Of a stretch of 56,827 bases of DNA, positions 1 through 56,827 are shown one piece after another. The translations under genes were made by a program, and so were the position numbers. The notes beneath the pieces were generated by a model. It was not told the origin of the DNA, ran no database searches, and saw nothing but the letters and a program-made list of their open reading frames with translations. This DNA is from Magnetococcales bacterium DCbin4 (lineage in GTDB: Bacteria; Pseudomonadota; Magnetococcia; Magnetococcales; UBA8363), in assembly GCA_002753735.1 (NCBI GenBank), contig PEAN01000024.1, positions 1 through 56,827 on the forward strand, written 5' to 3'. The stretch's first letter is position 1, and the number at the start of each line of letters is the position of its first letter.

Positions 1-5
1 GAAGG

Positions 6-1532
6 TCAATCCTCCCGGGTCACGCGCAAAACCTCCTCGATGGAGGTCAGCCCTTCATTGACCAGGCGCAATCCGTCCTCCCTCAGACTGCGGCTCATGG
101 TCCGGGCATGCAGCGTCAATGCCTGTTCCCCGGCATCATTGTGGATCAGGTGCTTCATTTTTTCATCCATGGGGAGATATTCATAGATGCCTGCCCGACC
201 GGCATACCCGCTATGACCACATTTGTCGCACCCGACCGCCGTGGGCAACTGTTTGGGCATGCGCACATGTTCTTCCAACCCCAGATCATGACGATCCTCG
301 GGGGTGGAAGGACGCATGGCGCGACAGGCTTCACACAACAACCGTACCAGGCGTTGTGCGACGACCGCCACCAGGCTGGAGGAGAGGAGGTAGGACTCCA
401 CGCCCATGTCACGCAACCGGGTGACGGCACCAATGGCACTGTTGGTATGTAACGTGGACAAGACCATGTGTCCCGTCAAACTCGATTGCACCGCAATCCG
501 GGCCGTTTCCAGATCCCGGATTTCCCCCACCATCACCACGTCGGGATCCTGGCGCAGAATCGCCCGCAATCCCCGGGCGAACGTCAGGTCCACCTTGGGA
601 TTGACATGGGTCTGGCTGATCCCCTCGATGTTGTATTCAATGGGGTCTTCCACCGTCATGATGTTGCGCGATTGATCGTTCAACCGTTTGAGGATGGCAT
701 ACAAAGTCGTTGTTTTGCCCGAACCGGTCGGCCCTGTGACCAGGATGATGCCGTTGGGTTTGTGAATCGCACGATCCAACACATCGCGCATTTCGGAAAT
801 CATCCCCAACTGCTCCAATCCCAACCGTCCCGCCTGGCGATCCAGCAGACGCATCACCACCCGCTCGCCAAAACCGGTGGGGATGGTTGAGACCCGCACA
901 TCCACAGGGCGACCCGCAATCCGCAATGCGATTCGTCCATCCTGCGGCAGCCGCTTTTCCGCAATGTCCATCCGGGCCATTACCTTGACGCGCGATACAA
1001 TCAATGGCGCCAATGCCTTTTTTGGCTCCAGGATGGTTTGCAATACCCCATCGATGCGAAATCGTACCACCAGGAAACTTTCATAGGGTTCCAGATGGAT
1101 GTCCGACGCCCCCCGTTTCACCGCTTCGGTCACCAGGGCATTGATCAACCGGATGATGGGGGCATCATCGTTGCTGTCGGCAAGATCCTTCGGTTCTTCC
1201 AGATCCCTGGCCACCTGTCCCAGGTCCAGGGCTTCGTCAATCGCCTCCATGTCACGCATGGTTTGCGATGACCCCTCCTCGAACGAGGTCCGAAGATGAT
1301 GTTCAAAGGAATCCGCAGTCAAAAATTCAATGGTCAACGGCCCATTGAAACGCCGTCGGACCTCCAGCAAGGCTGCCAGTGACACATCCTGCCGACACTG
1401 CACCACCACATTGGACTCATGACCAAATGAGACCAATACCCCCATCCTTTTGGCAAAGGAAAATGAGACGCCATGTTGCATCCGTTCCCGTTCTGGAACC
1501 ACACCTTCCAGACCGTTGGCTTCAGTCTCCAT
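6..1532 (-). CDS. gspE: Type II secretion ATPase GspE
   Basis: Cytoplasmic hexameric ATPase that powers pseudopilus assembly in type II secretion. The 508-residue product has a Walker A motif GPTGSGKT near residue 267, the Asp box EDPIEY near 295, a Walker B region with DVVMVGEIRD near 332, and the four-cysteine zinc site typical of GspE (C400/C403 and C435/C438). The frame stays open upstream to 1670, but those extra residues overlap gspD and are Arg/Cys-rich. ATG at 1532, overlapping the gspD stop by 11 bp, is the sensible start. It is the third gene in the order gspC-gspD-gspE; gspF and the pseudopilins are expected beyond the left edge. PilB-type ATPases are similar, but the neighbouring gspC and gspD decide the assignment. 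Confidence 0.93.
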   Translation of the reverse strand: METEANGLEGVVPERERMQHGVSFSFAKRMGVLVSFGHESNVVVQCRQDVSLAALLEVRRRFNGPLTIEFLTADSFEHHLRTSFEEGSSQTMRDMEAIDEALDLGQVARDLEEPKDLADSNDDAPIIRLINALVTEAVKRGASDIHLEPYESFLVVRFRIDGVLQTILEPKKALAPLIVSRVKVMARMDIAEKRLPQDGRIALRIAGRPVDVRVSTIPTGFGERVVMRLLDRQAGRLGLEQLGMISEMRDVLDRAIHKPNGIILVTGPTGSGKTTTLYAILKRLNDQSRNIMTVEDPIEYNIEGISQTHVNPKVDLTFARGLRAILRQDPDVVMVGEIRDLETARIAVQSSLTGHMVLSTLHTNSAIGAVTRLRDMGVESYLLSSSLVAVVAQRLVRLLCEACRAMRPSTPEDRHDLGLEEHVRMPKQLPTAVGCDKCGHSGYAGRAGIYEYLPMDEKMKHLIHNDAGEQALTLHARTMSRSLREDGLRLVNEGLTSIEEVLRVTRED

Positions 1533-4098
1533 AGTCCATGTTTTCCTTATACACCCGATCTTTGCCCGTGTTCGCAACCACAGGTGCGACGTTGTTTCCG
1601 CCGAAGGCAACCGGTTGCACCGTCGACACCTGGGGTACCGTGGCCGCTGGAGACATTTTTTCGGCGGCAACCGACGGTTGCTTCTTCTCCTCGACGATGG
1701 GCGCCGTCAGCGTCATGCCAGACGGAGCCTCGTTTTTCTTCATGGGGGCGGTTGCCTTGACCGATTCAGCAATCTGAGGTTCCTTCCGGGATTCCGACAA
1801 CAACAACGATCCCATCGGGTGACCGCCCCGGGGTTCCACCATGGGTTGTCCGGCGGCAATCGACGGTTTCAAGGACGTATCCTCACCCGTGTTCTGGGAA
1901 CCTGATGCCGATGGCTCCTTCAATGAGGATTCCTGCCCTTTTTTGGGTGCCGGTTGCTCCTTCAATGAGGATTCCAGCCCTTTGGGTGCCGATGGCTCCT
2001 TCAATGAGGATTCCTGCCCCTTGTTCGGGGAACCTGATACCGGTTGCTCCTTCAAAGAGGATTCCTTCTCGTCGGTCAGTCCAACCGGCGGTGATGGCAG
2101 GTCTTCCTGAACGATCTCACTGGCTCCTACCCGTCGGGACAGACGCAACTGGTCGTTCCAATCGGGGAGAATCGGTGGTGCTTCGTCCAGCTTGACCGGC
2201 CCTCGAATCGGCGGCAATTCCTGTTGCAAGCCACGAATGATACGATAGCTTTCTTCGGTCGCAAAATCTCCCGCATTGGGATCATGCAAAATTTGTGGCC
2301 GGAGAAATACCATCAGGTTGGTTTTGACATCCGAGGAACGTTCGGCGCGAAACATCACTCCCAATAATGGCAGGTCACCCAAAAAGGGAACCTTCGCGGT
2401 GGTTTGCTGTAAATCATTCTGGATCAACCCTCCCAGGACAAGAATCTGCTGATTCTCTACCAGGACGGACGTTTTGATCCTCCGTGTCCGGGTGACGGCA
2501 TCCGACAACGTCACATTCGCCGCATCCGGCAACAGGCTGGAAACCTCCTGGTCGATGTCCATGCGCACCGTGTCGCCATCGGTGATCAATGGTTTGACTT
2601 TCAATGACAGGCCAACATTTTCACGCGTGATGGTTTGGAACGGATTGCCCGCATTGTTGGTCGAACTGGAGGTGATGAATGGAACTTCCTGACCGACAAC
2701 GATTTCCGCCTCTTCGTTATCCAAGGTGACGATGGATGGGGTCGAAAGAATATTGGTGTCGGCATCGCTTTTCAACGCGCGCAACAGGGCGATCAGGTTG
2801 GTGCCGTCGGTTCCCCCCAACAACAATCCCGCCACATTGTTGACCACCGACAGTGCTTCCTTGGATTCCAGATTTTGTGTTGCGATGCCCAACTGGACCA
2901 GACCGGGATTGGCCGAGGGAAAGTTGACCCCCGTCGCCACCCCTTTGTCATCCTTGCCTTCCGCCAGAATCCCCCATTGCACCCCCAGTTCCGCAACCTT
3001 GTCGTTGGAAACCTCTGCGATGATCGCCTTGACCTGCACCTGCTTGCGGCGACGATCCAACACCCGGACGACCTCGCTCATCGAACGCAACAGATCCACC
3101 GGGGCGGAGATCACCAGCGAATTGTCACCCGTATAGGCCTGAACATTGACCAGTGAGTTTCCCTTGTTGTTCTCCTGTTTGTTGTCCTTCAAATAGTTCT
3201 CCCCCATGTTGGCGAGAACTTTGGCCAAATCTTCCGCCTTGGCATACTTCAGACCAATCACCCTGGTGTTTCCCGAGACTTCGACCGCTCCGTCCAGCTT
3301 GCCAATGATCATCCGCATGCGCAGACGGGCATCCTTCTGTCCACCCAACAAGATGGAATTGGTCCGTTCATCGGCGACGATCACCACCTTTTCCTGGGAG
3401 TTGTCCGGGGCCATGATCTTGGACAGTTCGGTGGCGATCCGATGTACATCTGACGCCTTGGCATGCTCCAAGGCCACGGTTTCAATCGTTTCGGTAAAGG
3501 GACGGTCCACCCGGTCCAATAATTTTTCCAGGCGGGCGATCTCCGCCGACCGACCCGAAATGACCAGCGAATTGGTGTCGGGATGCGCCGACATGTGCGC
3601 CTTGGGGCCCAACATCGGTCGCAGGACTGGAATGATCCGCCCTGCATCCACAAAGCGCAGTGGAAATACCTGGGCCACAACCTCATCACTGCCGCCACTG
3701 GCTGAAGTGTCCGGCTCGGCTTGATATTTCAAATCATTGTCGGGCAAAATCTTGATGACGTTGCCCACTGGAACCGCCATGAAGCCATGGACCTCCAAAA
3801 TGGACAGGAAAATTGCGTAGAGTTCGTCACCTGAAACCGGCTTGTGCGAAACAACCGTCACCTTCCCCTGTACTTTAGGATCCAGGACAAAATTTTTCCC
3901 CGTCGCTTTGGCGACCGTTTCGACCAGGGTCTCCAGATCCGCACCCTTCAGGTTGAGGGTGACATTGGATGTCCCGCTCGTCGATTCTGCAGGGGAGGCC
4001 GGTTTGGTGGGCGTTGATGGTTCTGCCAGGGCCACCGGTTGATATCCCAGGGTCAAGGCCAATATCCATGGTAACCACGATGCTGCCGTCGGTTTCAT
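1522..4098 (-). CDS. gspD: Type II secretion outer-membrane secretin GspD
   Basis: Forms the outer-membrane channel of the type II system. The 858-residue product starts at ATG 4098 behind a GAGGGA ribosome site and has a Sec signal peptide ending near VALA. An N0 domain follows (GADLETLVETVAKATGKNF), then several N1-N3 repeats with the NSLVI motif, and the secretin domain containing VPFI and VGLSLKV. The C-terminal 200 residues are unusual: after the barrel comes a Ser/Pro/Lys-rich tail with five copies of an ESSLKE-like motif, encoded by a tandem repeat. An upstream in-frame ATG at 4278 would add a 60-residue leader with no signal-peptide character, so it was rejected. It overlaps gspE by 11 bp. 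Confidence 0.93.
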   Translation of the reverse strand: MKPTAASWLPWILALTLGYQPVALAEPSTPTKPASPAESTSGTSNVTLNLKGADLETLVETVAKATGKNFVLDPKVQGKVTVVSHKPVSGDELYAIFLSILEVHGFMAVPVGNVIKILPDNDLKYQAEPDTSASGGSDEVVAQVFPLRFVDAGRIIPVLRPMLGPKAHMSAHPDTNSLVISGRSAEIARLEKLLDRVDRPFTETIETVALEHAKASDVHRIATELSKIMAPDNSQEKVVIVADERTNSILLGGQKDARLRMRMIIGKLDGAVEVSGNTRVIGLKYAKAEDLAKVLANMGENYLKDNKQENNKGNSLVNVQAYTGDNSLVISAPVDLLRSMSEVVRVLDRRRKQVQVKAIIAEVSNDKVAELGVQWGILAEGKDDKGVATGVNFPSANPGLVQLGIATQNLESKEALSVVNNVAGLLLGGTDGTNLIALLRALKSDADTNILSTPSIVTLDNEEAEIVVGQEVPFITSSSTNNAGNPFQTITRENVGLSLKVKPLITDGDTVRMDIDQEVSSLLPDAANVTLSDAVTRTRRIKTSVLVENQQILVLGGLIQNDLQQTTAKVPFLGDLPLLGVMFRAERSSDVKTNLMVFLRPQILHDPNAGDFATEESYRIIRGLQQELPPIRGPVKLDEAPPILPDWNDQLRLSRRVGASEIVQEDLPSPPVGLTDEKESSLKEQPVSGSPNKGQESSLKEPSAPKGLESSLKEQPAPKKGQESSLKEPSASGSQNTGEDTSLKPSIAAGQPMVEPRGGHPMGSLLLSESRKEPQIAESVKATAPMKKNEAPSGMTLTAPIVEEKKQPSVAAEKMSPAATVPQVSTVQPVAFGGNNVAPVVANTGKDRVYKENMDYGD
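1905..2066 (-). repeat. Tandem coding repeat in the gspD 3' end
   Basis: Four near-identical copies of CTCCTTCAATGAGGATTC, plus flanking sequence, are spaced about 40-50 bp apart. Read on the minus strand they encode repeated ESSLKE motifs separated by Pro/Gly-rich spacers. The unequal spacer lengths suggest slippage or recombination-driven copy-number change in the secretin tail. Confidence 0.85.
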
Positions 4099-4242
4099 CC
4101 GTTGCTCCCTCATCTTCCTCGTTCCGTCCAAACTTCCGGCACCGGAAACGAGGTTCTTCAGCGTGATGCTACATGCACCATCCTTGGCAATCCAAGAAGG
4201 TGTCAAAACCCTGTCGGGCAGAAAAAAGGATGGAAGGGACTC

Positions 4243-4292
4243 AAGCAAACCCTGGGTACAACCTCCCAGATCTTTCATTTCTTGATGGTCAT
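4243..4292. repeat. Degenerate arm of the dispersed palindromic element
   Basis: The stretch contains CAAACCCTGGGTACAACC followed by CCAGATCTTTC and CTTGATGGTCAT. This is a decayed match to the right arm of the intact elements at 53069 and 56576 (CAACACCCTGGGGGCAATCC, then CCCAGACCCC, a T-run and CTTGATCAT). It lies in the gspC-gspD gap, which argues against the long upstream gspD reading frame that runs through it. Confidence 0.45.
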
Positions 4293-4880
4293 CTATGCGT
4301 CTGGATCTCTGATTTGTAATACCGCGCGCGGCAATTTCAATGCTTCCAGTCGTCCTCCCCGGTCCAGGATGACCCGATCATTTTGAATGGCCACCAACCG
4401 GACATCCCCTGTCAATACCTCACCAATCGCAAACACTTTCTCAGGTGCATCCGCCAACTTGATCAGGGCAAAGGCGGGAATCGAAGTCCCTTCAATAAAA
4501 AGAATGCCATGCAACTGAAAATTCAAATTGGTATCGGGCAAATTTTTGGTATCCGCCCCCTCAAGATTGGCCCCCGGAACCTTCTTTCCCCCAAAAGGAT
4601 GCCATTGGGTCATCTGAGTGAGGTCAATCTTGTCCTTTTGCGCGCCCGATCCCGAGGGATTGGTGGTCTGTTGCCCCGCAGTGGTGACTGGGGTCTGTGA
4701 TTCGATGGCGCGCAGCATCGAACTGATTTCACCAAATAAATCAAAGGCAAAGAGCGGCAGTAACAACAGATTCAGTATCCAGGGCGATACCATTCGTAAC
4801 CCGGAACGCCCTTCCGTACCCGACAACCTGATACGGTTGCGCAACCATTCCTTCAAAGACAGAAAACGGGGCTTTTTCAA
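4293..4880 (-). CDS. gspC: Type II secretion inner-membrane protein GspC
   Basis: Links the inner-membrane platform to the secretin. The 195-residue product has a cytoplasmic N-terminus, one membrane segment (about residues 32-50, WILNLLLLPLFAFDLF) and a periplasmic homology region (LNFQLHGILFIEG through DRVILDRGGRLEALKL). It is short and ends right after the homology region, so it lacks the PDZ or coiled-coil domain of many GspC proteins. The chosen start is TTG at 4880, placed 5 nt behind a perfect GGAGG. A TTG further upstream at 4925 would run through the preceding terminator hairpin. It is first in the gspCDE order. PilP-type proteins are an alternative, but order and length favour GspC. 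Confidence 0.82.
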   Translation of the reverse strand: MKKPRFLSLKEWLRNRIRLSGTEGRSGLRMVSPWILNLLLLPLFAFDLFGEISSMLRAIESQTPVTTAGQQTTNPSGSGAQKDKIDLTQMTQWHPFGGKKVPGANLEGADTKNLPDTNLNFQLHGILFIEGTSIPAFALIKLADAPEKVFAIGEVLTGDVRLVAIQNDRVILDRGGRLEALKLPRAVLQIRDPDA

Positions 4881-4922
4881 TGTTTCCTCCACGTCTGACC
4901 TCAAGTTCCTCGACGCCCAAGT

Positions 4923-4956
4923 CAAAAAGCCCCGCCTCTTTTCAAAGGCGGGGCTT
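4923..4956 (-). terminator. Rho-independent terminator after dsrP
   Basis: A perfect 11-bp stem (AAGCCCCGCCT pairing with AGGCGGGGCTT) has an 8-nt loop. On the minus strand it is followed by a run of five Ts. It sits between the dsrP stop and the gspC ribosome site, so it should end the dsr transcript before the secretion genes. Confidence 0.8.
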
Positions 4957-5007
4957 GCAATAACCAGTCCAACAGTTGAATCAGCGCTTGACGCTCAATT
5001 TCCTTGC

Positions 5008-6204
5008 TCAAGGACTCCAGGGCAGATCCCAATCTTTCGGAGCAACCGCCTTGGCAGGCAACAAGCGGAAAAATTTGATTCCCAACAAAAACAGGATCGC
5101 ACTCAGGGCAATTCCCCCAAAACCCAAAGCAAATTCGATCAGTGCAGGGGTGTAGACCGCATCCTGCCCATCCAGGAACACACTGCTGGTCTGATATCCC
5201 GGAAACATGTCAAACGGATAGGACTGCCCCGCCAACAGGACATGGGCAACAAAGGCGAAGGCCCCCACCACCGTGATCCCAGCAGCGGCCATGACGCCGG
5301 AAACCGTATTCCCCATCCGACTGTTGAACAAAATCGCCAGCGGGAAAATGACACAACAACCCCAAACGCCGAACCAGTATAATCCCGACCAGGGGCCGGT
5401 CAACAACCACCATTCGACATCGTAGAAGGCAGGAGAATAAAATTTGGTGAATTTTTCCACCACAAAAATATATCCCACCAGCAAGGTGAAAAAGATCGAA
5501 GCGTTACGCAGACCAAATACCAGTTTTTCATCCATGACCCTGCCGGTCCTGCGGTAGGTTGAAACCAACAGCAGGGTGGAAAGTGCCGTTCCCGAGGTCA
5601 ACGAAACCGCCACGAACATGGGACCGGTAATGGCCGAATAAAACACATCGCGGGCATGAATGACCCCGAAGATCGAACCCGTACCGGTCGTGAGAATGAC
5701 CCTCCAGGCAAATGCGGTCGAACCGACCACTTTGGTATATTGCTTGTACTCAAACATGCTCCACAGATACAACACACACAGAATGAGAAAGCCGGAATAC
5801 AGAAAGACGTTCCAGGTGAACATGGAGCGGAAATTCATGTACAGCATGGGAAGCAACATGCGGTCAGGCCGTCCCAGGTCCAGCAAGAGCACCGTCAAGC
5901 CGCCAATGAGCAGAACAATGGCGAGAAAGGCGGAAAAACGGGTGAATTGCTTGAATTGGATCGTCGCAAACACCGTGGACATCGATCCCAGGTTGAGTGC
6001 CCCCGATGCCATGACCAGCAATGTGATGGCAAAGACATGAGGCATGCCCCAGACCACCTGATTGTTCATGCCGGTGATGCCGTGGCCATGGATTTCAATC
6101 GCCAAAAACGCCCCCATCCCAATGGCAAGGACAAGTGCACTGATGCCAATGAGCATCCAGTATCCCGGGGAACGGCCTTCGATGGTGGAAAATTCACTCA
6201 ACAT
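5008..6204 (-). CDS. dsrP: Sulfur-oxidation membrane protein DsrP (NrfD family)
   Basis: Integral membrane subunit of the DsrMKJOP complex, thought to exchange electrons between the quinone pool and the periplasmic DsrJ/DsrO subunits. The 398-residue product is almost entirely hydrophobic with about ten membrane segments, and its length and NrfD-like character match DsrP. It lies 94 bp downstream of dsrO and 0.9 kb downstream of dsrJ, in the usual J-O-P order. A strong terminator follows. The gap to dsrO (6205-6298) contains a degenerate arm of the dispersed palindromic element. Another NrfD/PsrC quinone-interacting protein would be possible in isolation; DsrJ and DsrO next door make DsrP the best call. 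Confidence 0.9.
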   Translation of the reverse strand: MLSEFSTIEGRSPGYWMLIGISALVLAIGMGAFLAIEIHGHGITGMNNQVVWGMPHVFAITLLVMASGALNLGSMSTVFATIQFKQFTRFSAFLAIVLLIGGLTVLLLDLGRPDRMLLPMLYMNFRSMFTWNVFLYSGFLILCVLYLWSMFEYKQYTKVVGSTAFAWRVILTTGTGSIFGVIHARDVFYSAITGPMFVAVSLTSGTALSTLLLVSTYRRTGRVMDEKLVFGLRNASIFFTLLVGYIFVVEKFTKFYSPAFYDVEWWLLTGPWSGLYWFGVWGCCVIFPLAILFNSRMGNTVSGVMAAAGITVVGAFAFVAHVLLAGQSYPFDMFPGYQTSSVFLDGQDAVYTPALIEFALGFGGIALSAILFLLGIKFFRLLPAKAVAPKDWDLPWSP

Positions 6205-6238
6205 TGTTCCCTCCCAAGGACATGTTGATATTCATCAT

Positions 6239-6286
6239 TAAGAAAAAAAAGTGTGCTCAAGGGATTTTCACCAGGGGTTGGATTCA
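6239..6286. repeat. Degenerate arm of the dispersed palindromic element
   Basis: A run of A residues is followed by GTGTGCTCAAGGGATTTTC and ACCAGGGGTTG. This resembles the left arm (A-run, GGGGTCTGGGGGATTGCC, CCCAGGGTGTTG) with many substitutions. It lies in the dsrO-dsrP gap. Confidence 0.4.
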
Positions 6287-6298
6287 GCATGTCGATGG

Positions 6299-7054
6299 TC
6301 ACCCCTCCCCGATTCCCTGATAATGAACCGCAGGTTTCAACCCCAGATCGGGCCGGATCGTCGAGGTCCGCACCTCGCGAATACGTACCGAAATCTCCGA
6401 TTTGGGATCGTTGAGGTCGCCAAACAACATGCCACCGCCCCCATCCTTGCGGCAGGCTTCCACACAGGCGGGTTCCCCTCCCTGATCGACCCGGTGAACA
6501 CAGAAGGTGCATTTTTCCACAACCCCTTTGGCCCGTATGGGGACATTCGGATTGACACTGCCATGCTCGGACGGCTTGGCATACACCAGGGAACGGGCCT
6601 TGTAAGGGCAGGCGATCATGCAATAGCGACAGCCAATGCAACGGTGCATGTCAACCAACACGATGCCATCCTTGCGCACAAACGATGCCTGGGTCGGGCA
6701 GACATGAACACAGGGGGGATGTTCGCAATGATTGCACAGTACCGGCAGGCTGCGGTCAGGATTCCTGCCGCTGCGATCATGCAGATCCACCTTGCGGATC
6801 CAATGGATGTCGCGTTGTGGATCACCTACGATGGGAACATTGTTTTCCGCCCGGCATGCCTGGGTACAGGCGGTACAGGCGGGATTGCATTGTTGGGTGT
6901 TGATGAGCATCCCCCATCGCCGTTTTTCCGAGGCTTCGGTGGTACCTTCGGCGGCATTTTCGGGGGCGGCGACCAAACGCAGCCCCGGGGCGAGTACGGC
7001 CCCGACCGTCAGTATGCCCCCGAGTCCCAAAACCGATCTTCTATCCATGGTCAT
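6299..7054 (-). CDS. dsrO: Periplasmic iron-sulfur protein DsrO
   Basis: Tat-exported ferredoxin-like subunit of DsrMKJOP. The start ATG (7054) follows AGGA and gives MTMDRRSVLGLGG, a twin-arginine signal. An upstream TTG at 7078 would only lengthen the n-region. The 251-residue protein has four cysteine clusters for [4Fe-4S] centres: CNPACTACTQAC, CNHCEHPPCVHVCP, CIGCRYCMIACP and CTFC with a later CVEAC. This is the NrfC/DsrO/HybA arrangement. It begins 28 bp downstream of dsrJ. The partner order (triheme c, Fe-S, NrfD) is specific for the Dsr complex. Confidence 0.92.
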   Translation of the reverse strand: MTMDRRSVLGLGGILTVGAVLAPGLRLVAAPENAAEGTTEASEKRRWGMLINTQQCNPACTACTQACRAENNVPIVGDPQRDIHWIRKVDLHDRSGRNPDRSLPVLCNHCEHPPCVHVCPTQASFVRKDGIVLVDMHRCIGCRYCMIACPYKARSLVYAKPSEHGSVNPNVPIRAKGVVEKCTFCVHRVDQGGEPACVEACRKDGGGGMLFGDLNDPKSEISVRIREVRTSTIRPDLGLKPAVHYQGIGEG

Positions 7055-7081
7055 GGTTGAAGTTCCTGTATAGCCCAATCC

Positions 7082-7429
7082 CTATTTGGGAAAAAGGTGA
7101 CATTCAAAACAGTCTGGTTCCACTGCCACATAATCATGACAACGGTCGCAGAAACGGTTGTGACTTGTATGGCACTCGGCGCACTTCAACAGGCTTTCCG
7201 AGCGGACGCGGACCCCTTCCCGTACGGTCAGGGTCCGCTTGTGCTTGAGGAAATCCATGTGGTTGCGTCGCATCCAGTCGGTCGGGCGGATACACTGCTC
7301 CCCCTTCGGTTTTTCCAATTGTGGCGGTTCCGCCCCCAAATCGGCGGGGAATCCTCCTGCAATTCCCAAAAGCAAGGCGAGAAATACGACAATGCTCATT
7401 CGGGCAGCCAGCGATCGAAACAGCTCCAC
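7082..7429 (-). CDS. dsrJ: Triheme cytochrome c DsrJ
   Basis: Periplasmic triheme c subunit of DsrMKJOP. The start is GTG at 7429, 7 nt behind GGGGAG, giving a 115-residue protein with an uncleaved anchor or signal segment (SIVVFLALLLGIAGGF) at about residues 12-27. Three CxxCH haem sites are packed into the C-terminus: CAECH, CDRCH and CFECH. A lone Cys in GEQC precedes them; DsrJ of Allochromatium uses a similarly placed Cys as an unusual haem ligand, so this residue is the candidate equivalent (inference). The frame is open further upstream to 7600, but that part is encoded by a tandem repeat and has no ribosome site. Confidence 0.88.
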   Translation of the reverse strand: MELFRSLAARMSIVVFLALLLGIAGGFPADLGAEPPQLEKPKGEQCIRPTDWMRRNHMDFLKHKRTLTVREGVRVRSESLLKCAECHTSHNRFCDRCHDYVAVEPDCFECHLFPK

Positions 7430-7659
7430 GATTAAACTCCCCGCTTGGGACCGGTGATAATCCGGCCCGGATGGTTTCCTGGTGAACAACGCAATCACAA
7501 TCCTGACGATGACAATCCTGACGATGACATCCCACGGCGATGTCAACCGCGACGGATGACATTCACGGTCAGTAAGGGTGACCACCGACGCTGATGACAT
7601 TCACTGGCAATTTTCGTCAGCCTTGATTGCAATCGGTGCTGATGAGAACCCATGGATGA
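7430..7659. other. dsrH-dsrJ gap with tandem repeats
   Basis: This 230-bp gap between dsrH and dsrJ has no convincing gene. It contains two perfect tandem copies of CAATCCTGACGATGA (7498-7527), and GATGACATTCAC occurs twice, near 7555 and 7593. It marks where dsrC, dsrM, dsrK and dsrL sit in many sulfur oxidisers, and may be a scar of their loss or relocation or a regulatory spacer. Confidence 0.6.
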
Positions 7660-7956
7660 TTACAGCCAGGAATGTACCCTGTTTGCTGCCACCAAGTCCA
7701 CGAATCCAGCATAGTCGGTGATTTCCACACCCTTGATGGTTTCCTTCAGGGCACGCGCCTTCATGTCGGCACCCAGGGCATATACCTTGACTTTCTTGGC
7801 CAACGCCCCTTCCACCAGGGCGGATTGGGCGGTTCCGGAAACGGCACCGTAGACACCGTCTTCCAGGAGCAGAATGCAGTCTCCCGATTGGGTGAAACGC
7901 AGGCAGCTTTCAAGAGCCGTATTCTGGAATGGAGATTTATTCACGGTATGAAGCAT
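7660..7956 (-). CDS. dsrH: Sulfur relay subunit DsrH (TusB-like)
   Basis: Smallest subunit of the cytoplasmic DsrE2F2H2 sulfurtransferase, which passes persulfide sulfur towards DsrC. The 98-residue product starts MLHTVNKSPF, the characteristic DsrH/TusB opening. It keeps the Cys at position 18 in ALESCLRF, matching the conserved DsrH cysteine, and the LLLEDGVYGA strand motif. It follows dsrF after 17 bp in the invariant E-F-H order. In oxidisers DsrEFH accompanies reverse-type DsrAB, so its presence supports the oxidative direction. Confidence 0.92.
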   Translation of the reverse strand: MLHTVNKSPFQNTALESCLRFTQSGDCILLLEDGVYGAVSGTAQSALVEGALAKKVKVYALGADMKARALKETIKGVEITDYAGFVDLVAANRVHSWL

Positions 7957-7973
7957 GTCTTGATAACCCTTGA

Positions 7974-8378
7974 TTAGAAGCTCAGAATATTGTGTTGTTC
8001 TGCCATCATGCTGGCGATTTCGGAGGCATCGACCATTTTAGGCCGGATGGGTTCCTCGGTATCTTCGTCTTCGCCGATCACCAGGAGATCTTCCTCCGTC
8101 AGGCCACGCGCTTCCATGGATTGACGGTCAACGAACACCTTTTGGATCTCATAATCGACCAACACGCCATAAGTGGCTTCAAATCCCTTGATTCCCAACT
8201 CTTTGGTGTCCTGTCCCGCCTTGAGTGCATAGACGCCGTCGTCCATGAAGACCACCGAAATATCGGCATCATAGGCGGCCATGATCAATTTGACCTCCAA
8301 CCCCTCATAGACGTAGATGGAGCCATGAGGTGGCTTGCGGACGGTGAACATGATTTTCTTCTTGCTTTCTTCCGACAT
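7974..8378 (-). CDS. dsrF: Sulfur relay subunit DsrF (TusC-like)
   Basis: Middle subunit of the DsrEFH hexamer, structurally related to DsrE and TusC. The start ATG at 8378 is 7 nt behind GGAGG and its 5' end overlaps nothing; a TTG 24 bp upstream lacks such a site. The 134-residue protein has the KKKIMFTVRKPPHGSIYVYEG opening and the VFMDDGVYAL motif of the family. It lies 13 bp after dsrE and 17 bp before dsrH. DsrF carries no catalytic cysteine in known systems, and none is seen here. Confidence 0.92.
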   Translation of the reverse strand: MSEESKKKIMFTVRKPPHGSIYVYEGLEVKLIMAAYDADISVVFMDDGVYALKAGQDTKELGIKGFEATYGVLVDYEIQKVFVDRQSMEARGLTEEDLLVIGEDEDTEEPIRPKMVDASEIASMMAEQHNILSF

Positions 8379-8391
8379 GAACCTGCCTCCC

Positions 8392-8748
8392 TCAATCGCC
8401 AAAAATCACCATACGGTCGGCCTCAATGGCCATCATGGTCAATTGTCCCAAACCGGAAATTCGTACATTGGGGACCAATACTTCGTCAACGATGCCGCGC
8501 CGTTTGGCGGCGGCGATGCAGACGACGATGTCGATTCCGGTTGCTCCGAGTTCGGACCAGCGATTGGCAATGTGCCGGTCGTCCTGCGGGGGTTCCATCA
8601 GGCGGGTCACGTTGTAGACCCCGTCGTGATAGAAGAAGATCCCCCGGATTTCATGCCCTTTGGCAATGGCTGCCTTGATGAAATTATAGGCACTGTCCGA
8701 GGCTTCATGGTTGTATGGCCCTTCGTAAATGCACACCGCTAGTTTCAT
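8392..8748 (-). CDS. dsrE: Sulfurtransferase subunit DsrE (TusD-like)
   Basis: Catalytic subunit of the DsrEFH sulfur relay. The 118-residue product carries the expected active-site Cys at position 77 in DIVVCIAAAKRRGI, equivalent to Cys78 of DsrE/TusD, and the FFYHDGVYN motif shared across the family. It starts at ATG 8748 behind AGGAAGG. It is the first gene of the leftward dsr cluster, with a possible sigma-70 promoter about 185 bp upstream. TusD is the general paralogue used in tRNA thiolation, but linkage to dsrJOP points to sulfur oxidation. Confidence 0.93.
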   Translation of the reverse strand: MKLAVCIYEGPYNHEASDSAYNFIKAAIAKGHEIRGIFFYHDGVYNVTRLMEPPQDDRHIANRWSELGATGIDIVVCIAAAKRRGIVDEVLVPNVRISGLGQLTMMAIEADRMVIFGD

Positions 8749-9151
8749 GCCCGCCTTCCTCCGATTGCGGCTACGTTCCTCAAACGACCGGACCTTGCCA
8801 GGTCCCGTCGCGGGAACAACACTAAGGAATCACCCGTCTTCCCGAATGAAAAAATTGTCCATCTCACCGGAATGGTTGACAACATGTCCCCTCAAGTCAT
8901 GTCCCGGTTCCATGGAAAATTGTCTTAATTAGATTATCACGGAATGATGATATTCAGACAAGGGGAAATCCTCATGCCTCGATCATGGAACGGGTGATTT
9001 CCGATGCGGCTGGAAAAGTCCATGTGACCGGGGTGGGTTGATGCTGAATCGAACCGTTTTTCAAGGGTCATGAGTCCCCTTGACCCTGAAGGTGAATCTG
9101 TGAAAAACATGACCATTTTGTTCGGAAGACATCACAGGAAAGTGACGACCC
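8749..9151. other. Divergent intergenic region, dsrE / SNF2 helicase
   Basis: This stretch of about 400 bp has no gene. It holds a leftward promoter candidate for dsr (8933-8961). Just before the helicase start there is an inverted repeat, AGGGTCA at 9064-9070 with TGACCCT at 9081-9087, a possible operator. No ribosomal, tRNA or riboswitch structure was recognised. Confidence 0.6.
8933..8961 (-). promoter_or_regulatory. Candidate sigma-70 promoter for dsrEFH
   Basis: On the minus strand TTGTCT (-35) and GATAAT (-10) are separated by exactly 17 bp. The -10 matches consensus at five of six positions and the -35 at four. It faces dsrE, leaving a leader of roughly 180 nt. Confidence 0.4.
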
Positions 9152-12100
9152 TTGTCTGAAACACCGCCCGATCATTCCCACATGCTGATGCAACTGCATC
9201 AACTGACCGATCCCAACCGCAAAATCGTGCAGTTGACGGCCATCATTCATGATGTGGTTCCCGTTTCGCAATTGGTGATCTGTCTGAAAAAAATCAATCT
9301 CAAACAGTCCGGTCCGTTCGGGTTCACGGTCAGGACACTCCAGGCACGGGTCGAGTCCCTGATGACCCAGGGGTTGCTTCAGCGTGATCTGGGCACGGGA
9401 TTTCATTTCCGCGCCTCCGATGCCATCGCCGATGAGGCGGTTCGGCAGGCGGTGGCGGATGGGGTGTATCCGGAACTGGCACGGGTGGTCGAGGCGGAAT
9501 TCCCCTCGGTCGTCAAAGTCGGTGCCATGAAGGGGGAGCCTCGTTTGATGAACTTCGACCGGGCGGTGCGGGAGATCCGTCTGGGGTTGCTGACGGGCGA
9601 TGAGGAGCGGGTGCTTCGATATGTCGGTATGGCGGCCAATCAGCGGGTGGAGGATTATCGGCGGAATCCCCCTTTGGTCCGTCTGTGTTCGCAACCGTGG
9701 GATCTCGAACGCATGGCGGCCCTGCCGTTGCGCATCCAGGTCAAAGCCTTGGAGGAAATGGTCGAATTGGCGTTGACGGGGTTGGAACCGGTGGCGGGGA
9801 TCGCACAACTGCTGCAACGGCATCTCGACCAGTCCTGCGAAGAGACCGGTCCGACATTGCGTGCCTTGTATCTGCTGGTGCTGCTCGTTCAGGGGCGGTT
9901 GGGCGAAGCCTCCTCGGTGCTGGCTGCTGACCGACCCGTGGCGGGGGCGGAGGCGGTTCAGGGATGGATTGATGTTTTGCGGGAACGTAATCGACAGGCC
10001 ATCACTACCCTCGATCATGCCGTGACGGTTTTGGACAGTGTGCGCTTCATACGCAAACCATCGCTGTTCCCCTACTATTGGTCGGGACTGTTCTTGCTGT
10101 TGGCCCTGTTGAAACAGGGGGGGCTGGGGGAACGGCAACACCTTTTGACCTTGGTACAACGGTTTGAGCGCAACCTCGATCATCCCCTGTCCTCTTCCTA
10201 TCAGGCCTTGCGTGCCGTTGCCCTGGCGCGAGGGGGGGGTGCCGAGCATGCCCTGGCCAACCTCGGGTTTCGGAGTGAAACCGTCAAGGAAGGGCTGCCC
10301 TGGTTGCGACAGGATCTGGTCAGCCCCCTGATGGCTGCACGCGAAGGGGGTTGGAATCCCGGTCTGCCCAAGGCAGTGCGCCCCGTGGTTTCCGATGGCC
10401 TGCCGGAATTGTTTCGCATGATGGCCCTGTATTGGATCGATCATGAGGCGGCGGCGGTCAAATCGGTCCTGGATCATATCAAGGCGATTCACCAAAAGGC
10501 GTTGGCCAACGATTATCCCTGGGTCGTCATGGAAAGTGCTGCCCTGCTGGATCGATTGTCCGGGGAACATTCGGAATATCGCGGGCGTGTCGATGCTTTG
10601 GAACAACAGTTGGGTTTTTGTTGTTGGACCATGCAGATTCAGCGGGAGGAGCGTTGGGAGCAAACGTTGTCGGCGCTCATGAAGCTGGTGGGCGATGAGG
10701 ATGAATCTTCTTCCTCCATGTCCATGGGACATGATCGGAGGTTGGTCTGGATGATCGAAACCCATGGCCAGCGGGGGACCATCCTGGCCAGGGAACAAAT
10801 CCGTTCGGCCGATGGGGAATGGAGTCGGGGAAAGGCGGTTTCGGCCCGCAGGCTCCATGGGGCCGAACCCGGGCAGTGGGGCTTTCCCACCCCCCAGGAT
10901 TTGGAAATATGTGCCGCGATCCGGCAGGAGTATATCTACAACGGCACCCGCTATGAGTTTGATTGGGCAAAAGCCATGTTGGCCATGATTGGTCATCCTC
11001 ATGTCTATTGGCTGGACAATCCGGGGTTGCCCATCGAGGTGGTACGGGGGGAACCGGAACTGTTGGTGCATGAACGCCATGGCCGGGTACACATCCGTTT
11101 TTCCCAGAAAATCGATGGACCCGGGGTGATCGTAGTGCGGGAGGGCGCGCGGCGGTGCCGGGTGATCGAAATCACCGCTGACCACCATAAAATTGCCGAT
11201 ATCCTTGGGCCGGAAGGGTTCAACGGACCTGAATCCCAGAAAGATCGGGTCATGGGGGTGGTCGCCCGTTTGGCGACCATGGTCAACATTCAATCCACGG
11301 TGGATGCCGATCTTTCGGATGCGGCGGAAGTGGTGGCGGATGCACGTCCCAGATTGCAGTTGTTGCCGCATGGGGAGGGGTTGTCGGTCCGCTTGATGGT
11401 TCGTCCTTTCGATACCTGCGGCCCCTGGTGCAGACCGGGTCGGGGCGGGGTACGGATGTTTGCCGAACGTGATGGACAACGGGTGCAAACCCGTCGTGAT
11501 TTTCAACAGGAACAACATTTGGCCGACGAACTGGTGGCGCTGTGTCCGACCTTGGCGGGGGGGTCGGTGGGTGGGCGGAGTTGGACGTTGGGACGGACGG
11601 AAGAATGTCTGGAATTGTTGATGGAACTTCAGGGACTGGGCGACAAGGTATTGGTCGAATGGCCTGAAGGGGAACGGTTTCGGGTGACGCACCAGGTCAC
11701 CATGGATCAATTGCAGATCAAGATTCGCCGGGAACGGGATTGGTTTGCCGTTTCAGGAACGGTGGTTCTGGATCATGATCTGGTATTGGAGATGAGCCAA
11801 CTTTTGAAACTGGCCCGGGAGGGGACTGAACGCTTCGTTTCCCTGGGCAAGGGTCAGTTCGTCGCCTTGACCGACACGTTTCGCCAACGTTTGGCCGAAA
11901 TGCTCGATCTGGGGGAAGAGGGGGCGAAAGGATGGCGGATCCATGCCCTGGCTTCGCCGTGGCTGCGGGAAGTGGCGGAGGAAAGTCACCGGGTTTCGGG
12001 CGACAAACATTGGAAAGAGCAGGTTTCCCGTCTGGAGGCGATGGAAGCGGGGGATGCGGAGGTGCCATCCACCTTCAAGGTGGAACTGAGGGATTATCAG

Positions 12101-13471
12101 ATCGAGGGGTTTCGTTGGTTGCATCGTTTGTCGGTATGGGGGGTGGGGGGATGTCTGGCGGACGACATGGGGTTGGGCAAAACCTTGCAGGCGCTGGCAC
12201 TGCTGGTCAGCCGTGCCCCCGAAGGGGCGGCGCTGGTGGTGGCACCCACTTCGGTCTGCACCAATTGGGAGGCGGAAATCGGAAGATTCGCCCCGACCCT
12301 CAACCCGATCCTGTTGGGGGGGCGCAATCGGCAGGAGCAGGTCCAGGGGGTCAAGGCGTTTGACGTGCTGGTGGTGAGTTATGCCCTGTTGCAGATCGAG
12401 GAGGAATTGTTGACCCGGGTGACCTGGAACACCATCGTGCTGGACGAGGCCCAGGCCATCAAAAACCGGTTGACCAAACGTTCCCGGGCCGCCATGGCGT
12501 TGAAGGGGCGGTTTCGTTTCATGACCACGGGAACGCCCATCGAAAATCATTTGGGAGAATTGTGGAACCTGTTTCGCTTCATCAATCCGGGGTTGTTGGG
12601 ATCTTTGGAGCGGTTCAATGAACGTTATGCCCTTCCGATTGAACGCTATCAGGATCGGGAGGCGTCACGGCGATTGAAAATGTTGATTCGTCCGTTCATC
12701 CTCAGACGAACCAAAAACCAGGTGTTGAAGGAATTGCCTCCGCTGACGGAGATTGTGTTGCATGTCGAAATGGGGGCACGGGAGGCGGCTTTTTACGAAT
12801 CATTACGGCAACAGGCGGTGGCCAATCTGGAGGGGGTGGAGGGGCTTGATGGGGGCGGGCAGCATCTGGCGATCCTCGCCGAACTGATGAAACTGCGCCG
12901 GGCCTGCTGCAACAGCCGTCTGGTGCAGCCCGATCTGAACCTGGAAAGCGCCAAGCTGGATACGTTCAAGGAGGTGGCGCGGACGTTGTTGGACAATCGG
13001 CACAAGGCGCTGGTGTTCAGCCAGTTTGTCGATCATTTGACCCTGATCCGCGAATTTTTGACGGCTGAAGGGATTGTCTTTCAATATTTGGATGGTGCGA
13101 CACCGTTGGCACAACGTCGCAGAAGCATCGAAGCCTTTCAACAGGGGGAGGGGGATTTTTTCCTGATCAGCCTCAAGGCGGGTGGGGTCGGACTCAATTT
13201 GACCGCCGCCGATTATGTCATTCACATGGATCCGTGGTGGAATCCGGCGGTGGAGGATCAGGCTTCCAACCGGGCGCACCGTTTTGGTCAGGAGCGTCCG
13301 GTGACGGTCTATCGGTTGGTGACCCGGGGGACCATCGAGGAAAAAATTGTCGAACTCCATGCCAGAAAACGCGATCTGGCGGATGATCTGCTGGAAGGGG
13401 GGGAGATGAGTGGTCGTTTGAGTGCTGCTGAATTGCTGGGATTGATTCAGATGCCTCGGGTGGAGGGGTGA
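9152..13471 (+). CDS. Very large SNF2-family helicase
   Basis: A 1439-residue Swi2/Snf2 ATPase. The C-terminal third has the two RecA-like lobes: motif I DDMGLGKTLQ near residue 1005, motif II LDEAQAIKN near 1096, TGTPIENH, the lobe-2 motifs SLKAGGVGLNLTAADYVI and QASNRAHRFGQ. About 950 residues precede the motor. They contain no motif I could name, look helical and repeat-like in the first 500 residues, and become beta-rich before the motor. The start is probably TTG 9152 (AGGAA 11 nt upstream); ATG 9182 is the alternative. Such ATPases remodel protein-DNA complexes such as RNA polymerase (RapA/HepA) or serve in phage-defence systems; neither role can be assigned here. It is transcribed alone. 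Confidence 0.9.
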   Translation: MSETPPDHSHMLMQLHQLTDPNRKIVQLTAIIHDVVPVSQLVICLKKINLKQSGPFGFTVRTLQARVESLMTQGLLQRDLGTGFHFRASDAIADEAVRQAVADGVYPELARVVEAEFPSVVKVGAMKGEPRLMNFDRAVREIRLGLLTGDEERVLRYVGMAANQRVEDYRRNPPLVRLCSQPWDLERMAALPLRIQVKALEEMVELALTGLEPVAGIAQLLQRHLDQSCEETGPTLRALYLLVLLVQGRLGEASSVLAADRPVAGAEAVQGWIDVLRERNRQAITTLDHAVTVLDSVRFIRKPSLFPYYWSGLFLLLALLKQGGLGERQHLLTLVQRFERNLDHPLSSSYQALRAVALARGGGAEHALANLGFRSETVKEGLPWLRQDLVSPLMAAREGGWNPGLPKAVRPVVSDGLPELFRMMALYWIDHEAAAVKSVLDHIKAIHQKALANDYPWVVMESAALLDRLSGEHSEYRGRVDALEQQLGFCCWTMQIQREERWEQTLSALMKLVGDEDESSSSMSMGHDRRLVWMIETHGQRGTILAREQIRSADGEWSRGKAVSARRLHGAEPGQWGFPTPQDLEICAAIRQEYIYNGTRYEFDWAKAMLAMIGHPHVYWLDNPGLPIEVVRGEPELLVHERHGRVHIRFSQKIDGPGVIVVREGARRCRVIEITADHHKIADILGPEGFNGPESQKDRVMGVVARLATMVNIQSTVDADLSDAAEVVADARPRLQLLPHGEGLSVRLMVRPFDTCGPWCRPGRGGVRMFAERDGQRVQTRRDFQQEQHLADELVALCPTLAGGSVGGRSWTLGRTEECLELLMELQGLGDKVLVEWPEGERFRVTHQVTMDQLQIKIRRERDWFAVSGTVVLDHDLVLEMSQLLKLAREGTERFVSLGKGQFVALTDTFRQRLAEMLDLGEEGAKGWRIHALASPWLREVAEESHRVSGDKHWKEQVSRLEAMEAGDAEVPSTFKVELRDYQIEGFRWLHRLSVWGVGGCLADDMGLGKTLQALALLVSRAPEGAALVVAPTSVCTNWEAEIGRFAPTLNPILLGGRNRQEQVQGVKAFDVLVVSYALLQIEEELLTRVTWNTIVLDEAQAIKNRLTKRSRAAMALKGRFRFMTTGTPIENHLGELWNLFRFINPGLLGSLERFNERYALPIERYQDREASRRLKMLIRPFILRRTKNQVLKELPPLTEIVLHVEMGAREAAFYESLRQQAVANLEGVEGLDGGGQHLAILAELMKLRRACCNSRLVQPDLNLESAKLDTFKEVARTLLDNRHKALVFSQFVDHLTLIREFLTAEGIVFQYLDGATPLAQRRRSIEAFQQGEGDFFLISLKAGGVGLNLTAADYVIHMDPWWNPAVEDQASNRAHRFGQERPVTVYRLVTRGTIEEKIVELHARKRDLADDLLEGGEMSGRLSAAELLGLIQMPRVEG

Positions 13472-13483
13472 TTTAAAAAAATA

Positions 13484-13536
13484 TCAAGAAAAAAAAGGGG
13501 GCTTAAGGGATTGCCCCCAGGGTTTTGATTTCCATG
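13484..13536. repeat. Left arm of the dispersed palindromic element
   Basis: An A-run is followed by GGGGGCTTAAGGGATTGCC and CCCAGGGTTTTGATTTCCA. It matches the left arm of the intact elements (A-run, GGGGTCTGGGGGATTGCC, CCCAGGGTGTTGA) and starts 12 bp after the helicase stop. Confidence 0.7.
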
Positions 13537-13563
13537 ATCAGGCAATGAATTGTCTGTCGTTCA

Positions 13564-13600
13564 TCCCGGTTGGCACATGGGACGGGGGGCAACCGGGATC
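13564..13600. terminator. Hairpin between convergent genes
   Basis: A perfect 10-bp stem, ATCCCGGTTG pairing with CAACCGGGAT, has a 17-nt loop and lies between the convergent helicase and Rpn genes. There is no long T-tract, so termination is plausible but not certain. Confidence 0.45.
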
Positions 13601-13616
13601 GACTCATGATCAATTT

Positions 13617-14591
13617 TCAATTCCGGGGTGCCAATGCTTCTTCCAAGGTTTTGGCATCCAGGACACGGTCGGTCCATGTTTCAAGGATGGCGATGTCGGC
13701 CTGGGCGATCCGGGTGGTGGCCCATTCCGGCAGCGGTCCGAAACGGCGTTGCAGCAAACGGCGCAATGATGCTGCCTCGCCTTCCTGACGCCCTTCCTGA
13801 CGCCCTTCCTGACGCCCTTCCTGACGCCCTTTGGCGAAATGTTCCTGTGCAAAGATGGACATCATGTTTGGTTCCTCCTCGGGTTTGATGCGGCGCACGA
13901 TTTGCCGCACGGATGTTTCGTCCAGTTGGGGGAAGGTTGTCAACATATAGAACAACACCGACCATTGGAGTTCCGGTGTTTCCAACAGGGTGGAGATGAT
14001 CTCCTCCAGGGCGGCCATCTGGGTTTCCGGGTCACGGGTGCCATATTTGAGCACCATCAAACCGACCCGCAAGTGGGCATGCCGGGAAAGATCACGGTCC
14101 GGAATGGGACCCAGATCGACCACCGTAAACCGAAAATTCACAAGCCAGGGATGCATGGCCGCATCGGCATCGATCAAGTTCAGGAATTCATTCGATGACC
14201 GCCATTCCCTTTCCCCGTGATAAACGAGCAGGGGCAACACCGCCGGAAGCCGTTGCCAGTTTTTATCCTCCCGGGTCTTTTGCTCCAGAAAGCCTGAAAT
14301 CCCACGAAAAAACTGCCAGCCAACCCGATCATCCCGGTAACTTTTGTGTTCGATCAGGACATAAAACAACACGGGCTTGTCGGTGATCGTCCTGGCCTGG
14401 AACAGGCGGTCGGAGTAACAAGGGCGCAGATGTTCCTCGACAAAGGTCCCTTCGATCAACTGTGGTGGTTCAGGAGCCAGAAGATTGACGACCTCGGGTG
14501 GCAGCCGCTCGCGCAACAAGGCACCCGCCGTCTCGGGTGACGACAGAAGAATCTTGAACAGGCTGTCATGGGGTTGGGCAATTTCAATCAT
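13617..14591 (-). CDS. Rpn-type PD-(D/E)XK nuclease with DUF4351 tail
   Basis: A 324-residue member of the recombination-promoting nuclease (RpnA-E, transposase_31) family. The N-terminal HDSLFKILLSSPETA opening, FYVLIEHKSYRDD (nuclease-core E-x-K) and LPLLVYHGEREW motif are characteristic. After residue 240 a GRQEG pentamer occurs four times in a row, then a DUF4351-type domain (LRRLLQRRFGPLPEWATTRI). Rpn enzymes are RecA-independent DNA nucleases often found in mobile or defence-rich regions. The DNA encoding the pentamers is a perfect 12-bp tandem repeat, so the linker length is probably variable. It lies convergent to the helicase. A related C-terminal fragment occurs at 36956. Confidence 0.85.
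   Translation of the reverse strand: MIEIAQPHDSLFKILLSSPETAGALLRERLPPEVVNLLAPEPPQLIEGTFVEEHLRPCYSDRLFQARTITDKPVLFYVLIEHKSYRDDRVGWQFFRGISGFLEQKTREDKNWQRLPAVLPLLVYHGEREWRSSNEFLNLIDADAAMHPWLVNFRFTVVDLGPIPDRDLSRHAHLRVGLMVLKYGTRDPETQMAALEEIISTLLETPELQWSVLFYMLTTFPQLDETSVRQIVRRIKPEEEPNMMSIFAQEHFAKGRQEGRQEGRQEGRQEGEAASLRRLLQRRFGPLPEWATTRIAQADIAILETWTDRVLDAKTLEEALAPRN
13781..13828 (-). repeat. Four perfect 12-bp tandem repeats in the Rpn gene
   Basis: The unit CTTCCTGACGCC is present four times without error and encodes the repeated GRQE/G linker. Because 12 is a multiple of three, copy changes keep the frame and alter only linker length. Confidence 0.95.
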
Positions 14592-14685
14592 GGGGACAAA
14601 CTTGAGGCTGTTGGCAACCCAAAGTCAACAGCAAACCCAAATGACGCGATCTATACCCGGATCCGGTTTTGACACCGTGATATCG

Positions 14686-16671
14686 CTATTTTCGACCAGG
14701 TTGGCTTCGAACGGATCCCAGCTCTTTCATTCGACTTTTTGCATCTTCTAGACTTTTTATAAATTTCTTTCTACTTATTTCAGGCACATCAGATGGAATC
14801 TCTTTGCATGACGGGTCATGATCCATGGCTTCAAATATCTTTTGCAATAAATGATCTGAACTTCGTTCTAAGATCGATGATCTGGTATAAAATTCTTTAC
14901 AGAAAACATTTTCAACGATCCATTGCGCTTGTTTTTCATCGAACAGGGCAGGATTGTTTCCCTTTCCGAAGATGCCATCATGACGGACATGAGTCAGTGC
15001 TTCTATTGATAAGGGACGAGTGAATGGACCTTTATCACCTTCTTTGATGTCGGGTGGAGCAACTTTCGCTGAATTCCAATCACTCCAGTCAAGGAGACTA
15101 TAGTCGATAATTGTTTGAAAGAATAGAGCACCAGACAAATTAGCGCCTTGCAATTTTGCCCCAGACAAATTAGCGCCTTGTAATTCTGCCCCAGACAAAT
15201 TAGCGCCTTGCAATTTTGCCTCAGACAAAACAGCGCCTTGCAATTTTGCCTCAGACAAATCAGCGCCTTGTAATTCTGCCCCAGACAAATTAGCGCCATG
15301 CAATTTTGCCTTAGACAAATCAGCGCCTTGCAATTCTGCAAGAATTAATGTAGCGCCTCGTAAATCTGCCCAATTTAAACTAGCGTTTTGCAATTCTGTC
15401 AAAGTTAAATTAGCGCCTTGCAATTCTGTAAAACTTAAACTAGCTCCTTGCAATTTTGCAAGAACTAAAATAGAATCTTGCAAATTTGAAAAACTTAAAT
15501 GAGCGTCTTGCAATTCTGCCCTAGAAAAATTGGCGCCTTGCAGATCTGTATCAGCAAAAAAAGCGCCTTGCAATTGTGCCCCTTCAAGTTGAGCGCGATA
15601 CAATTTTGCCCAGTTAATAGAAGCATTTTTGTAATTTCTGCCCTTCAAATTTGCTCCACCGGAGTGTTTGATCCAGGCTTCATCGACGGACTTGCCTTGC
15701 TGGATATAGGTTGCAAGGATCATGTCCGAAGGTGGGGATTTGACCAGAATCTCATTTGTTATGTGTAGGTTTCTGTGCAATGACCCATCTATTAATCTTT
15801 CTAATGCTTTATAATACATATTAGACGATAAAGTATTACAAAAACCATGCAAGCGATCAGGATCTATTAAATTGTTAAAATTTATAGACCTGGATGGTTC
15901 CCCGCACATCGCCTTCAGAAAACTTTCTCTTGGAATGGTCGCAAAAAACATTGAGAATATAAAAATTGACATGGAGAGAAGGAATGATGTTGAGAAAACC
16001 GCGATGTTTCGGATGCGGGAGCTGAAAAACTCTCTTTTTCTTATTCTGCGCCAAAACATCCACAATAGAATGGAGTCAAAAATAACAGGAATTCTGTGGG
16101 CCAACCAAGTGATCTTTTCGCTGTGATAGGGGAGGAAGCGAATCTGGATGAACAGCAGAATTGCCAGTGGCGTCAGGACCATGGTGCAATAGACAAACAT
16201 GACGAAGGTCCAGTGGATGAATTTATTCTGGTGCGTCATGGCATGCCAGTTGGAAAAAAAGATGGGATACAGCAAATTTTTATTTTTTTCCCAAACGACC
16301 GACCCGGCCTGGGTTCTTAAAGCATTCAACTTTTCCGAGTGCAATAAGAGAAGTTGAAGAAGGTTGAAATGAAGAAAGCAGTAGATCCATGGCGTGACGC
16401 AATAAATATCAACGATTGGCAGGCTGACCTGCATGAAAGGGAGCGGGATATCGCTTGCGAGAAAAAGTTGTTTATGGGTCGTGGACCCGACCAGAATGGC
16501 AATGTATAGACTGACCAACATGAAAAAAAGAAAAACACCCCGTACCAGTTCGGACGATTTGTTGACGGCATCCAGCAAGGCACCGATCTTTGCATCTTCA
16601 TTGGAGGGGCTGCGGTGCGGTTTGATTGCGGATGTTTTTGATGATTTGGAGGCGCGCCTTTTGTATTTCAT
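14686..16671 (-). CDS. Membrane-anchored pentapeptide-repeat protein
   Basis: A 661-residue protein of unknown function. The N-terminus is basic and cytoplasmic, followed by about five membrane segments between residues 43 and 265. A tract of about 170 residues (roughly 335-505) of A(D/N)LxG-type pentapeptides follows, with many copies of LQGANLSGAE. These fold as a right-handed quadrilateral beta-helix. The C-terminal 150 residues (SIEALTHVRHDGIFGKGNNPALF onward) are soluble and unassigned. The stretch is more A/T-rich than its neighbours, which suggests acquisition. No good ribosome site precedes ATG 16671. Pentapeptide proteins can mimic DNA, but this membrane form more likely acts as a scaffold; that is inference. 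Confidence 0.85.
   Translation of the reverse strand: MKYKRRASKSSKTSAIKPHRSPSNEDAKIGALLDAVNKSSELVRGVFLFFMLVSLYIAILVGSTTHKQLFLASDIPLPFMQVSLPIVDIYCVTPWIYCFLHFNLLQLLLLHSEKLNALRTQAGSVVWEKNKNLLYPIFFSNWHAMTHQNKFIHWTFVMFVYCTMVLTPLAILLFIQIRFLPYHSEKITWLAHRIPVIFDSILLWMFWRRIRKREFFSSRIRNIAVFSTSFLLSMSIFIFSMFFATIPRESFLKAMCGEPSRSINFNNLIDPDRLHGFCNTLSSNMYYKALERLIDGSLHRNLHITNEILVKSPPSDMILATYIQQGKSVDEAWIKHSGGANLKGRNYKNASINWAKLYRAQLEGAQLQGAFFADTDLQGANFSRAELQDAHLSFSNLQDSILVLAKLQGASLSFTELQGANLTLTELQNASLNWADLRGATLILAELQGADLSKAKLHGANLSGAELQGADLSEAKLQGAVLSEAKLQGANLSGAELQGANLSGAKLQGANLSGALFFQTIIDYSLLDWSDWNSAKVAPPDIKEGDKGPFTRPLSIEALTHVRHDGIFGKGNNPALFDEKQAQWIVENVFCKEFYTRSSILERSSDHLLQKIFEAMDHDPSCKEIPSDVPEISRKKFIKSLEDAKSRMKELGSVRSQPGRK
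15120..15640 (-). repeat. Coding 30/60-bp repeats (pentapeptide tract)
   Basis: Thirty-bp units encode paired pentapeptides and align in a 60-bp register, with ATTAGCGCCTTG and TCAGCGCCTTG recurring. Similarity is highest between about 15130 and 15330, indicating recent duplication there, and decays outward. Confidence 0.9.
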
Positions 16672-17120
16672 GGTTTTAAGAACGAGGTCGTTCCTCAGGG
16701 GTATGGGCGGAGTGATTTCTTAAGGTGTTTTAATTGTTCTTGGCGGCAGATGTGCATGATTATGGTCGGGTGTCTTGATTTTTTCAAGCATTGATCATGA
16801 CTGACGTTTCGCCGTGATGGGTGTCAAGGCCGTCTTTAAGATGCACCTCTTTGCGTGGCGGATGTTCCGAAAGACGGAGCCTGGTTGCGTTTGCGGTGAA
16901 AAGGCACCGTCTGTTTGTATTGGGTGGTTCGGAAGCATGACGCCATTCGCCGACAAGCCCAGCGTCCCTTCTGGAAAGAGGCAGGCAATGGGCGCAGAAT
17001 AGCTGTTGAAGATGGTTTATTTATCGCAGTATTTTGATTGGTTGCTCCATAAAGTGTAGATGAACAGTGGGCCATGCTCACGGATATGCTGATGATTTTT
17101 CTGACTGTGGAGTTCATCTG
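16672..17120. other. Long divergent gap without a recognisable gene
   Basis: This 450-bp region separates the pentapeptide gene from the Schlafen-like gene. Short open frames on both strands (for instance 16836-17165 minus) lack a ribosome site and any familiar motif. A GG-N10-GC pattern, TTGGC then TGTGCA, occurs at 16740-16756 facing right, but the rest of the sigma-54 consensus is poor. It may contain decayed DNA. Confidence 0.5.
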
Positions 17121-19094
17121 ATGAGTTTGATCCTGGCGGTCAATATCGAAGATTTGCTTGGTCATGGGCGGGTCGAGTCGGCACGGATCGAGTTCAAGGC
17201 GTCATGGGATGAAAAGACGACGGGTATTCAGGTTTTGAGGACGATTTGTGCGTTTGCCAATGATTTCCATAATTTGAATGGAGGTTATATCGTCATTGGT
17301 GTTGCCGAGGAGAAGGGGGTCGCGACTCGACCGGTCACAGGGGTGGATGCGCGTGTCCTTGACGAGATTCAACAATGGATCAGGGGACATTGCAACCAGA
17401 TCGATCCCGTATACCAGCCCGTCCTGTCTCCAGAGACCATCGATGGCCGACACGTCCTGGTCATCTGGGTGCCCGCCAGTGACATCCGCCCGCATCAGGC
17501 CCCTGATGCTGAAAAGGGGCAAAGAAAATTTTTTGTCAGATTGGGTTCGGAGACGGTGGCGGCGCAGGGGGGAATTCTGCATCAGTTGATCCAAATGACG
17601 GCACGGGTCCCCTTCGATGATCGGCGGGCCATGTCCGCCCGTATCGAGGATGTGCGGGAATCCAAAGTCAGGGAATTCCTTCGTGATATCGGCAGTGGCT
17701 TGCTGGATGAAAAAAATCCCAATGAACTGTACCGCAAATTGCGGATCGCGGTCCGTAACAACGGTCATGATGTCCCTAGAAATATTGGCCTCCTGTTGTT
17801 CTCCCAGGAACCTGAAGAATGGTTTCGTGTTGCCCGGATTGAAATCGTCCAATTTGCCGACCATGCCGCAGGCAATGTCATCGAAGAAAAGGTGTTTTGC
17901 GGTGGGGGCATTCATGAACAGCTGCGCAATGCATTACAGTATCTGGAGCATATTTCCAGTCAACATTTGGAAAAACAGGCCCATTCATTCCTGGTCAAAG
18001 GGTGGGTCAGCTATCCCATACAGGCATTGCGGGAAGCATTGGTCAATGCGGTATACCATCGCGGCTATGAAGAGGATACACCGGAACCCATCAAGATCCA
18101 TCTTTATCCCGATAGAATCGAGGTGAGCAGTTATCCTGGTCCTGTTCCGGGAATCGAACTGGAACATTTGACGCAAAAAAGTTCCATGCCACCGGTTCCG
18201 GCAAGGAATCGGAGGATTGGTGAGTTTCTCAAGGAATTGAGGTTGGCCGAGGGGCGAGGGACGGGATTGCCAAAAATATTCAAGGCGATGCGGGACAATG
18301 GTTCTCCTGATCCAAGGTTCGATTTCAACGCCGACCGTTCCTATTTCCGGGTGACGCTTCCGGCACATCCCGAATATGTGGCGATTTCGGCGTTGCGTGA
18401 TGCGGCACATCTGTTGGCCCTTGGCAGCCGGGAGGATGCGAAAATCCGGATCAGGGATGCGTGGGAGCAACGACCGGGTTCTCCCGCCCTGACGGCTGAA
18501 TGGATGCGCCTGCTGGGAAAAGATGGAAAGGTGGATATGGCCATTTCCGTCTTCAAAAGGTTTGAGTCCGAAGCCCCCGGTCCGTGTGTTCCCCATGTCA
18601 GCAATGTACTGATGGAACTCCTTCTGAACGAAGGGATGGAACGTGAAGCCAGGGAACTGTTGGGCAGGTTGCCACACGATCTTTCAAGCGGGGATGCCCT
18701 GGATGCGGCAATCCTTTCGCGACGCCTCGGAAAGGAGCAGGTGGCGCATCGATATTTTGAAAAAGCATTGGATGTGGTCTTGCAGGATCCCCGCTCCCTG
18801 CTGGAGTTTGCGCAAACAAAAATCAAGCTGGCAAAAGAGGCACATCGCAAGAAAAATCGGCATGTAGATGAACGGTTCTTGAAAGAAGCCAAAGAGTTGC
18901 TTGAACGGGTCCTTCAGATGGAGGCTTCCGACGTACGCCACGCCTGGGCATGGCGGGAACTGGGACGGGTCAAAAGATGGTTGAAACTGCCGATGAGCGA
19001 GGTCGAAGCCGCTTACCGGCAGGCAATCGCCCTTTCGCCCAATGAACGAATGTTCCAGGAAGAAATGGAAAAGTTGCCAAAGAGTCAGGATTAA
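17121..19094 (+). CDS. Schlafen/AlbA-domain ATPase-like protein with TPR-like tail
   Basis: A 657-residue protein. The N-terminal AlbA_2/Schlafen domain has the signature ESARIEFKASWDEKT and AFANDFHNLNGGYIVIGV. A GHKL-like domain as in RecG-like COG2865 proteins follows, with YPIQALREALVNAVYHRGYE near residue 310 and EGRGTGLPKI. From about residue 425 the protein is helical with a TPR-like pattern (for example AWRELGRVKRWLKLPMSEVEAAYRQAIALSPNE). The start ATG at 17121 has GGAG 8 nt upstream; a GTG at 17067 is less likely. Proteins of this class act as transcriptional regulators or in defence, and the TPR tail implies a protein partner. It is followed by a convergent response regulator. Confidence 0.85.
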   Translation: MSLILAVNIEDLLGHGRVESARIEFKASWDEKTTGIQVLRTICAFANDFHNLNGGYIVIGVAEEKGVATRPVTGVDARVLDEIQQWIRGHCNQIDPVYQPVLSPETIDGRHVLVIWVPASDIRPHQAPDAEKGQRKFFVRLGSETVAAQGGILHQLIQMTARVPFDDRRAMSARIEDVRESKVREFLRDIGSGLLDEKNPNELYRKLRIAVRNNGHDVPRNIGLLLFSQEPEEWFRVARIEIVQFADHAAGNVIEEKVFCGGGIHEQLRNALQYLEHISSQHLEKQAHSFLVKGWVSYPIQALREALVNAVYHRGYEEDTPEPIKIHLYPDRIEVSSYPGPVPGIELEHLTQKSSMPPVPARNRRIGEFLKELRLAEGRGTGLPKIFKAMRDNGSPDPRFDFNADRSYFRVTLPAHPEYVAISALRDAAHLLALGSREDAKIRIRDAWEQRPGSPALTAEWMRLLGKDGKVDMAISVFKRFESEAPGPCVPHVSNVLMELLLNEGMEREARELLGRLPHDLSSGDALDAAILSRRLGKEQVAHRYFEKALDVVLQDPRSLLEFAQTKIKLAKEAHRKKNRHVDERFLKEAKELLERVLQMEASDVRHAWAWRELGRVKRWLKLPMSEVEAAYRQAIALSPNERMFQEEMEKLPKSQD

Positions 19095-19134
19095 CGGCAG
19101 ATCCGGCCCCGGTGACCGCCCGCAAAGGGAATAA

Positions 19135-19545
19135 TCACCACCATACTTTGGGACTGATCCCGAGTTCGCTCAATTTGACCAGAATCTTGCCACGGTTGAT
19201 CGGCTTGTTGATGTAGCCGGTGCAACGGCCTTCCTCGAAGGCCCGTTTCATTTCCGAAGTGGCATCGACGGCGGTGACCATGACGATGGCGGATTGGTTT
19301 TCCTGGAGGATGCCTGCTTCTTCTTCCAGTTCACGCATTTTGCGCAGGGCTTCCTGACCATCCATCACCGGCATCATGATGTCCATGAGAACGAGTTCGT
19401 AGGGTGTACCTTCGTTCAAATGCAACGTAAACAGTTCCACTGCCTCAGCACCATCGATGGCCTGGTCGCATTGGGCATATGGTTCCATGATCTTTGCCAG
19501 AACCATCCTGTTTTCGATTTGATCATCAACAATAAGGCATTTCAT
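19135..19545 (-). CDS. Single-domain response regulator
   Basis: A 136-residue CheY-like receiver with no output domain. Key residues are present: acidic pair D7/D8, phosphoacceptor D55 in LVLMDIMMP, T91 and K114 in INKPI. The extra LEEEAGILQENQ insertion before beta-4 is typical of receivers found with hybrid kinases rather than of CheY. It stands alone, convergent to the Schlafen-like gene and downstream of lpoA on the same strand, separated from it by about 120 bp. Its kinase cannot be named from this window; the kinases at 39080-44504 are possible partners. Confidence 0.9.
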   Translation of the reverse strand: MKCLIVDDQIENRMVLAKIMEPYAQCDQAIDGAEAVELFTLHLNEGTPYELVLMDIMMPVMDGQEALRKMRELEEEAGILQENQSAIVMVTAVDATSEMKRAFEEGRCTGYINKPINRGKILVKLSELGISPKVWW

Positions 19546-19667
19546 GAAAGAGTCGGGAATGTTTAATGAAAACTATGATTGCTGTGAGACCATCTCAACC
19601 ATTCCACTATGACATAATGTTGGTGATTTGTCATCTGCTAATAAATTGACCAATTTTGGACCGGAGA

Positions 19668-21782
19668 TCAGAAATAAGCGGTTCCCGGAGATCCGGGAGG
19701 GGGCAGGGCGCCGGGGGGTGCCATCGGTGTTGCCGTTCCGGCCTGGAAAGGGGCCGGAGGTGGGGTGACCGGATCCTGCCGTACCATGGATTCCGTCTTT
19801 CGTGGTCCGTCGGCATCGATGCGATACAGAAAATAATTTCGGCGGCTCTGCCCATTTTCATCAAAATAGACGATGCCGGCCGCCCCTTGGACCTGCTGTC
19901 CCCCTTTGAGCAGGGTGTACCACGATTGTCCCGACATGCGTGCCTCTCTCAGGGATTGGGCAACCAGGGCGATGGAATCGTAGGCCAGCATGTCGAGGGA
20001 AGAGGGGGTCTCCTTCCAGGTTTGAAAGAATGACGTATTGAACCGGTTGCGGGCGACATCGTCGGTATCACAGAAGAACGCCCCCTGGAGGAAGTCGGTC
20101 CCTTCCCGGAACAATTCCGGTTTGTTCCACAAGGAGGTTCCCAAAAAGGTGATTTCAGGCTGACGCAGTTTGAAAAAGGCAGCCTGGGGGATGATCAGCC
20201 GGACTTCCTGGGCATTGGCGGGAATGAACAATGCATCGAAATCGGTCCATGGCCTCAAGCTCGATTCCTTGCCTGATGCCAGGGGTTCCACGGGATCCAG
20301 GGGTTCCTCCTTGCGGTTGTTCCGGGCGCGTGCTTGAAGATCCTTGGGATCGGCATTGACCAGAGCTTTGATCCAGGGAGAAAAATCGCGGCTCCCCGAT
20401 GGATAGAAGGTGGCGCGGACAATGGTGCCACCCGATTGATGCACCGTTTCGGAAAAGGCTTCGGTCAAAAGGTGTCCGTATTCGGTATCCGGAGCGAGGA
20501 TGGCAATACGGCGCAAATTTTTTTCTTCCACGGCGAACCTGGCCATGACCTGCCCTTCGCTCTCGGGGCGGAAGGCGTTTTGCAGGATGCTGCTGCCGGG
20601 TTGCACGATGCCGGAACGGGGATTGAGGGTGATGATGGGAATATTGTAGCTCGCAGCGACTTCGGCGGCGGCCTTGGCCTCTTCCTGGAATACGGGGCCG
20701 ATGACCGCTCCGATCCCATCGGCACGGAATTGTTCCATCGCCCGCCGGGCCTCGTCCGCCTTGCCGCGGCTGTCGGATACCCGAAGGACGATGCGGGTAT
20801 CGGGGGCGTCGCGCAACGCCTTCTGGGCCGCCTTGAGCAGGTTCTTGCCGATCGATTCATACTCGCCGCTCAATGGCAGGAGCAGGCCCAGCGTCAACTC
20901 CGGTGGCATGCCGCTCGCGCCGAGGCGGCGTTGGGCCTCCTGGGCGGTGAGATCGTTGGTGCGGGCCGACTGCCAAAAGGATTGTGCCCCTTGGGCGCTC
21001 CCTTCCTGATTCTGACGGTCGCCCAGAATCAGGGCGATCAGGGGGGTCAGGGGGGATCCGGGGGGCTGGATGGCATGGAGCTGTTTGAGCCGATCGGTAT
21101 CCTGTTGATCGATGGTGGCCAGGGCCATGCGGGCCTGGTCGGGGCTGAGTTGACCGGCAGGCAACGTCTGTAACGCCCGTTGGGTGTTTTCCGGAGTGCC
21201 ATGTTTGAGGTAACTTTTTAAAAACCGTTGCCAGGCGTCGGTTGCCTGCGGCGTGGAGGGGGTGTAGGCCACCCGGAGCCAATGAATCCAGGCCCCGGGA
21301 AGATCGCCCCGTTGTTCCAGCATGTTGCCAAGGAGCTGTGCGCTTTCCAGCGAAAAAGGTTGATTGGATCTTGCGGCGGCATCGGTCAGGGCCTTCAAGG
21401 CTGAGTCCTCCTGCCCCTGAAGGAGCAGAAGTTCTCCCATCCGGTAACGGGCTTCGTTGGCTTCCGGGGTGTTTTCGAATTCCTGAATGACCCGGCGAAA
21501 CAGAGCCAGGGCGTCGTTGTTGCGGTTTTTCTCGACAAGTCTGCGTGCCTCTGAGATCATGCCATCAGGGCGGTCATTGGTGGCGGGTGGCTGTTTCTTC
21601 TTCGCTTCAGAGGAAAATTCCTTTTGCGTCACTGGGGGTTTGGTGGGTTCGGTGGCCTTCTCGGGGCCCGTGGTGGCACAACCAGAGAGGGTGAGCAGCA
21701 TCAGAAGCAGTAGTGAACACCAATACCCGCGCACGGAAGAGGGGCGGGTGATCCAGGGATCGGCAAGGTTGCATTTACGCAT
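19668..21782 (-). CDS. lpoA: LpoA-like penicillin-binding-protein activator lipoprotein
   Basis: Outer-membrane lipoprotein related to LpoA/YraM, which activates the bifunctional peptidoglycan synthase PBP1A. The 704-residue product has a lipobox LTLSGC near residue 35, an N-terminal TPR-like part (ALALFRRVIQEFENTPEANEARYRMGELLLLQG) and a C-terminal periplasmic-binding-protein fold (LTLGLLLPLSGEYESIGKNLLKAAQKAL through LDMLAYDSIALVAQSL). ATG 21782 is chosen; a GTG further in would give a tighter signal peptide but has no ribosome site. It is divergent from rsmI, as in many proteobacteria. Confidence 0.9.
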   Translation of the reverse strand: MRKCNLADPWITRPSSVRGYWCSLLLLMLLTLSGCATTGPEKATEPTKPPVTQKEFSSEAKKKQPPATNDRPDGMISEARRLVEKNRNNDALALFRRVIQEFENTPEANEARYRMGELLLLQGQEDSALKALTDAAARSNQPFSLESAQLLGNMLEQRGDLPGAWIHWLRVAYTPSTPQATDAWQRFLKSYLKHGTPENTQRALQTLPAGQLSPDQARMALATIDQQDTDRLKQLHAIQPPGSPLTPLIALILGDRQNQEGSAQGAQSFWQSARTNDLTAQEAQRRLGASGMPPELTLGLLLPLSGEYESIGKNLLKAAQKALRDAPDTRIVLRVSDSRGKADEARRAMEQFRADGIGAVIGPVFQEEAKAAAEVAASYNIPIITLNPRSGIVQPGSSILQNAFRPESEGQVMARFAVEEKNLRRIAILAPDTEYGHLLTEAFSETVHQSGGTIVRATFYPSGSRDFSPWIKALVNADPKDLQARARNNRKEEPLDPVEPLASGKESSLRPWTDFDALFIPANAQEVRLIIPQAAFFKLRQPEITFLGTSLWNKPELFREGTDFLQGAFFCDTDDVARNRFNTSFFQTWKETPSSLDMLAYDSIALVAQSLREARMSGQSWYTLLKGGQQVQGAAGIVYFDENGQSRRNYFLYRIDADGPRKTESMVRQDPVTPPPAPFQAGTATPMAPPGALPPPGSPGTAYF

Positions 21783-21784
21783 GG

Positions 21785-22654
21785 ATGGTTTCCATGAAGG
21801 CAGGTTCTCAATTGAAAAAGGGTATCGGAACGTTGTACATCGTTCCAACCCCCATAGGCAACCTGGAGGATATGACATTTCGTGCCGTCCGGGTATTGCA
21901 GTCGGTCGATTGCATCCTGGCCGAAGACACCCGTCAGACCGCCATCCTGTGCCGCCGGTATGAAATTTTGACCCGCAGAGTCAGTTTCAACGAACACAAT
22001 GGCCAGGGAAAAATCCCATGGATCCTGGAGCAGATGAATGCCGGGATGGCGTTTGCCCTGGTCAGCGATGCCGGTTGTCCCGGAATCAGTGATCCGGGTG
22101 AACCGTTGATCGGACAGGTGGTCGCCGCTGGCCTGCCGCTGGAAGTATTGCCCGGACCTTCCTCGGTGACCACGGCGCTGGTTGGAAGTGCTTTCTCCAC
22201 CAATCGGTTCCTCTTTGAGGGGTTCCTGCCGCGAAAGGGCAAGGGGCGTAACGTAATCCTGCAATCCCTGCGATCCGAGGAACGTACCATCGTCCTGTTT
22301 GAATCGCCTCCGCGCCTGAGTGCCACGTTGGATGACCTGGCTCAGGCCATTGCGCCACACCGTCTGGCCGTGGTCGCCAGGGAACTGACCAAGATCCATG
22401 AAAGCTGGCACCGGGGCACCCTTGCAGAACTGGCCCGGTTGTTCGCGGCAACTCCCCCTCGTGGGGAGATGGTCATCGTCATCGAAGGGGCGACGGAGCT
22501 GGTGACACCACCCGATGACGCCATGGTGGAACAGTGGATTGCAACGGCGTTGAATGAGGGGATGGGCGTCAAGGAGGTTGCACGGATGGTTGCGGGGCGG
22601 ACTTCTCTTTCCTCAAGTGTCGTTTATCGCATGATTCTGGACCGGAAAACATGA
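21785..22654 (+). CDS. rsmI: 16S rRNA 2'-O-methyltransferase RsmI
   Basis: Methylates the ribose of C1402 in 16S rRNA using S-adenosylmethionine. The 289-residue product has the tetrapyrrole-methylase fold with the signatures GTLYIVPTPIGNLEDMTFRAVRVL, AEDTR and ALVSDAGCPGISDPG, then LPGPSSVTTAL. The first possible ATG lies only 2 bp from the start of lpoA on the other strand. A TTG at 21812 behind AGG would give the more typical short leader MKKGIGTLYIV, so the true start may be 27 bp further in. It overlaps yraN by ATGA. Confidence 0.95.
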   Translation: MVSMKAGSQLKKGIGTLYIVPTPIGNLEDMTFRAVRVLQSVDCILAEDTRQTAILCRRYEILTRRVSFNEHNGQGKIPWILEQMNAGMAFALVSDAGCPGISDPGEPLIGQVVAAGLPLEVLPGPSSVTTALVGSAFSTNRFLFEGFLPRKGKGRNVILQSLRSEERTIVLFESPPRLSATLDDLAQAIAPHRLAVVARELTKIHESWHRGTLAELARLFAATPPRGEMVIVIEGATELVTPPDDAMVEQWIATALNEGMGVKEVARMVAGRTSLSSSVVYRMILDRKT

Positions 22655-23031
22655 CCTGTTGGCGTCAATGGTTGGGCCGTCGTGGGGAAACCCTGGCGGA
22701 AAAGACCCTGCTTGGGCAGGGTTGCGTGATCATTGAACGCAATCATGCCTCGTCTCTGGGTGAAATCGACCTCATCGCCCGGGATGGGGATGTCCTGATG
22801 TTCTGTGAAGTGCGGTCGCGGCGTTTGACCGATGCCGATTCCATGGCCATCGTCGGCGAATCGATTGACGCTGCGAAACAAAACCGTTTGTGGCTTCTGG
22901 CTGAATCCTATTTGCAGCGTCATCCCGCTTTGAGCCGCTGTTCCTGTCGTTTTGATGTGATCCTGGTCGGAAGACGTGATCGTGACTGGCAGGTCGATTG
23001 GATCAAGGATGCGTTCAGGCCGGGATGGTAG
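22651..23031 (+). CDS. yraN: YraN family (UPF0102) nuclease-fold protein
   Basis: A 126-residue UPF0102 protein with a Holliday-junction-resolvase-like PD-(D/E)XK fold. Visible motifs are the N-terminal GRRGETLAEKTLLGQG, the GEIDLIARDGDVLMFCEVRSRR core (E, D and E with a following Arg where Lys is usual), and VDAAKQNRL as IDAAKQNRL. It starts within the ATGA of the rsmI stop, so it is translationally coupled. The rsmI-yraN pairing is conserved in proteobacteria. The biochemical role is not established. Confidence 0.92.
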   Translation: MTCWRQWLGRRGETLAEKTLLGQGCVIIERNHASSLGEIDLIARDGDVLMFCEVRSRRLTDADSMAIVGESIDAAKQNRLWLLAESYLQRHPALSRCSCRFDVILVGRRDRDWQVDWIKDAFRPGW

Positions 23032-23042
23032 TCCGACGTTCC

Positions 23043-23098
23043 CAAATCAAAATTTCGCGGCAATTCCTCAAGACCCCTTTTTTTTCCTGAGCATTTTT
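23043..23098. repeat. Degenerate right arm of the dispersed element
   Basis: The text GGCAATTCCTCAAGACCCC followed by eight Ts matches the end of the right arm (GGCAATCCCCCAGACCCC and a T-run), with the inner part decayed. It lies 12 bp after yraN and may still act as a weak terminator. Confidence 0.6.
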
Positions 23099-23175
23099 TA
23101 ACTTGCCTTGCCCGATCATGGACACGAAAATCGCAGGGATCAACGTAATCACGACAGGATGGATCGAGGTGCGGC

Positions 23176-23820
23176 ATGAAAAACGGAGTGAAGGGTATGG
23201 TCATGGTCGGGATGGTGTTCTCCCTGGGAGGATGCGCCCCCATGGTGGCGAGTGGTGGATTGGTCGCTACCAACGCGGTGGCGGAACGCCGTGGACCCGA
23301 CAGTTTCATCGAAGACAACTGGGTGGCCTGGAAGATTCGCAGTGCCTACATCAAAAGTGATGAGGTTCAGGCAGGCAACATCAACGTTTCCGTCTATAAC
23401 GGCAAGGTCCTCCTGACTGGGACCGCCTCCTCTCAGAATGAAATCAAGGAGGCCATTGCCATCGCCAAAAATACCCGGGGGGTTCTGGAGGTTTCCTCGG
23501 AACTGGCGGTCCAACACGCTACCGCCATGGAGCTGGCTCAGGATGTCTGGATCAGCAACCAGGTCAAGATCAAACTGTTGGCCGATCAATTGGTGCGTGG
23601 CCTGGATATCCATGTCGAGACCACCAAGGGGGTGGTCTATCTGACCGGAATGGCCAAAACGGTTGCCGAACGTGACCGGTCCATCGAAATCACTCAAAGC
23701 GTCAAAGGGGTCGCCGAGGTGGTTTCCTATATCGAGGTGGAGGGGAAATCCTTTCCCCTGGCCAATCAGGAAAAACCCCGTGGCGGCGATCAGGAACCCA
23801 ATCGCGCCAAGGCTCAATGA
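23176..23820 (+). CDS. Dual-BON-domain lipoprotein (DolP/YraP-like)
   Basis: A 214-residue outer-membrane lipoprotein. The signal peptide ends in the lipobox SLGGC near residue 20. Two BON domains follow (about residues 50-115 and 125-190), each with the VxVxNGxVxLxG pattern: INVSVYNGKVLLTGTA and IHVETTKGVVYLTGMA. E. coli DolP maintains envelope integrity and BAM function. The gene follows lpoA/rsmI/yraN as in E. coli, although diaA is missing between yraN and this gene. ATG 23176 is preceded by GAGG at 6 nt. Its stop is 3 bp from the next start. Confidence 0.88.
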   Translation: MKNGVKGMVMVGMVFSLGGCAPMVASGGLVATNAVAERRGPDSFIEDNWVAWKIRSAYIKSDEVQAGNINVSVYNGKVLLTGTASSQNEIKEAIAIAKNTRGVLEVSSELAVQHATAMELAQDVWISNQVKIKLLADQLVRGLDIHVETTKGVVYLTGMAKTVAERDRSIEITQSVKGVAEVVSYIEVEGKSFPLANQEKPRGGDQEPNRAKAQ

Positions 23821-23823
23821 TCG

Positions 23824-25221
23824 ATGAAGCGGATGACGGTGATTCCAGAACCGGTTGCGGGTGAACTGACCTCTTTGTTGGGGCGGGAGCGGTTTCTGAC
23901 CTCCGCTGCCGACCGCGAGTCCTATGCCTGGGACAACACCGGCAACCGGTTCGTCCCGGATGCCGTCGTTCTGGCGCAGACCCGGGAGGAGGTGTGCGCC
24001 ATCCTGCGTCTGTGCCATGATCATCGCATCAAGGTGACCCCGCGGGGGGCGGGAACGGGCAATGTCGGGGGGGCTTTGGCGGTCGAAGGGGGATTGCTCC
24101 TGTCGCTTCAGCGGATGAACCGGATTGTGGAGATTTCGGTCCCTGATCGTTTTGCGGTGGTGGAGGCGGGGGTCGTCAATGGCGATCTCCAGACAAAGTT
24201 GGATGCATACGGTCTGTTCTGGCCGCCCGACCCCTCTTCGTCGCGTACCTGTACCATCGGTGGCAATGTGGCGATGTGTTCTGCCGGACCGGGGGCGGTG
24301 CGGTGGGGGGTGACCCGTGACTGGGTACTGGGTCTTGAGGCGGTCTTGATCGACGGCACTCAAATTCGTACCGGGGGCCGTACCACCAAAGGGGTGGTCG
24401 GATTGGACATGACCCGGTTGTTGGTGGGGTCCGAAGGGACGCTGGCGGTGGTGACCCGGGCCATCCTGAAACTGGCCTCGAAACCGGAACAACGGTTGCT
24501 TTCCCGTATTTCATTTCCCAGCGTGGAAATGGCCGCCGCTGCGGTTTCCCATCTGTTATCGGCGCGACAATCCCCTTCGGCCATTGAATTCCTGGATGGT
24601 TCTGCATTGGATCTGCTGCGCCGCGAGACAACCCTGGCCTTGCCTGCGCAGGCTCGTGCCATGTTGCTGCTGGAAGTGGCGGGTGGGGTTTCCGGCCTGA
24701 AGGAACTGGCCCTGGAGATGATCGAGGGGATCCAAAGGTTCAAACCCCTGGAATGGTCGCCTCCGGTCGATGGTTCCGAGGCGGCTTCGGTGTGGGCGGC
24801 GCGCAGCGCCCTGTCCCCCATCCTGAAAAAACTGGCACCCAAAAGAATCAATGAGGATGTGGTCGTCCCGGTTTCCAGGCTCCCTTTGTTGATGACGGGC
24901 CTGGCTCGGATTTCCGATGAATCGAAGATCCCAATCGTCAACTTCGGCCATGCCGGTAATGGCAACATTCACGTCAATCTACTGGTGGATCCCCGGGATC
25001 CAGCGATCATGGGGCGTGTCCCAGGGGTCCTGGACCGGGTGTTCCGGTTGGTCCTTGACCTGGACGGATCCCTCTCAGGTGAGCATGGTGTGGGAACCCA
25101 GAAACGTGATCATATCGCATGGGAATTGGATCAGGCGTGCCTGAATCTGCAAAGGGAGATCAAAAAGGTCTTCGATCCCATGGGACTTTTGAACCCGGGC
25201 AAGGTGTGGCCGCGTTCGTGA
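23824..25221 (+). CDS. FAD-linked 2-hydroxyacid dehydrogenase (GlcD/Dld family)
   Basis: A 465-residue flavoprotein of the vanillyl-alcohol-oxidase fold. The FAD-binding PCMH part contains PRGAGTGNVGGAL near residue 78 and the TIGGNVAMCSAGPGAVRWG loop. The C-terminal domain has INEDVVVPVSRLP, the NFGHAGNGNIHVN metal/substrate histidines, LSGEHGVGTQKR, and DPMGLLNPGKV at the end. Likely substrates are glycolate or D-lactate, giving electrons to quinone or a cytochrome. No glcE or glcF is adjacent. It starts 3 bp after the BON lipoprotein stop and probably shares its transcript. Confidence 0.88.
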   Translation: MKRMTVIPEPVAGELTSLLGRERFLTSAADRESYAWDNTGNRFVPDAVVLAQTREEVCAILRLCHDHRIKVTPRGAGTGNVGGALAVEGGLLLSLQRMNRIVEISVPDRFAVVEAGVVNGDLQTKLDAYGLFWPPDPSSSRTCTIGGNVAMCSAGPGAVRWGVTRDWVLGLEAVLIDGTQIRTGGRTTKGVVGLDMTRLLVGSEGTLAVVTRAILKLASKPEQRLLSRISFPSVEMAAAAVSHLLSARQSPSAIEFLDGSALDLLRRETTLALPAQARAMLLLEVAGGVSGLKELALEMIEGIQRFKPLEWSPPVDGSEAASVWAARSALSPILKKLAPKRINEDVVVPVSRLPLLMTGLARISDESKIPIVNFGHAGNGNIHVNLLVDPRDPAIMGRVPGVLDRVFRLVLDLDGSLSGEHGVGTQKRDHIAWELDQACLNLQREIKKVFDPMGLLNPGKVWPRS

Positions 25222-25322
25222 AGTGCGATGTTGCCCTTGCATCAATGTCTGTTGTTCCTCCGGGGCAGTCCTTGGTTGTGGCGGCGGTTCCTGGAAAAAA
25301 ATGGGACAGGCGGCACTGCTGA

Positions 25323-25351
25323 TTGACAAACCGGTCAATCTTCAATAGAAT
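25323..25351 (+). promoter_or_regulatory. Near-consensus sigma-70 promoter for the DksA-like gene
   Basis: A perfect TTGACA at 25323-25328 and TAGAAT at 25346-25351 are separated by 17 bp. An inverted repeat TTGAC / GTCAA overlaps the -35 element and the first half of the spacer. The transcript would have a leader of about 25 nt before ATG 25382. Confidence 0.75.
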
Positions 25352-25381
25352 AAACAGGTTTATTACGGGAGATCTGTTGAC

Positions 25382-25819
25382 ATGACCAAAATCGCGGACA
25401 TCGTTCTTCCACAAGGCTATCGTCCTTCGGAGGAAGAAACTTATATGGAACCCCGGCAGCGGGCGTTTTTCTATCGCCTGTTGGCTGAGTGGAAAAAACA
25501 GCTTCTGGAGGAGGCCACCAAGACCGTTTCAGTCATGACTGAAGAAAAAGCGGTCTTCGCCGATCCCGCCGACCGTGCCACCCTGGAAACCGACCGCAAT
25601 TTTGAATTGCGCACCCGCGACCGTGAACGCAAACTGATCTCCAAAATCGAACGGACCATGGAAGCCATTGAGGCGGACGATTACGGATATTGCGAAGAGT
25701 GTGGTGTGGAAATCGGTCTCAGACGGCTGGAAGCCCGTCCCGTCACCGACCAGTGCATCAGTTGCAAAACCAGGGCGGAAAATCGGGAAAAGGTGGTCCG
25801 CAGTTACGAGGATGAATAG
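25382..25819 (+). CDS. dksA: DksA-family RNA polymerase regulator
   Basis: Binds the RNA polymerase secondary channel and, with ppGpp, adjusts transcription under starvation. The 145-residue length is typical of DksA. The coiled-coil tip carries the functional DxxDxA motif as DPADRA (residues 61-66). The zinc finger has C104, C107, C125 and C128 (CEEC and CISC). The opening YRPSEEETYMEPRQRAFFYRLL is the DksA N-terminus. It has its own strong promoter, in keeping with high expression. Confidence 0.93.
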   Translation: MTKIADIVLPQGYRPSEEETYMEPRQRAFFYRLLAEWKKQLLEEATKTVSVMTEEKAVFADPADRATLETDRNFELRTRDRERKLISKIERTMEAIEADDYGYCEECGVEIGLRRLEARPVTDQCISCKTRAENREKVVRSYEDE

Positions 25820-25877
25820 GGTGGATCGTTTCGTTGATCCTTGTAACTGGTGAGCGACAGGCTGTTGGAGAAAGTAA

Positions 25878-26489
25878 ATGCCTGAAACCGTGACCCTGGA
25901 AGATGTCTGGAAAGCGTTCCGGGAAACAGACTTGCAGATGAAGGAGACGGCCCGTAGGCAACAGGAAACGGACCGTCAGATGCAGGAGACCGCTCGCCGA
26001 CAACAGGAAACGGACCGTCAGATGCAGGAGACGGATCGGAGAATCAAGGAAGTCAACAAACAGATTGGTCATTTGGGTGGTCGCTTGGGAGAATTCGTGG
26101 AGGGACTGGTCGCTCCCGCATGCAAAACCCTCTTTGCGCAAAGAGGCATTCCCGTGCATAAGGTCAGTCGGCGAATGGAAGCCGAGTTGCCGGGAGACCG
26201 CCACATGGAAATTGATTTGTTCGTGGTCAATACCGATGCTACGGTACTGGTCGAGGTCAAAAGCAAATTGACATTGGATGACGTGCGGGACCACATGACA
26301 CGCCTGGAAGCGTTCAAGGAGTTTTTTCCAGAGTATGCCGATAAGCGGACGATGGGAGCGGTCGCCGCCATGGTGGTTGAAGATCAGGTCATCCGTTTCG
26401 CCATCAAGAACGGATTGTTCGTCATCATGCAGGCGGGCGAAACGTTGAGGCTTGCCAATGACGAGGAGTTTGTGCCACGGGAATGGTGA
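25878..26489 (+). CDS. Coiled-coil PD-(D/E)XK protein (DUF3782-like)
   Basis: A 203-residue protein. Residues 15-65 form a Gln/Glu/Arg-rich coiled coil made of tandem RRQQETDRQMQET units. A restriction-endonuclease-like domain follows, with E111/D113 in MEIDLFVV and E126/K128 in VLVEVKSKL, the expected D...ExK catalytic arrangement. Proteins of this kind are often multicopy in cyanobacteria and magnetotactic bacteria; no function is established. It starts 58 bp after the DksA-like stop with GGAG 10 nt upstream. Repeats in the first 150 bp of the gene are perfect enough to vary in number. Confidence 0.82.
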   Translation: MPETVTLEDVWKAFRETDLQMKETARRQQETDRQMQETARRQQETDRQMQETDRRIKEVNKQIGHLGGRLGEFVEGLVAPACKTLFAQRGIPVHKVSRRMEAELPGDRHMEIDLFVVNTDATVLVEVKSKLTLDDVRDHMTRLEAFKEFFPEYADKRTMGAVAAMVVEDQVIRFAIKNGLFVIMQAGETLRLANDEEFVPREW

Positions 26490-26814
26490 GAAAAGGGAGG
26501 TTTCGGATTCCCTTCACGGTCGAGTCTGATGTTGCCCTTTTCCACTGTCAGATGAAATAAGCACATCTATCGCACCCTGCACCCGACCGCGATTTCGTTG
26601 ATGACAATCACCCGGTCGCTTGGCGTTCCAGACCAGAGGTTTCCAGATCGGCTATTCCCTGCCTGAAAACGTCCCCCAACCCCACTGTGGGGGATATGAA
26701 ACCAAAAACAAAGTCAAAGTCAGAACCTTGGTGGCAATCCCCCAGACCTCTTTTTTTTCTTGATCATGATGATAAAAACTACGTATCCCACACTGGGTAC
26801 GGTTTGGAAAAGCC
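26490..26814. other. Convergent gap with hairpin and repeat arm
   Basis: This 325-bp gap separates two convergent genes. It contains a hairpin (CCCCCA 26673-26678 with TGGGGG 26688-26693) and a well-preserved right arm of the dispersed palindromic element. No gene is visible. Confidence 0.7.
26700..26772. repeat. Right arm of the dispersed palindromic element
   Basis: The sequence runs AAAGTCAAAGTCAGAACC, TTGGTGGCAATCCCCCAGAC, CTC, eight Ts and CTTGATCAT. This matches the right arm of the intact copies closely in its last 35 bp. The hairpin loses one side here, since CTGGGGG is CTTGGTGG. Confidence 0.7.
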
Positions 26815-29800
26815 TCAATAATCCTTGTTCCACATGATACCGATATCGGTGTTGGATCGGGCATCGACACCGGTTTGCAGTGAAAGTTCGGGGGTGAGGT
26901 CGTATTCGAGGTGGATGCGGTCCGAATCGGCTTTGATCCCTTTTTGCACTTCCAGATAAAGCTTGTCCGACAGGTATTTGCCGGCATTGACGGTGCCGGT
27001 CTCCACGGAATCCCCCTTGAAATCCAGTTGATCGATTCCCAAGGTTTGTCCGATCCCCTCGACGATTCCGGTGCCGCCGTTGCGCAAGGATTGCAGGGTG
27101 GCGGCCAGTTGGATGGCCTGGGCGGGGGTGATGGATTCCACCGCGCGACCAAACAGCATCTGGGCCAGGATTTCATTCTCCGGCAACTCGGGAACACTGG
27201 TGAACCGCAGTCGCGGTCGGGTGGCGTCCCCTTCAAGATTGGCGGTGATTTCCAGATCATGGCTGCGGGTGACGGCATCGATCTCCATGGTCGGATTGGG
27301 TGGGGACTGGCCTGAAAAATAAATGATGCCCCGTTGCAACTCATAACGTTTATTAACAAATTTGAAGTGTCCACGCCGGAGGTCCAGCCGTCCGTCGATG
27401 CGTGGTTCCTGGAATGAACCTTGAACATTGAGTGCGCCACGCCATTGGGATTCCAATCCCCGGCCACGGATGGACACCTTGTCCGGAAAGGACAACCGAA
27501 TGTCGATGTGGGAGCGAAGGTGGGGTGCTGAACCACCTTTCTGCAGCTTGTCCGGGTTGCTTTCCTTGATGGCGACCACACGCAGTTCCGGAGTGGAACC
27601 AAAATCCTTGAGTTGATATTCCGCCTGGTTGAAGGTCAACTTCCCTTGGAGATCCAGGGCGTTCATGGCGCCGGCAAGGACAAGGGTGCCACTTGCATTG
27701 GCCCGGGTATCCTCCCGATGCACGACGGTTGCCTTGTCCAGGTTCATCGTGACCTGAAATGGGAAGTTCTTTTCAGAATCCAACCACCATTGGCCTTGGC
27801 CCTGGAGGGTTCCCTGGCCACCATCCGACATGCGGATGTGATGAAAGGTGAGGCTCCTGCCATCGGCCTGTCCCTGGACCTGGATGTGGTTCAGAACGAT
27901 TCCCAGGTCAGCGTTTTCATAGGTTCCCTGATTCATGTCCAGGGTTCCTTGAATCAGGGGGTGTTCCAGGGTGCCGGTGGCCTGCAATGAGGCTTTGACC
28001 TTGCCTTCAAGGCGCTGTCCTTCGCCCAAACCGGACCATGTGGCCAGATCGGACAGTTCCGTCACCGCTTCAAGGTTGAGGTGCAGCGGGTCCCGGGTCA
28101 AGAGCATGGCGTTGAAGGGGGTGAATGCCCAACGTACCGGGAGGGTTCCCGTGATCTGAACCGGTTTCTGGCCCAATCCGGAGACATCCAATCCGACGTG
28201 TGCATCGTGACCGTTTTTGATCTGAAGGCGTCCAACCACTCCCAGGGGGGGGAGGGTTCTGGGATGATTTCCCTGATGTTTCATCTCTTTCCCCCGAAGC
28301 GTCAGGGAGAGTTCAGGATTGTTTTCCGGCCCCGACAGGGAGGCATGCAACAGAATCTTTCCTCCAATGGGAAAAAGATCGAGACGGTCGAGCAGTTCCA
28401 GATTGCCCTGGATGTGGCATTCCCCTTCGACCCGATGTTTTTCCTGCTTCAGGGTGGCGTTCAGTTGGGTTTCCGCCAGGGTCAGGTCAAGGTTGGAGGT
28501 TGCCAGGCCGCCATTCGACCAGGTGATGTCCCAAGGTTGGCGCAAGCGCAATCGTTCCCGCTCCAAGGTTCCCTCCAGGCTGGCCAGGTGCAGGCGGAGG
28601 TTGGTGGCGGAAGGGTACAAAGTCCCTCGGGCCGTGAAGGAAAGATCCTTGCCGACCCGTCCCTGTCCCGAGAGTGAAAATCCAAAGGTGTCTGCATTTC
28701 CCTGGCCATCGAGTTCAAGGCGTTTGAAGGTCATCCCCGGAGCGGAAAAGGCTTTGAGCATGACATGTCCCTTGAGTTCATCAAGGCTGTTGGGGGATCC
28801 CTTGCGCCTGGGTTGCCCTTTATTGGATTTGGGCGGCGGCGTGGACTCAAGCGGTTTTTTGGCCAGATCCAGATCCCATTCGGCCCGCCCTTCCCATTCC
28901 TGGCCATGCCATGGTTTGAGTGCCGACAATGAGGCAATCATCCCGTTTAGACGTCCTCCCAGTGACCATCGTGACAGCGATGTGGTCAGGGTTCCGGTCA
29001 CCTTGGATTGGGGTCCGGTGATCAGAAGGTCGTCCAGTTGCACGGTTTGTCCATCCTCGATCCATCGGACCCCGGTGTTCAACGTCAGACGTTCCCTTTG
29101 GGCGCGCAGGTTGGTTTCAAACCGTCCCCGGGGGGCGGAGCGCATGTTGTTTCCACGAAATGAGGCGGTGATCGATTCGATGCCCAGTGACGGCAGGTTC
29201 AGGTTTGAACCGCGTACGTCCAATTCAACCCATGGGTCCTGCCATGCGCCTCCGCTTTTGGCATCCAGGCGCACCTGTCCCGTCCATTTTTTTCCCGTGA
29301 CACGGGACAGAGGTGTGAGGTCGGCAATCTGAAGTTGAACGGAGGAAGAAAACTTGTTCTCCGCCAGATGGAGGGTTGCGTTGCCAAAACCCTGAACTCC
29401 TGTAGCGGTCAGGGTGATGCGTTGGAGGTCCAGACGTCGTTCCGGGATCAGGCGGCCTTTGACCAGCAGTCGGGGGTGATTGTCGAACCACGGCGCGATG
29501 GCCTCGGGCAGTCCCGTCCATTGTGTCCCCCGGGTACGCAACCGGAACGCGACTTCCTGGTGATCTTTTGCCATCGCCGCGATCCCGGAAAAGGAGAGGC
29601 CACCCGAATAGCCCGGTTTCACATGGACTCGATGGGCCGATCCGGTCAGGGAAACTCCCTTCTGGTCAAGGGGGGAATCAAATTCCCAGCGGGTCTGCAA
29701 TCCTTCCAGGGTGGTTTCGTCGATGGCAAGGCGGTCGCTGTGGGCTTGTAGCAGCCAATGGGGTCGGGTCATCGCTCCCGATACGGTTGCCGTCAGGGTC

Positions 29801-30906
29801 AGGGGGCCTGCCAGGGGAATTCCCGCCAGAGGGGAAAACAGGGCCAGCGATGGGGCCTGTCCTTGGAGTTGAAGCGCAATGGTTTGACCGTCAAGGGGAA
29901 TCTGACCTTGGCCATCAAGGGTGAATCCGGGAATGGCCGTGGTCAGACGTGCCAGCGTCAGGATGGATTTCTCCGAGTCAATCAAGGCGGTGATGCCAAA
30001 GGGGAGTCGTCCCTCATCAGTCCATGGGCGTACTGGCTCCCAGGAAGGGTGTTGGGGCAGGTGCCAGGATCCGTCAAGATCCCATCGGTGGCCATCGGCG
30101 ACCTGAATTCCGGTTGTGAGGCGACCCAATACAGGTCCTGCAAGTTCCAATCGGCCATGCCACGCCTGCCGTGGTGCGCTTCCGTCCAACCGTGCGCTCC
30201 ATCGGGCCCCGGCGGGATCGATGTCGGCGGGGACGGCGAGAAGACCCGAACGTTCATCAAGGGATGCGTGGAGTTCAAGATGGTCGGTACGACTTGAATA
30301 TCGCAGATCCAGGGTGGCTTTGGCGTATCCCCGATCTCGTCGTTGCAATACCCCTGCAACGTGAAGATCACCCTCTGGGGTATGGGTTGCGGTGGCGGTC
30401 ACCTCGAAGGTCGCTGCGACACCCAGCAGTTCCTTACCGAGGGTCATGCTTTGGAGTTCAAGTTGATCGATGGCCCAGGGCCATGAGGGGAGCGTGATGG
30501 CCGTCGGGGCTCGGGTCTCCCGTCGTTCTGGAAGGCGGTGAAGGGTTAGGTCTCGAATCTTGATCCGTGGTGTTGGGATGGGGCCGAAACGTGTTGTCCG
30601 GAGGGACCATCTCAGTTCCAGATCGCCGGCTTCAAGCCAGGTTCCTCGAGGGTCGGAAAGTATCAAGTGATCTAAAGTGAAGTGAAATGGCCAGTTTCCT
30701 CCCAGTCGGGTCAGATGTCCTTGGGGCGCGAGAACTTTGTTGATCAGTTGGGTTGCCAGGTCATGGGAGGTGTCAAGGCTGAGAATCATCAACGAAACGC
30801 TGATGAGTATGATAAATATTATGGGCGGGATGATGATCCAGCGCACCCACCTTGGTTTTTTTTTGGGTGTTGGAACGGAAGGATGTGGTTCAGGGGGGGG
30901 AACCAT
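26815..30906 (-). CDS. tamB: Translocation and assembly module protein TamB
   Basis: Inner-membrane-anchored AsmA-like/TamB protein that bridges the periplasm and moves phospholipids and/or assists outer-membrane protein assembly. The 1363-residue product has a cytoplasmic Pro/Lys-rich start, one membrane helix (about residues 23-44), and a long repetitive beta-rich body forming a hydrophobic groove. It ends in the conserved TamB/DUF490 domain, with RSHIDIRLSFPDKVSIRGRGLESQWRGALNVQGS, then LEVQKGIKADSDRIHLEYDLTPELSLQTGVD. The start ATG 30906 has AAGG at 8 nt. No tamA is adjacent; amiC lies upstream on the same strand. Confidence 0.93.
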   Translation of the reverse strand: MVPPPEPHPSVPTPKKKPRWVRWIIIPPIIFIILISVSLMILSLDTSHDLATQLINKVLAPQGHLTRLGGNWPFHFTLDHLILSDPRGTWLEAGDLELRWSLRTTRFGPIPTPRIKIRDLTLHRLPERRETRAPTAITLPSWPWAIDQLELQSMTLGKELLGVAATFEVTATATHTPEGDLHVAGVLQRRDRGYAKATLDLRYSSRTDHLELHASLDERSGLLAVPADIDPAGARWSARLDGSAPRQAWHGRLELAGPVLGRLTTGIQVADGHRWDLDGSWHLPQHPSWEPVRPWTDEGRLPFGITALIDSEKSILTLARLTTAIPGFTLDGQGQIPLDGQTIALQLQGQAPSLALFSPLAGIPLAGPLTLTATVSGAMTRPHWLLQAHSDRLAIDETTLEGLQTRWEFDSPLDQKGVSLTGSAHRVHVKPGYSGGLSFSGIAAMAKDHQEVAFRLRTRGTQWTGLPEAIAPWFDNHPRLLVKGRLIPERRLDLQRITLTATGVQGFGNATLHLAENKFSSSVQLQIADLTPLSRVTGKKWTGQVRLDAKSGGAWQDPWVELDVRGSNLNLPSLGIESITASFRGNNMRSAPRGRFETNLRAQRERLTLNTGVRWIEDGQTVQLDDLLITGPQSKVTGTLTTSLSRWSLGGRLNGMIASLSALKPWHGQEWEGRAEWDLDLAKKPLESTPPPKSNKGQPRRKGSPNSLDELKGHVMLKAFSAPGMTFKRLELDGQGNADTFGFSLSGQGRVGKDLSFTARGTLYPSATNLRLHLASLEGTLERERLRLRQPWDITWSNGGLATSNLDLTLAETQLNATLKQEKHRVEGECHIQGNLELLDRLDLFPIGGKILLHASLSGPENNPELSLTLRGKEMKHQGNHPRTLPPLGVVGRLQIKNGHDAHVGLDVSGLGQKPVQITGTLPVRWAFTPFNAMLLTRDPLHLNLEAVTELSDLATWSGLGEGQRLEGKVKASLQATGTLEHPLIQGTLDMNQGTYENADLGIVLNHIQVQGQADGRSLTFHHIRMSDGGQGTLQGQGQWWLDSEKNFPFQVTMNLDKATVVHREDTRANASGTLVLAGAMNALDLQGKLTFNQAEYQLKDFGSTPELRVVAIKESNPDKLQKGGSAPHLRSHIDIRLSFPDKVSIRGRGLESQWRGALNVQGSFQEPRIDGRLDLRRGHFKFVNKRYELQRGIIYFSGQSPPNPTMEIDAVTRSHDLEITANLEGDATRPRLRFTSVPELPENEILAQMLFGRAVESITPAQAIQLAATLQSLRNGGTGIVEGIGQTLGIDQLDFKGDSVETGTVNAGKYLSDKLYLEVQKGIKADSDRIHLEYDLTPELSLQTGVDARSNTDIGIMWNKDY

Positions 30907-31006
30907 TCAAATCACCTTCGCTTTCCAATGTTCAGGAATGGAATGGAATGAAATCAAAACATCCGGGGGTGATCCACAGGCCCCTTTCCGTTCCAAGGGA
31001 TCTTCT

Positions 31007-33121
31007 TCATGCCATGTTGATCGCTGAGAGGCGGAAAAACTTGCAGATCCCCGTCGCCAATCCCTGGGCCATCATTTCCTGATACTCGGCATTGAGCATG
31101 CGCCGCTCATCATGAATATTGGATAAAAACGCCATTTCCACCAGCGATGACGGAATTCCCGGATTTTTCAAAACCAGGAAGTTGACCCGTTTGACCCTCG
31201 GATAATGGACGCTGATTCCTGGCTGACCGCGCAATGATTGAATCAAGTTGTGACCGAACTGAACACTGTCGGCGATGGCAAGACGTTTGATGGAATCGAG
31301 TTGCAATAGTTCCAACAATGAATCCGAATGTTCCCCGGAAATGGAGGCGGACTGAAGGTCACTGGAGGCATTTTCCCGGTGGGCCAACTGTTGATCTTTT
31401 TCGTCGATGGTGATCTGGACACCGTCGGCAAGGCAAAATACCGAGGCCCCATGGATGTTTGGATCGCGATAGGCATCGGCATGCAGACTTAAGAACAGAT
31501 CGGCCCGAGCCTTCCGGGCAAGGGCAATGCGGTTTTTCAAGGTCAAAAACCGATCATCCTCTCGGGTGAGGAGCACCTTGCAATTTTGATGACCGTTGAG
31601 TTTTTGCATCAATCGTTTGGCAACCGCCAGGGTGATGTCCTTTTCCCGGGTCCCGCCATGGCCAATAGCCCCTGGATCGATGCCTCCATGGCCAGGATCA
31701 ACCATGATGACGGTCTCGGCATTGTCTTTCCAGGCTTCATAGGCACGTCGGGCACGGAATGACAAAGGCCGTTTTTTGGGTGCGATCAGGTCCAGGGATT
31801 CATAGTGAACGGTGTCCTTGGTCGGCACGACTTCCGATGCATCGGGGGAAAGGACTGCAACCGGATCCGGATCTTGTGCGATGGGCGATGGCAAAGCAGG
31901 GGGTTGGGTCGGCCCGGGTGCGGGCTGAACCGTGTGGCTCCCTTCATCCTTGGGCAGGGGGGAGGGGGGCGTTTGTGATGGTTGATGGTCGGCAAGCGGA
32001 GATGCCGAGGCGGAAGGGGTGCTCCCCTCAGGAGTGATCGCTGACTGGTCGGTGCCGGTCGGTGAAAGGATATTGGTGTCGGTTGTGCGCGCGGTTGCTG
32101 TTTGATTCGGGGTGTCCGCGGTTGGGATCCCTTCATCAACCTTGGCAGGGGATGATGGCACAACCCGGGCCTGACGGACCGGGTTGATACGCAGGATCAA
32201 ATGTTCGCCCGTACCATCGGGTTGCCGGGACAGATTCGATTCCATTGTGACCGGATCGATGCAGTCAAAGACGATACGCGTTCCCTTGGCAAACGGGTGA
32301 CCGATACGGACACCACGAATGAATCCATTTCGGAAGCGTTTCAATTCGGCAATGTTGTCGATGGCGGTTTCGAAAAAATCCACGACGCCACGATTTGGTG
32401 ATGCCAGACTGTAGTTTCTATGACGGATGCTTCCTTGGCTGACAAACCGGATTTCAAGGATCTCCCCCTCCTGATGCAGGGCGTCTACGCTCAAAAAGGA
32501 TGGCCGGTTATTGGTGGGGAGGTTGTTTTCCTGTTGCCAGTTGCCCTCGAACGGCGTTTGCGCGACCTCTTGATCTGGTGGGGTGGCGGTTTCCGTGATC
32601 GGCGACGGCATCTCCTGAGATGGTGACATCCTGACCGGCTCCCGGGATGCCGTCGCCGGATTCACCGGTTCAGGCGCCGACACTTGCGTCTCAATCCGGG
32701 TCGGTTGCGGTTCCACGGGGCGCAACCAGACGGTCCATTCCCGTATTCCCGTATCGATCACCTGGTTGGTGGTCTCAATTTTGACCGGTTGATTCAGATC
32801 GAAGACCACTCGGCTGTTGATGGCGCTTTGCAGCCCGAAACGGACCTTCTTCACCAGGGCATTGTTGAATTCGGCCAATTCACGGTGCATGAACATCGGT
32901 GCCCCGATGAAATCCAATACCGCCCGATGGGGTTGCTCAAGGATGAACCCATGGGTCGTACTGTCTCCGGTGACGGTAAAGACCATCCGTATCCCATCGG
33001 GAGTGGGTTCGACTTTGGCGAGCCGGATCATGCTCATGTTATTCGAAGCGGCAAAGGAAAAGGGAAACATGATGCCACTCGCCGAAATCGCCAATGCTTG
33101 TAGAAGTCTTCTGCGTTTCAT
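31007..33121 (-). CDS. amiC: N-acetylmuramoyl-L-alanine amidase with AMIN domains
   Basis: Periplasmic amidase that splits septal peptidoglycan during division. The 704-residue product starts MKRRRLLQALAISAS, a twin-arginine-like signal, consistent with AmiC export. Two AMIN domains (about residues 25-115 and 195-300) target the septum. A Pro/Ser/Thr-rich linker of about 140 residues follows. The Amidase_3 domain carries zinc ligands in MVDPGHGGIDPG, the REKD glutamate, SLHADAY and VEMAFLSN. It keeps the helical insertion (IDEKDQQLAHRENASSDLQS) that occludes the active site until EnvC/NlpD-like activators bind. The linker is much longer than in E. coli AmiC. Confidence 0.92.
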   Translation of the reverse strand: MKRRRLLQALAISASGIMFPFSFAASNNMSMIRLAKVEPTPDGIRMVFTVTGDSTTHGFILEQPHRAVLDFIGAPMFMHRELAEFNNALVKKVRFGLQSAINSRVVFDLNQPVKIETTNQVIDTGIREWTVWLRPVEPQPTRIETQVSAPEPVNPATASREPVRMSPSQEMPSPITETATPPDQEVAQTPFEGNWQQENNLPTNNRPSFLSVDALHQEGEILEIRFVSQGSIRHRNYSLASPNRGVVDFFETAIDNIAELKRFRNGFIRGVRIGHPFAKGTRIVFDCIDPVTMESNLSRQPDGTGEHLILRINPVRQARVVPSSPAKVDEGIPTADTPNQTATARTTDTNILSPTGTDQSAITPEGSTPSASASPLADHQPSQTPPSPLPKDEGSHTVQPAPGPTQPPALPSPIAQDPDPVAVLSPDASEVVPTKDTVHYESLDLIAPKKRPLSFRARRAYEAWKDNAETVIMVDPGHGGIDPGAIGHGGTREKDITLAVAKRLMQKLNGHQNCKVLLTREDDRFLTLKNRIALARKARADLFLSLHADAYRDPNIHGASVFCLADGVQITIDEKDQQLAHRENASSDLQSASISGEHSDSLLELLQLDSIKRLAIADSVQFGHNLIQSLRGQPGISVHYPRVKRVNFLVLKNPGIPSSLVEMAFLSNIHDERRMLNAEYQEMMAQGLATGICKFFRLSAINMA

Positions 33122-33332
33122 GATGGTTTGCGATCCATAATCCGATTCAAGGGACCGGCACAATGAAGCTTTAGGGTTTGGGTAACCTGAATTTTCGTAT
33201 TGGGCGTTACCTACGATTCAAAAAATGCAAAAAAAGAATTCTATTGATGCTCTCTGACTTGAAATTAAATGATTTGGTGTGCTAGACATTTCCGTATCCA
33301 TTCAACCAGGTGCTTTTTTTCGTGATGGTGCC

Positions 33333-33716
33333 ATGTCCGTCTTCCAGGATCTTCCTCCCAGCCAACAGGCTTCCCTCCTCGAGTTGCGTGACCGCACGAC
33401 CTACCTTTGGCCAGAAATCCAACAAATCTGCCGGGTTGAGGGGACTTCTCTGACTTGCCATATCAGGGCGAAGACTTTGAATCAGGTGGAACGGGCATTG
33501 GATGATCTGCGCAATGCAGGATTTTTTGAATTCCGCAAATTCACCAACGATCATGGTGATCAACCCCAGCTCTACCGTCTGCAAATGCAGGACATCAGCG
33601 CCCAATTCAAGGAAATCGTCAATTCGATGGATGCAGGGAAATCCGCTTCTTCCTCTTCCTCTTCCCGTTCGCGAGGTCTGATTTCCAAAATCAAAGATCT
33701 GTTTTCCAGTATTTGA
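33333..33716 (+). CDS. Conserved-looking hypothetical protein
   Basis: A 127-residue protein I do not recognise. It is soluble, acidic to neutral, with a well-formed alpha/beta core up to about residue 95 and a low-complexity Ser run (SASSSSSSRSRG) before a basic C-terminus ending in KIKDLFSSI. The start ATG 33333 is preceded only by weak purines; a GTG at 33279 is an alternative. It is divergent from amiC with about 210 bp between them, where TTGAAA and TAGACA could serve as a weak promoter. No membrane segment or signal peptide. Confidence 0.6.
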   Translation: MSVFQDLPPSQQASLLELRDRTTYLWPEIQQICRVEGTSLTCHIRAKTLNQVERALDDLRNAGFFEFRKFTNDHGDQPQLYRLQMQDISAQFKEIVNSMDAGKSASSSSSSRSRGLISKIKDLFSSI

Positions 33717-33869
33717 CGCCCTTTGATCGCAACGCTGTAACCCACTGGCTGAATTAAGCAAGCTTCAGGCCATAATGAAAATTTGGATTGGGTCTTGACT
33801 GTGGTGGGGTGATTCAGGAGGAGAATAAGGGGGCGGGATCTTTCTTGATCGATTCAAGCCGTATTAGTT

Positions 33870-34643
33870 TTAATTTCTGTTCCATCGACGAAATGTAATC
33901 GATATTGTGATTGCGGCGATTATGAATGATAATAGTTCATGAAATAGTGATTCGTTATAGCCCGATGCATGACCTGGGTGAGCGCGGACGAATGCGATGA
34001 TGAAATACGATCCACTCAGACCTGCCAGTCCGGCAGCGGTACGTGCCCCGGGATGGCGCAGTGCATCCTTGAACCGATGGAGAAACCACCACGTCAAGAA
34101 TGCCGACAGTCCGAGATAGATTTGTGTCGGATGGAGTGCGATCCCTGCGGGTGGACCCTCGGCATGACCGGGATGGGGGGGAAAGACCACCCCCCAGGGC
34201 AGCGAGGTGGGGGTGCCGTAGCAGCAGCCGGCGTTAAAGCAACCCAGGATGCGGTGCAGCCCGTAACCGAGTGTGAGGAAGGGGATGAGGAAATCGATGA
34301 CGCCGGTCAAGGGGAGTTTTTTCCAACGGCACCACAGCGCCATGGCCAGGGTGGTGGCGAGGGCGACGGGGAAGACGGAGAATTGTTGCAGTGTTTGGAT
34401 GTCGAACAAGTCTTGCCAGTTCCAGGTGCCTGAGAAGGCGGAAAAGAGCAGATGGATGATGCCGCCGCCCAACCATAGGCTGATGATGATGATCAACATC
34501 AGGTCATCGATGTGGTCCAGGGTGAGGAGGGAACCCGGGGTGGCACGTCGGGCCAGGAAGTAGATGACCATCAAGGAGACGAACAGGCTTGCGCCATAGG
34601 TATGGAACTGGATGTTGCCAAAGGAATAGAGGACGGGGAACAT
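33870..34643 (-). CDS. Lgt-like membrane protein (diaclyglyceryl transferase paralogue)
   Basis: A 257-residue integral membrane protein with the prolipoprotein diacylglyceryl transferase fold, about seven membrane segments, YTYGASLF-like start (FHTYGASLFVSLMV), LPWGVVFPPHPGHAEG and HPTQIY. The family's GRxGNFxNxE active-site loop is replaced by HRILGCFNAGCCYG, with three Cys, and the Glu after HPxQxY is absent. It is therefore more likely a paralogue with a different substrate than the housekeeping Lgt. It is 3 bp downstream of a second membrane protein gene, so the two are probably co-translated. Confidence 0.75.
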   Translation of the reverse strand: MFPVLYSFGNIQFHTYGASLFVSLMVIYFLARRATPGSLLTLDHIDDLMLIIIISLWLGGGIIHLLFSAFSGTWNWQDLFDIQTLQQFSVFPVALATTLAMALWCRWKKLPLTGVIDFLIPFLTLGYGLHRILGCFNAGCCYGTPTSLPWGVVFPPHPGHAEGPPAGIALHPTQIYLGLSAFLTWWFLHRFKDALRHPGARTAAGLAGLSGSYFIIAFVRAHPGHASGYNESLFHELLSFIIAAITISITFRRWNRN

Positions 34644-34646
34644 GAT

Positions 34647-35378
34647 TCATGTCCTGTCGTGGCGGGGTGGGTGTGGATGCCAGTGGCTGGCGATGCGATG
34701 GATGATGACGGCGCTCAAACCCCAGTCGAGGGGGAGGGTGATGTCAACGCCGTACTCCTTGAACAGGGGATTGTAGTAGCTCCAATAGCCCAGTTGCACC
34801 GCGACGAATTCGCCGAAGGCGCCCAGGATGGCACCGGTCAAGAAGATGAGCCGGTCGGTTTGAGTGTGCCAGAACAGGAGGGTGATCAGGATCATGAAGG
34901 CGTAGAGGCCCCGGACCAGGGGTGGTTTTTCCATCAGGAAGAGGGCGGCACCCCACAGTCCGATGATGGGGATGGCCAGGGTGTGTCCGATCAAGGGGCG
35001 GCGGGGGGTCATTTCCAGGATTGCGCTCCAGGAGCGGGTCAGACGGCGGAAGAGGGCGAAGAGGTTGGCCCAGATCAGGGAGATCCACATGGGGACGCCC
35101 AGGATGAGGTCAGGGGCGTGGTAGGTCCATTCGCCCAGGTGGACTTCAACGATTTCCGCGGGTGTCCCCAGGAGGGCGGCGGCCAGCATGGCGGCGCGGT
35201 CACCGGGGGAGGGGTGGTAGGTGGCCTGGATGACGAGCAGCAGTGCCAGGAGCAGGGTGGTGACGATGGGATGGTTCCAGGTCAGGAGTACCGATGCCAT
35301 GAGGGCACCTGCCACCATCGATGCAGGAAGCAGGTGGTCGGCGAAACGCCAGATGTTGCCGATCCATTGCGTCTTCAT
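34647..35378 (-). CDS. Polytopic membrane protein of unknown function
   Basis: A 243-residue hydrophobic protein with seven or so membrane segments. It contains AAALLGTPAEIVEVHLGEWTYHAPDLILGVPMWISLIWAN and, later, LGAFGEFVAVQLGYWSYYNP, an internal repeat of an E(x)VxxxLGxWxY pattern that hints at an ancient duplication. I cannot assign a function; DUF2878-type proteins show similar GVPxW segments. ATG 35378 has AAGG 4 nt upstream; the frame extends to 35471 without better support. It forms a tight pair with the Lgt-like gene, which suggests a shared role in the membrane. Confidence 0.7.
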   Translation of the reverse strand: MKTQWIGNIWRFADHLLPASMVAGALMASVLLTWNHPIVTTLLLALLLVIQATYHPSPGDRAAMLAAALLGTPAEIVEVHLGEWTYHAPDLILGVPMWISLIWANLFALFRRLTRSWSAILEMTPRRPLIGHTLAIPIIGLWGAALFLMEKPPLVRGLYAFMILITLLFWHTQTDRLIFLTGAILGAFGEFVAVQLGYWSYYNPLFKEYGVDITLPLDWGLSAVIIHRIASHWHPHPPRHDRT

Positions 35379-35697
35379 GCAACCTTTTCCTTGAGTCCGT
35401 TGTCTAACTCCGATGCGTTTCATTGTACCGGTTTGGCAATCGGACACCAAGTGCCGAAAAAAAAATATCAAGGAAAAAGGGGGGTTCCTTGGTTTACGTG
35501 GGAATCATCGGTCATTGCCTGCCGGGTGTTCATTGGGTTTACCGTGGGGGCAGGTGTCAAGTTTGTGGTGCATTTTATTCTTAACTCTTTCTTTGCATGA
35601 ACCGATAAGAGAAGATGGGGCGAAGTGGTTTTCCAAAGGGGAGTTGCGGTGACAAGGGAAGATGCCGGGTTCAACGTACAACATACAGGAGGGGTCG
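35379..35697. other. Divergent gap with degenerate repeat arm
   Basis: This 320-bp region lies between the membrane protein gene and the small rightward gene. It carries a decayed left arm of the palindromic element (35458-35503). No other structure or gene was recognised. Confidence 0.6.
35458..35503. repeat. Degenerate left arm of the dispersed element
   Basis: Two A-runs are separated by TATCAAGG and followed by GGGGGGTTCCTTGG. This resembles the outer end of the left arm; the TATCAAG leader is shared with the copy at 13484. Confidence 0.45.
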
Positions 35698-35958
35698 ATG
35701 TCCTCTGAAATCAGCGGTGATATTTCCATTCCGCTCAATGATCGTGCCGTGCAGGTTTCCAAACGGATGGCGGTGAATTCCTCGGGTGCCGGGCGTTACA
35801 GTATTGGCCAGATGATCAACCAGGAAATTCAGGGGTCGACCGATAAGGCGTCGGAGACCTTCAACCGCAACAAACAGTTGCAACAGGTGGTCGATCAGAA
35901 GGCCATGGGGTCCGATCCCACTCCGGAACAGGAAGGACGGATCAGCGTTCACGCCTGA
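35698..35958 (+). CDS. Small hypothetical protein
   Basis: An 86-residue soluble protein with no recognised family. It starts at ATG 35698 with a perfect AGGAGG 5 nt upstream, the best ribosome site in this part of the window. It has a hydrophilic, Gln/Ser-rich composition (INQEIQGSTDKASETFNRNKQLQQVVDQ) and no signal or membrane segment. A 6-bp stem with a 20-nt loop (GCCCCG / CGGGGC, 35973-36004) follows the stop and could be a weak terminator. It is monocistronic. Confidence 0.65.
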   Translation: MSSEISGDISIPLNDRAVQVSKRMAVNSSGAGRYSIGQMINQEIQGSTDKASETFNRNKQLQQVVDQKAMGSDPTPEQEGRISVHA

Positions 35959-36301
35959 AACAAAATGCGTTTGCCCCGGACTCGTCGATCAGCGGGTACG
36001 GGGCCAATGGGTCATCTTCATGGTGAACCCGAAGGACATTCCTGTCAGATGGATCCCATGTTGGCATTCGTTTTGGGTTTTCTGTCGGGAGTCCACAGAT
36101 GTTCAGAACAGGATACCCTTCGGGCAAAGTTTCCTCTTATCTCTTCTCTGACTTGAAATGGATGGATTTTTTTTTTCCCCGATCCGTTCACGACATGTCA
36201 TTCATGCTTGGAAATCCATACGCTATTAGCGTATCATATCAATGATTTCATCTTTCCCGTCCATTTGACGGATTTACTGATATAACTAAAGGGAATTGAT
36301 T
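35959..36301. other. Gap containing the toxin-antitoxin promoter-operator
   Basis: The first half of this 340-bp gap shows only a weak hairpin at 35973-36004. The second half is A/T-rich, carries the operator at 36218-36234, and ends at the toxin gene. Confidence 0.6.
36208..36237 (+). promoter_or_regulatory. Promoter with perfect palindromic operator (HigBA-type)
   Basis: ATACGCTA-T-TAGCGTAT at 36218-36234 is a perfect 17-bp palindrome. It lies between TTGGAA (-35, 36208-36213) and TATCAT (-10, 36232-36237). This is where an HTH antitoxin dimer would bind to repress its own operon. Confidence 0.7.
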
Positions 36302-36646
36302 ATGGAATTTGTGGAAACGCGTGTATTTACACGCCATTTATCAGGGCATTTGACGGACGGATCGTTTTCCGATCTGCAGCAGGAGTTGATCAGGAACCCG
36401 GAGTTGGGGGACAAAATTCCAGGGAGTGGTGGTATCAGGAAAGTCAGGTGGGAATCGGCAAGACACAGCACTGGCAAACGGGGTGGACTTCGGATCATCT
36501 ATTTTCACCACAAGGTCAAATGCAGGATTTACCTGCTTACCTTGTATTGGAAAGGTGATATTGAAGACATCACCAAAGATGAAATCAAGGCTTTGAAGCA
36601 GCTTGTGAGGGGATGGAACCATGGCCAAGCGGAAGTTGTTCGATGA
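36302..36646 (+). CDS. RelE/HigB-type toxin
   Basis: A 114-residue toxin of the RelE/HigB-2 superfamily, expected to cleave mRNA on the ribosome. Visible motifs are IPGSGGIRKVRWESARHSTGKRGGLRIIYF (the beta-hairpin with basic residues) and CRIYLLTLYWKGDIEDITKDEIKALKQL. The gene precedes the antitoxin and overlaps it by 26 bp, the HigBA order. ATG 36302 is just behind GGG. It is regulated by the palindrome 65 bp upstream. Confidence 0.88.
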   Translation: MEFVETRVFTRHLSGHLTDGSFSDLQQELIRNPELGDKIPGSGGIRKVRWESARHSTGKRGGLRIIYFHHKVKCRIYLLTLYWKGDIEDITKDEIKALKQLVRGWNHGQAEVVR

Positions 36647-36932
36647 ACTGGTTGAAGGTATTAACGATATCAATGAATTTCAGGAAGGCAAGGTGACTCT
36701 GAGGCACTACTGTGTGGCACCCAAACCGCCCGTGGAGATCGAACCGGCCTTCATTGTCAAGGTTCGTGGACAAATGTCTCAGGGGGTTTTCGCCAGACGA
36801 CTTCGCATATCGGAAGCAACCTTGAAAAATTGGGAGCAGGGCAGAACGAAACCACCACCCACCGCAGCGGCATTGATCATGATGGTGGATCGATTTCCCG
36901 ATACGTTGGAGCGGTTGGAAGCACTTTCATAG
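36621..36932 (+). CDS. HTH antitoxin (HigA-type)
   Basis: A 103-residue antitoxin. Residues 1-50 (FDELVEGINDINEFQEGKVTLR) form the toxin-binding part. Residues 52-95 are a helix-turn-helix with QGVFARRLRISEATLKNWEQGRTKPPPTAAALI, the Xre/HigA-2 signature. ATG 36621 follows GAGGGGATGG. It neutralises the toxin encoded by the overlapping gene and likely represses at the 36218 operator. Confidence 0.9.
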   Translation: MAKRKLFDELVEGINDINEFQEGKVTLRHYCVAPKPPVEIEPAFIVKVRGQMSQGVFARRLRISEATLKNWEQGRTKPPPTAAALIMMVDRFPDTLERLEALS

Positions 36933-36955
36933 TCCCGTTCGAAACCGGTCCGGAG

Positions 36956-37255
36956 ATGGAAGGGATGACGCCTGAGTACGTCACGCGGCTTGGAAAGGCG
37001 TGGTTCGACGCAATGGTGGAAGCAACGCCCGAAAAAGAATTGTTTTCATTGCCAAAATTTGAGCATCGTCTGATACGGGAACGTCAGGGGAACGAAGCCA
37101 TGATCTTGATGCGTCAGTTGCGGCGTCGCTTTGGCACGATTCCCGAGTGGGTCAACGAAAAGGTTGCCCAAGCCGATCTTTCCTCTTTGGAAGTTTGGAG
37201 TCTCCGGTTTGTCGATGCCCAGTCGTTGGATGCCGTTTTCACGGACAAAGGATGA
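36956..37255 (+). pseudogene. DUF4351 fragment, remnant of an Rpn-type gene
   Basis: An open frame of 99 residues whose C-terminal half, LMRQLRRRFGTIPEWVNEKVAQADLSSLEVWSLRFVDAQSLDAVF, is clearly homologous to the end of the Rpn-type protein at 13617-14591. The nuclease domain is missing. It could be a separate small gene, but the 5' end lacks a convincing ribosome site and it sits directly behind a toxin-antitoxin operon. It is more likely the truncated 3' end of an Rpn gene displaced by that insertion. Confidence 0.6.
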
Positions 37256-37262
37256 CGACGAT

Positions 37263-39083
37263 CTAACCGGTCGGGGTCTCCATTTCGATCCGGTCGAGGA
37301 GGCGGTAGAAGGTGCGGCGGCTGATGCCCAATACCCGGGCCGCTTCGGTCTTGTTCCAGCGGGTTTGTTCCAGGGCGCGGAGGAGGTCGTCTGCTTCGGG
37401 GCGGCGTTTTCTCAGTTTCTGCGTCAGGATGCGTTGCGCAGTCTCCATGGCGGGTGGCAGGTCGATATCGGAGCGGGGGAGGGGGGGAACCGGGGGGGTG
37501 GGTTCCAACCGTTCTTCCTTGGAGGGGTCCAACGGCAGGTGGGTGGTGAACAGGGTGGTGCCGTTGCACAGCAGGCAGGCGTGTTCCAGGGGGTTCTCCA
37601 ACTCGCGCACGTTGCCCGGCCAGGGGTGGTTGAGCAGATGCCGCAACACCCCCCCTGAAAACTTGTCGATCCTTTTCTTGAATACATGATTGAACTTTTC
37701 CAAAAAATGTTGCACCAGCAAGGGAATGTCCTCCCGTCGCTCCCGCAGCGGGGGCAGGTGGGGGTTGACCACGTTGAGGCGATGGTACAGATCTTCCCGA
37801 AAGGTTCCGGCGCGTACTTTCTGCTTCAAATCCTGATGGGTGGCGACGATCAGGCGAAACTGGACCCGGATGGGGGTTGAGTCGCCAACCCGTTCAAACT
37901 CCCGTTCCTGGATCACCCGCAGCAACTGAAGTTGCATCCGTGGGGAGATGTCGCCGATTTCATCTAAAAACAGGGTGCCGGAGTTGGCCCGCTCGAACCG
38001 GCCAATCCGGTCCTTGAGTGCCCCGGTGAAGGCCCCCTTGACGTGACCGAACAGTTCGCTTTCCAACAGTTGTTCCGACAGGGCGGCGCAGTTGACCTTG
38101 ACCATGGGGACCAAGGTCCAGTCGGGTCGTTGGCGGTGGATCGCCTCGGCGACCAATTCCTTGCCGGTCCCACTCTCGCCCGAAATGAGTACCGTCGTGT
38201 TGACCGTCCCCAGGTGTTCGATCAGATCGTATAATTGGAGCATCTTCGGACTCTTGCCGATCAAACGGTGAAACTGATGGCGTGTTTCGAGTGATTGTTC
38301 CAGGGTGACCAAATAGGTTTGATTGTGAACGACCAGGACACAGCCATGCACCGTGCCATCTTCATGCAATACCGGGGTGACGGTGATCTCGTTGACCTGA
38401 ACCGGTCCCCGGGCCATGACGCATTCCAGGCGGTTGATGTGGCATGGGGTTCCCGTAGACAGGGTTTGCCGGACTGCCGCAACACAACCGCCATTGCATC
38501 CCACGAGTTGATCCTGAAAAGGGGTTCTGATGGCACGAACGGGATCGATCTGGCAGAGGGTTTTGGCCGAGGGGTTGATTTCCTGGATGATGCCGCCGGA
38601 GTCGATTAAAAAAAGGGCGTCGCGGACACTGCCGAACAAGGCGTGAAGATTTTTTTGTACCCGCAGATGTTCCTGGCGCAAAAAATGGTGTTGAAGCGCT
38701 TGTTGCGTCACTTTTTCCAGGTCAGCCAGACGGATGGGTTTGGTCAGATAATCAAAGGCCCCCAACCGCAGGGCTTCGGTAGCGCTTTGCAGGGTGGGGA
38801 AACCGGTGATCATGATGACGGGACATTCCAGATTCCGGTGTTTGATTTCATGCAGCAGTGCGATCCCATCCCGCCCTCCCAACATGATGTCGGAAAAAAT
38901 CAGGTCGAATCGTTGTGTGTTCAACTGCGCCATGGCGGCCTGGAAGCTGTCGGCACCGGTGGTACGATGTCCCATGCCGGTGAGCAGTTGTTCCAAGAGC
39001 AGCCGCATCGAGGGTTCATCATCGATGATCAGTACATTGACGGTTTTTCTTTGCGGTGAGGCGGGCGAGATCGGAGCGGTCAT
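37263..39083 (-). CDS. NtrC-family sigma-54 response regulator
   Basis: A 606-residue activator. The receiver (residues 15-130) has VLIIDDEP and phosphoacceptor [12 protein letters not shown]-like domain follows ([25 protein letters not shown]). The AAA+ domain (about 275-510) carries Walker A GESGTGKE and the sigma-54 contact loop GAFTGA, so it can open sigma-54 promoters. The Fis-type HTH is at the very end ([23 protein letters not shown]). It overlaps the upstream kinase by ATGA. A longer open frame to 39395 is antisense-like and rejected. The best target in view is the sigma-54 promoter at 45643 beyond the other end of its own operon. Confidence 0.93.
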
Positions 39084-41053
39084 TGGAGGACTTCCTGGAT
39101 CGTCGCAATCAATGCCGATTGCAAAAACGGTTTGGACAGCCGCCGCCGGATTCCCGCTTCCGCCATTTCTTCCAGCAGGTCGGCATCGCCCCGGCCCGAC
39201 ATCAATATGACCGGGAAACCGGGGCGGATCTGCTGAAAACGCCGCGCCAGTTGAATGCCGGTCAACTCCGGCATGCCCTGGTTGGTCAACAACAGATCGA
39301 AGGCATCTTTCCGTTCGAGGAAACGGCGCCAGCCATCCTGGCTGCTGGTGGTCCCCGTGACCGTGTAGCCCATGGAGGTGAGCTGCGACTTGCACAGGTA
39401 GACCACGTCCAGGTCGTCATCGATCACCAGTACATGTCCCCCTTGTCGTGATGGGGTATTGGAAATCGTGCGTTCAAACGTTGAATCAGGGGTGCCAATC
39501 GTCGTGGCCAGGGGGAGTCGGACGTGAAACAGGCTTCCTTTCTCCGGGATGCTGCGCGCCATAATGCTGCCCCCCAGGTGTTGCACGATGCCATGGACGA
39601 TGGACAACCCCAGACCCGTCCCTTCGCCCAGGGTGCGGGTGGTGAAAAACGGGTCGAACATGCGTGACGCGGTGTCTTCGTCCATTCCCTGGCCTTCATC
39701 TTCGACCATGAGATCGACCGTTTTGCCTTCGGGATCATTGACGAGCCGGATGGCAAGGGTGCCGTTTCTCCCCTTCATGGCATGGACGGCGTTGGTGAAC
39801 AGATTCATGATGATTTGCTGAATCTGAACCGGTTGGCACAGGACGGGTCCCGCCGTTCGGTCGAGATCCACCGTCAGGGCGACGCCAGGGGGGAGATGGG
39901 GGGTGAGCAGTTTGAGCGCTTCCTTGATGATCGGGGTCACCGCAACCGGTGCCATGGGGACCGGCCCCGATTCCCGGCTGAACATCAAAATTTGCCGTAC
40001 CAGTTCCGCCGCCCGCAATCCCGCATCCAGAACGACCTCCAGATGGTTTTTGATCAGGGGTTGCCCTTCCACCGACCGCAGCGCCATCTCGGTGAAGCCG
40101 ATGATGCTGGCCAGCATATTATTGAAATCATGGGCGATGCCGCCCGCAAGGATGCCGATGGCCTCCAGTTTGCGCTCCCGCGCCAAATGGTGTTCCAGGT
40201 GACGGTTTTTCTCCTCCGCCAGTTTTTGTTCGGTGATGTCCGTGGCCACTCCGGCGATCCGGTGGACCCGGCCCGAACCATCACGGACCGGATAGGCCCG
40301 GTCGCGGATCCAACGCAGGGTGCCATCGCGGCGGACGATGCGGTATTCCAGGTGGAGGGTGGTCGTCTGCCGTCCGCCAAGGGCCGCTTCAATCCGTGGA
40401 CGGTCTTCGGGATGGATCGCCTGGAAACGGGAGGGGGGATGGCGATACAGTTCGGCTGGGGTTCGATCCCAGACGGTTTCATAGGCGGGGCTGACATACA
40501 AAAGCTGTTCCGATTCCAGGTCGAACAGCCAGAAAACCTCGTTGATGTTTTCCGCCAGTTGCTGAAATTTTTCCTCGCTCTCCATCAGGGCATGGGAGCG
40601 GACATCCACCATCTCCTCAAGTTTGAGTTGCCGCCGTCGCAACGTGTCTTCGGCCTCCTTGTCGCGCAGAATGACCTGGATTTTGGCGGTCAGTTCCCGG
40701 GCGTCGATGGGTTTGGAGATGAAATCCCTGGCCCCCGCTTCCAGGGCGCGGGTCCGGACCTCGGCGGTGGAATCATGGGCGGTGATGAGCAGAATGGGGA
40801 TGTTGGCGGTCCGGGGATCCTCCCTGAACCGGCGGCACATTTCGATGCCATCCATGCCGGGCATGCGCAGATCGATCAACGCCCCGTCGAGTGGGGTGTG
40901 CAGCGCGATGGCCAGACCCCGGGGGGCCGAAAAGGATTCAACCAGGTCACATCCCGGAATGAATTCGTCGATCAACTCCTTCAGGACAAACAGGTTGTCC
41001 GGTTTGTCATCGACCAAAAGCAGTCGGGGGGCGGGTTTGCCGGCATCATTCAT
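39080..41053 (-). CDS. REC-PAS-histidine kinase-REC protein
   Basis: A 657-residue soluble kinase. Order of domains: receiver (residues 10-125, LIDLRMPGMDG), coiled coil, PAS (165-285, with FQAIHPEDRPRI and HRIAGVATDITE), HisKA with H308 in GGIAHDFNNML, HATPase (EDEGQGMDEDTASRMFDPFFTTRTLGEGTGLGL), and a C-terminal receiver (VLVIDDDLDVVYL). The HDFNN form of the H-box is typical of NtrB-like kinases that pair with NtrC activators, and the NtrC gene overlaps it by 4 bp. Its ATG overlaps the preceding hybrid kinase by 8 bp. Confidence 0.92.
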   Translation of the reverse strand: MNDAGKPAPRLLLVDDKPDNLFVLKELIDEFIPGCDLVESFSAPRGLAIALHTPLDGALIDLRMPGMDGIEMCRRFREDPRTANIPILLITAHDSTAEVRTRALEAGARDFISKPIDARELTAKIQVILRDKEAEDTLRRRQLKLEEMVDVRSHALMESEEKFQQLAENINEVFWLFDLESEQLLYVSPAYETVWDRTPAELYRHPPSRFQAIHPEDRPRIEAALGGRQTTTLHLEYRIVRRDGTLRWIRDRAYPVRDGSGRVHRIAGVATDITEQKLAEEKNRHLEHHLARERKLEAIGILAGGIAHDFNNMLASIIGFTEMALRSVEGQPLIKNHLEVVLDAGLRAAELVRQILMFSRESGPVPMAPVAVTPIIKEALKLLTPHLPPGVALTVDLDRTAGPVLCQPVQIQQIIMNLFTNAVHAMKGRNGTLAIRLVNDPEGKTVDLMVEDEGQGMDEDTASRMFDPFFTTRTLGEGTGLGLSIVHGIVQHLGGSIMARSIPEKGSLFHVRLPLATTIGTPDSTFERTISNTPSRQGGHVLVIDDDLDVVYLCKSQLTSMGYTVTGTTSSQDGWRRFLERKDAFDLLLTNQGMPELTGIQLARRFQQIRPGFPVILMSGRGDADLLEEMAEAGIRRRLSKPFLQSALIATIQEVLQ

Positions 41054-44000
41054 GTCGGGCGGGCAACCATTTGTTCATGAGGGTGGAAAGACGGGTCAGA
41101 TCGATGGGTTTGGAAATGTAATCATCACACCCCGCGGCGATCATCCGTTCCTGGTCGCCCTTCATGGCGCTGGCGGTGACGGCGATCACGGGAATTCCCT
41201 TGATGGCGGGGTCCCCCTTGATCGAACGGGTGGCATCGAAACCGTTCATGATCGGCAGTTGCATGTCCATCAATACCAGGCCCGGCTTGAAGGAACGGGT
41301 TTTGTCGATGGCTTCCCTGCCATTGCCGGCGGTGATGTAGCTGTGCCCCAGGTCGTCGAGAATGGCCGTCAGGGCGAGCAGGTTGTCGGCTTTGTCCTCC
41401 ACAATCAGCACTGGGGAGGCCGCCGGATGTGCGCGTGTGGCGTGAGGGGGCACGGTTTTCGGGTCGGCCAGAAGATTACGGATGCAGGTGAGGAGTTGAT
41501 CGCGATTCAACCGTCCTTTTTGAATCAGTTCTTCGACCCGGTTGCGGATCAACATCCCCCGTTCCCCGGTGTTCAACTCCTTGGCGGTCAGCACCAGAAT
41601 CGGAAGATGGGCGGTGCGTGGCTGGGCGCGCAGTTGGTGGACCACCTCGAACCCATCCATTCCCGGCATCATCAGATCCAGGATGACAAGGGCGGGTATC
41701 TCGCCCTGGTCGAGCGCGGCCAGCGCCTCCATCCCGCCAGAGGTCTCGATGACTTCGTAGCCGGTATCTTCCAGTACGGAACGGATCTGCAACCGGGCGA
41801 CTTCGTTGTCATCCACAACCAGGATGCGTGATGGGGCGGTTTCAAGGGGTGGGGCGATACGGTGATTCCTGATGGGCAGGGTCGCCTCCCGGGGTTGGAT
41901 GGGGAGGATCAGGGTGAACGTGCTTCCGTGTCCGGGGGTGCTCTGCACCTGAATCCGGCCACCGATCATGTCGGCCAGTTTGCGGCTGATGGTCAATCCC
42001 AACCCCGTCCCCTCATGGTGCCGGCTGGCGGAACCGTCCACCTGGGTGAAGGCGTTGAAGATCGATTCCCAATGTTCCGGGGCGATTCCGGGGCCGCTGT
42101 CGCGGACCCAGAAGATCAGTTGCCCTCCGTCCCGGCTCAGACCGAGTTCCACTTCTCCCTTGGATGTGAACTTGATGGCGTTCGACAGCAGGTTCAACAG
42201 AATTTGCCGTACCTTGTCCTCGTCACAGTGGATGGATGGGACCGGTTCGGTGTGAAGGTTCAAGGTCAACCCTTTGCTCTCGGCCAGGGGTCGAACGGTT
42301 TCGATCACCCGGGCGACAGTGTCGGCGGGATCCATGTCGACGGGGGTCAGTTCCATCTGACCCGATTCAATCTTCGACAGATCCAGGATGTCGTTGATCA
42401 GGTTCAACAGTTGACGCCCGTTGCGTTCGATGACCGTCAGATATTCCCGCTCCTTGGCGGGATTCTTCCCGACCCCCTTGCTGATCATCAGTTGCGACAG
42501 GGTCAAAACGCTGTTCAACGGGGTACGCAGTTCATGACTCATGTTGGAGAGGAATTCCGATTTGAGACGGTCCGCCTTTTCCACCTGTCTTTGTTTGAGT
42601 TCAAGTTCCCGGGCCTGTTGGCGCAATTCTTCGGTCTGATGGTGCAGTTCTGCGGTCTGCTCGCGCAATTGCCGCGATTGAGCCTGCAATTCCTGGTTGT
42701 TGGCTTCCAGTTCATGGTTGCTCTGTTGCAGCTTTTCCGCCATCCGTTCCGTCCGGGCATGGGACAGGGCGTCGGCCAGGGCCATGCTGAACAGGCTTTG
42801 ACCCACCTTGAGGAATTCGGTCACCTCATGCGACATCGCCTCAAGGCTGGCCAGGACCAACACACCCAGGATCCGTTCCTGGAAGATCAACGGAATGTGC
42901 ATGATGGTCCGGGGGACGCCATCACCGGCGATGGTCGGATGGAGAAAGGGGGTGTCGGGTGGGATCTCTTCCAGGACATAGGGCCCTTTGTGTTGTATGG
43001 CGCGTCCGACGCCCCCTTCCATGTCGTGGAGGTATGCCCGCAGATGGTCCTGCCGGTCCATGCCGATGGCATGGGCCAGATTGAATTGTGATTCCTGTTC
43101 TTCATCCCGGATGTAGATGGCTCCCACCTGGCTCCGGGTATCGGTCAAAAGGGCATCCAATCCCAGGGCAAGGAGATCCTTCAGTCCACGGGCCGAAACC
43201 AATACCCGGGAAAGTTGCAATACCTTCTCCTGGATTGCCTGATGTTGTTGTTGTCGCTCCAATGCCCGGTTGAGTTGCTGCGTCTGTTCCGCCAAATGGC
43301 CCATGGTCCGTTGAACGGTATCGGCCATCCGGTCGAAGGTATTGGAAAGGAATCCGATTTCATTGCGTTCGTTGAGGTGGGAGCGAATGTTCATGTCCCC
43401 CTGGGAAAACTGTTCCGCGACCCTGCTCAACTGGATGATGGGACGACTCAACCGGGATGACATCCACCACGCCAGGGTGAGCAGCAATAACAGGGCGGTG
43501 GCACTGATCATCAGGACGATCCTGATTTCATAGTTTAAAAATCCCAAGGTTTCCTCACGATCCATTTGAACGACGAATCCCCATTCCCGATCCTGTTCGA
43601 AGGGGATATGGCGGTAGGCGGCAAGCACCGGTCGTCCGCGATAATCCAGACTGTCCATCGTTCCTTCCCGTCCCGAGATGGCAAGGAGGGCCGGGGGGGT
43701 CTGGAGGCGATCATGCAGGGGTTGGGCGATGCGGCCGTCGGGCAGGGGATGTTTGAGGTGCGTCAGGATGGCCAGATTCTTATCGAATAAAAACGCTTCT
43801 CCCCGGGTCCCCAGTCCGTCGCCCGTATGCATCAAAGGGCCAAACTGTGCTTCGGAGTCGGCGGTTAAAATGAGCAGGGCGATGGTCTGCCCTTCATCGG
43901 TGGTGATGGGGTGAACAATATGCAGCAGGCCATTGGTGTTGGTGGCATCCCGGGAGAGGTGGATGCTGGCGGTTTCGTTCAAGCGGGGCGCCGTCTTGAA

Positions 44001-44504
44001 CCATTCCAGGTCAATTCGCCCTTTTTTGTTCGGGGCGCGGGTCGAGACGAGGGTGACACCTTCCCGAAGGTCGGCGATTTCAATCCACGAGTAGATCGCA
44101 TAGGTTTGTTGTACCCGTTGGAGCATTTCCAGCAGTTCTTTGGAGGTGGATTCCCGGGCAGAACCCTCCTGGAGCAGCCGCAGGTTTTGGACCAGGAGTG
44201 GGTTGTGGGCGATGATATGGGCATCCCCCTTGCGGTCTTCCAGCCAGCGTTGCAACCGTTCCTTTTTGGTATCGGCCACCAGATCCAGGTAACGGAATCC
44301 CTGCTCGATCTCGATTCCCTGAAATCCCTTCCAATCGGTCAGGGGAATACCGGAGATGCTGAAAAATTCCAGGAGGAGCAGAATGGGGACGAACAGGAGG
44401 ACGAACCCGGCGATCATCTGGGAACGGATACTGCGGAACCTTCCGGGCTGGTCGGGGGTCGGGCGTGGTTCGGCGGGGGCTTCAAGATGACCTGATTCGT
44501 TCAC
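41046..44504 (-). CDS. Membrane hybrid histidine kinase with two receivers
   Basis: A 1152-residue sensor. A membrane helix (about 28-48) precedes a Cache-like periplasmic domain of about 280 residues, then TM2 (about 328-347), HAMP, GAF (about 425-570), a long Gln/Glu-rich coiled coil, HisKA with H near 656 in SNMSHELRTPLNSV, HATPase (DSGPGIAPEHWESIF) and two receivers with LVILDLMMPGMDG and LVLMDMQLPIMNG. The start is GTG 44504 with GGGA 10 nt upstream; no ATG precedes the membrane segment. It follows cheR by 18 bp. The periplasmic Cache domain makes it the likely signal input of the operon. Confidence 0.92.
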   Translation of the reverse strand: MNESGHLEAPAEPRPTPDQPGRFRSIRSQMIAGFVLLFVPILLLLEFFSISGIPLTDWKGFQGIEIEQGFRYLDLVADTKKERLQRWLEDRKGDAHIIAHNPLLVQNLRLLQEGSARESTSKELLEMLQRVQQTYAIYSWIEIADLREGVTLVSTRAPNKKGRIDLEWFKTAPRLNETASIHLSRDATNTNGLLHIVHPITTDEGQTIALLILTADSEAQFGPLMHTGDGLGTRGEAFLFDKNLAILTHLKHPLPDGRIAQPLHDRLQTPPALLAISGREGTMDSLDYRGRPVLAAYRHIPFEQDREWGFVVQMDREETLGFLNYEIRIVLMISATALLLLLTLAWWMSSRLSRPIIQLSRVAEQFSQGDMNIRSHLNERNEIGFLSNTFDRMADTVQRTMGHLAEQTQQLNRALERQQQHQAIQEKVLQLSRVLVSARGLKDLLALGLDALLTDTRSQVGAIYIRDEEQESQFNLAHAIGMDRQDHLRAYLHDMEGGVGRAIQHKGPYVLEEIPPDTPFLHPTIAGDGVPRTIMHIPLIFQERILGVLVLASLEAMSHEVTEFLKVGQSLFSMALADALSHARTERMAEKLQQSNHELEANNQELQAQSRQLREQTAELHHQTEELRQQARELELKQRQVEKADRLKSEFLSNMSHELRTPLNSVLTLSQLMISKGVGKNPAKEREYLTVIERNGRQLLNLINDILDLSKIESGQMELTPVDMDPADTVARVIETVRPLAESKGLTLNLHTEPVPSIHCDEDKVRQILLNLLSNAIKFTSKGEVELGLSRDGGQLIFWVRDSGPGIAPEHWESIFNAFTQVDGSASRHHEGTGLGLTISRKLADMIGGRIQVQSTPGHGSTFTLILPIQPREATLPIRNHRIAPPLETAPSRILVVDDNEVARLQIRSVLEDTGYEVIETSGGMEALAALDQGEIPALVILDLMMPGMDGFEVVHQLRAQPRTAHLPILVLTAKELNTGERGMLIRNRVEELIQKGRLNRDQLLTCIRNLLADPKTVPPHATRAHPAASPVLIVEDKADNLLALTAILDDLGHSYITAGNGREAIDKTRSFKPGLVLMDMQLPIMNGFDATRSIKGDPAIKGIPVIAVTASAMKGDQERMIAAGCDDYISKPIDLTRLSTLMNKWLPARHE

Positions 44505-44522
44505 TGGTCGTTCATCCCGTTT

Positions 44523-45434
44523 TCATGGTTGCGGGGCATGCGTTTGAAGTTTGCGGTAAATCCGGTTGTGTCGGTCCAGTGGAAAAAACAACGACTCCAG
44601 TTCCTGGTGGATGTGTTCCGCTTCGCCCAGAACCAGAAACCCCCCTTCATCCAACGAATCGTGAAACTTGCGGAGGATCATTTCCTGACTCGCCGGGGAA
44701 AAATAGATCAGTACGTTGCGGCACAGGATGAGGTCGAAGGTGCCGAAGATGCTGTCGGCAGGGGTGGCGTTTCCGGGGGTGGTCAGGTCGTGGTGGGAAA
44801 ACAGCACCATGCCGCGGATGGTGTCGCATACCTGGTACCGCCCCTCCCGTTCGGTGAAATACCGGTGGAACATCCCCAGTTTGACGGTGTCGAGCCGTTC
44901 CCCGGGATAGATCCCCTTGCGGGCGAACTCCAGGGTATCAGGTTGGATGTCGGTGGCGAAGATATGGCAGGCGCACCCCCGGGTCCGCCCTTGGACCTGG
45001 TCATGGATCAACATGGCGATTGAATAGGCCTCCTCGCCGGAACAACACCCGGCACTCCATACCCGGACCTCCTTTTTTCCCAGGCGTCTTTTGCGATCGA
45101 TGATCTCGGGCAGTACCTGTTGATCGATCAATTCGAAGACGATGGGGTTGCGAAAGAAGGCGCTGACCTCGACGGCCATGAGTTTGATCAGATGCTGACA
45201 TTCTTCGGGATTCTCAATCAGGCAATCCAGGTAGTCCCGCAGGCCGAAGCGGTTGATTTCCGCGATCCGTTCCGCGAGGCGGCGACGCAGCAGATCGGGG
45301 TCATATTGCCCAAGATCGCATCGGGTTGCCGTTCGCACCTGGTTGATGATGGCCGTCAACCAGTGATCGTGGGATGTGTGGCGTGGATCCATTCCCGGCC
45401 TGCAGGGTTCCTGATCGTTATCTGACGTTCCCAT
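44523..45434 (-). CDS. cheR: CheR-type MCP methyltransferase
   Basis: Adds methyl groups from S-adenosylmethionine to receptor glutamates. The 303-residue product has the CheR N-domain (DPDLLRRRLAERI, VEVSAFFRN) and the methyltransferase core with WSAGCCSGEEAYSIAML, FATDIQPDTLEFARKG and FDLILCRNVLIYF. The beta-subdomain loop (RYFTEREGRYQVCDTIRG) is short, as in pentapeptide-independent CheRs. It is the first gene of the leftward cheR-kinase-kinase-NtrC operon. ATG 45434 was chosen; ATG 45392 is possible. No cheB is in the window. Confidence 0.92.
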   Translation of the reverse strand: MGTSDNDQEPCRPGMDPRHTSHDHWLTAIINQVRTATRCDLGQYDPDLLRRRLAERIAEINRFGLRDYLDCLIENPEECQHLIKLMAVEVSAFFRNPIVFELIDQQVLPEIIDRKRRLGKKEVRVWSAGCCSGEEAYSIAMLIHDQVQGRTRGCACHIFATDIQPDTLEFARKGIYPGERLDTVKLGMFHRYFTEREGRYQVCDTIRGMVLFSHHDLTTPGNATPADSIFGTFDLILCRNVLIYFSPASQEMILRKFHDSLDEGGFLVLGEAEHIHQELESLFFPLDRHNRIYRKLQTHAPQP

Positions 45435-45518
45435 CGTATTCCAAACATGAATGCTCAGAAATGGTTTTTCTTCCGGGCCGTTGATTTGTGTCATCAACGA
45501 TGCAGATTTGGCGCAAAA

Positions 45519-45546
45519 GACACATATGGCATGTGCCATATGTGTC
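45519..45546. promoter_or_regulatory. Perfect 12+12 bp palindrome, candidate activator site
   Basis: The left arm is GACACATATGGC and the right arm is GCCATATGTGTC, separated by ATGT. The centre is about 137 bp upstream of the start site predicted from the sigma-54 promoter, a normal distance for NtrC-type enhancers. A half-site-like TGTGTCATCAA also occurs 54 bp to the left, about five helical turns away. Confidence 0.7.
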
Positions 45547-45642
45547 ATCAAGTATGTTCAAGGCTTCGCTGTTTTGTGCGCATATTGTGAATTTAGATAA
45601 CGACTCCAATGTAATACATGTTCGTCTTACGGGTTGGTCATG

Positions 45643-45659
45643 TTGGCATGCTCGCTGCA
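45643..45659 (+). promoter_or_regulatory. Sigma-54 promoter for the carbonic anhydrase-MCP pair
   Basis: TTGGCATGCTCGCTGCA matches the sigma-54 consensus TTGGCACG-N4-TTGCA at all but two fixed positions. The invariant GG (45645-45646) and GC (45657-45658) are exactly 10 bp apart. It predicts a start near 45670 and a leader of about 105 nt. A TATAAT at 45682 with a poor -35 is a possible secondary sigma-70 start. Confidence 0.75.
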
Positions 45660-45775
45660 ATAACAGGATTTGGATGATAAATATAATTTGTTGATCATAA
45701 AATCAATCATGAAGTGACCGCACCCGGTGCCGATGGCGAATCAGGATCGATGGTGCATGTAGAGGAGGGGAGATC

Positions 45776-46606
45776 ATGAGACGGTTGGTGACTCTGATGT
45801 ATGTGGGGGCCGCGGTGGCGGGTCTGGGGGAGGTGTGGGCGGGGGATGCGCAGCATTCGGCGGCTCAAGGCAGTGGTGGTGCCCATTGGGGATATACGGG
45901 ACCGGAGGGACCGCAACAATGGGGCACGCTGGGTTATCCGGTGTGTGCTTCGGGTCAGAACCAGTCGCCCATCGATATCACTGCGGCAGCAGCGGGCGAC
46001 CTCGATGAGATCGTGTTCAGTTACACCCCGAGTCCGATCCAGGTGAAAAACAATGGCCATACCATCCAGTTCGATTACAAGGGGGGGAGCTTCATCACCG
46101 TGGGGGGGAAACGGTTTGATTTGGCTCAGTTCCATTTCCACAGCCCGAGTGAAAACACGATCCAGGGCAAGGCATTCCCCATGGAGGTTCATCTGGTACA
46201 CAAGAGTGCCGAGGGGGAACTGGCGGTGGTGGGCATCATGATGAATGCCGTGGAACAAAAAGAGAAAGCGGCAGGGGGACATGGAGAAGGCGGTGATGCC
46301 TGGGGGTTGGTTCTGGGGGCGCTGCCCGCTGCCAATGGATTGAATCTGACTTCCGAAACCACCATCGACGCCGCTCAACTGTTGCCCCATGACCGGAGCT
46401 ACTATCATTGGATGGGATCGTTGACCACACCACCCTGTAGCGAGGGGGTGCGGTGGTTTTTGCTGAAGGAACCGGTAGGGGTTGATGCCCGACAGGTGGC
46501 GCGATTCCGCACCATTTTCGACAACAATGCCCGTCCCGTCCAACCCTTGAACGCCAGAAACCTGTATCTCAAAGAGGTCGGTGGTGGTTCGGGCAAGGGA
46601 CATTGA
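45776..46606 (+). CDS. Periplasmic alpha-class carbonic anhydrase
   Basis: Converts CO2 and bicarbonate. The 276-residue product has a Sec signal peptide ending around VWAG, the entry [20 protein letters not shown], zinc ligands H120 and H122 in [10 protein letters not shown] and H139 in MEVHLVH, and the [13 protein letters not shown] substrate pocket. These are the full alpha-CA signatures, so an active periplasmic zinc enzyme is expected. ATG 45776 follows GGAGGGGAG. A His/Gly-rich insertion ([11 protein letters not shown]) occurs near residue 165. It overlaps or abuts the chemoreceptor gene and probably shares the sigma-54 promoter. Confidence 0.95.
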
Positions 46607-46632
46607 AGAGGGTTTTCGTGAAGGGGGATACG

Positions 46633-48387
46633 ATGAATGTTCTTGAAAACATGAAGTTGCGCACCCAAATCCTGGGGCTGGTGGCGGTATTGATTGTTTT
46701 GATGATTGGTTTGGCGGGCTATGGGATTGTGCAGATGGGGGTGATCGGGGGCGAGATCAAGGGGGTGGCGGAACAGGATATGCCCATGACAAAGATAATC
46801 TCAGAGATTACCGCGCATCAATTGGAGCAATCGATCCTGTTTGAGCGGGTGTTCCGTCATGGAGAAGTGATGAGTGCGAGCAAGCGTGCCGCAGATGGAT
46901 TTGAGCATGCGAAAAAAGGGTTTGCCGCATTGAGCGGCCAGGTGGATGAGGAGATCAAAAAGGGGGAAACCCTGGTCGAAGCGGCCATCGGGATGGCGCG
47001 TTCTGCCGATGAACGAAAGGAATTCGAGGCAATCGCGGCGCAGTTGAAGAAGATCGAAACCGAGCATGATGGTTTTGAAAAACATGCCGAGCATGTGTTT
47101 GAACTGTTGCAACATGGGGCGATCCATGAAGCCAACGAAGCGGGTGAGGCGATTGAAAAGGAGGAAGAGGAACTCAACCAGGAGTTGGATGCCTTCATCC
47201 TCAAGGTGGAGGAGTTTACCGAGCAGGCGATGAAACATGCGGAGCATACTGAAACGACCGCGTTTGGCATGATGACGACCTTGACCCTGGTGGGTACGGT
47301 GTTCGGCATTTTGATCGGCGTCATGGTGGTACGATCAATTCTTCGATTGTTGGGATGCGAACCGATTCAGATTCGACGCATGGCTTCCCTGATGGGACAG
47401 GGTGATGTTTCCAGTTCGATCAATGCGATATGTACCCGATCAAATGCTACGGGCGTCCTGGCCGACATGTTGACCATGGCGGAGAATCTGCGGCGGATTG
47501 TGACGGAAACCAAAACCATTTCGGACAACGTGGCGGCGGGAAGCCATGAATTGAACGAAGCGGCCCAGACATTGGCCCAGGGGGCGACCGAACAGGCGGC
47601 TTCGATTGAAGAGACCTCTTCCGCCATGGAGGAGATGGCCTCCAACATTCAAAACAACACCGACAACGCCCAGCAGACGGAAAAACTTTCCTCCCGTGCC
47701 GCCAAGGATGCGAGTGAGGGGGGGAAGGCAGTTGATGAGGCGGTCGTCGCCATGAAGGAGATCGCCACCAAGATTTCCATCATCGAGGAGATCGCCCGGC
47801 AGACCAATCTGTTGGCGTTGAATGCCGCCATCGAGGCGGCGCGGGCGGGGGAACATGGCAAGGGATTCGCGGTGGTGGCCGCCGAGGTGCGCAAATTGGC
47901 GGAACGCAGCCAGACCGCAGCAGGGGAAATCAGTCAACTTTCCGCTTCCAGCGTCCAGGTGGCGGAGCGGGCCGGGGGGATCATCAACACCCTGGTTCCC
48001 GATATTCAGAAGACTTCGGAGCTGGTACAGGAAATTGCCAGTGCCAGTGACGAACAGAACGCGGGGGCGGGACAGGTCAATCAGGCGATTCAACAGTTGG
48101 ACCAGGTGATTCAAAACAATGCCGGGGCATCCGAGGAGATGGCGGCGACGGCGGAACAACTTTCCAGTCAGGCGGAAAGTTTGCAACGGACGATGGCGTT
48201 TTTCAAATTGGACGCTGCCGTATCCCGGACTCCGCCGCGGAAGGTCGCTTCGGGGAAGAAAACATCCCGGGCAGCAGCGCCTGCACCCAGTCGTTCACCC
48301 CGCATGATCGCCCCTCCTGCCGCGACGACCGTACCAGCGGTTTCCCATGACAAAGGGCGGGCCGATGATGAATTTGAGAGTTTTTAG
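46633..48387 (+). CDS. Methyl-accepting chemotaxis protein
   Basis: A 584-residue receptor. TM1 is at about residues 12-35, a helical periplasmic domain of about 170 residues follows, then TM2 (about 218-238), a HAMP-like linker ([19 protein letters not shown]) and the signalling domain with the conserved hairpin tip [31 protein letters not shown]. The C-terminus has a flexible Pro/Ala/Arg-rich tail of about 60 residues ending in DDEFESF, which fits the x-[HFYW]-x-x-[HFYW] pattern for a CheR/CheB docking pentapeptide. ATG 46633 is 5 nt behind GGGGG; GTG 46618 is an alternative. It follows the carbonic anhydrase by 26 bp. Confidence 0.93.
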
Positions 48388-48461
48388 TGGCCAAAACGAT
48401 ATGGATTTAACGGGTCTACGATAATTACCGGACGTTAGGGGGACGTATCTCAAGTCGCGGG

Positions 48462-48506
48462 ATTGAGGGGATCCGGAGAGGATGTGTTCTCTGGATCCCC
48501 TTCAAT
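48462..48506. terminator. Strong hairpin between convergent genes
   Basis: A 13-bp stem (48467-48479 with 48488-48500, core GGGGATCC/GGATCCCC, one G-U pair) is extended by ATTGA/TCAAT across a one-base bulge. There is no T-tract. It lies between the chemoreceptor stop and the end of the PIN toxin gene, so it may end both transcripts. Confidence 0.6.
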
Positions 48507-48518
48507 TGGAATGACGGA

Positions 48519-48968
48519 TTAGCGGCCTTTGTTTTCATTTGAACCTGAAGTGTCCAGAAACGGGTTGTGGAATCTGACCCCTTCCAGTAATCTTCCATGC
48601 TGAAAATCTTCGCTGACCACGATTGCACAGCCAGCCTCTTTGGCGCAGGCCCACAACATGGCATCCCAAAAAGACAGGTTATGATTTTGCACCGCACGGA
48701 GCGCCTTGGTGATTGTGGAAATCCCTGCGGGTTGCACTTGGAATAAAGCCAGCCAGTCCCGCACCTGGTCGGAGGCTTCCGCAATGGGCATTTTGCCTTT
48801 GGCGGTTGCTGCCCGGAAGAATTCTCCCAAAGATTGGAGCATCAACACGCAGTTCTCCGCGACAGCTTGATCCAGCAGCGCCGAAGCAATTGCGTGCTTC
48901 CTGCCCGCCTCGCGGTCCAAGGCATAGATAAGGATGTTGGTGTCAAAGGTGTACCGCTCACCGCTCAT
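48519..48968 (-). CDS. PIN-domain toxin (VapC-like)
   Basis: A 149-residue PIN RNase. The Mg-binding acidic residues are visible: D9 in TFDTNILIYALD, a central E in LGEFFRAA, D in SFWDAMLWACA and E/D in VVSEDF. ATG 48968 overlaps the antitoxin stop region by 11 bp. Free of its antitoxin, such a protein cleaves specific RNAs. A longer frame to 49007 overlaps the antitoxin and has no ribosome site. Confidence 0.9.
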   Translation of the reverse strand: MSGERYTFDTNILIYALDREAGRKHAIASALLDQAVAENCVLMLQSLGEFFRAATAKGKMPIAEASDQVRDWLALFQVQPAGISTITKALRAVQNHNLSFWDAMLWACAKEAGCAIVVSEDFQHGRLLEGVRFHNPFLDTSGSNENKGR

Positions 48969-49206
48969 GGAGTTCATCACGGGAAACCGGTTCTCCTCCC
49001 AGGGCATAGCCCTGCTGCATCCTCATTCGGGTGCGTTCACGGGCTGCTTGCCGTTCTTCGCACAACACCTGTTCACGGGGCAGAGGCATCAGACGGGCAA
49101 TGGGTTGTCCGCGCCGGGTGATGATGATTTCTTCTCCAGCTTCAACTGCTTTGATATAACGAGCCAAATGCTGGTTGGCCTCACTCAGGCTGATTCGTTG
49201 TTCCAT
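48958..49206 (-). CDS. Phd/YefM-type antitoxin
   Basis: An 82-residue antitoxin with the Phd/YefM DNA-binding fold: RISLSEANQHLARYIKAVEAGEEIIITRRGQPIARLMPL. The C-terminus (EERQAARERTRMRMQQGYALGGEPVSRDELHER) is the disordered toxin-binding tail. It is first in the operon and overlaps the PIN toxin start by 11 bp. Confidence 0.92.
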   Translation of the reverse strand: MEQRISLSEANQHLARYIKAVEAGEEIIITRRGQPIARLMPLPREQVLCEERQAARERTRMRMQQGYALGGEPVSRDELHER

Positions 49207-49240
49207 GTCTGCTCCGACGGGTCAATGGAATGGCCTTTTT

Positions 49241-49254
49241 GTAGAATATCCTAC
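49241..49254. promoter_or_regulatory. Imperfect palindrome upstream of the antitoxin
   Basis: GTAGAATATCCTAC is a 14-bp palindrome with one mismatched pair, 35 bp upstream of the Phd-type start. It is a reasonable operator for autoregulation of this pair. Confidence 0.45.
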
Positions 49255-49484
49255 TTCCACCAAGGATGTGCAGCGTTTTCCGGCAACACGGTCAAGGTTT
49301 GCGCGAGAAATCCTTTTCTTGATTTTCTGGGTGTCGAGCTATTAATATTTTTTTGTATAGATCAAATTTTAAAATCTCTGTGCCAACCCACATCATCGTA
49401 ATTGACTTGATCTCGACAATAAAGCAACATGAAACCCGTTCGGGAATGGGAAAACGATTGAGGAGAAAAAGGGGGCTTAAGCGC

Positions 49485-50978
49485 ATGTCGGGCACGCAAT
49501 GGTTGGAAATGCTGCGGATGGTTTGGGTGGTGGTCGTGTTTTTGGGGTCTCCACTGGTTGCGCAGGCGGAGGAAGAGACGAAGGCGAACATTCCCCCTGT
49601 GGTCAAGGAAAACGCCCCTGCGGCCCCGATGGAGACCTTTCCCGCGGTGACGCCGGCGGAACCGGAAAAAATTTCGAGAAAAACATTCGATGCCTTAAGC
49701 AAGGAGAGCGCCACCTGTGTCTCCTGCCATATTGAGGACAATCGGAGTTTGTATCAGCAATGGGGCGGCTCCAAACATTACGGGGCCAATGTGGGTTGTT
49801 ATGAATGCCACCGGGCGGAGCAGGGGGATCCCGATGCCTTCATGCACAAAAAATTCCTGATTTCCATCATCGTCAGTCCCAAGGATTGTGGACGGTGCCA
49901 CGAACGGGAAACCAGGGAATTCACCCAGAGCATCCATGCCCGGGCGGCGGACATCAAGGAGAGTCCCGCCTACACCCTGGCGACCACGGTTCAGGGGATG
50001 CCTGATGAATCAATGTCTGCGGCAGGAAAACATGGCTGTCTTCAGTGTCATGGTTCCGAGGTCAAGGTCAAATCCAGCGGCAAGCTGGAGGCGACGACCT
50101 GGCCGAACAGTGGCATTGGCCGCATCAATCCGGATGGTTCCCGGGGGGCCTGTACCGCCTGTCATCAGCGGCATGAATTTTCCCAGATTCAGGCCCGGCG
50201 TCCCGAAGCCTGCGGCAAGTGCCATCGGGGTCCCGCCCATCCGCAAAAAGAGATTTATGATGAATCCAAACATGGCATCAATTTTTACGCCAATCTGGAT
50301 CGGATGAATCTGCAATCACCCAAATGGATCCCCGGCGAGGATTATGATACCGGTCCCACCTGTGCCACCTGTCACATGTCGGCCACTGTCGAATCCCCTT
50401 TGACCCATGATGTGAGTCATCGCATCAGTTGGAACCTCAAGACGCCTGTTTCCCATAAGATGGGTGAGGGGCCTGAAAAATCGGAAGTTTCATGGAAGGA
50501 GAATCGCAAACGGATGCAGGAGGTGTGTATTTCCTGCCATACCGAGACCCTCGTCGAAAATTTCTATCAGCAGTATGATAACGTCGTTGTCCTGTACAAC
50601 AACAAGTTTGCCCAGCCGGCCCAGGAGGTGATGGACAGTCTGGCGAAATCGGGCTTGCGCTCCCCGGCCAATTTTGACGATCCCATCGAATGGTCCTGGT
50701 TTGAATTGTGGCACCAGGCGGGACGACGCATCCGTCAGGGGGTATCGATGCAGGCGCCTGATTATGTGCAATGGCAAGGGTTCCATGATATTTCACAGTT
50801 GTTCTACACCCGATTCGTCCCCCAGGCGGAAACCTTGATCGCCCAGGCCCGGAGTGCAGGGAAGACGGAGGCTGCCGCTGAAGTCGCCAAGGTGCTGGAT
50901 GCCATCCTTGCCCGTCCCGAACATGCGTGGTTCCGGGGCGGCAAGGGGACGGAACAGGGCGGCAAGGTCGTTCCCTGA
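49485..50978 (+). CDS. Octahaem HAO-like cytochrome c
   Basis: A periplasmic multihaem oxidoreductase of the hydroxylamine-oxidoreductase family. The 497-residue product has a signal peptide (VWVVVVFLGSPLVAQA) and exactly eight CxxCH sites: CVSCH, CYECH, CGRCH, CLQCH, CTACH, CGKCH, CATCH and CISCH. The spacing and the motifs KHYGANVGCYECH and VSPKDCGRCHERETREFTQSIHA are HAO-like. The region after the last haem (NFYQQYDNVVVLYNNKFAQPA) resembles HAO proteins of epsilonproteobacteria that act on nitrite/hydroxylamine reductively. Whether a crosslinking Tyr for haem P460 is present cannot be decided by eye. ATG 49446 is an alternative start. The next gene starts 2 bp after the stop. Confidence 0.87.
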   Translation: MSGTQWLEMLRMVWVVVVFLGSPLVAQAEEETKANIPPVVKENAPAAPMETFPAVTPAEPEKISRKTFDALSKESATCVSCHIEDNRSLYQQWGGSKHYGANVGCYECHRAEQGDPDAFMHKKFLISIIVSPKDCGRCHERETREFTQSIHARAADIKESPAYTLATTVQGMPDESMSAAGKHGCLQCHGSEVKVKSSGKLEATTWPNSGIGRINPDGSRGACTACHQRHEFSQIQARRPEACGKCHRGPAHPQKEIYDESKHGINFYANLDRMNLQSPKWIPGEDYDTGPTCATCHMSATVESPLTHDVSHRISWNLKTPVSHKMGEGPEKSEVSWKENRKRMQEVCISCHTETLVENFYQQYDNVVVLYNNKFAQPAQEVMDSLAKSGLRSPANFDDPIEWSWFELWHQAGRRIRQGVSMQAPDYVQWQGFHDISQLFYTRFVPQAETLIAQARSAGKTEAAAEVAKVLDAILARPEHAWFRGGKGTEQGGKVVP

Positions 50979-50980
50979 CC

Positions 50981-53020
50981 ATGGTGTGGCGTCTGTCGCA
51001 TGTGATCCGGTGGTTGCCGAAACGCCTGGTCGGGGTGATGATCCCCATCGGGTGGGCGGTGGCGTGGTTGCTGAGTTTGGGGGTGGCTTTGGCGGCTCCG
51101 GGAGGGGAGGCCCAGAGTCCCGAAGAGATCAAGCCCATCGTCGTGGATGGCAACACCTCCGACGTTCGTTGTTACGGGTGTCATGGGGAGAAGGGGTTCA
51201 GCGTTCCCCTGGGCGAGGGGGTCCGTTCCAAGCAACGTTCCCTCTACATCGACCGGGAAAAGTTGCAAAACAGTGTCCATGGCAAACGGTTGTGCGTTGA
51301 ATGCCATCGTGACATCACCCTGATCCCCCATCGGTTGAAGGAAAAGGGGGAGGTGGATTGTGTCCGCTGCCACAGCGATCTGCACCGCAAGGGGTGGGGC
51401 CGCATGCAGGGGCATGATCCGGTGGTGTTGGACAAGGTGGTGCAAAACATCGCCTCCTATATGGAATCGGTCCATGGCCAGCCGCGCAAGGATGGTTCCG
51501 GCAAGTTGAACGCCGGTTGTCCCGACTGCCATGAAGGACATACCATCGCTGCCAAGGGGACCCCCGAACGGGAGGAGTTCCGTCAGTCCACTCCGGTGGT
51601 GTGTGGCCGCTGCCATCAGGAGCAGTTGCGTTTGTATGAAAATTCGGTTCACGGTGCGCAGGTATTGCGCTTTGGCAATACCAAGGCGGCGGTCTGTGCC
51701 GATTGTCATACCTCACATAAAATTTCATCCCCCCATCAAGATCCCGCACGGTTGGTGATCACCAAGAGTTGTGGCAACTGTCATCAGGATTCCTACGAAA
51801 CCTATGCCAAGACCTACCATGGGCAGGTCAATGTTTTGGGATACGCCCATACCGCAAAATGTTTCGATTGCCATTCGGCCCATTCCAACACCCGTGCTAC
51901 CAGTCCCGATTCCCCTGTTTCAGGAGCGAACCGCGAAAAAACCTGCAAAAAATGTCATGCCGGGGTCTCTCCGGGATTCCTGACCTTTCTTCCTCATGGC
52001 AACTCCCATGATTTTGACCGGTATCCTGAATTGTGGTTGGCGTCAAAATTCATGATTTTATTGCTGGTGGGGGTGTTTCTGTTCTTCTGGACCCATTCGG
52101 CGTTGTGGTTTTATCGTGAATCGCGGGAAAAGGCGGCGGGATTGTTGCCGGTCATCCATGAATCGCCCGCAGTGGCGGGGGATCCCCGGACCTATGTACA
52201 ACGCTTTCCCGCCTTGTGGCGTCTGGCCCATCTGACCTTTGCCCTTTCCATCATGACGTTGGCCTTTACCGGGATGACGGTGTTGTATCCCGATGCCTTC
52301 TGGGCCCCCTGGGTGGCACGTTTCCTGGGTGGGGCGCCGGTGATGGCCATCGCCCATCGGGTGGCGGCGGTCATGTTTTCCCTGGTGTTCTTCGTCCATC
52401 TGGGCGGGGTGTTCTATCGCATTTTCTGGAAGAGCCGCACGACATTTCGTTGGTTCGGCCCGACTTCGCTCGTTCCCAACTGGCAGGATTTGAAGGATTT
52501 CATCGCCATGGTGCGCTGGTTCTTCGGCAAGGGACCGCGACCGGTGTTTGATCATTGGTCTTATTGGGAAAAATTTGACTATTGGGCACCGTTCTGGGGC
52601 ATGTTCATCATCGGTTCCTCGGGGCTGATCCTTTGGTTCCCGAAGGTTGCGGGTGAATTCCTTCCCGGCTGGGTATTCAATGTCGCGACCATCATTCACG
52701 GTGAAGAGGCATTCCTGGCGGTGGTGTTCATCTTTTCGGTCCACTTTTTCAACTGCCATTTCCGTCCGAGCAAATTTCCTCTGGATATCATGATGTTTGT
52801 CGGGCGTATGCCGGTGGATGAATTCAAACATGAACGGCAGGTGGAATATCGGAGGCTTAAGGAAAGTGGCCAACTGGATCGTGTTCTGGTACCTCCCCCC
52901 TCTTCCCGACTGAAATTCTGGTCGCGGGTTTTGGGATTTACCTTGATTACCATTGGCTTGACCTTGTTGTTCATCACCTTGAGCGGGTTTAGCCTGCACT
53001 TGTGGGAAGGAAAACTGTAA
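50981..53020 (+). CDS. Nonahaem c / cytochrome b fusion (CbcL-like quinone oxidoreductase)
   Basis: A 679-residue inner-membrane protein. After a signal/anchor segment (IPIGWAVAWLLSLGVALA), nine CxxCH sites occur between residues 60 and 330: CYGCH, CVECH, CVRCH, CPDCH, CGRCH, CADCH, CGNCH, CFDCH and CKKCH. From residue 355 there are about five membrane helices with His pairs of a FdnI/HydC-type cytochrome b (WRLAHLTFALSIMTLAFTG, MAIAHRVAAVMFSLVFFVHLGG, TIIHGEEAFLAVVFIFSVHFFN). Geobacter CbcL has the same nine-haem plus diheme-b layout. It should pass electrons between quinone and the octahaem partner encoded 2 bp upstream. Confidence 0.88.
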   Translation: MVWRLSHVIRWLPKRLVGVMIPIGWAVAWLLSLGVALAAPGGEAQSPEEIKPIVVDGNTSDVRCYGCHGEKGFSVPLGEGVRSKQRSLYIDREKLQNSVHGKRLCVECHRDITLIPHRLKEKGEVDCVRCHSDLHRKGWGRMQGHDPVVLDKVVQNIASYMESVHGQPRKDGSGKLNAGCPDCHEGHTIAAKGTPEREEFRQSTPVVCGRCHQEQLRLYENSVHGAQVLRFGNTKAAVCADCHTSHKISSPHQDPARLVITKSCGNCHQDSYETYAKTYHGQVNVLGYAHTAKCFDCHSAHSNTRATSPDSPVSGANREKTCKKCHAGVSPGFLTFLPHGNSHDFDRYPELWLASKFMILLLVGVFLFFWTHSALWFYRESREKAAGLLPVIHESPAVAGDPRTYVQRFPALWRLAHLTFALSIMTLAFTGMTVLYPDAFWAPWVARFLGGAPVMAIAHRVAAVMFSLVFFVHLGGVFYRIFWKSRTTFRWFGPTSLVPNWQDLKDFIAMVRWFFGKGPRPVFDHWSYWEKFDYWAPFWGMFIIGSSGLILWFPKVAGEFLPGWVFNVATIIHGEEAFLAVVFIFSVHFFNCHFRPSKFPLDIMMFVGRMPVDEFKHERQVEYRRLKESGQLDRVLVPPPSSRLKFWSRVLGFTLITIGLTLLFITLSGFSLHLWEGKL

Positions 53021-53068
53021 CCCGTCAGATCCCTATTGCTTTCCAGATCGTGCAGGCATTTTATTATT

Positions 53069-53253
53069 GAGAAAAAAAAGGGGTCTGGGGGATTGCCCCC
53101 AGGGTGTTGACTTTGTTTTTGAATTTTAAAAAAAAGGTTTCCATGCCCCGCTTTTGACTTTGTTTTTTTAAGTCAAAAACAATTATTGGATCTTTTGATT
53201 TAAAGTCAACACCCTGGGGGCAATCCCTTGAGACCCCCTTTTTTTTCTTGATC
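53069..53253. repeat. Intact dispersed palindromic element, copy 1
   Basis: Two arms of about 44 bp (53071-53114 and 53202-53249) are near-perfect inverted repeats. The left arm runs A-run, GGGGTCTGGGGGATTGCC, CCCAGGGTGTTGACTTT. The right arm is its reverse complement ending in GACCCCC, eight Ts and CTTGATCAT. Each arm also contains its own hairpin (CTGGGGG/CCCCCAG, loop ATTG or CAAT) followed outward by a T-run, so the element can terminate transcription in both directions. The A/T-rich centre of about 85 bp has no gene. Confidence 0.9.
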
Positions 53254-53270
53254 ATGAATGCCAAATTTTT

Positions 53271-55388
53271 ATGGGGCGAAAATTATTGGTCCCGGGTTTG
53301 TTTCTCCTGGCAGTCTGGATCTACCAGGATGGGTCCGTGTCCAGGCTGCCGCCCTTCGCCGAAGTCCGCGCCGCCTGGCATGCAAGCGACCGTCTGCTCC
53401 TGGACCGCGCCGGCAACACGTTACACGAAATGCGGGTGTCGCATCGGGGGCGACGGTTGGCCTGGGTTCCCCTGAGGGACATTTCCCCAGCCGCTCTGGA
53501 AGTGTTGGTGGCTGCTGAAGATCAGCGTTTTTTTTCCCATGGCGGGGTGGACTTCCTGGCGCTTGGGGCCGGCATCCGGGACTGGGTGACGAAAGGATAC
53601 CGCCGGGGCGCTTCGACGATCACCATGCAGTTGGCGGGTATTCTGGATCACAACCTGTCCGGTCGAAGCCGAGGACGGTCGTTGGTGCGCAAATGGGGGC
53701 AGATGCGGGCTGCATGGGGATTGGAAAGGAATTGGAGCAAGAATGAAATCCTGGAAGCCTATCTGAATCGGGTGACCTTTCGCGGTGAACTGGAAGGGAT
53801 TGGGTCGGCGGCCCGGGGGCTGTTCGACAAAGGGGTGGCTGGGTTGACCCGGGGAGATGGTGTGATTCTGGCCGCCCTGTTGCGCGCACCCAACGCCGGG
53901 TTGGAGGAAGTGACGGCACGGGCCTGCCGATTGGCGGAGCGGGTGGCCCCGGAACGGACGTGTCCCGGGCTGCGTGCCGAGATTGGCGAGGTGTTGGCCC
54001 GGGGGCGCTGGATCCGTCCACTCCGGGCGGATGCCCCGCAGTTGGCGCGCCGGTTGTTGATGGATGGTACGGGAGATCACGTTGTCACCACCCTCAATGC
54101 GCCATTGCAACGGTTTGTCCGGGGCGTCCTGGATGCCGAGCTGGTTCGGTTGGAAGGACGCAACGTCCATCATGGGGCGGCGTTGGTGTTGGCCAATGAC
54201 AGCGGTGAGGTGTTGGCCTACGTCGGTAACGCCCCGCGTGCCGAATCGGCAAGCCAGGTGGATGGAATCCAGGCTTTGCGCCAGGCGGGTTCCACCTTGA
54301 AACCCTTTCTTTATGGCCTGGCATTGGAACAACGCCGGTTGACCGCCGCCTCCCTTCTGGAGGATGCTCCCCTGGACATCGTCACGGCCCGGGGCCTTTA
54401 TGTGCCACGCAACTACGAAGAGCACTACAAGGGATGGGTGACGTTGCGTACCGCATTGGCTTCCTCGCTGAACATCCCGGCCGTCAAGACGTTGCTGTTG
54501 ACCGGACTGCAACCCATGGTCGTCCGTTTGCGTGATCTGGGGTTTGCCGGGGTTTCCGAGGAGGGCGATTTCTATGGTCCCGCCCCCGGTCTCGGGTCGG
54601 TGGAGGTCAGTCTGTGGCAGTTGGTCAACGCCTACCGCGTCCTGGCCAATGGGGGGATTCATACCCCGTCCCGGGTACGGTTGGCGGAACGGGAAACGGA
54701 GAAAAAAACGGTGATGGCGGCTGAGGCGGCGTTCATCATCAGCGATATCCTGTCCGACCCCTCGGCCAGGGCCTTGACGTTCGGGCTTGACAGCGTTTTG
54801 CGTCTTCCGTTCTGGAGCGCGGTCAAGACGGGTACCTCCAAAGGGATGCGGGACAATTGGTGTGTCGGATTTTCCAGCGCTTGGACGGTAGGGGTCTGGG
54901 TCGGTAATTTCGACGGCGAACCGATGCATGACGTTTCCGGCATCTCGGGTGCGGCGCCTGCATGGCGGGCGGTGATGTCCCATCTGGGAGGGGGGGAGGG
55001 ACCAGGCCCGGTGCCTCCAGGGGTGGTCCGTACCCGAACGCGGTTTGTCGGGGCCGAAGAGGGGGAACGGGATGAATGGTATCTCGCCGGCACCGAAATG
55101 GATCGGGTGGAACGGGTGCAGCACTGGGAAGGGCGGGGACGGATCGCCTATCCGGGTTCCGGCGTGGTGATCGCACTGGATCCCGATATTCCGCGACATC
55201 TGGAGCGGGTGTTTTTCCGGATGGACCCTCCTCAGGAAGGGTATCGATGGCAGTTGGATGGGGTCGATATGGCACGCGGGGTGGGTTGGACTCCCGTCAA
55301 AGGCCATCACCGGTTGGCATTGCTGAATGTCCGGGGTGAAGTGATGGATGAGTCCCGGTTCGAAGTTCGGGGGAATGATCGGAATTGA
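53271..55388 (+). CDS. pbpC: Penicillin-binding protein 1C
   Basis: Bifunctional peptidoglycan synthase of 705 residues. A single N-terminal membrane helix is followed by the GT51 glycosyltransferase (catalytic E83 in AAEDQRFFSHGGVD, then GASTITMQLAG). The transpeptidase has SxxK in AGSTLKPFLYGLALEQ near residue 340, SSLN and KTGTSKGMRDNWCVG near 519. A C-terminal PBP1C-type beta domain (RVFFRMDPPQEGYRWQLDGV) completes it. There is no obvious ribosome site before ATG 53271. The usual alpha-2-macroglobulin partner (YfhM) is not adjacent; an SPFH-domain gene follows instead. Confidence 0.93.
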   Translation: MGRKLLVPGLFLLAVWIYQDGSVSRLPPFAEVRAAWHASDRLLLDRAGNTLHEMRVSHRGRRLAWVPLRDISPAALEVLVAAEDQRFFSHGGVDFLALGAGIRDWVTKGYRRGASTITMQLAGILDHNLSGRSRGRSLVRKWGQMRAAWGLERNWSKNEILEAYLNRVTFRGELEGIGSAARGLFDKGVAGLTRGDGVILAALLRAPNAGLEEVTARACRLAERVAPERTCPGLRAEIGEVLARGRWIRPLRADAPQLARRLLMDGTGDHVVTTLNAPLQRFVRGVLDAELVRLEGRNVHHGAALVLANDSGEVLAYVGNAPRAESASQVDGIQALRQAGSTLKPFLYGLALEQRRLTAASLLEDAPLDIVTARGLYVPRNYEEHYKGWVTLRTALASSLNIPAVKTLLLTGLQPMVVRLRDLGFAGVSEEGDFYGPAPGLGSVEVSLWQLVNAYRVLANGGIHTPSRVRLAERETEKKTVMAAEAAFIISDILSDPSARALTFGLDSVLRLPFWSAVKTGTSKGMRDNWCVGFSSAWTVGVWVGNFDGEPMHDVSGISGAAPAWRAVMSHLGGGEGPGPVPPGVVRTRTRFVGAEEGERDEWYLAGTEMDRVERVQHWEGRGRIAYPGSGVVIALDPDIPRHLERVFFRMDPPQEGYRWQLDGVDMARGVGWTPVKGHHRLALLNVRGEVMDESRFEVRGNDRN

Positions 55389-55439
55389 GTTCATCGTGGA
55401 TGGGTCAGGGTGGGGTATCACATCGGCAAGGAGGATGAG

Positions 55440-56561
55440 ATGGGATTTTTTGCCAAGATCGTCGGCGAGTTTATCGATATCATCGAATGGATCGATGATT
55501 CTTCCGATACACTGGTCTACAGGTTTGAACGTTACGACAATGAAATCAAATACGGGGCAAAACTGACCGTGCGCGAGGGGCAATACGCCCTGTTCGTCAA
55601 CGAAGGGAAACTGGCGGATGGGTTTGGTCCGGGGATGTATACCCTGGAAACACAAAACATCCCGGTGTTGACCACCCTCAAAGGATGGAAGTACGGATTT
55701 TCCAGCCCGTTCAAGGCGGAAGTCTATTTTGTCAGTCTGCGCACCTTTACCAACATCAAATGGGGGACACGCAATCCGATCATGCTGCGGGATCCCGAGT
55801 TCGGACCGGTCCGTCTGCGGGGATTCGGCAGCTTTTCCCTGCGGGTGACCGATCCCAGGGCTTTGATTGCGGCGGTGGTGGGTACGGATGGCCGGTTCAC
55901 CCTGGAGGAAATCACCGAGCAATTGCGTTCACTGTTCGTTTCCCGCTTCGCCGATGCCCTGGCGGAAAGCAGGGTGCCGCTGTTGGATCTATCGACCCAA
56001 TACGACGAATTGGGGCTGATGCTGCAAAAACGGATCGGACCTGAATTCCAGGAATATGGTCTGGAGCTGGGTAAACCCTTGGTGGAGAATATTTCGCTCC
56101 CCGAAGAGGTGGAAAAAATTCTGGACAAACGCACCAGCATGGGGATGATCGGCGATCTGGGGGCCTTCAACCGTTTCCAAGCCTCCGTGGCCATGGAAAA
56201 GGCGGCGGAGAATCCCGGTCAGGCGGGGGGGATGATGGGGATGGGGGTTGGGGTGGCCCTGGGGCAACAGACCATCGCTCCCTGGGGGGCGCCACCTTCC
56301 GCTTCCGCCGCGCCACCACCTCCACCCGCATCGGCCGCACCGCCACCTCCTCCGGTTCCGGGGCAGTATCATCTGGTGATTCAGGGGCAGCAACAGGGGC
56401 CTTATGATCTGGCGGGGGTACGCCAATGGATCGCTTCGGGCCAGGTGACGGGTCAGACGCTTGCCTGGAAGCCGGGGATGGCTCAATGGGTGGCATTGCA
56501 ACAGTTTCCCGAATGGGCAACCATGGCACCGGGAGGACCGCCACCGTTGCCAACTCCTTGA
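55440..56561 (+). CDS. SPFH-domain protein with GYF_2 tail
   Basis: A 373-residue protein. Residues 1-260 form an SPFH/virion-core-like domain (YdjI family): KIVGEFIDIIEWIDDSSDTLVYRF, VREGQYALFVNEGKLADGFGPGMYTLETQNIPVL, then MGMIGDLGAFNRFQASVAMEKAAENPG. A Gly/Met-rich and Pro-rich linker leads to a GYF_2 domain (YHLVIQGQQQGPYDLAGVRQWIASGQVTGQTLAWKPGMAQWVAL), a Pro-ligand-binding module. ATG 55440 is 5 nt behind AGGAGG. It follows pbpC by 51 bp. Such proteins assemble into membrane-associated scaffolds. Confidence 0.88.
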   Translation: MGFFAKIVGEFIDIIEWIDDSSDTLVYRFERYDNEIKYGAKLTVREGQYALFVNEGKLADGFGPGMYTLETQNIPVLTTLKGWKYGFSSPFKAEVYFVSLRTFTNIKWGTRNPIMLRDPEFGPVRLRGFGSFSLRVTDPRALIAAVVGTDGRFTLEEITEQLRSLFVSRFADALAESRVPLLDLSTQYDELGLMLQKRIGPEFQEYGLELGKPLVENISLPEEVEKILDKRTSMGMIGDLGAFNRFQASVAMEKAAENPGQAGGMMGMGVGVALGQQTIAPWGAPPSASAAPPPPPASAAPPPPPVPGQYHLVIQGQQQGPYDLAGVRQWIASGQVTGQTLAWKPGMAQWVALQQFPEWATMAPGGPPPLPTP

Positions 56562-56575
56562 AGGGGTTTGAAAAA

Positions 56576-56735
56576 TATTAATAAAAAAAAGGGGTCTGGG
56601 GGATTGCCCCCAGGGTGTTGACTTTGGTTTTGACTTTAAACAAAAAGGTTTCCATGCTTTAGCCTTTGACTTTAGCTTCTAAAATCAACACCCTGGGGGC
56701 AATCCCCCAGACCCCTTTTTTTTCTCGATCATTTT
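56576..56735. repeat. Intact dispersed palindromic element, copy 2
   Basis: The arms (about 56583-56626 and 56681-56725) repeat the sequence of copy 1 with a shorter, different centre of about 55 bp. Left: A-run, GGGGTCTGGGGGATTGCC, CCCAGGGTGTTGACTTT. Right: ATCAACACCCTGGGGGCAAT, CCCCCAGACCCC, eight Ts, CTCGATCAT. It lies 15 bp after the SPFH gene and with copy 1 brackets pbpC and that gene. Confidence 0.9.
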
Positions 56736-56776
56736 TTTAATCACGACACCATGTTGGGATGATCAGGAGGATATGG

Positions 56777-56827
56777 ATGCGTCAGGAGAATGGGAGTTTC
56801 GCCGATTCGGGGGCGGGGCCTCGGGTT
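56777..56827 (+). CDS. Start of a truncated gene
   Basis: The first 17 codons (MRQENGSFADSGAGPRV) run to the right edge without a stop. AGGAGG lies 6 nt upstream, which favours this ATG over the one at 56773. Too little is visible to name a product. Confidence 0.5.
   Translation, partial: MRQENGSFADSGAGPRV

Follow-up and report, generated by a model that had tools for sequence, protein, structure and literature searches.

The window examined here is a 56,827-bp stretch of DNA from Magnetococcales bacterium DCbin4. A short palindrome at 45519-45546 separates two divergent groups of genes. To the right, an alpha-type carbonic anhydrase gene and a gene for a methyl-accepting chemotaxis protein (MCP) make up the presumed target operon. 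To the left, the cheR gene is followed on the minus strand by two kinase genes and, at the end of this divergent operon, by the gene for an NtrC-type activator. The features are as follows.

37263-39395, minus strand: NtrC-type activator, receiver-PAS-AAA+(GAFTGA)-Fis-type HTH; ORF as listed
39080-41053, minus strand: second hybrid kinase, receiver-PAS-HisKA-HATPase-receiver
41046-44504, minus strand: hybrid histidine kinase, dCache-HAMP-GAF-HisKA-HATPase-two receivers
44523-45392, minus strand: cheR, starting at a conserved ATG
45434-45475, minus strand: second conserved block upstream of cheR, a candidate cheR promoter
45519-45546, no strand: palindrome, 13+13 bp around TG, comprising half-sites A and C, which lie 21 bp apart from start to start with N14 between them
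45643-45659, plus strand: sigma-54-like -24/-12 element TTGGCATGCTCGCTGCA, with a counterpart in all five orthologous loci
45776-46606, plus strand: alpha-type carbonic anhydrase, first gene of the presumed target operon
46603-48387, plus strand: MCP, second gene of the presumed target operon

The preliminary description of this DNA reported perfect 12+12 bp arms around ATGT at 45519-45546. These arms are found at that place, and they extend to 13+13 bp around TG since the A and T of the ATGT loop pair too. Among the perfect short-loop inverted repeats of the window, the palindrome is the longest and the sole one with arms of at least 12 bp and a loop of at most 8, and repeats of this kind occur in none of ten shuffled windows. 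A genome-wide search, suggested in the same description with many unrelated copies as the adverse outcome, located the sequence only once in the draft genome of 4.52 Mb when up to three mismatches were allowed. A dispersed repeat was rejected as the identity of the palindrome on account of this single copy. A second inverted repeat at 4927-4956 has GC-rich arms of 11+11 bp, an 8-base loop and a terminator-like look.

As read from the aligned loci, the anatomy of the palindrome is that of a half-site array and not of a single 12+12 bp palindrome. Half-sites with the consensus GRCACAW occupy four slots, A'(9-10 bp)A-N5-B(9 bp)C, and this arrangement is kept across five orthologous loci (the window and loci in genomes G007, G006, G002 and G022), always in the region between the divergent genes. 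The palindrome consists of slots A and C, which are separated by two turns of the helix, with B inside it and A' alongside.

45486-45492, minus strand: extra half-site, TTGTGTC on the plus strand, 54 bp before C, with counterparts in G007 and G006
45510-45516, plus strand: slot A', GGCGCAA, one mismatch to GRCACAW, 9 bp before A
45519-45525, plus strand: slot A, GACACAT, exact half-site here and in all five loci
45531-45537, minus strand: slot B, ATGTGCC on the plus strand, exact half-site that forms with A the core dyad 45519-45537 (N5 spacer)
45540-45546, minus strand: slot C, ATGTGTC on the plus strand, exact half-site, 9 bp after B

Exact matches fill 13 of the 20 slots over the five loci, the consensus and the slots having been picked after the sequences had been seen. 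These comprise five matches in A, three each in A' and B, and two in C. The remaining seven slots carry one to five mismatches, such that slot C of G006 and slot B of G002 are effectively empty. The intergenic DNA around the array is for the most part diverged: the 19-bp core is identical to that of the window at 17 of 19 positions in both G007 and G006, as opposed to 19 of 48 positions in G007 and 17 of 48 in G006 for the adjacent segment 45547-45594. Conservation with G007 is also good in two stretches towards cheR (33/48 and 25/39 identical), so the array is not the sole constrained part of the intergenic region. The sequence TGTGTCATCAA, which had been described as a half-site-like element recurring 54 bp away, is indeed present at 45487-45497 and 45541-45551, but the repeat alone is not significant (two matches in the window at up to one mismatch versus 1.3 expected). 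The aligned counterpart of the distant half-site is TTGTGTCAT in G007 and CCGTGCCAT in G006, and its ATCAA extension is not conserved in these two loci.

Exact dyads of this type are rare. Among 49 genomes, the N14 dyad occurs exactly at eight places and the N5 dyad at seven, three of them in each case at this locus. The exact N14 dyads at the locus are A-C in the window and in G002 and A'-B in G006, and the exact N5 dyad is A-B in the window, G007 and G006. Thus, four of the five loci carry at least one exact dyad, and G022 has neither. Elsewhere in the window's own genome there is one further N5 site, on contig C83 in a stretch without ORFs of at least 90 aa, and one N14 site, inside ORFs on contig C46. 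No array is seen by eye at either place. Promoter-like matches near the C46 dyad all have three mismatches, and none are found near C83. A global regulator is unlikely as the binder, because C83 and C46 hold the only other exact dyads in this genome and neither is accompanied by an array. Matches to the core at one mismatch occur at 2 to 11 distinct places per genome across the genus, versus 0 to 5 for the reversed control; of eight viewed in context, seven fall within ORFs, the exception being the one on C83. Counting half-sites with up to one mismatch per 60 bp gives four for the window, a value reached by 4 of 237 other tiles of the same genome, and three for G007. This lax density count supports a cluster only weakly and was counted as a result against it. 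It is too permissive, and exact slots and exact dyads were therefore used instead.

The -24/-12 consensus of sigma-54 promoters used for scoring is YTGGCACGNNNNTTGCW. An element with two or three mismatches to it is found in all five loci, downstream of the array centre by 118 bp in the window, 117 bp in G007 and G002, 109 bp in G006 and 94 bp in G022. A match of this quality is by itself within chance (five in the window at up to two mismatches versus 4.8 expected), and the argument is its recurrence at the same place over the loci. In the window, TTGGCATGCTCGCTGCA at 45643-45659 implies a transcription start at about 45670, in agreement with the 137 bp previously given between the palindrome centre and the sigma-54 start. 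The consensus quoted in the accessible part of PMC6615313 resembles YTGGCACGNNNNTTGCW.

Of the eight ORFs scanned in the neighbourhood, only that of the NtrC-type protein was identified as encoding a DNA-binding regulator. Orthologues of this protein (E values of 2.6e-258 or better) are present in the five genomes with the array and in no other of the 61 compared, the best remaining match being at 2.6e-157. CheR orthologues at 2.1e-112 or better likewise come from the window's own genome, G007, G006, G002 and G022, five of the 100 genomes listed, with the next match at 1.2e-46. The GAFTGA and Walker A motifs are present in all five activators, and the recognition helices share SRRT-F/L-YR, a region where five paralogues differ. 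The activator gene is linked to the array at four of the five loci. G007, G006 and G022 retain the whole block with both kinases, the activator and the MCP. The G002 contig ends inside the first kinase gene, and the activator and most of the second kinase are located on another contig. In the window, 316 bp (39080-39395) belong to both the activator ORF and the kinase gene. Stops at residues 33, 70 or 75 occur in two of the activator orthologues, which suggests that at least 75 residues at the beginning are untranslated and that the true start probably lies after residue 75 of the listed ORF. The genome has one RpoN gene.

What can be seen directly in the sequences is the array and its conservation, the sigma-54-like element that is kept with it, the linked GAFTGA activator and the joint presence of these components. 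The conservation, position and rarity of the array, together with its co-occurrence with the NtrC-type gene, give good support to an enhancer for the sigma-54 promoter of the rightward operon. We consider it probable that the palindrome is the central part of a putative upstream activating sequence through which the linked activator drives the carbonic anhydrase-MCP operon, and this NtrC-type protein is the most likely binder of the array. Under this model, activator dimers would dock on the GRCACAW half-sites through their Fis-type HTH domains, and the linked hybrid kinases, of which one has a dCache sensor domain, would phosphorylate the receiver domain of the activator. The activator would then assemble into an AAA+ ring and, by DNA looping, reach sigma-54 polymerase 94-118 bp downstream, such that the operon is transcribed. 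If so, GRCACAW provides a specific candidate binding motif for an uncharacterised activator of a Magnetococcales lineage, and a carbonic anhydrase and a chemoreceptor would be linked to one two-component switch.

Whether the same array serves both operons, as had been proposed, depends on the type of promoter that is considered. The part of this proposal that concerns the rightward operon is supported, and a shared enhancer acting through sigma-54 is not supported. Elements with up to three mismatches that point towards cheR are absent from all five intergenic regions. The distance to cheR also had to be revised. Homology of the listed CheR protein starts at its residue 14-15 for two of the four orthologues and at its residues 13 and 17 for the other two, and its residue 15 corresponds to the ATG at 45392. 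This onset places the conserved start at 45392 instead of 45434, and the centre of the palindrome is consequently about 140 bp from cheR, not the approximately 100 bp given earlier. Regulation of cheR from the array through another type of promoter is possible. In three loci, the block at 45434-45475, between the array and cheR, retains the sequences CAT-G/C-GTAT-CCAAAC and TCAG-AATG-TTTTT. A consensus scan of the block gives no sigma-70 match, and it is possibly a cheR promoter or a site for another protein.

A palindrome transcribed as part of the cheR leader might instead act as an RNA hairpin, and minus-strand folding is unusually stable in the window (z -4.4), G007 (-5.9) and G002 (-8.6). 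However, the corresponding values are modest in G006 (-2.1) and not special in G022 (-0.85), and the half-sites that pair differ by locus, being A-C in the window, A-B in G006, and both A-C and A'-C in G002. The purine at position 2 of the half-site varies independently. Covariation is not clearly above that of shuffled alignments, in which the observed value was reached by 500 of 500 for A-B and 83 of 500 for A-C, with weak power from five sequences. What is kept across the loci is the half-site letters rather than their pairings. There is no Rfam match and no terminator-like site, and the inferred start of the carbonic anhydrase transcript is located downstream of the palindrome. A structure acting only as RNA, an outcome raised in the preliminary description, is disfavoured by these results and very improbable. 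Isolated inverted repeats certainly exist, for example the 11+11 bp repeat at 4927-4956, but a functionless chance palindrome or mobile repeat is the most improbable explanation of all, given that the palindrome is present in a single copy, belongs to an array found in five orthologous loci and has no equal in shuffled windows.

A different protein is a more serious competitor, although still an unlikely one. The array could be the operator of an unrelated dimeric repressor or activator, for instance of a type that recognizes overlapping palindromes, with one or both operons under its control and the sigma-54 activator binding elsewhere. Four half-sites spaced at 9-12-9 amount to two dyads that overlap with an offset of 9 bp, as is known for proteins that bind as two interlocked dimers. 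Moreover, the genome encodes proteins with 17 strong Sigma54_activat matches (19 in all), and another of these activator paralogues could bind. Against an unrelated regulator, the dyads are found almost nowhere else in the genome, which makes a global regulator unlikely, and the sole linked regulator among the scanned ORFs co-occurs with the array in all five genomes.

As an upstream activating sequence of the linked activator, the array would belong to a kind of element that is already well known (PMC6615313, PMC6296734 and PMC3162934, each as far as its accessible text goes). Upstream activating sequences of the NtrC family are inverted-repeat sites upstream of a -24/-12 promoter and beside the activator gene, as is the case here. 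Enterobacterial NtrC recognizes TGCAC-N5 to 7-GTGCA with a Fis-type HTH. The array resembles this site in having a dyad with a short central spacer, but has other half-site letters and extra flanking half-sites 9-10 bp away. The 9-12-9 spacing also departs from the single dyad that is usual for NtrC-type activators. In the Clostridiales, according to the accessible part of PMC6615313, most sites of NtrC-family activators precede the promoter by 100-250 bp, 65% of the activators act on a single operon, multiple sites are common, and 15 groups use TGT-N10-12-ACA. The letters here are instead GRCACAW in a close four-slot array, and no match to TGT-N10 to 12-ACA is seen by eye in the A-B or A-C dyad, which read ACA...TGT. 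Targets of CbrB in Pseudomonas putida carry one subsite in one orientation and two in the other upstream of a sigma-54 promoter, with 20-25 bp between the centres of contiguous sites (PMC6296734, accessible part). The A-C distance of 21 bp is similar. Unlike the non-palindromic TGTTAC subsites of CbrB described there, the half-sites in the window form a perfect palindrome of GRCACAW letters with an interleaved 12-bp register. Literature searches for divergent NtrC/sigma-54 enhancers with inverted repeats found no paper, and those for carbonic anhydrase, chemotaxis or sigma-54 in Magnetococcales, for the half-site letters and for carbonic anhydrases with chemoreceptors found no description of the site.

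A bolder version of the enhancer model would treat the 9-12-9 array as a distinct geometry. Two dimers would interlock on the overlapping dyads A'-B and A-C (21-22 bp each) and pre-position the ring. The array would then control a module dedicated to inorganic-carbon chemotaxis, with the carbonic anhydrase, the receptor, CheR, the kinases and the activator transferable as one unit. We regard this version as speculative and, on present evidence, decidedly unlikely.

Related genes are found in other surroundings elsewhere in the order. Five MCP or carbonic anhydrase/MCP loci without the activator lineage (two in G014 and one each in G020, G040 and G026) were used as controls, taking for each locus a single start and the 500 bp that precede it. 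None of them has a pair of half-sites or a sigma-54-like element by the start. Three single exact half-sites and one promoter-like match do occur, within coding sequence as judged by eye. Activator paralogues with 43-45% identity and another recognition helix are encoded on the same contig in G014 (C117) and G040 (C199). From these other surroundings, the regulator of the carbonic anhydrase/MCP module seems to have been swapped.

Membership of the operon also varies. In G007 and G002, the carbonic anhydrase gene is missing from the locus, and the array, promoter and MCP are retained. A short 5'-end remnant of the gene is seemingly present in G007 (locus L003, 1063-1260, minus strand), as judged by eye. 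In four of the five control loci (L101-L105), the MCP gene is directly preceded by one for carbonic anhydrase. Downstream of the MCP gene in the window are an ORF for a PIN-domain protein on the opposite strand (48519-49007) and multihaem cytochrome genes (49353-53020).

Follow-up and report, generated by a model that had tools for sequence, protein, structure and literature searches.

A conserved carbonic anhydrase-chemoreceptor gene pair in Magnetococcales that may allow enzyme-assisted sensing of carbon dioxide or acidity

A gene for a predicted alpha-carbonic anhydrase lies directly upstream of a chemoreceptor gene in a 56,827-nucleotide stretch of DNA from Magnetococcales bacterium DCbin4 (hereafter the window; contig C129 of a 4.5-Mb genome). 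The original prediction, made from the sequence alone, had placed the two genes 26 bp apart and proposed that they are probably co-expressed and that the enzyme could make or buffer the signal of the receptor (bicarbonate, CO2 or protons). Domain searches upheld both gene calls (Table 1): the first protein matched Pfam Carb_anhydrase (PF00194) over residues 45-264 of 276 (E 1.9e-41; 142.8 bits against a cut-off of 27), and the second carries an MCPsignal domain (PF00015; E 3e-35; 122 bits).

Table 1. Features of the anhydrase-receptor locus, in window coordinates.
Feature	Position	Strand	Details and basis
CheR receptor methyltransferase, divergent neighbour	44523-45551	-	Longest ORF
28-bp imperfect palindrome, GACACATATGGCATGTGCCATATGTGTC	45519-45546	.	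Between divergent cheR and anhydrase
Sigma-70-like promoter match, ATAACA-16-TATAAT (10/12)	45660-45687	+	Upstream of anhydrase; not above shuffle expectation
Secreted alpha-carbonic anhydrase gene (predicted)	45776-46606	+	276 aa; Pfam, invariant active-site columns, solved relatives
Shine-Dalgarno-like AAGGGGG before receptor ATG	46621-46627	+	Read directly
Transmembrane chemoreceptor, monomodular four-helix-bundle (4HB) sensor, C-terminal EFESF	46633-48387	+	584 aa; MCPsignal, AlphaFold model
Periplasmic 4HB ligand domain of receptor	46726-47262	+	Approximately residues 32-210; AlphaFold model, composition

The anhydrase reading frame is intact and its domain full length. Its zinc ligands (H120, H122 and H139), proton-shuttle H95 (the His64 equivalent), E126 (Glu106) and T217/T218 (Thr199) are invariant in all 12 aligned homologues, and these residues line up with those of solved enzymes, the best of which (the bacterial carbonic anhydrases 4c3t and 6eki) cover the whole domain. 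The N terminus is hydrophobic and, judged by eye, signal-peptide-like, with an AXA-like end (...VWA-GD), so that the enzyme is apparently exported to the periplasm. It has the full active site and fold family of bacterial alpha-carbonic anhydrases such as 4c3t, 6eki and 1kop but, unlike them, belongs to a Magnetococcales enzyme group largely tied to a receptor gene, which in the enzyme tree is separate from a second alpha-anhydrase lineage that occurs in these genomes too. The source genome has a second alpha-anhydrase at a contig end (L002, G000:C56:9-725), and another contig carries, also at its end, a C-terminal piece of an anhydrase (L003, G000:C79:1-114); these are perhaps one gene split by assembly.

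The receptor sensor is predicted to be a Tar-like four-helix bundle. It scores just under the Pfam cut-offs for TarH (22.9 versus 25.2 bits) and 4HB_MCP_1 (24.9 versus 27 bits), and 11 of 13 aligned family members match each of these profiles at E up to 0.1. AlphaFold predicts four long helices (pLDDT 82), and among chemoreceptor structures the model best matches those of Vc1313, Tar and Tsr (TMt 0.70-0.77), with Foldseek E-values that are weak (above 0.01) because helix bundles are generic; searched by sequence, the sensor had no significant match among solved structures. The overall plan is that of Escherichia coli Tar and Tsr: a monomodular 4HB periplasmic sensor, two transmembrane helices and an MCP signalling domain. 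Unlike Tar and Tsr, the window receptor falls below the TarH cut-off, is histidine-rich and is encoded beside a carbonic anhydrase. Its nearest relatives in named genomes are from Magnetococcales metagenome-assembled genomes (MAGs), with weaker matches in one Desulfobacterales and one Actinomycetota MAG.

The sensor is acidic (18.5% Glu) and contains 5.6% His. Receptors in paired loci have 8-15 histidines per ~178 sensor residues, versus mostly 4-10 in distant relatives, and H165/H168 (a HEAH motif opening helix 4) and H205 occur much more often in the paired receptors than in the others. The correspondence is incomplete: the window receptor has N168 in place of H168, and among the unpaired receptors of the same clade, G002 has lost all three histidines while G026 and G007 retain them. 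Separately, the receptor C terminus (...DDEFESF, 48367-48384) resembles the CheR-tethering pentapeptide xFxxF; several other relatives end similarly, and such an end is absent in G020, G026 and G014:C46. The neighbouring CheR may serve the window receptor.

The spacing between the two genes was as predicted, with 26 bp separating the anhydrase stop (46604-46606) from the receptor ATG. An alternative start at TTG 46603, which would overlap the anhydrase stop, is less favoured because homologues align from the ATG and AAGGGGG lies just before it. No terminator-like site was seen between the genes, and from their spacing, common strand and conservation we infer that they are co-transcribed. Upstream of the anhydrase, inspection by eye gave no convincing sigma-28- or sigma-54-type promoter. 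TGGCAC/GTGCCA repeats resembling the palindrome in Table 1 occur in the cheR-anhydrase/receptor interval of four related genomes (L058, L059, L071 and L072; five with the window) and were not seen in the upstream regions of G020, G040, G014 or G026. The palindrome is a possible operator for both directions; the TGGCAC repeats were rejected as a sigma-54 promoter, as their spacing does not fit. The true cheR start is probably an ATG near 45392.

We surveyed 48 genomes of the order by profile searches with the enzyme and the sensor, which recovered about 20 full alpha-anhydrase genes and 10 receptors of the window clade. Seven of the 10 receptors have a same-clade anhydrase directly upstream on the same strand, in six genomes of five families (the window, G006, G022, G020:C160, G040, G014:C46 and G014:C117), with gaps of about 20-65 bp. 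One pair, G014:C117 (L062 5100-6786), has two tandem anhydrase genes and one receptor. Enzyme and receptor trees recover the same groupings (window, G006 and G022; G040 and G020), with many deeper branches weakly supported. The surroundings of the seven pairs are of at least four different kinds: cheR lies alongside in the window, G006 and G022, in the first two together with a hybrid kinase; a LuxR-type regulator, read from the upstream sequence, precedes the pairs of G020 and G040; G014:C46 has another regulator; and efflux proteins are near G014:C117. Conservation across families and in differing neighbourhoods supports both the co-expression and the functional link of the original prediction. 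A coincidence peculiar to this strain, which that prediction had named as one of two points that would together count against it, is ruled out because the seven pairs recur across five families and in different neighbourhoods.

Could the two genes nevertheless be functionless neighbours inherited from a common ancestor? A single ancestral event may lie behind all seven pairs. Yet the pair has been retained while sensor domains diverged to 35-73% identity and while the surroundings changed. With 38 receptors in the window genome and an assumed ~4,100 genes, the assumed probability is 0.9% per placement, so that about 0.2 chance placements are expected among about 20 alpha-anhydrase genes, against seven observed; the corresponding binomial probability (about 3e-10 if pairs are independent) overstates their independence because the genomes are related. 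The breadth of conserved pairs already makes chance neighbours unlikely, and we consider this explanation very improbable. The link is probably selected, although not obligatory.

Receptors and enzymes of these clades also occur apart. In G007, of the same genus as the window, the receptor sensor domain is 83% identical and the adjacent anhydrase is reduced to a relic lying in the cheR-receptor interval (L071, about 2099 down to 1970, minus strand; MGMAAAAMLGLGEVRAENAQRSAGQSRGVHWLKASGVHGKGH*), in which the start of the anhydrase is joined to its last residues and the middle is deleted. Clade receptors in G002 (beside cheR, which also flanks the clade receptor in G006, G007 and G022) and G026 (beside a LuxR-type gene) likewise have no adjacent anhydrase. 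An alpha-anhydrase of a different lineage is present elsewhere in the genomes of G007 and G002; G026 has no alpha-anhydrase and three beta-anhydrases. As receptors persist without the enzyme in these three genomes, the receptor is not strictly dependent on an adjacent enzyme. Conversely, same-clade anhydrases without a neighbouring receptor are found at G014:C31, G020:C148 and in G009.

The main rival explanation is that the two genes are useful in the same setting and share only their regulation. Here both would serve life at the oxic-anoxic boundary, the anhydrase supplying or trapping inorganic carbon for autotrophy and the receptor sensing an unrelated ligand such as an amino or organic acid, and the need for both under one regulator would keep them linked. 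The receptors that persist without the enzyme fit this account, as does the conserved palindrome, which suggests shared regulation in cheR-type loci. In G006, G022 and G040, moreover, the linked enzyme is the only alpha-anhydrase of the genome and may therefore do a general periplasmic job. Harder to reconcile with it are two observations: the pair remains adjacent across neighbourhoods of at least four kinds, and no member of the other alpha-anhydrase lineage in these genomes was found beside a receptor. We regard co-regulation alone as a real possibility.

A different kind of coupling would have the anhydrase act as an accessory sensory subunit that docks on the receptor, with the binding of CO2 or bicarbonate to the enzyme being what is read. 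Sugar-binding proteins dock on Tar or Trg in this manner, and in E. coli receptors of this 4HB fold take binding proteins as partners; such a complex would suit the conserved pairing, the agreement between the two trees and the tandem enzyme copies. Survival of the G007 receptor after loss of its enzyme speaks against it, and carbonic anhydrase makes no large movement on binding. Docking seems improbable.

The reading that we tentatively favour, at a little under even confidence, is that the genes form a co-transcribed unit that couples inorganic carbon, by way of CO2 hydration in the periplasm, to a receptor responsive to pH or bicarbonate. The secreted anhydrase would let CO2, HCO3- and H+ equilibrate rapidly in the periplasm and would link the pH there to the inorganic carbon outside. 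The Tar-like receptor would read an enzyme product, most likely local pH and in second place bicarbonate, and would thereby report inorganic carbon, so that the cell could steer along gradients of CO2/inorganic carbon or pH. Here we infer both the response to a product and which product it is. Uncatalysed CO2 hydration takes seconds, longer than the comparison time of a swimming cell. The stricter proposal of a dedicated CO2-taxis module, a genetically encoded, enzyme-coupled receptor that senses CO2 only through the proton or bicarbonate signal made by its partner anhydrase, appears rather unlikely. Direct functional coupling of some form, whether by product sensing or docking, is in our judgement slightly more likely than not, and the conservation of the pair suggests that the enzyme may help cells to sense carbon dioxide or acidity.

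Product sensing would fit the His/Glu-rich sensor and also the behaviour of Tar and Tsr, which share the fold and sense pH through the periplasmic domain (PMC4063634; Tar responses also in PMC9600550). In its favour are the seven pairs, their varied surroundings, the matching trees, the tandem anhydrases and the histidine enrichment. Against it stand the receptors without enzyme (G007, G002 and G026), the same-clade enzymes without receptor, the histidine richness also seen in unpaired relatives, the wide occurrence of the 4HB family without anhydrase, and the finding that H. pylori does not require urease for acid sensing (PMC5245789).

Outside the order, alpha-anhydrase was present in 49 of 350 sampled Pseudomonadota genomes, and no receptor lay within 1.5 kb at the 17-18 loci inspected, ruling out a universal pairing of alpha-anhydrase and chemoreceptor genes. 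More distant 4HB receptor relatives, including that of Desulfobacterales L083, likewise had no anhydrase alongside. Within the order, none of the 48 genomes contains RuBisCO, which rules out a RuBisCO link of the pair; cultured members use the reverse TCA cycle for CO2 fixation (PMC6783814), so inorganic carbon matters to these bacteria.

Each protein is of a known kind; the literature searchable here, with incomplete coverage, yielded no report of the pairing as a conserved unit. To our knowledge, known chemoreceptors bind their ligand directly or via a binding protein. A near parallel is Helicobacter pylori, in which urease makes bicarbonate, shifts pH and alters the stimulus of TlpA, TlpB and TlpD; we know of no genetic linkage of the window kind between these receptors and urease. 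Attraction to bicarbonate is reported to act through TlpA (PMC5245789), whose sensor is of the dCache type (PMC8406319), whereas that of the window receptor is predicted to be 4HB. If our reading is right, a receptor retained next to an enzyme that generates or equilibrates its stimulus would represent a distinct design for sensing, and magnetotactic cocci, whose swimming is guided by oxygen and magnetic fields, would gain an inorganic-carbon or pH cue. Little is understood of how bacteria navigate by CO2 and bicarbonate, and the pair is a two-gene unit that could be moved into E. coli for testing.

Directly 3' of the receptor, the window encodes a PIN toxin and Phd/YefM antitoxin pair (48519-49206, minus strand), and two multihaem cytochrome genes lie at 49353-53020; the second also encodes a membrane part of the cytochrome b561 type.
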